Shown: piece by piece, positions 1 through 12,073 of the stretch
Numbering within the stretch: the stretch's first letter is position 1
Layout of the letters: every line of letters begins with the position of its first letter
Assembly (NCBI GenBank): GCA_025925615.1
Contig: JAICLN010000077.1
Span: 1 to 12,073, forward strand
Direction: 5' to 3'
Origin: Actinomycetospora sp.
GTDB lineage: Bacteria; Actinomycetota; Actinomycetes; Mycobacteriales; Pseudonocardiaceae
Length of the DNA stretch: 12,073 bases
The notes under the pieces: model-generated
Told to the model about the DNA's origin: nothing
Seen by the model: the letters and a program-made list of their open reading frames with translations, nothing else
Databases searched by the model: none
Position numbers and translations under genes: made by a program

Positions 1-409
1 CGACGCAGCTGACGAGCACCGCCCCGTCGTCGGGACCTCCCGGCGACGGCGCGGCCCGCTGCCAGTGACCACCGGGCACCAGCAGCGCCGGCCGGCCGCC
101 GTCCGGCGCCCCGGGGCCCAGCACGTGCGCCGTGCCCGGGCCGGCGGGGGCGTCGCCGTCCCCGCCGAGCCACAGCGAGAGCGACGCGCCGCGGTGCCAG
201 AACCACAGCTCGTCGGAGCGCACCCGGTGCCACACCGACTCCTCGCCGGGGCCGAGGACGTAGTGGATCGCGGTCGCGGTCGGGCGCGTCGCCCCGTAGC
301 CGGGCGGGTCCACCGTCACCGTCGAGGCCCAGATGCGCCGGTACCACCCGCCCTCCGGGTGGGCCTCCAGGTCGAGCGCGGCGGCCAACGCCGGCCGCTG
401 CCGGTTCAC
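1..409 (-). CDS. DUF985-type cupin protein, 3' end cut by window edge
   Basis: The minus frame is open from a GTG at 409 to the window edge (136 codons, no stop seen). The translation has the hallmarks of the DUF985 cupin family: an N-terminal LxxxxHPEGGWYRR-like segment (here H17-P-E-G-G-W-Y-R-R25), then AIHYVL (47-52), W60-H61 and DELWFWHRG (66-74), and a PGGHWQ motif near the visible end. Family members are small single-domain beta-barrels of roughly 130-170 residues, so most of the protein is probably present. Their biochemical role is poorly defined, and I do not assign a reaction. The GTG overlaps the TGA of the upstream PPOX gene by four bases (GTGA), which implies translational coupling in one operon. 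Family call is firm; function is open. Confidence 0.82.
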   Translation of the reverse strand, partial: MNRQRPALAAALDLEAHPEGGWYRRIWASTVTVDPPGYGATRPTATAIHYVLGPGEESVWHRVRSDELWFWHRGASLSLWLGGDGDAPAGPGTAHVLGPGAPDGGRPALLVPGGHWQRAAPSPGGPDDGAVLVSCV

Positions 410-843
410 GCGGTCATGTCCAGGGTGGCGACGACCTTCGTCGGGACGATGCGCACGACGAGCTCGCCCGGCACCGCGTTGCGCCTCCCGAACTCCTCCG
501 CGCGGTCCGGGCCCATGTAGCGGGCGCCGAGCTCGGTCGCGGTGCGCCGCAGCTCGTCGGGGTCCGAGGACAACGTCACGGTGCCCTGGACCTGGACGAA
601 GGCGAAGGGCGGCTCCTCCAGGTCGACGCAGAGGACGACCCGCGGATCGCGGGCCAGCGCGCGCCCCTTCGCCGTGTCGCCGCCCGTGTTGAACACCAGC
701 GTGGAGTCCTCGCCCTCGCCCTCGAGCAGGAACCAGATCGGCGCGACCAGGGGGCGGCCGTCGCGGGCGGTCCAGCCGAGCTTGCCGGTGCGGGTGCCGT
801 GGGAGAGAAACGCGCGGACGTCGGGCTCGGAGAGGCTCGCCAT
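406..843 (-). CDS. PPOX/F420-dependent flavin-fold protein
   Basis: A 145-residue protein of the pyridoxamine 5'-phosphate oxidase-like split beta-barrel fold, of the type annotated in actinobacteria as PPOX-class F420-dependent enzyme (FDOR-B group). Diagnostic segments are TRTGKLGWTARDGRPLVAPI (17-36), followed by a TGGDTAKGRALARDPRVVLCVD stretch and PPFAFVQVQGTVTL. The family uses F420H2 (some members FMN) to reduce diverse substrates or to bind cofactor; the substrate cannot be read from sequence. The length is normal for the family. The ATG at 843 fits the family N-terminus (MASLSEPDVRAFL); no good Shine-Dalgarno precedes it. It sits 35 bp after the lipoprotein gene and overlaps the cupin gene by four bases, so it is probably the third gene of the mobA operon. 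True cofactor preference is uncertain. Confidence 0.88.
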   Translation of the reverse strand: MASLSEPDVRAFLSHGTRTGKLGWTARDGRPLVAPIWFLLEGEGEDSTLVFNTGGDTAKGRALARDPRVVLCVDLEEPPFAFVQVQGTVTLSSDPDELRRTATELGARYMGPDRAEEFGRRNAVPGELVVRIVPTKVVATLDMTA

Positions 844-878
844 GATCGGCAAGGGTAGGGCGGTCGGGGCCGCCGTGG

Positions 879-1379
879 TCAGGGCGCGGCGCCGAGGGCG
901 CCCGAGAGCCGGCTCATCGCCGCGCGCACGGAGGTCAGCGCCCCGATGCAGCTGTTGGCGTCCAGCGGCACCGTCGGGCCGGTGCCGGGGCAGCCGCGGG
1001 CGACGTAGTCGTCGTGCGCGGCGCCGACCGCGGCCGCCGCGCCGGTCACGGCGGCGTTCGGGATCGCGGTCGCCGCGGTGCGTGCGGTGGAGGCGCTCTC
1101 CTCGACCCAGCGCCCGCAGCGCGGCCACACGGCGCGGGCGTCGGGCGAGGAGTAGCAGGGGTCGGCCAGCGCCAGGGAGAGCTTCTGGCGGGCGGAGTCC
1201 GGTGAGCGGGCCTCGACGACCGGGCCCTGGGTCGCCGCGCCGTCCGAGGACTGGCCGGAGGGGACGACCGCGGGACCGTTCCCCGCACACCCCGCCAGCA
1301 GGACGACCGCGAGGGCGGTGAGGGCGAGTCCGCGTGCGGCCGTCGCCGGTCCCCGCCGTCCGCCGTCGTCGCCGTCCAC
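879..1379 (-). CDS. Small putative lipoprotein, four-cysteine
   Basis: A 166-residue protein with a clear lipoprotein signal: basic N-terminus (R8, R9, R16), hydrophobic stretch 18-29 and lipobox LLAGC with lipidated Cys31. It is therefore predicted to be anchored on the outer face of the cytoplasmic membrane. After a Gly/Ser/Pro-rich linker, the mature part has four cysteines (C75, C88, C130, C144), spaced as for two disulfides, in a mostly helical Ala-rich domain. I do not recognise the family and assign no function. The GTG start lies 12 bp after the mobA stop, so co-transcription with mobA is likely. No clear Shine-Dalgarno is visible. The lipobox makes the reading frame and export secure; the job is unknown. 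Confidence 0.75.
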   Translation of the reverse strand: MDGDDGGRRGPATAARGLALTALAVVLLAGCAGNGPAVVPSGQSSDGAATQGPVVEARSPDSARQKLSLALADPCYSSPDARAVWPRCGRWVEESASTARTAATAIPNAAVTGAAAAVGAAHDDYVARGCPGTGPTVPLDANSCIGALTSVRAAMSRLSGALGAAP

Positions 1380-1391
1380 GCCCGCACGGTG

Positions 1392-2054
1392 TCACGGACG
1401 CCCGTCACGTGCGCGTCGGGTCAGTGCCGCGTACTCCTCCGGAGTGTCCGCATCGCGCACGGCGTCCAGATCCGGGTCGACGGAGCGCAGGACGGGGTCG
1501 GCGAGCAGGTCGTCCGCGGTGAGCTCACGGACGACGCTCGCGGCGAAGAGGTCGCCGGGACGGCGGGCGCCGGTGTCGAGGAGCGCGGCGGCCCGGTCCC
1601 CGAGCGCGGTCCGGTACGCGGCCGCGAGCGGCTGGCGGTGGCCGTGGACCACGGGCAGCGCGACCTCGGCGTCGTCCAGCGCAGCGAGCACCGCCGCGAC
1701 GTAGGCCGGGTGGATCAGCGGCAGGTCCACGGAGCAGACGAAGGCGACGGTGCTGTCGTGCGCCGCCGCCGCGCGCAGCCCGGTGGCCAGCCCCTGCAGC
1801 GGGCCGCGTCCGGGGGTGTCGTCGGTGACCGTGACGAGCCGGGCGGGGTCCAGGCGGGCCGGGTCGACCGTCCGGGGGGTGTCCGCCGCACCCACGATCA
1901 CGACGGGTCCGGTGAGCGCCTCGGCCAGGATGCCCACGACGTGATCGAGCAGGGTGCCGTCGCTCCAGGTCAGCCGGGCCTTGTCGGTCCCCATCCGGCG
2001 GGAGCGCCCGCCGGCGAGGACGACGGCCGCGGCGGGGGACGTCTCGTGCGACAC
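1392..2054 (-). CDS. mobA: Molybdenum cofactor guanylyltransferase (MobA-like)
   Basis: A 220-residue nucleotidyltransferase of the MobA family, which transfers GMP from GTP to molybdopterin-Mo to give the guanine dinucleotide cofactor in the cytosol. The signature loop is near the N-terminus, VVLAGGRSRRMGTDKARL (11-28) with Lys25. It is followed by DDTPGRGPLQGL (78-89) and the metal-binding SVDLPL (108-113, Asp110). The frame is open further upstream, but the GTG at 2054 puts the loop at the normal distance from the start. No Shine-Dalgarno is visible. A GACAAT hexamer (complement of 2062-2067) lies seven bases upstream of the GTG, so a leaderless transcript is possible. It heads the leftward operon. 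Related nucleotidyltransferases of other cofactor pathways (CofC, CobY) are less likely, because the LAGGxSxRMGxDK motif is the MobA form. Confidence 0.85.
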   Translation of the reverse strand: MSHETSPAAAVVLAGGRSRRMGTDKARLTWSDGTLLDHVVGILAEALTGPVVIVGAADTPRTVDPARLDPARLVTVTDDTPGRGPLQGLATGLRAAAAHDSTVAFVCSVDLPLIHPAYVAAVLAALDDAEVALPVVHGHRQPLAAAYRTALGDRAAALLDTGARRPGDLFAASVVRELTADDLLADPVLRSVDPDLDAVRDADTPEEYAALTRRARDGRP

Positions 2055-2111
2055 AGCCCTGATTGTCCCGCGTGGTTCGCGCCTACCCGCAGGGAGAACG
2101 GGAGCCGAGTA

Positions 2112-2137
2112 CCGGATTCCCGGGCCGGGACATCCGG
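2112..2137. repeat. Inverted repeat in divergent intergenic region
   Basis: CCGGAT (2112-2117) plus TCCCGG (2118-2123) faces CCGGGA (2125-2130) plus ATCCGG (2132-2137), giving 12-base arms with one central base and one bulged base (2131). It lies in the 102-bp gap between mobA and the small plus-strand gene, and ends one base before the Shine-Dalgarno of the latter. It could be an operator dyad or an RNA hairpin acting on translation; the sequence does not decide which. Confidence 0.6.
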
Positions 2138-2138
2138 C

Positions 2139-2148
2139 GGGAGGAGGA
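2139..2148 (+). promoter_or_regulatory. Strong Shine-Dalgarno deciding the GTG start at 2157
   Basis: GGGAGGAGGA, eight bases before the GTG at 2157. The frame is open for hundreds of bases upstream in antisense to mobA, so this site is the main reason for placing the start here. Confidence 0.75.
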
Positions 2149-2156
2149 CGAGAGAC

Positions 2157-2393
2157 GTGACCGACGACAGGAACGGGACCTCCGGCGGCCGTGGCGAGCC
2201 GGACGACGCGCGGCGCGGGCACATCGCCCCGACGCCGGGCAACGCCGAGGAGGCGCGGGCCGACCGGGACATGGCCGAGGCCGAGCGGGCCGTCGCGCAG
2301 GGCGCGGCGAGCGAGCAGCAGGCCGCCCTGGTGGACAAGATCTCGGAGGCACGCACGCACGAGGAGCGCCGCCGGCTCTGGCTGAGTGCCTAG
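2157..2393 (+). CDS. Small charged hypothetical protein
   Basis: A 78-residue hydrophilic protein. Residues 1-28 are Gly/Asp/Arg-rich and probably disordered. From about residue 29 on, the sequence is rich in Ala, Glu and Arg and reads as one or two amphipathic helices, ending in EERRRLWLSA. There is no signal peptide, membrane segment or cysteine. I do not recognise the family and propose no function. The strong Shine-Dalgarno at 2139-2148 supports the GTG start; the longer upstream extension of this frame runs antisense through mobA and is not credible. The gene stands alone in a divergent position to mobA and 49 bp before fhs, so it could be co-transcribed with fhs. Confidence 0.7.
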   Translation: MTDDRNGTSGGRGEPDDARRGHIAPTPGNAEEARADRDMAEAERAVAQGAASEQQAALVDKISEARTHEERRRLWLSA

Positions 2394-2442
2394 GCGGGCT
2401 CCGCATCGACGGGAACGACGGGTTCTGCTTGTCTAACCGGCC

Positions 2443-4140
2443 ATGAGCATCCCGTCGGACCTCGAGATCGCGCAGAAGGCGACGCTGAAGCCGCTGGACG
2501 ACATCGCCGCTTCCATGGATCTGCCTGCGCACCTGCTGGAGATGCACGGCCGCGACGTCGCGAAGATCGAGCTCGACGCCATCGACGCGATGGCCGACCG
2601 TCCGCGGGCGAAGTACGTGGTCGTGACCGCGATCACGCCGACCCCGCTGGGCGAGGGCAAGACGACGACCACCGTCGGGCTCGGCCAGGCGTTCTCGCAC
2701 ATCGGCAGGCGCGGCGTCGTCGCCATCCGCCAGCCGTCGATGGGTCCGACGTTCGGCATCAAGGGCGGGGCGGCGGGCGGCGGCTGGTCGCAGGTCGTGC
2801 CGATGGAGAAGTTCAACCTCCACCTCACCGGCGACTTCCACGCCGTCACGAGCGCGCACAACATGCTCTCCGCCGTGCTGGACAACCACCTCTACCAGGG
2901 CAACGCCTCGGGACTGGACCCCTACCGCGTCACCTGGCGCCGGGTGCTCGACGTCAACGACCGCGCGCTGCGCAACGTCGTCACCGGTCTCGGCGGGCGC
3001 ATGGACGGCGTACCGCGCGAGTCCGGGTTCGACATCACCTCGGCGAGCGAGGTCATGGCGCTGCTCGCGCTGTCGAACTCGCTGGAGGACATGCGCGCGC
3101 GGCTCGGGCGCATCGTCGTCGGGTACACCCGCGACGGCGATGCGGTGACCGCCGAGGACATCCACGCCGCCGGGGCGATGGCGGCGCTGATGCGCGACGC
3201 GCTCAAACCGAACCTCATGCAGACCCTGGAGAACACGCCGGTCCTGGTGCACGCCGGGCCGTTCGGCAACATCGCGACCGGCAACTCCTCGATCGTCGCC
3301 GACCGGATCGGGATCCACTGCGGGGACTACCTCGTCACCGAGGCGGGCTTCGGCGCCGACATGGGCGCGGAGCGCTTCTTCAACATCAAGTGCCGCACCT
3401 CCGGCATGGCGCCGGACGCGGCCGTCGTCGTCGCCACGGTGCGGGCGCTGAAGGCGCACTCCGGCAACCACAAGATCGTCGCGGGCAAGGACCTGCCGCC
3501 GGCCCTGCTCGAGGAGAACCCCGAGGAGGTCCACGCCGGCGGGGCGAACCTGCGCAAGCAGATCGAGAACATGCGCATCCACGGCGTCTCGCCGGTGGTG
3601 TGCGTCAACGCCTTCCCCACCGACCACCCCTCGGAGCACCAGGCGATCCGGGAGATCGGCGAGTCGATGGGGGCGCGGGTCGCGGTGTCGACGCACTTCA
3701 CCGACGGGGGCGCCGGCGGCGTCGAGCTCGCCGAGGCGGTCGCGGAGGCGGCGGACGAGCCGAGCGACTTCCGCTTCCTCTACGCCGACGACGCCCCGCT
3801 GCGCGAGAAGATCGAGGCGGTCGCGACGAAGGTCTACGGCGCCGACGGTGTCGACTACGCGCCGGCCGCGAACACCTCGATCGACCTGTACGAGCGGAAC
3901 GGGTTCGGCGGGCTCCCGGTCTGCATCGCCAAGACGCACCTGTCGATCTCGTCCGACCCGACGCTGCTCGGCGCGCCCACCGGCTGGCGGATGCCGGTGC
4001 GCGAGGTGCGAGCGTCGGTCGGGGCCGGGTTCGTCTACCCCATCTGCGGCGACATGCGCACGATGCCGGGCCTGGGCAAGAACCCCCAGGCCCACCACAT
4101 CGACGTGGAGCCGGACGGGACGATCGTGGGGTTGTTCTGA
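2443..4140 (+). CDS. fhs: Formate--tetrahydrofolate ligase
   Basis: A 565-residue cytosolic enzyme that joins formate to tetrahydrofolate at the cost of ATP, giving 10-formyl-THF. The length is full for the family (about 550-560). The ATP-binding P-loop is TPLGEGKT (67-74) in the family context VVTAITPTPLGEGKTTTTVG. It is followed by RQPSMGPTFGIKGGAAGGG (96-114) and LTGDFHAVTSAHNML (128-142). Further conserved stretches include TEAGFGADMGAE, VNAFPTDHPSE and the C-terminal GAGFVYPICGDMRTMPGL. The ATG at 2443 fits the family N-terminus (SDLEIAQ); no good Shine-Dalgarno is visible. A cyclohydrolase-family gene starts 20 bp downstream, so the pair can carry formate to 5,10-methenyl-THF for purine, serine or methyl synthesis. 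A long antisense frame over the same region is a composition artefact. Confidence 0.97.
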   Translation: MSIPSDLEIAQKATLKPLDDIAASMDLPAHLLEMHGRDVAKIELDAIDAMADRPRAKYVVVTAITPTPLGEGKTTTTVGLGQAFSHIGRRGVVAIRQPSMGPTFGIKGGAAGGGWSQVVPMEKFNLHLTGDFHAVTSAHNMLSAVLDNHLYQGNASGLDPYRVTWRRVLDVNDRALRNVVTGLGGRMDGVPRESGFDITSASEVMALLALSNSLEDMRARLGRIVVGYTRDGDAVTAEDIHAAGAMAALMRDALKPNLMQTLENTPVLVHAGPFGNIATGNSSIVADRIGIHCGDYLVTEAGFGADMGAERFFNIKCRTSGMAPDAAVVVATVRALKAHSGNHKIVAGKDLPPALLEENPEEVHAGGANLRKQIENMRIHGVSPVVCVNAFPTDHPSEHQAIREIGESMGARVAVSTHFTDGGAGGVELAEAVAEAADEPSDFRFLYADDAPLREKIEAVATKVYGADGVDYAPAANTSIDLYERNGFGGLPVCIAKTHLSISSDPTLLGAPTGWRMPVREVRASVGAGFVYPICGDMRTMPGLGKNPQAHHIDVEPDGTIVGLF

Positions 4141-4160
4141 CGCACACGACCGGAGGTCCA

Positions 4161-4736
4161 ATGCGTGCCATCGGCGAGGTGCCGCTGGGGAAGTTCGCCG
4201 AGGCCCTCGCCGCTCGCGGGCCCGGCCCGGCGGCGGGGTCGACGGCGGCCGCGACGACGGCGCTGGCGGCCGGGCTGGCGGGGAAGGTCGCCCGGGGGGC
4301 CGCCCGTACCGACCCGGCCGCCCTCGACCTCGCCCACGAGCTCGACGGCCTGCGCGCGACGGCGCTGACCCTCGCCGACGACGACGTGGCCGCGTTCTCC
4401 GGCTTCCTCGCCGCGCGCAAGGCCCCGGGCGGCGCGGCCGCGGCGACCGAGGCGATCGTCCAGGTGCCGATGGACGTCCTCGCGGCGGCCTGCCGCGTCA
4501 CCGAGATCGCCGCCGCGCTCGCCGAGCACGGGCCGGACGCGCTCACCGGCGACGCGGTCACCGCGGCGCTGCTCGCGGCGGCCGCGGCGGAGTCGGCGTC
4601 CGCGCTGGTCGGGGCGAACATCGCCGACACCGGAGAGGTCGCCGGCGGGCTCGACGGGTGGGGTGACCCGCGCGTCGAGGACGCCGAGGAGCGGGCCGGG
4701 GAGGCCCGCCGGCTGGCCGAGCGGGCCGCGTTCTAG
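4161..4736 (+). CDS. Cyclodeaminase/cyclohydrolase-family protein (FchA-like)
   Basis: A 191-residue all-helical protein of the FTCD_C family, which includes formiminotetrahydrofolate cyclodeaminase and the stand-alone methenyl-THF cyclohydrolase FchA (about 200 residues). The N-terminal glycine-rich folate-site segment is present in altered form (GPGPAAGSTAAATTALAAGL, 20-39), where many members have GGGS. LADDDVAAF (71-79) matches the family's LADEDxxAF-like helix. A Shine-Dalgarno GGAGG (4152-4156) precedes the ATG. Because fhs lies 20 bp upstream, the likely reaction is interconversion of 10-formyl- and 5,10-methenyl-THF; this is inference from context. The stop codon shares one base with an alternative GTG of the next gene. 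No formiminotransferase partner is visible, which argues against a histidine-degradation role. Confidence 0.85.
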   Translation: MRAIGEVPLGKFAEALAARGPGPAAGSTAAATTALAAGLAGKVARGAARTDPAALDLAHELDGLRATALTLADDDVAAFSGFLAARKAPGGAAAATEAIVQVPMDVLAAACRVTEIAAALAEHGPDALTGDAVTAALLAAAAAESASALVGANIADTGEVAGGLDGWGDPRVEDAEERAGEARRLAERAAF

Positions 4737-4775
4737 TGGCCGGGAGACGCAGCATCGCCGGTGAGCACGCCGATC

Positions 4776-4781
4776 GGGGAG
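4776..4781 (+). promoter_or_regulatory. Shine-Dalgarno supporting the asparaginase start at 4790
   Basis: GGGGAG, eight bases before the GTG at 4790. The in-frame GTG at 4736 has no comparable site and would add 18 residues not typical of the family. Confidence 0.55.
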
Positions 4782-4789
4782 CTCGACCC

Positions 4790-5752
4790 GTGACGGCCGA
4801 CCCGGTCGTCGTCGAGATGGTCCGCGGCGACCTCGTCGAGTCCGCGCACGCGGTCTCGCTGGTGGTGCTCGCCCCCGACGGGTCCGTGCTCACGACGGCG
4901 GGTGCGGTCGACCGGCCCGTGTACGGGCGCTCCTCCCTCAAGCCCGCCCAGGCGGTGGCCGTGCTCGACGCGGGCACCGACCTCACCGACGCCGAGGTCG
5001 CCCTCGCCGCGGCGTCGCACTCCGGCGAGCCGGCGCATCTCGAGGCCGTCGCGACCCTGCTCGCCCGCCACGGGCTCACCCCGGACGCGCTGCGCTGCGT
5101 GCCCGACCTCCCCCTCGGCATCGAGGCGGCCCATGCCTACCTCGCCGCGGGCCACCTCCCGACGCGACTGGCCATGAACTGCTCCGGCAAGCACGCCGCG
5201 ATGCTCGCCGCGACCCACGGCGACCCGGACTACCTGCGGCCCGACCACCCGATGCAGCGGGCGTGCCGGGACGCGCTCGCCGACCTCGCGGGCCCCGTCC
5301 TCGCCACCAGCACCGACGGGTGCGGTGCGCCCGCCTTCGCGACGACCCTGACCGACCTGGCTCGCCTGCCGTGGGCCCTGTACCACGCCGGCCCGGGGAC
5401 GACGGCGGGTCGCGTCGCCACCGCGATGCGGGCGCATCCGTGGTTGGTGGCCGGCACCGGGCGGCTGGACACGGCCGTGATGCGCGAGGTGCCCGGCAGC
5501 CTGGCGAAGATCGGGGCCGAGGGTGTCGTGGTCGCCGCCCTGCCCGACGGCACCGCGCTCGCCGCGAAGGTCGACGACGGCCACGTCCGGGCGCTCGGCC
5601 CGGTCCTGCTCGACCTGCTGGCCGCCACGGGGCTCGTCGTGCCGGACGCACTCGTCGAAGTGGCCGCACCCGCCGTCGTCGGAGGTGGGCGTCCGGTCGG
5701 GGTACTCCGGACCCGCCCGTGGAGCAACGGACACGCTGACTCGGCCGAGTGA
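4790..5752 (+). CDS. Rhizobium-type (PF06089) asparaginase
   Basis: A 320-residue protein of the asparaginase family typified by the inducible Rhizobium etli enzyme, unrelated to the E. coli AnsA/AnsB fold. It should hydrolyse L-asparagine to aspartate and ammonia in the cytosol (no signal peptide). The serine-beta-lactamase-like SxxK motif is RSSLKP (Ser48, Lys51). Also present are SHSGE (76-80), NCSGKH (Cys131, Lys134), DGCGAP (Cys178) and LAKIGAEG (Lys240). As I recall, the R. etli enzyme uses the equivalent Ser/Lys pair and a Cys/Lys/Cys zinc site, so the active site looks complete. I chose GTG 4790 for its Shine-Dalgarno and because it starts at the family's VEMVRGDLVES segment; GTG 4736 is possible. 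It lies 53 bp after the cyclohydrolase gene on the same strand. The physiological substrate is not proven. Confidence 0.88.
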   Translation: MTADPVVVEMVRGDLVESAHAVSLVVLAPDGSVLTTAGAVDRPVYGRSSLKPAQAVAVLDAGTDLTDAEVALAAASHSGEPAHLEAVATLLARHGLTPDALRCVPDLPLGIEAAHAYLAAGHLPTRLAMNCSGKHAAMLAATHGDPDYLRPDHPMQRACRDALADLAGPVLATSTDGCGAPAFATTLTDLARLPWALYHAGPGTTAGRVATAMRAHPWLVAGTGRLDTAVMREVPGSLAKIGAEGVVVAALPDGTALAAKVDDGHVRALGPVLLDLLAATGLVVPDALVEVAAPAVVGGGRPVGVLRTRPWSNGHADSAE

Positions 5753-5877
5753 TGTCACCAAACGTGTCGGTAGGGCGACGTCGGGTGGGGGACGGCGGTG
5801 TGGGAGCCTGACCCATCTGCGCCACCCCTGGGCCGAGCGGCTCCGCGCCGCCGCGGCCGAACCGTCGAGGAGTCCGC
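5753..5877. other. Intergenic gap before the LuxR-type gene
   Basis: A 125-bp non-coding stretch that probably carries the promoter of the LuxR-type regulator. I see no convincing -35/-10 pair or strong terminator; GAGGAG at 5868-5873 is the Shine-Dalgarno of the next gene. Confidence 0.4.
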
Positions 5878-6456
5878 ATGCCCGTCTGTCTGGTCGCGGC
5901 CGCCGACGTCGAGACGGGGAAGCGGGTGGCGAGCGGGGTCGACGACCGGTTCGAGCACACCCGCGTGGTCGACCTCACCGACCTGCTCGTGACCATCGCG
6001 AGTGATCGGCCCGACGTCGTCGTGGTCGCCGCGGACCTCGCGCCGTCCGGCGCGCCGGCCTCGGCGTGGGTCGCGGCCGTCCGGGCCGTGCGGGAGGCGG
6101 CGCCGGACATCGCGGTGCTCGTCGCCGGCCCGGCGGACGCCGGTCGTGACGCCGAGCACCGGCTCGCCGCCCTCGCGCTCGACCTCGGGGCGCGGGGCTT
6201 CCTGCGCTCGGGGGAGCAGGTGGGCCCCCGCCCGTTCGGCGTCCCGGGCCGCCCGGCCACGGCGGAGCTGTCCCGGCGCGAGATGGACGTCCTGCTCGGG
6301 ATGACCGAGGGACTGTCGAACTCCGAGATCGCGGCCGCCCTCGTGCTCGCCGAGGACACGGTCAAGACCCACGCCCGCCGGCTCTTCCGCAAGCTCGGCG
6401 CGGGCGACCGCGCGGACGCCGTGGCCCGCGGGTTCCGGCAGGGCATCCTGCGCTGA
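5878..6456 (+). CDS. LuxR-type response-regulator-like transcription factor, degenerate receiver
   Basis: A 192-residue DNA-binding protein. The C-terminal part (about 129-188) is a clear LuxR/NarL winged helix: LSRREMDVLLGMTEGLSNSE, then IAAALVLAEDTVKTHARRLF and RKLG. The N-terminal part (1-115) has the alternating strand-helix pattern of a receiver but lacks the usual residues. The acidic pair after strand 1 is not evident, the phosphoacceptor position after PDVVVV is alanine, and the conserved lysine region reads GFLRSG. It is therefore probably an atypical, phosphorylation-independent regulator. GAGGAG ends five bases before the ATG. It stands alone between the asparaginase gene and the B12 riboswitch, on the same strand as both. 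Targets cannot be read; I infer neither a B12 nor a nitrogen role from position alone. Confidence 0.88.
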   Translation: MPVCLVAAADVETGKRVASGVDDRFEHTRVVDLTDLLVTIASDRPDVVVVAADLAPSGAPASAWVAAVRAVREAAPDIAVLVAGPADAGRDAEHRLAALALDLGARGFLRSGEQVGPRPFGVPGRPATAELSRREMDVLLGMTEGLSNSEIAAALVLAEDTVKTHARRLFRKLGAGDRADAVARGFRQGILR

Positions 6457-6489
6457 CCGCCCGTCCACCCTCGGCGTGGGATCGGTGAC

Positions 6490-6670
6490 GTTGACCGGAG
6501 CCCGCGCCGTGTGGTGACCTCTCGGATCGACGGACGTGGAGGAAGCCGGTGTGAATCCGGCGCGGTCCCGCCACTGTCACCGGGGAGCGGACCCCACGCA
6601 TGGCCACGGCCGGGAGACCGGCGGGAAGGCCGGGGCGAGCAGCGATCCGGGAGCCAGGAGACTCCGGCCG
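6490..6670 (+). promoter_or_regulatory. Cobalamin (adenosylcobalamin) riboswitch
   Basis: The 283-bp gap between the LuxR-type gene and the next CDS contains the conserved core of a cobalamin riboswitch. The P4-L4 hairpin region is GCCGG-TGTGAAT-CCGGC (6545-6561). It is followed by GCGGTCCCGCCACTGTCACC (6562-6581), matching the usual ...CCCGCxACTGT... core. The B12 box GAGCCAGGAGACTCCGGCC is at 6651-6669. A closing stem is possible between CCGGAG (6495-6500) and CTCCGG (6662-6667). The family binds adenosylcobalamin and lowers expression downstream. The expression platform lies in 6670-6739; I do not see a U-tract terminator, so control of ribosome access (GAGGAAGG, 6727-6734) is more likely. 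Boundaries are approximate. Confidence 0.93.
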
Positions 6671-6739
6671 TCGCGAGGTACGCCGTCGGCCCGTCGTGGG
6701 TCGCCGTCGATCGGGCGAGGAACCCGAGGAAGGCCTGCG

Positions 6740-7111
6740 ATGTCGCACCCCCGTCCCGGCTCCGGACCGCGCGCCCTGCGCCGCCGGTCCGGTTGCCCCC
6801 GTCCCGAGAACCCCGACGGCCGTGACCGCCTGCTCGCCGACCTGCGCGCCGCGCTCGCGACGGCGTGGCTCGCCGAGGACCCGCTGCCGCTGGAGCACCT
6901 CGGCGCGGGGCCCGTCCGCTCGCGCGACGACATCGCCGCGCGGGTCGACTCGCTGGCCCACGCCCTCTGCGACCGCATGGACGCCGAGCACTGGGACCCC
7001 GGAGCCGCCCCGCTCGCGGTGACCTCCGTGCTGGCCGCGTCCGTCCCCGCCGCGGAGGCGCTGCTGCTGCGGGCTGCCGGTCCCGAGGGTCGGGCGCGGG
7101 AGGTGCGGTGA
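6740..7111 (+). CDS. Unrecognised protein, first gene behind the B12 riboswitch
   Basis: A 123-residue cytosolic-type protein with no signal peptide or membrane segment. The first 25 residues are basic and Pro/Gly/Arg-rich (MSHPRPGSGPRALRRRSG). The rest reads as helices (DRLLADLRAALATAWLAED, DDIAARVDSLAHALCDRMD, and an Ala-rich C-terminal helix). I do not recognise the family. The ATG at 6740 has GAGGAAGG six bases upstream and is 70 bases after the B12 box. The stop overlaps the GTG of cobC (GTGA), so the product is made in step with CobC. Position implies a part in cobalamin synthesis, cobalt handling or regulation, but nothing in the residues proves it. The same frame is open further upstream through the riboswitch, which is not a credible coding region. 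Confidence 0.7.
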   Translation: MSHPRPGSGPRALRRRSGCPRPENPDGRDRLLADLRAALATAWLAEDPLPLEHLGAGPVRSRDDIAARVDSLAHALCDRMDAEHWDPGAAPLAVTSVLAASVPAAEALLLRAAGPEGRAREVR

Positions 7112-8211
7112 CGGCGGTCCGCGTGACCGACGACCCGCCCGACGTCGACCCGGGCCACGACGTCGACCCGGGCCACGACGTCGACCCGGGCCACGACGTC
7201 GACCTGGGCCATCACGGCGACGCCGAGGTCGGCCCGGGGCTGGTCGACCTCGCGGTCAACGTCCGCTCCGGTACGCCGCCGGCCTGGCTCGCGGCGCGCC
7301 TCGCGGCGTCGATGGGTGGGTTGGCCGCCTACCCGGACGCGACCGCCGCCCGCGTCGCCGCGGCCGCCGCGCACGGCCGCACCCCGGCGCAGGTGTGGCC
7401 GGTCGCGGGCGTCGCGGAGGCGTTCGTGCTGCTCGCCCGGGCCCTGCGCCCGCGGCACGCAGTGGTCGTCCACCCGCAGTTCACCGAGCCCGAGGCGGCG
7501 CTGCGCGCGGCGGGCCACGCGGTCGACCGGCTCGTCCTCGACGGCGGGTTCACGCTCGACCCGGCGCGTGTGCCGGTCGATGCCGACCTCGTCGTCGTCG
7601 GGAACCCCACCAACCCGACGTCGGTGCTGCACCCGGCGGGGACGGTGGCCGCCCTCGCCCGGCCGGGCCGCGTGCTCGTCGTCGACGAGGCCTTCGCCGA
7701 CACCGTGCCCGGCGAGCCGGAGTCGCTGGCGGCGCGCGACGACCTGCCCGGCCTGGTCGTGCTGCGCAGCCTCACCAAGACCTGGGGACTCGCCGGGTTG
7801 CGGGTCGGCTACCTCCTGGCCGCGCCGGACCTGGTCGACCGGCTCGCCGCCGCGGCCCCGCCCTGGTCGGTGTCCACCCCGGCCCTGGCCGCCCTGTCGG
7901 CGTGCACGACAGCGGGTGCGCGGGCCGAGGCCGACGTGGCGGCCCGCTCGCTGGCGGGCGACCGGGCGCACCTGCTCGCGGGGCTCTCCGGCATCCCCGG
8001 CGTCGAGGTGCGGGGGGAGCCGGCGTCGAGCTTCCTGCTCCTGCGCACGCCGGGCCGTCCCGACGTCCGCGGCCTGCTGCGCGAGCGCGGCTGGGCGGTG
8101 CGGCGCGGGGACACGTTCCCGGGTCTCGACGGCGAGCACATCCGCGTCGCCGTCCGGGACCGGCCGACCTCCGACGCGTTCGTCGCGGAGCTCGCCGCGG
8201 TGCTGCGGTGA
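7108..8211 (+). CDS. cobC: CobC, threonine-phosphate decarboxylase-like PLP enzyme
   Basis: A 367-residue class I/II aminotransferase-fold protein of the Rv2231c-like CobC type. CobC (CobD in Salmonella) decarboxylates L-threonine O-phosphate to aminopropanol phosphate, the lower-ligand linker of B12. Typical segments are present: DLAVNVRSGTPPAWL near the start of the domain, NPTNPT (166-171), VVDEAFAD with Asp193, the PLP lysine in SLTKTWGLAGLRVGYL (Lys224), and C-terminal HIRVAVRD with Arg346. Before the domain there is an odd extension in which DVDPGH is repeated (residues 12-35), explained by an 18-bp DNA repeat. GTG 7108 overlaps the stop of the upstream gene and has GGGAGG (7098-7103). 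The next gene also starts by a GTGA overlap. Decarboxylase activity is inferred from context, since the family resembles histidinol-phosphate aminotransferase. Confidence 0.9.
   Translation: MTAVRVTDDPPDVDPGHDVDPGHDVDPGHDVDLGHHGDAEVGPGLVDLAVNVRSGTPPAWLAARLAASMGGLAAYPDATAARVAAAAAHGRTPAQVWPVAGVAEAFVLLARALRPRHAVVVHPQFTEPEAALRAAGHAVDRLVLDGGFTLDPARVPVDADLVVVGNPTNPTSVLHPAGTVAALARPGRVLVVDEAFADTVPGEPESLAARDDLPGLVVLRSLTKTWGLAGLRVGYLLAAPDLVDRLAAAAPPWSVSTPALAALSACTTAGARAEADVAARSLAGDRAHLLAGLSGIPGVEVRGEPASSFLLLRTPGRPDVRGLLRERGWAVRRGDTFPGLDGEHIRVAVRDRPTSDAFVAELAAVLR
7141..7212 (+). repeat. Four tandem 18-bp repeats encoding DVDPGH
   Basis: Units at 7141-7158, 7159-7176 and 7177-7194 are identical (GACGTCGACCCGGGCCAC). 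The fourth, 7195-7212, differs at two bases and encodes DVDLGH. The period is six codons, so copy number can change without frameshift. The identity of three copies suggests recent expansion. Confidence 0.97.
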
Positions 8212-10091
8212 GCGCCCTCGAACCGGGCGACGCCGCGGCGCTGCACCGCGTCCTCGCGGCCCGCCGTGACGTGCGGACCGGCTTCACCTCCGAGCCGGTG
8301 GACGACGCCGTGCTCCGCCGGGTGCTCGCCGCCGCGCACACCGCTCCGAGCGTCGGGTTCTCCCAGCCCTGGGACTTCCTCGTGCTGCGCGACCCGGCGC
8401 TGCGCGCGGAGCTCGCGTCGCTGGCCTCGGCCCAGCGCGACGCCTTCGCCGCCTCCCTGCCCGCCGCCCGGGCCCGGACGTTCGCCGGGCTGAAGGTCGA
8501 GGCGATCCGCGAGGCGCCGCTCGGCGTCGTCGTGACCTGCGACCCGACCCGCGGCGGCCGCCACGTGCTGGGCCGGCAGACCCAGCCCCGGATGGCGGCG
8601 CACTCGGTGGCCGGGGCGGTGCAGAACCTGTGGCTCGCCGCGCGGGCCGAGGCCCTCGGCGTCGGGTGGGTCAGCTTCTTCGCGGAGCGCGAGCTGGCCG
8701 CGCTGCTCGGCGCCCGGGTCGGGATGCCGCCGCACCTCGAGATCGTCGCCTACCTCTGTCTCGGGCACGTGTCGGCGTTCGCCGACGAGCCCGAGCTCCA
8801 ATCCGCCGGCTGGGCCCGGCGCCGACCGCTGGAGTGGGCCGTGCACGAGGACGTCTGGGGACGACACGACGGCGGCGACGCCCTCGACGCGGCGGTGGCC
8901 GCCTGCGCGTCGCTCGACGTCGCCGAGGGGGAGGCCGCCGCCCGCGAGCGGTTGACCCGCATGACGGTGCCGTCCGGGGCGCTCGGGCAGGTCGCCGAGG
9001 TCGGGGTGCGGCTTTCTGGGCTCGCCGGGTCGTGCCCGCCGCCGGTGCCCGAGCCGGCCGTCGTCGCGGTGTTCGCCGGCGACCACGGCGTGCACGCCCG
9101 CGGGGTGACGCCCTGGCCGCAGGAGGTGACCCACCAGATGGTGGCCAACTTCCTGGCCGGCGGCGCCGCCGTGAACGCCTTCGCCCATCAGGTGGGGGCC
9201 GAGGTCGTCGTCGTGGACGTCGGGGTGGCGGCGACCCTGGACGAGGCGCCCGGCCTGCTGCCGCGCAAGGTGCGGCCCGGGACGGCCGACATGACGGCGG
9301 GCCCGGCGATGTCGCGCGCAGAGGCGCGGGCGGCGGTCGTCGCCGGCGTCGAGGTGGCCCGCGACCTGGTGGCGGCCGGCAACCGGCTGCTCGTGACCGG
9401 GGACATGGGGATCGCGAACACCACCGCGTCCGCCGCGCTGGTGTGCGCGTTCACCGGCGCGGCGCCCGAGGACGTCACCGGGCGGGGCACCGGGATCGAC
9501 GACGCGATGCTCGCCCACAAGACGGCGGTCGTCCGCGAGGCGCTGGCCCTGCACGGTCTGCTCCCGACCCCCGTTTCGAACGAAGGGCACCTTCGGTCGA
9601 ATAGATCGAGCGAAGGTGCCCCTCGCTCGGACTCCGCGGGGCCGGCGGAATCCGGCGATGGGCACCCCTCGGCGGAAAGATCGAGCGAAGGTGCCCTTCG
9701 GTCAGAACGGCTGCCGGCCGCCGCCGATCCCCTCGACGCCCTCGCGGCGGTCGGCGGGCTCGAGATCGCCGGGATCGCCGGGCTGCTCCTCGGGGGAGCC
9801 GCGCTGTGCACCCCCGTCGTCGTCGACGGTGTCGTCGCCGGCGCCGCCGCCCTCGTGGCCGCCGCGCTCGCCCCGACTGCGTCACACGCGTGGCTCGCCG
9901 GTCACCGTTCCGTCGAGCCGGCCCATACCCTGGCGCTGACCCACCTGGGGCTCGGGCCCCTGCTCGACCTCGGGCTGCGGGTCGGCGAAGGGACCGGAGC
10001 CCTCCTGGCGGCGCCGTTGGTCGCCGCCGCGGCGCGGGCGCTCGGCGAGGTCGCGACGTTCGACGCGGCGGGCGTCGCGAGCAAGGACTGA
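8208..10091 (+). CDS. bluB-cobT: BluB-CobT fusion: DMB synthase plus DMB phosphoribosyltransferase
   Basis: A 627-residue two-domain protein. Residues 1 to about 215 are BluB, which cannibalises FMNH2 with O2 to make 5,6-dimethylbenzimidazole. Visible are RRDVR with Asp21, APSVGFSQPW (46-55) and GWVSFF with Ser156, matching Asp32 and Ser167 of Sinorhizobium BluB at one constant offset. Residues from about 235 are CobT, which activates the base to alpha-ribazole phosphate: MTVPSGALG (252-260; usually TKPxGSLG), AGDHGVHARG (Asp292), GRGTGIDD and GEGTGA with Glu594, the expected catalytic base. Fusion of these consecutive steps is known in Propionibacterium freudenreichii (BluB/CobT2). Residues about 455-501 are an extra Ser/Glu/Gly/Arg-rich loop encoded by a palindromic element between EALALHG and DPLDALAAVGGLEIAG. 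GTG 8208 overlaps the cobC stop (GTGA). The frame is intact, so the enzyme may still work. Confidence 0.93.
   Translation: MSALEPGDAAALHRVLAARRDVRTGFTSEPVDDAVLRRVLAAAHTAPSVGFSQPWDFLVLRDPALRAELASLASAQRDAFAASLPAARARTFAGLKVEAIREAPLGVVVTCDPTRGGRHVLGRQTQPRMAAHSVAGAVQNLWLAARAEALGVGWVSFFAERELAALLGARVGMPPHLEIVAYLCLGHVSAFADEPELQSAGWARRRPLEWAVHEDVWGRHDGGDALDAAVAACASLDVAEGEAAARERLTRMTVPSGALGQVAEVGVRLSGLAGSCPPPVPEPAVVAVFAGDHGVHARGVTPWPQEVTHQMVANFLAGGAAVNAFAHQVGAEVVVVDVGVAATLDEAPGLLPRKVRPGTADMTAGPAMSRAEARAAVVAGVEVARDLVAAGNRLLVTGDMGIANTTASAALVCAFTGAAPEDVTGRGTGIDDAMLAHKTAVVREALALHGLLPTPVSNEGHLRSNRSSEGAPRSDSAGPAESGDGHPSAERSSEGALRSERLPAAADPLDALAAVGGLEIAGIAGLLLGGAALCTPVVVDGVVAGAAALVAAALAPTASHAWLAGHRSVEPAHTLALTHLGLGPLLDLGLRVGEGTGALLAAPLVAAAARALGEVATFDAAGVASKD
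9571..9710. mobile_element. Palindromic MITE-like element inserted in frame in the CobT region
   Basis: A 140-bp element. Its 25-bp ends (9571-9595 and 9686-9710) are inverted repeats with 22 of 25 matches; the inner 15 bases CGAAGGGCACCTTCG match perfectly. Inside are two related hairpin units offset by 75 bases (9581-9625 and 9656-9700), which share the 19-base direct repeat AGATCGAGCGAAGGTGCCC (9603-9621 and 9678-9696). A third hairpin, GGACTCCGC/GCGGAATCC (9629-9637 and 9645-9653), lies at the centre, so the whole is roughly a palindrome about 9641. Codon use differs from the host gene (AGA twice, CTT twice, AAT, TCA, mostly GAA for Glu). It encodes about 47 residues with two RSSEGAxRS copies and no stop. 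No transposase and no clear target duplication are seen; mobility is inferred from structure. Confidence 0.78.
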
Positions 10092-10106
10092 GCCGACCAC
10101 CACCCC

Positions 10107-10113
10107 GGAGGGA
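10107..10113 (+). promoter_or_regulatory. Shine-Dalgarno for the GTG start at 10123
   Basis: GGAGGGA, nine bases before GTG 10123, in the 31-bp gap after bluB-cobT. It supports the start and means this gene need not depend on translational coupling like the upstream ones. Confidence 0.7.
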
Positions 10114-10122
10114 CGACACATC

Positions 10123-11355
10123 GTGAGCCCGGCCAGCACGCTCTACCCCGTCGGCCTCGACCTGACCGGTCGCCGCGTCATCGTCGTGGGCGGCGGATCG
10201 GTGGCGCAGCGCCGCGTGGCCGGTCTGCTCGAGGTCGGGGCGGAGGTCGTCGTCGTGAGCCCCGCCGTCACCACCGCGCTCGAGGCCGTGGCCGACTCCC
10301 GCGAGATCACGTGGGAGGCCCGGGAGTACGGGGCCGGCGACCTCGACGACGCCTGGTACGTGGTCGCGGCCACCGACTCGCCCGAGGTCAACGAGGCCGT
10401 CGCCGCCGCGGCCGAGGCCCGCCGCGTCTTCTGCGTGCGCGCCGACGCCGCCGAGTCGGGCACCGCGGTGACCCCGGCCGTGGGGCGCTACGGCGACGTC
10501 ACGGTGGGCGTGCTCGGCGGCGGCGATCCGCGCCGGGCGAGCGGGGTCCGGGACGGCGTCGTCGAGGCACTGCGCACCGGCACGCTGGCCGACCGGCGCC
10601 ACCGCGCGGTCAACCCGGGCGTGACGCTCGTCGGCGGCGGTCCCGGCGACCCCGGCCTCATCACGGTGCGCGGCCGGCAGGCGCTGGCGCAGGCCGACGT
10701 CGTCGTCACCGACCGGCTCGCCCCGCAGCGCCTGCTCGACGAGCTGCCGCCGGACGTCACCGTCATCGACGCCTCGAAGCTGCCCCGTGGGCGGTACATG
10801 AGCCAGGACACGATCAACGCGGTCCTCGTCGACGAGGCGAAGGCCGGGAACCGCGTGGTGCGGCTCAAGGGCGGCGACCCGTTCGTCTTCGGCCGGGGGT
10901 ACGAGGAGATCCAGGCCTGCGCGGCCGCCGGGGTCACCGTCGACGTCGTGCCCGGCGTGACCAGCGCGATCTCGGTGCCCGCGTTCGCCGGCGTGCCGGT
11001 GACCCACCGCGGGGTGACCCACGAGTTCGTCGTCGTCTCCGGGCACCTGCCGCCCGGCCACGCGGAGTCGCTCGTCGACTGGGACGCGCTCGGGCGGCTG
11101 ACGGGCACGATCGTGCTGCTGATGGCGGTGGAGAACATCGGGGTGATCGCCGAGGCGCTGGTCGCGGGTGGGCGCGACCCGGAGACTCCCGCGGTGGCCG
11201 TGCAGGAGGGCGGGCTGCCGGGCGAGACGACGGCACGGTCCACGCTCGCGAAGCTCCCCGGGGCGATCGTCGACGCGGGTCTGCGTCCGCCGGCCGTGAT
11301 CGTCGTCGGTGCAGTAGGTGCGCTTCGCGCTCGTGAGCACTTTCCGGGGCTATAG
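10123..11355 (+). CDS. cobA: CysG-type fusion: precorrin-2 dehydrogenase-like domain plus uroporphyrinogen-III C-methyltransferase
   Basis: A 410-residue protein in CysG order. Residues 1 to about 155 form a Rossmann domain (VIVVGGGSVAQRR, 19-31; FCVRADAAESG further on) like precorrin-2 dehydrogenase/ferrochelatase. Residues from about 165 form the methyltransferase that uses two SAM to turn uroporphyrinogen III into precorrin-2: VTLVGGGPGDPGLI (167-180), VVTDRL, SKLPRG, VRLKGGDPFVFGRG (246-259), VPGVTSAISVPAFAGVPVTH and LLMAVENI. It supplies the entry intermediate for B12 and also siroheme. A CysG-like synonym (cysG) applies. It lies 31 bp after bluB-cobT with its own Shine-Dalgarno, probably still in the riboswitch operon. 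The last seven residues (REHFPGL) and the TAG stop are read from a 42-bp palindrome, so the native C-terminus seems to have been replaced. Confidence 0.94.
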   Translation: MSPASTLYPVGLDLTGRRVIVVGGGSVAQRRVAGLLEVGAEVVVVSPAVTTALEAVADSREITWEAREYGAGDLDDAWYVVAATDSPEVNEAVAAAAEARRVFCVRADAAESGTAVTPAVGRYGDVTVGVLGGGDPRRASGVRDGVVEALRTGTLADRRHRAVNPGVTLVGGGPGDPGLITVRGRQALAQADVVVTDRLAPQRLLDELPPDVTVIDASKLPRGRYMSQDTINAVLVDEAKAGNRVVRLKGGDPFVFGRGYEEIQACAAAGVTVDVVPGVTSAISVPAFAGVPVTHRGVTHEFVVVSGHLPPGHAESLVDWDALGRLTGTIVLLMAVENIGVIAEALVAGGRDPETPAVAVQEGGLPGETTARSTLAKLPGAIVDAGLRPPAVIVVGAVGALRAREHFPGL

Positions 11356-11373
11356 CCCCGTAAAGTGCTCACG
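11332..11373. terminator. 42-bp near-perfect palindrome at convergent gene ends, likely bidirectional terminator
   Basis: The left half (11332-11352, starting CGTGAGCACTTT) and the right half (11353-11373, ending AAAGTGCTCACG) match as inverted repeats at 20 of 21 positions; the one mismatch is 11344/11361. The centre reads GGGGCTATAGCCCC. It spans the end of the CysG-type gene and lies 18 bp from the end of the convergent LiaF-like gene, the expected place for a shared terminator. There is no T-tract beyond it, so termination by hairpin alone, or a repeat-element origin, are both possible. Confidence 0.8.
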
Positions 11374-11387
11374 TGGCCGCAGGCCAC
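11373..11387. repeat. Second short inverted repeat next to the large palindrome
   Basis: GTGGCC (11373-11378) and GGCCAC (11382-11387) are perfect six-base arms around GCA, directly abutting the 42-bp palindrome and followed by CTAGCTAG (11388-11395), which carries the stop of the minus-strand gene. It may add to termination for both converging transcripts. Confidence 0.55.
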
Positions 11388-11391
11388 CTAG

Positions 11392-12057
11392 CTAGTCGTC
11401 GTGGTGGTGCCGCGCCTCGTCGCGCGCGGCCTCGGTGGCGGTCTGCACCTCGATGCTGCCGAACGCTCCGCGCCCGGACACCGCGACCTCCGGGGCGCCG
11501 GGCGGTGCGGCCGCGCACGCCGCGTCGCAGTTCGTGCTCCCGAAGATCGTCGTGCCGGACGTCGTGACGTGCGTGCCGTCGGGGACCACGACCTTCGTGG
11601 ACCCGAAGAGCACGCCGACCTGCACCGTGGACTCCCCGGGCGTGACCTGCACGGTGCGGCTGCCGAAGACGGCTGCGCCCTGGTCGGCGGTGGCGACCCC
11701 GGGCGCGACGATCGCGACGACGGCGATGACGACGGCCCCGACCAGCCCCTGCACGCCCCGTCGCCGGCCGACGTGGTCGTGGCGCTCCGGGCGCCGGGTG
11801 TCCTCGTGCCGCACCGGCTCGGCCGTCCGCGTCGGGGTGTCGTCGGGCGGTGGCGGGGCGGCCTCGTCCGGTAGGTCGGCCACCAGCGGCGCCAGCTCGC
11901 TGCGGAACCGGGCGCCGTAGGCGGCCTTCGCGCGCTCGTCGTACTCGACGAGGGTGAGCATCCCGGCGTCGTGGGCGGCGCGGAGCCGGTCGTCGATCTC
12001 GCGTCGTTCCTTGTCGCCGATCCGCAGCTCGCCGCTCTCCGCCCCCACGGCCGTCAT
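11392..12057 (-). CDS. DUF1707 / LiaF-like (cell-wall-active antibiotic response) membrane protein
   Basis: A 221-residue protein with three parts. Residues 10-62 are a DUF1707 domain (LRIGDKERREIDDRLRAAHD, then GMLTLVEYDERAKAAYGARF and SELAPLVADLP), expected in the cytoplasm. A Pro/Arg/His-rich linker leads to one membrane helix (about 101-124, GLVGAVVIAVVAIVAPGVA). The outer part has the repeated beta-strand motif FGS (131-133, 151-153, 172-174, 199-201) typical of the LiaF/Toast-rack fold, with a Cys pair (177, 181) in one loop. It ends in HHHDD. Related domains take part in envelope stress sensing, but no regulator gene is adjacent, so the role is open. The ATG at 12057 directly precedes the DUF1707 domain. 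It converges on the CysG-type gene across the palindromic terminator. Confidence 0.87.
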   Translation of the reverse strand: MTAVGAESGELRIGDKERREIDDRLRAAHDAGMLTLVEYDERAKAAYGARFRSELAPLVADLPDEAAPPPPDDTPTRTAEPVRHEDTRRPERHDHVGRRRGVQGLVGAVVIAVVAIVAPGVATADQGAAVFGSRTVQVTPGESTVQVGVLFGSTKVVVPDGTHVTTSGTTIFGSTNCDAACAAAPPGAPEVAVSGRGAFGSIEVQTATEAARDEARHHHDD

Positions 12058-12073
12058 CCTCGCGCGCCGTCCG

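Follow-up and report, generated by a model that had tools for sequence, protein, structure and literature searches.

In REPIN-RAYT systems, two inverted palindromes form one longer hairpin unit. Palindromes that code for part of a protein are best known from Rickettsia, and intragenic REPs from proteobacteria and a verrucomicrobium, according to the passages of PMC10969869 and PMC3733652 that deal with them. The Rickettsia palindromic elements (RPEs) are described there as palindromic sequences of about 150 bp that occur in several families per genome, many of them in frame in unrelated genes and encoding a conserved peptide (PMC10969869, PMC3733652). For REPs of the GTAG and CGTC super-families, the corresponding passages of PMC3733652 report convergent or 3'-end placement with many copies less than 20 bp from the end of an open reading frame, the occurrence of dimers, the supply of stop codons, and some copies within open reading frames. 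Intragenic copies are listed there for Opitutus terrae, Thauera, and recB of Xanthomonas, and in recB of two Xanthomonas differing REPs occur at about one site (PMC3733652). REP candidates have been counted in three Actinomycetota, as stated in part of PMC12306157. A word search for 'Actinobacter' in the main text of PMC3733652 returned nothing, and, judging by titles and the beginnings of abstracts, the literature surveyed contains no relevant case from Actinomycetospora or other actinobacteria.

The window analysed here, a stretch of 12,073 nucleotides from Actinomycetospora sp., stems from a draft assembly of 3.52 Mb in 382 contigs with a completeness of 59.8%. It encodes a BluB-CobT fusion protein (Table 1) that matches TIGR02476 (BluB, 252 bits) and TIGR03160 (CobT, 378 bits), both above the curated cut-off, as well as PF00881 and PF02277. 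The TIGR03160 match is split into two stretches. An earlier note, made from the sequence alone, had described a palindromic stretch at 9571–9710 that lies in frame within the CobT domain and adds about 47 residues. Two units of about 51 bp were indeed found in that stretch, and the reading frame remains open across the element. The interruption of the CobT domain was likewise borne out, and its size was corrected by the CobT alignment: the distance between the anchors is 267 nt in the window and 111 nt in the commonest short-loop CobT, corresponding to an insert of 52 codons. In the PDB alignment listed, CobT structure 1wx1 has no residues at the insert position. The AlphaFold model of the 383-aa CobT domain has a mean pLDDT of 84.4; its sole stretch of at least three residues with a pLDDT below 50 is the insert (residues 213–259, window 9576–9716). 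From its open frame, the element is predicted to be translated as part of the CobT loop. The window also carries four 18-bp tandem repeats, read DVDPGH, at 7140–7211 near the start of the gene preceding the BluB-CobT gene.

Table 1. Positions of the features discussed, in window coordinates.
Feature	Position	Strand	Basis
BluB-CobT fusion gene (5,6-dimethylbenzimidazole synthase and nicotinate-nucleotide-DMB phosphoribosyltransferase)	8208..10091	+	Family profiles, codon-model gene call
CobT loop, 52 codons longer than short-loop CobT	~9555..9725	+	Alignments with 17 congeners and other actinobacteria
Family A double palindromic element, predicted to read SNEGHLRSNRSSEGAPRS...SSEGALRS	9576..9704	+	Profile match, gene frame, repeat family in own genome and genus
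Unit 1, ~51-bp near-perfect palindrome	9577..9628	+	Covariance model R1, 68.0 / 71.3 bits on the two strands
Unit 2, diverged second palindromic unit, 75 bp from unit 1	9656..9706	+	Direct repeat D13, 78% to unit 1
Left inner arm, 15-mer CGAAGGGCACCTTCG	9581..9595	+	Exact match
Right inner arm, inverted 15-mer CGAAGGGCACCTTCG	9686..9700	-	Exact match
Family C palindrome, 80 bp, at convergent junction	11313..11392		Inverted repeat I2, 38-nt arms

The two units form a direct repeat (9581–9631 and 9656–9706) and, taken as a pair, one larger inverted repeat with arms of 37 nt (9564–9600 and 9681–9717) that are 81% complementary. The inner 15 bases, which the earlier note had given as exactly inverted, are so; the 15-mer recurs with one mismatch at 9611–9625 on the minus strand. 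Allowing up to three mismatches, the window contains seven matches to it compared to 0.68 expected, a number reached in none of 200 shuffles. The predicted fold of the 160-nt stretch has an energy of −95.4 kcal/mol (z = −5.46), and again none of 200 shuffles was as good. A chance palindrome is rejected by both shuffles. Identity with an Rfam family was also rejected, as no match at E≤1 occurs in 9400–9900. On our codon model the element scores −29.5, compared to +15.8 for the 40 codons preceding it and +13.6 for the 40 codons following it; its codons are therefore foreign to the gene, as had been proposed. The spacing of 75 bases between the units was confirmed as well, but its reading as an adaptation to coding, since 75 bases are 25 codons, was rejected: intergenic double copies of the same family often span 126 bp, equivalent to the spacing in cobT (15 of 27 in genome G000). 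A span of 116 bp is also frequent among intergenic double copies, chiefly in G003 and G007.

That the element is repeated in its genome had been put forward as a conjecture, and a search settled it. Searching its own genome with the 160-nt stretch gave at least 79 matches at E≤1e-3, each strand being counted separately and 40 of 75 candidates being scored. With up to 14 candidates scored per genome, the 140-nt element was matched in all 18 Actinomycetospora genomes, its own included, and in none of 43 other relatives, of which 19 belong to the same family. We refer to this repeat as family A. A covariance model was built from 40 units, all outside cobT. At E≤0.01 it gave at least 138 matches in G000 and at least 90 in G003, a genome assembled as one contig; at E≤1e-6 it gave at least 114 in G015 and at least 95 in G007, with 150 candidates scored per genome. 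Because palindromes usually match on both strands, the number of places is about half of these counts. Across the 40 units, 92.4% of the cells of 22 pairs are paired, 24 cells carry two-sided changes, and the covariation score is 0.093; for these three measures none of 500 shuffles was as high and six slid versions came nowhere near, in a control that ignores relatedness among the units. The other two of the five measures, pairs with two-sided changes (6; 78 of 500 shuffles) and further pair types (15; 247 of 500), did not exceed the shuffles.

Outside coding regions, family A has a pronounced preference for the ends of genes. Gene calls were made with our own codon-usage finder, trained first on genes of the window and afterwards on 80 fetched regions, and the census is a non-random sample, as regions were chosen by their best-scoring DNA, model, or protein matches; one query was a peptide that favours the coding frame and was the source of locus L338. 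In the fetched regions of G003 and G000, 65 copies comprised 34 between convergent genes, 22 between tandem genes, 3 between divergent genes, 4 at an edge, and 2 within genes. Among the 132 non-redundant copies from all genome loci examined, the corresponding numbers were 62 convergent, 53 tandem, 4 divergent, 5 at contig ends, and 8 intragenic. The distance to a stop codon was 5–25 nt in 117 of 180 cases (median 17), compared to 4 of 63 on the start-codon side. Convergent spacers made up 51 of 106 spacers with family A or the second family described below (B), compared to 26 of 228 element-free spacers of at least 50 bp (Fisher P = 7.7e-13). Given this placement, the family A hairpin probably serves to terminate or stabilise mRNAs at their 3' ends. 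A scan for T-runs, covering the consensus flanks and window 9400–9900, found none. Of the intergenic copies with a comparable locus elsewhere, 64 of 67 have A there also, indicating that most were inherited in place. Long open frames were rejected as proof of intragenic copies; a copy at C32 of G000, for example, lies in an open frame of 1347 aa and is intergenic, between tandem genes, according to the codon model.

The CobT loop occurs in four states among the 18 Actinomycetospora genomes. It is short in nine, contains the full A element in five (G000, G010, G001, G007, and G016) and a single short hairpin in two (G015 and G004), and in the remaining two (G003 and G014) it is occupied by a palindrome of about 49 bp that is unrelated to A and was termed family B. 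The frame is open in all nine carriers. In a tree of CobT without the loop, eight of the nine carriers, G004 being outside, fall into one clade (support 100/98); all eight genomes of this clade have an insert of some form, and the loop is short in nine of ten genomes of the other clade. The four states require five changes on this tree, in which the rows of G004 and G008 are partial and branching inside the clade has only partial support (88/77 for G001 with G014). Among the best 80 CobT loci of a named collection, the family A profile matched only L061 from Actinomycetospora sp. NBRC 106378. Neither of the outcomes that the earlier note had named as refuting it, the same loop in CobT proteins from many unrelated genera or a lack of further copies in this genome, was observed. 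The family B profile matched none of these 80 loci. One hairpin of the family A kind was seen by eye in CobT of Actinomycetospora MAG54. A single short anchor distance is common to 71 of the 80 loci (the anchor of L102 is false), and the insert as a general trait of CobT was accordingly rejected. The CobT of Actinomadura logoneensis (L064) has an unrelated loop, about 39 residues longer, at the same place, and the CobT loop therefore seems tolerant of inserts in general. In pooled pairwise counts from five genes, the CobT element showed pN 0.211, pS 0.303, and dN/dS 0.64, compared to dN/dS of 0.15 upstream and 0.07 downstream. Thus, the CobT loop is under weaker constraint than the enzyme.

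Family B is dispersed as well. In eight genomes searched, with up to 40 candidates scored in each, there were at least 42 matches in G003, 43 in G014, 31 in G001, and 39 in G016, and lower numbers of at least 12 in G007, 9 in G010, 3 in G015, and 3 in G000. A search with a second B copy matched 8 of 18 congeners, and these eight make up exactly the clade carrying the CobT inserts. Among the 43 other genomes, a single weak match (E = 2.6e-7) was observed at C77:70632–70678 of G060, a member of a different family of the same order. Called genes contain 10 of the 47 non-redundant B copies. Each of these ten is on the same strand as its gene, and all use one frame, reading REGNPxATRALxSSPH or a near variant. 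The hosts are a NuoE-NuoF-like fusion, two ABC transporters, CobT, a P-type ATPase, AnmK, a Ser/Thr kinase (two orthologues), a PKS-like protein, and an HldE-like protein; the names PKS-like, HldE-like, and CydDC-like, the last for one of the ABC transporters, are our reading of the sequences. In the two kinase rows (L389 and L381) the codon scores are negative after the element. Four of the six frames are open in 33, 30, 31, and 29 of 33 intergenic B copies, respectively, and the other two in 5 and 4. As four frames are usually open, the chance of finding nine distinct hosts in one frame is approximately (1/4)^8, or about 1.5e-5, if these frames are equally likely.

A similar bias occurs in family A. 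Seven of the eight intragenic copies are in one frame and read SEGHLRS...SSEGALRS or a variant. They are located in CobT (four non-redundant rows), in an ABC-F-like ATPase between the ATPase and C-terminal domains, in a heavy-metal P-type ATPase after the HMA domain, and in a linker of an NRPS, a name that is our reading, this copy having been found via the peptide query favouring that frame. The eighth copy (L286) is in a different frame of a weakly called gene (downstream score −9.0). Counting CobT once, twelve host genes have been found so far. Of all six frames, the one in use is the most hydrophilic both in the B consensus (GRAVY −1.41) and in the A element of the window (−1.39); the latter has a second stop-free frame that is almost equally hydrophilic (−1.25). 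Orthologues without the insert were found for all three hosts compared, namely CobT, AnmK, and NuoEF. AnmK was matched in 6 of 18 genomes, with the insert in G015 and G003 and a short turn in the remaining four. NuoEF has the insert in G003, G016, G001, and G014 and is without it in 14 of 18 genomes; in pooled pairwise counts from four genes, dN/dS was 0.42 in the NuoEF element versus 0.16 and 0.07 in the flanks.

Several of the proteins contain further repeat-like stretches. The CydDC-like protein (L383) has two copies of the insert GSSLSSGARTAP, and a P-type ATPase (L041) has an insert, SASSLSSSGRNATPS, similar to it. In the PKS-like protein (L385), the linker SDGAPRAVEPLVGAPR and two similar ones resemble a variant of family A and occur besides the B insert. 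Tandem repeats TGRAPLRSVSR and VELRSAPS are located between the HldE-like and dehydrogenase-like parts of L374, in a stretch that includes N bases.

A third palindrome, family C, lies in the window apart from the cobT insert and encodes the last residues, ALRAREHFPGL, and the stop codon of the next gene (10123–11355). Matches were obtained in all 18 congeners. Among 44 copies in 40 fetched regions and the window, 25 are convergent, 15 tandem, 2 divergent, 1 at an edge, and 1 intragenic, the last in a doubtful frame of 106 aa. The stop-side distance is exactly −2 in 36 of 66 cases, so that the end of the element shares the stop codon. Protein tails ending in EHFPGL are encoded alike by C in the window, L423, and L428.

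Based on these results, we consider it likely that the cobT insert belongs to a palindrome family that is REP-like and specific to the genus, and that this copy has been kept as a tolerated, disordered peptide. Family A resides chiefly just 3' of stop codons, where its hairpin probably functions at mRNA 3' ends. One copy would have entered a surface loop linking two helices of CobT, the simplest case being entry in an ancestor of one Actinomycetospora clade, and may have persisted because its orientation and frame give a stop-free, hydrophilic, and unstructured peptide that spares the fold. Filtering of this kind, in which a copy enters and survives in the one harmless frame, would also account for the A and B copies found in frame elsewhere, in loops and in linkers between domains. 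From the presence and absence of copies we infer that both families are mobile, presumably spreading as non-autonomous elements that use other enzymes. A RAYT was rejected as the mobiliser: PF01797 (Y1_Tnp), the only transposase family searched, gave no match in any of the 18 Actinomycetospora genomes at E≤0.001, and the same search matched 5 of 14 known genomes in a control.

The occupation of one CobT loop by A in G001, G007, and G016 and by B in G003 and G014 raises a different explanation, namely that palindromes are swapped at preset positions, after stop codons and in a few protein loops, and that A and B are alternative occupants of these slots rather than fresh random insertions. For 18 intergenic B copies another genome offers a comparable locus, and 11 of them face A without B in at least one genome; their own slots hold B alone in six cases and A together with B in five. 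Conversely, 13 of the 67 intergenic A copies that could be compared in this way face B without A, and in 12 of these cases the slot of the copy itself holds A and no B. Taken together, the two counts amount to about seven distinct slots, including L371/L218/L306/L267, L365/L216/L266, and L233/L346; in G015, one A unit followed by B is found where G000 has two A units. In three slots that were aligned, the flanking genes align and the slot itself does not, being too diverged for a target duplication to be read. These data hint at a mutual replacement of A and B at certain orthologous positions. However, the shares are inflated because the compared loci were nearly all fetched for holding elements, and the great majority of A copies face A in the orthologue. 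The same picture would result if a new copy were inserted beside an existing one and a copy were then lost, and slots holding both families do exist. We therefore regard replacement at fixed slots as the most serious competitor, yet an unlikely one, and rate slightly lower still the specific proposal that a mechanism recognising existing palindromes or hairpins exchanges unrelated families at preset slots including the cobT loop. If slot exchange were true, proteins would gain interchangeable, frame-filtered peptide cassettes, SEGHLRS...SSEGALRS or REGNPxATRALxSSPH.

Whether from A or from B, an insert is present throughout one clade, which would be expected if the translated loop had a selected function in regulation, partner binding, or solubility, more than being tolerated. 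The dN/dS values below 1 in CobT and NuoEF point in the same direction and may reflect some function of the loop. On the other hand, the loop differs in sequence and length between genomes, in G015 it holds just one short hairpin, and nearly all members of the other clade do without an insert; moreover, the host proteins are unrelated to each other and the insert is predicted to be disordered. A selected function thus appears improbable. We give slightly less credence to a role of the palindrome at the DNA or RNA level within cobT, as an attenuating hairpin, in mRNA stability, or as a protein-binding site, with the peptide as a by-product. The strong predicted hairpin and the placement of the family as mRNA 3'-end elements would fit such a role, while the loops of G015 and G004, which retain one short hairpin only, argue weakly against it. 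An ordinary variable loop with chance palindromy, or an assembly error, can be dismissed despite the long loop of A. logoneensis, as five genomes share the insert, none of the shuffles equalled it, and the dispersed copies refute this reading.

An actinobacterial genus with at least two families, twelve hosts, species with and without the insert, and a CobT with solved relatives makes it directly testable whether such peptides are harmless passengers or raw material for new protein parts, and what copies the elements. Annotators and structural biologists should treat such loops as repeat-derived.

How do these families relate to known systems? The designation as MITE-like in the earlier note holds in the wider sense: like MITEs, A is short, dispersed, and without a transposase of its own, and has inverted ends. 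A MITE in the strict sense is not supported: the orthologous slots are too diverged for a target duplication to be read, and the search for RAYT gave no match in the 18 genomes. Paired inverted palindromes as in A are also a feature of REPIN-RAYT systems, but Y1_Tnp had no match in the 18 genomes of the genus. A and B resemble REPs in their 3'-end and convergent placement and differ from them in their longer units and in the lack of a RAYT match; a conserved GTAG or CGTC tag is absent from the consensus of 363 A rows (strands apart) and of 49 B rows. The closest likeness proposed, that to RPEs, was upheld when judged by published descriptions rather than by sequence, including the use of one preferred frame in unrelated proteins. 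Like RPEs, A and B are dispersed palindromic families that occur in frame in several unrelated genes, each with one preferred frame, and have insert-free orthologues. Unlike RPEs, they are found in high-GC actinobacteria, their intergenic copies are mostly close after stop codons, and two families occur in one CobT loop. Since in-frame inserts, dimers, and stop-codon supply are described in the passages cited from PMC10969869 and PMC3733652, protein-coding palindromes as such are a known kind. As far as the literature surveyed by title, abstract, and passages shows, what is new are the families themselves, their in-frame copies in this phylum, and the use of one coding slot by two families.
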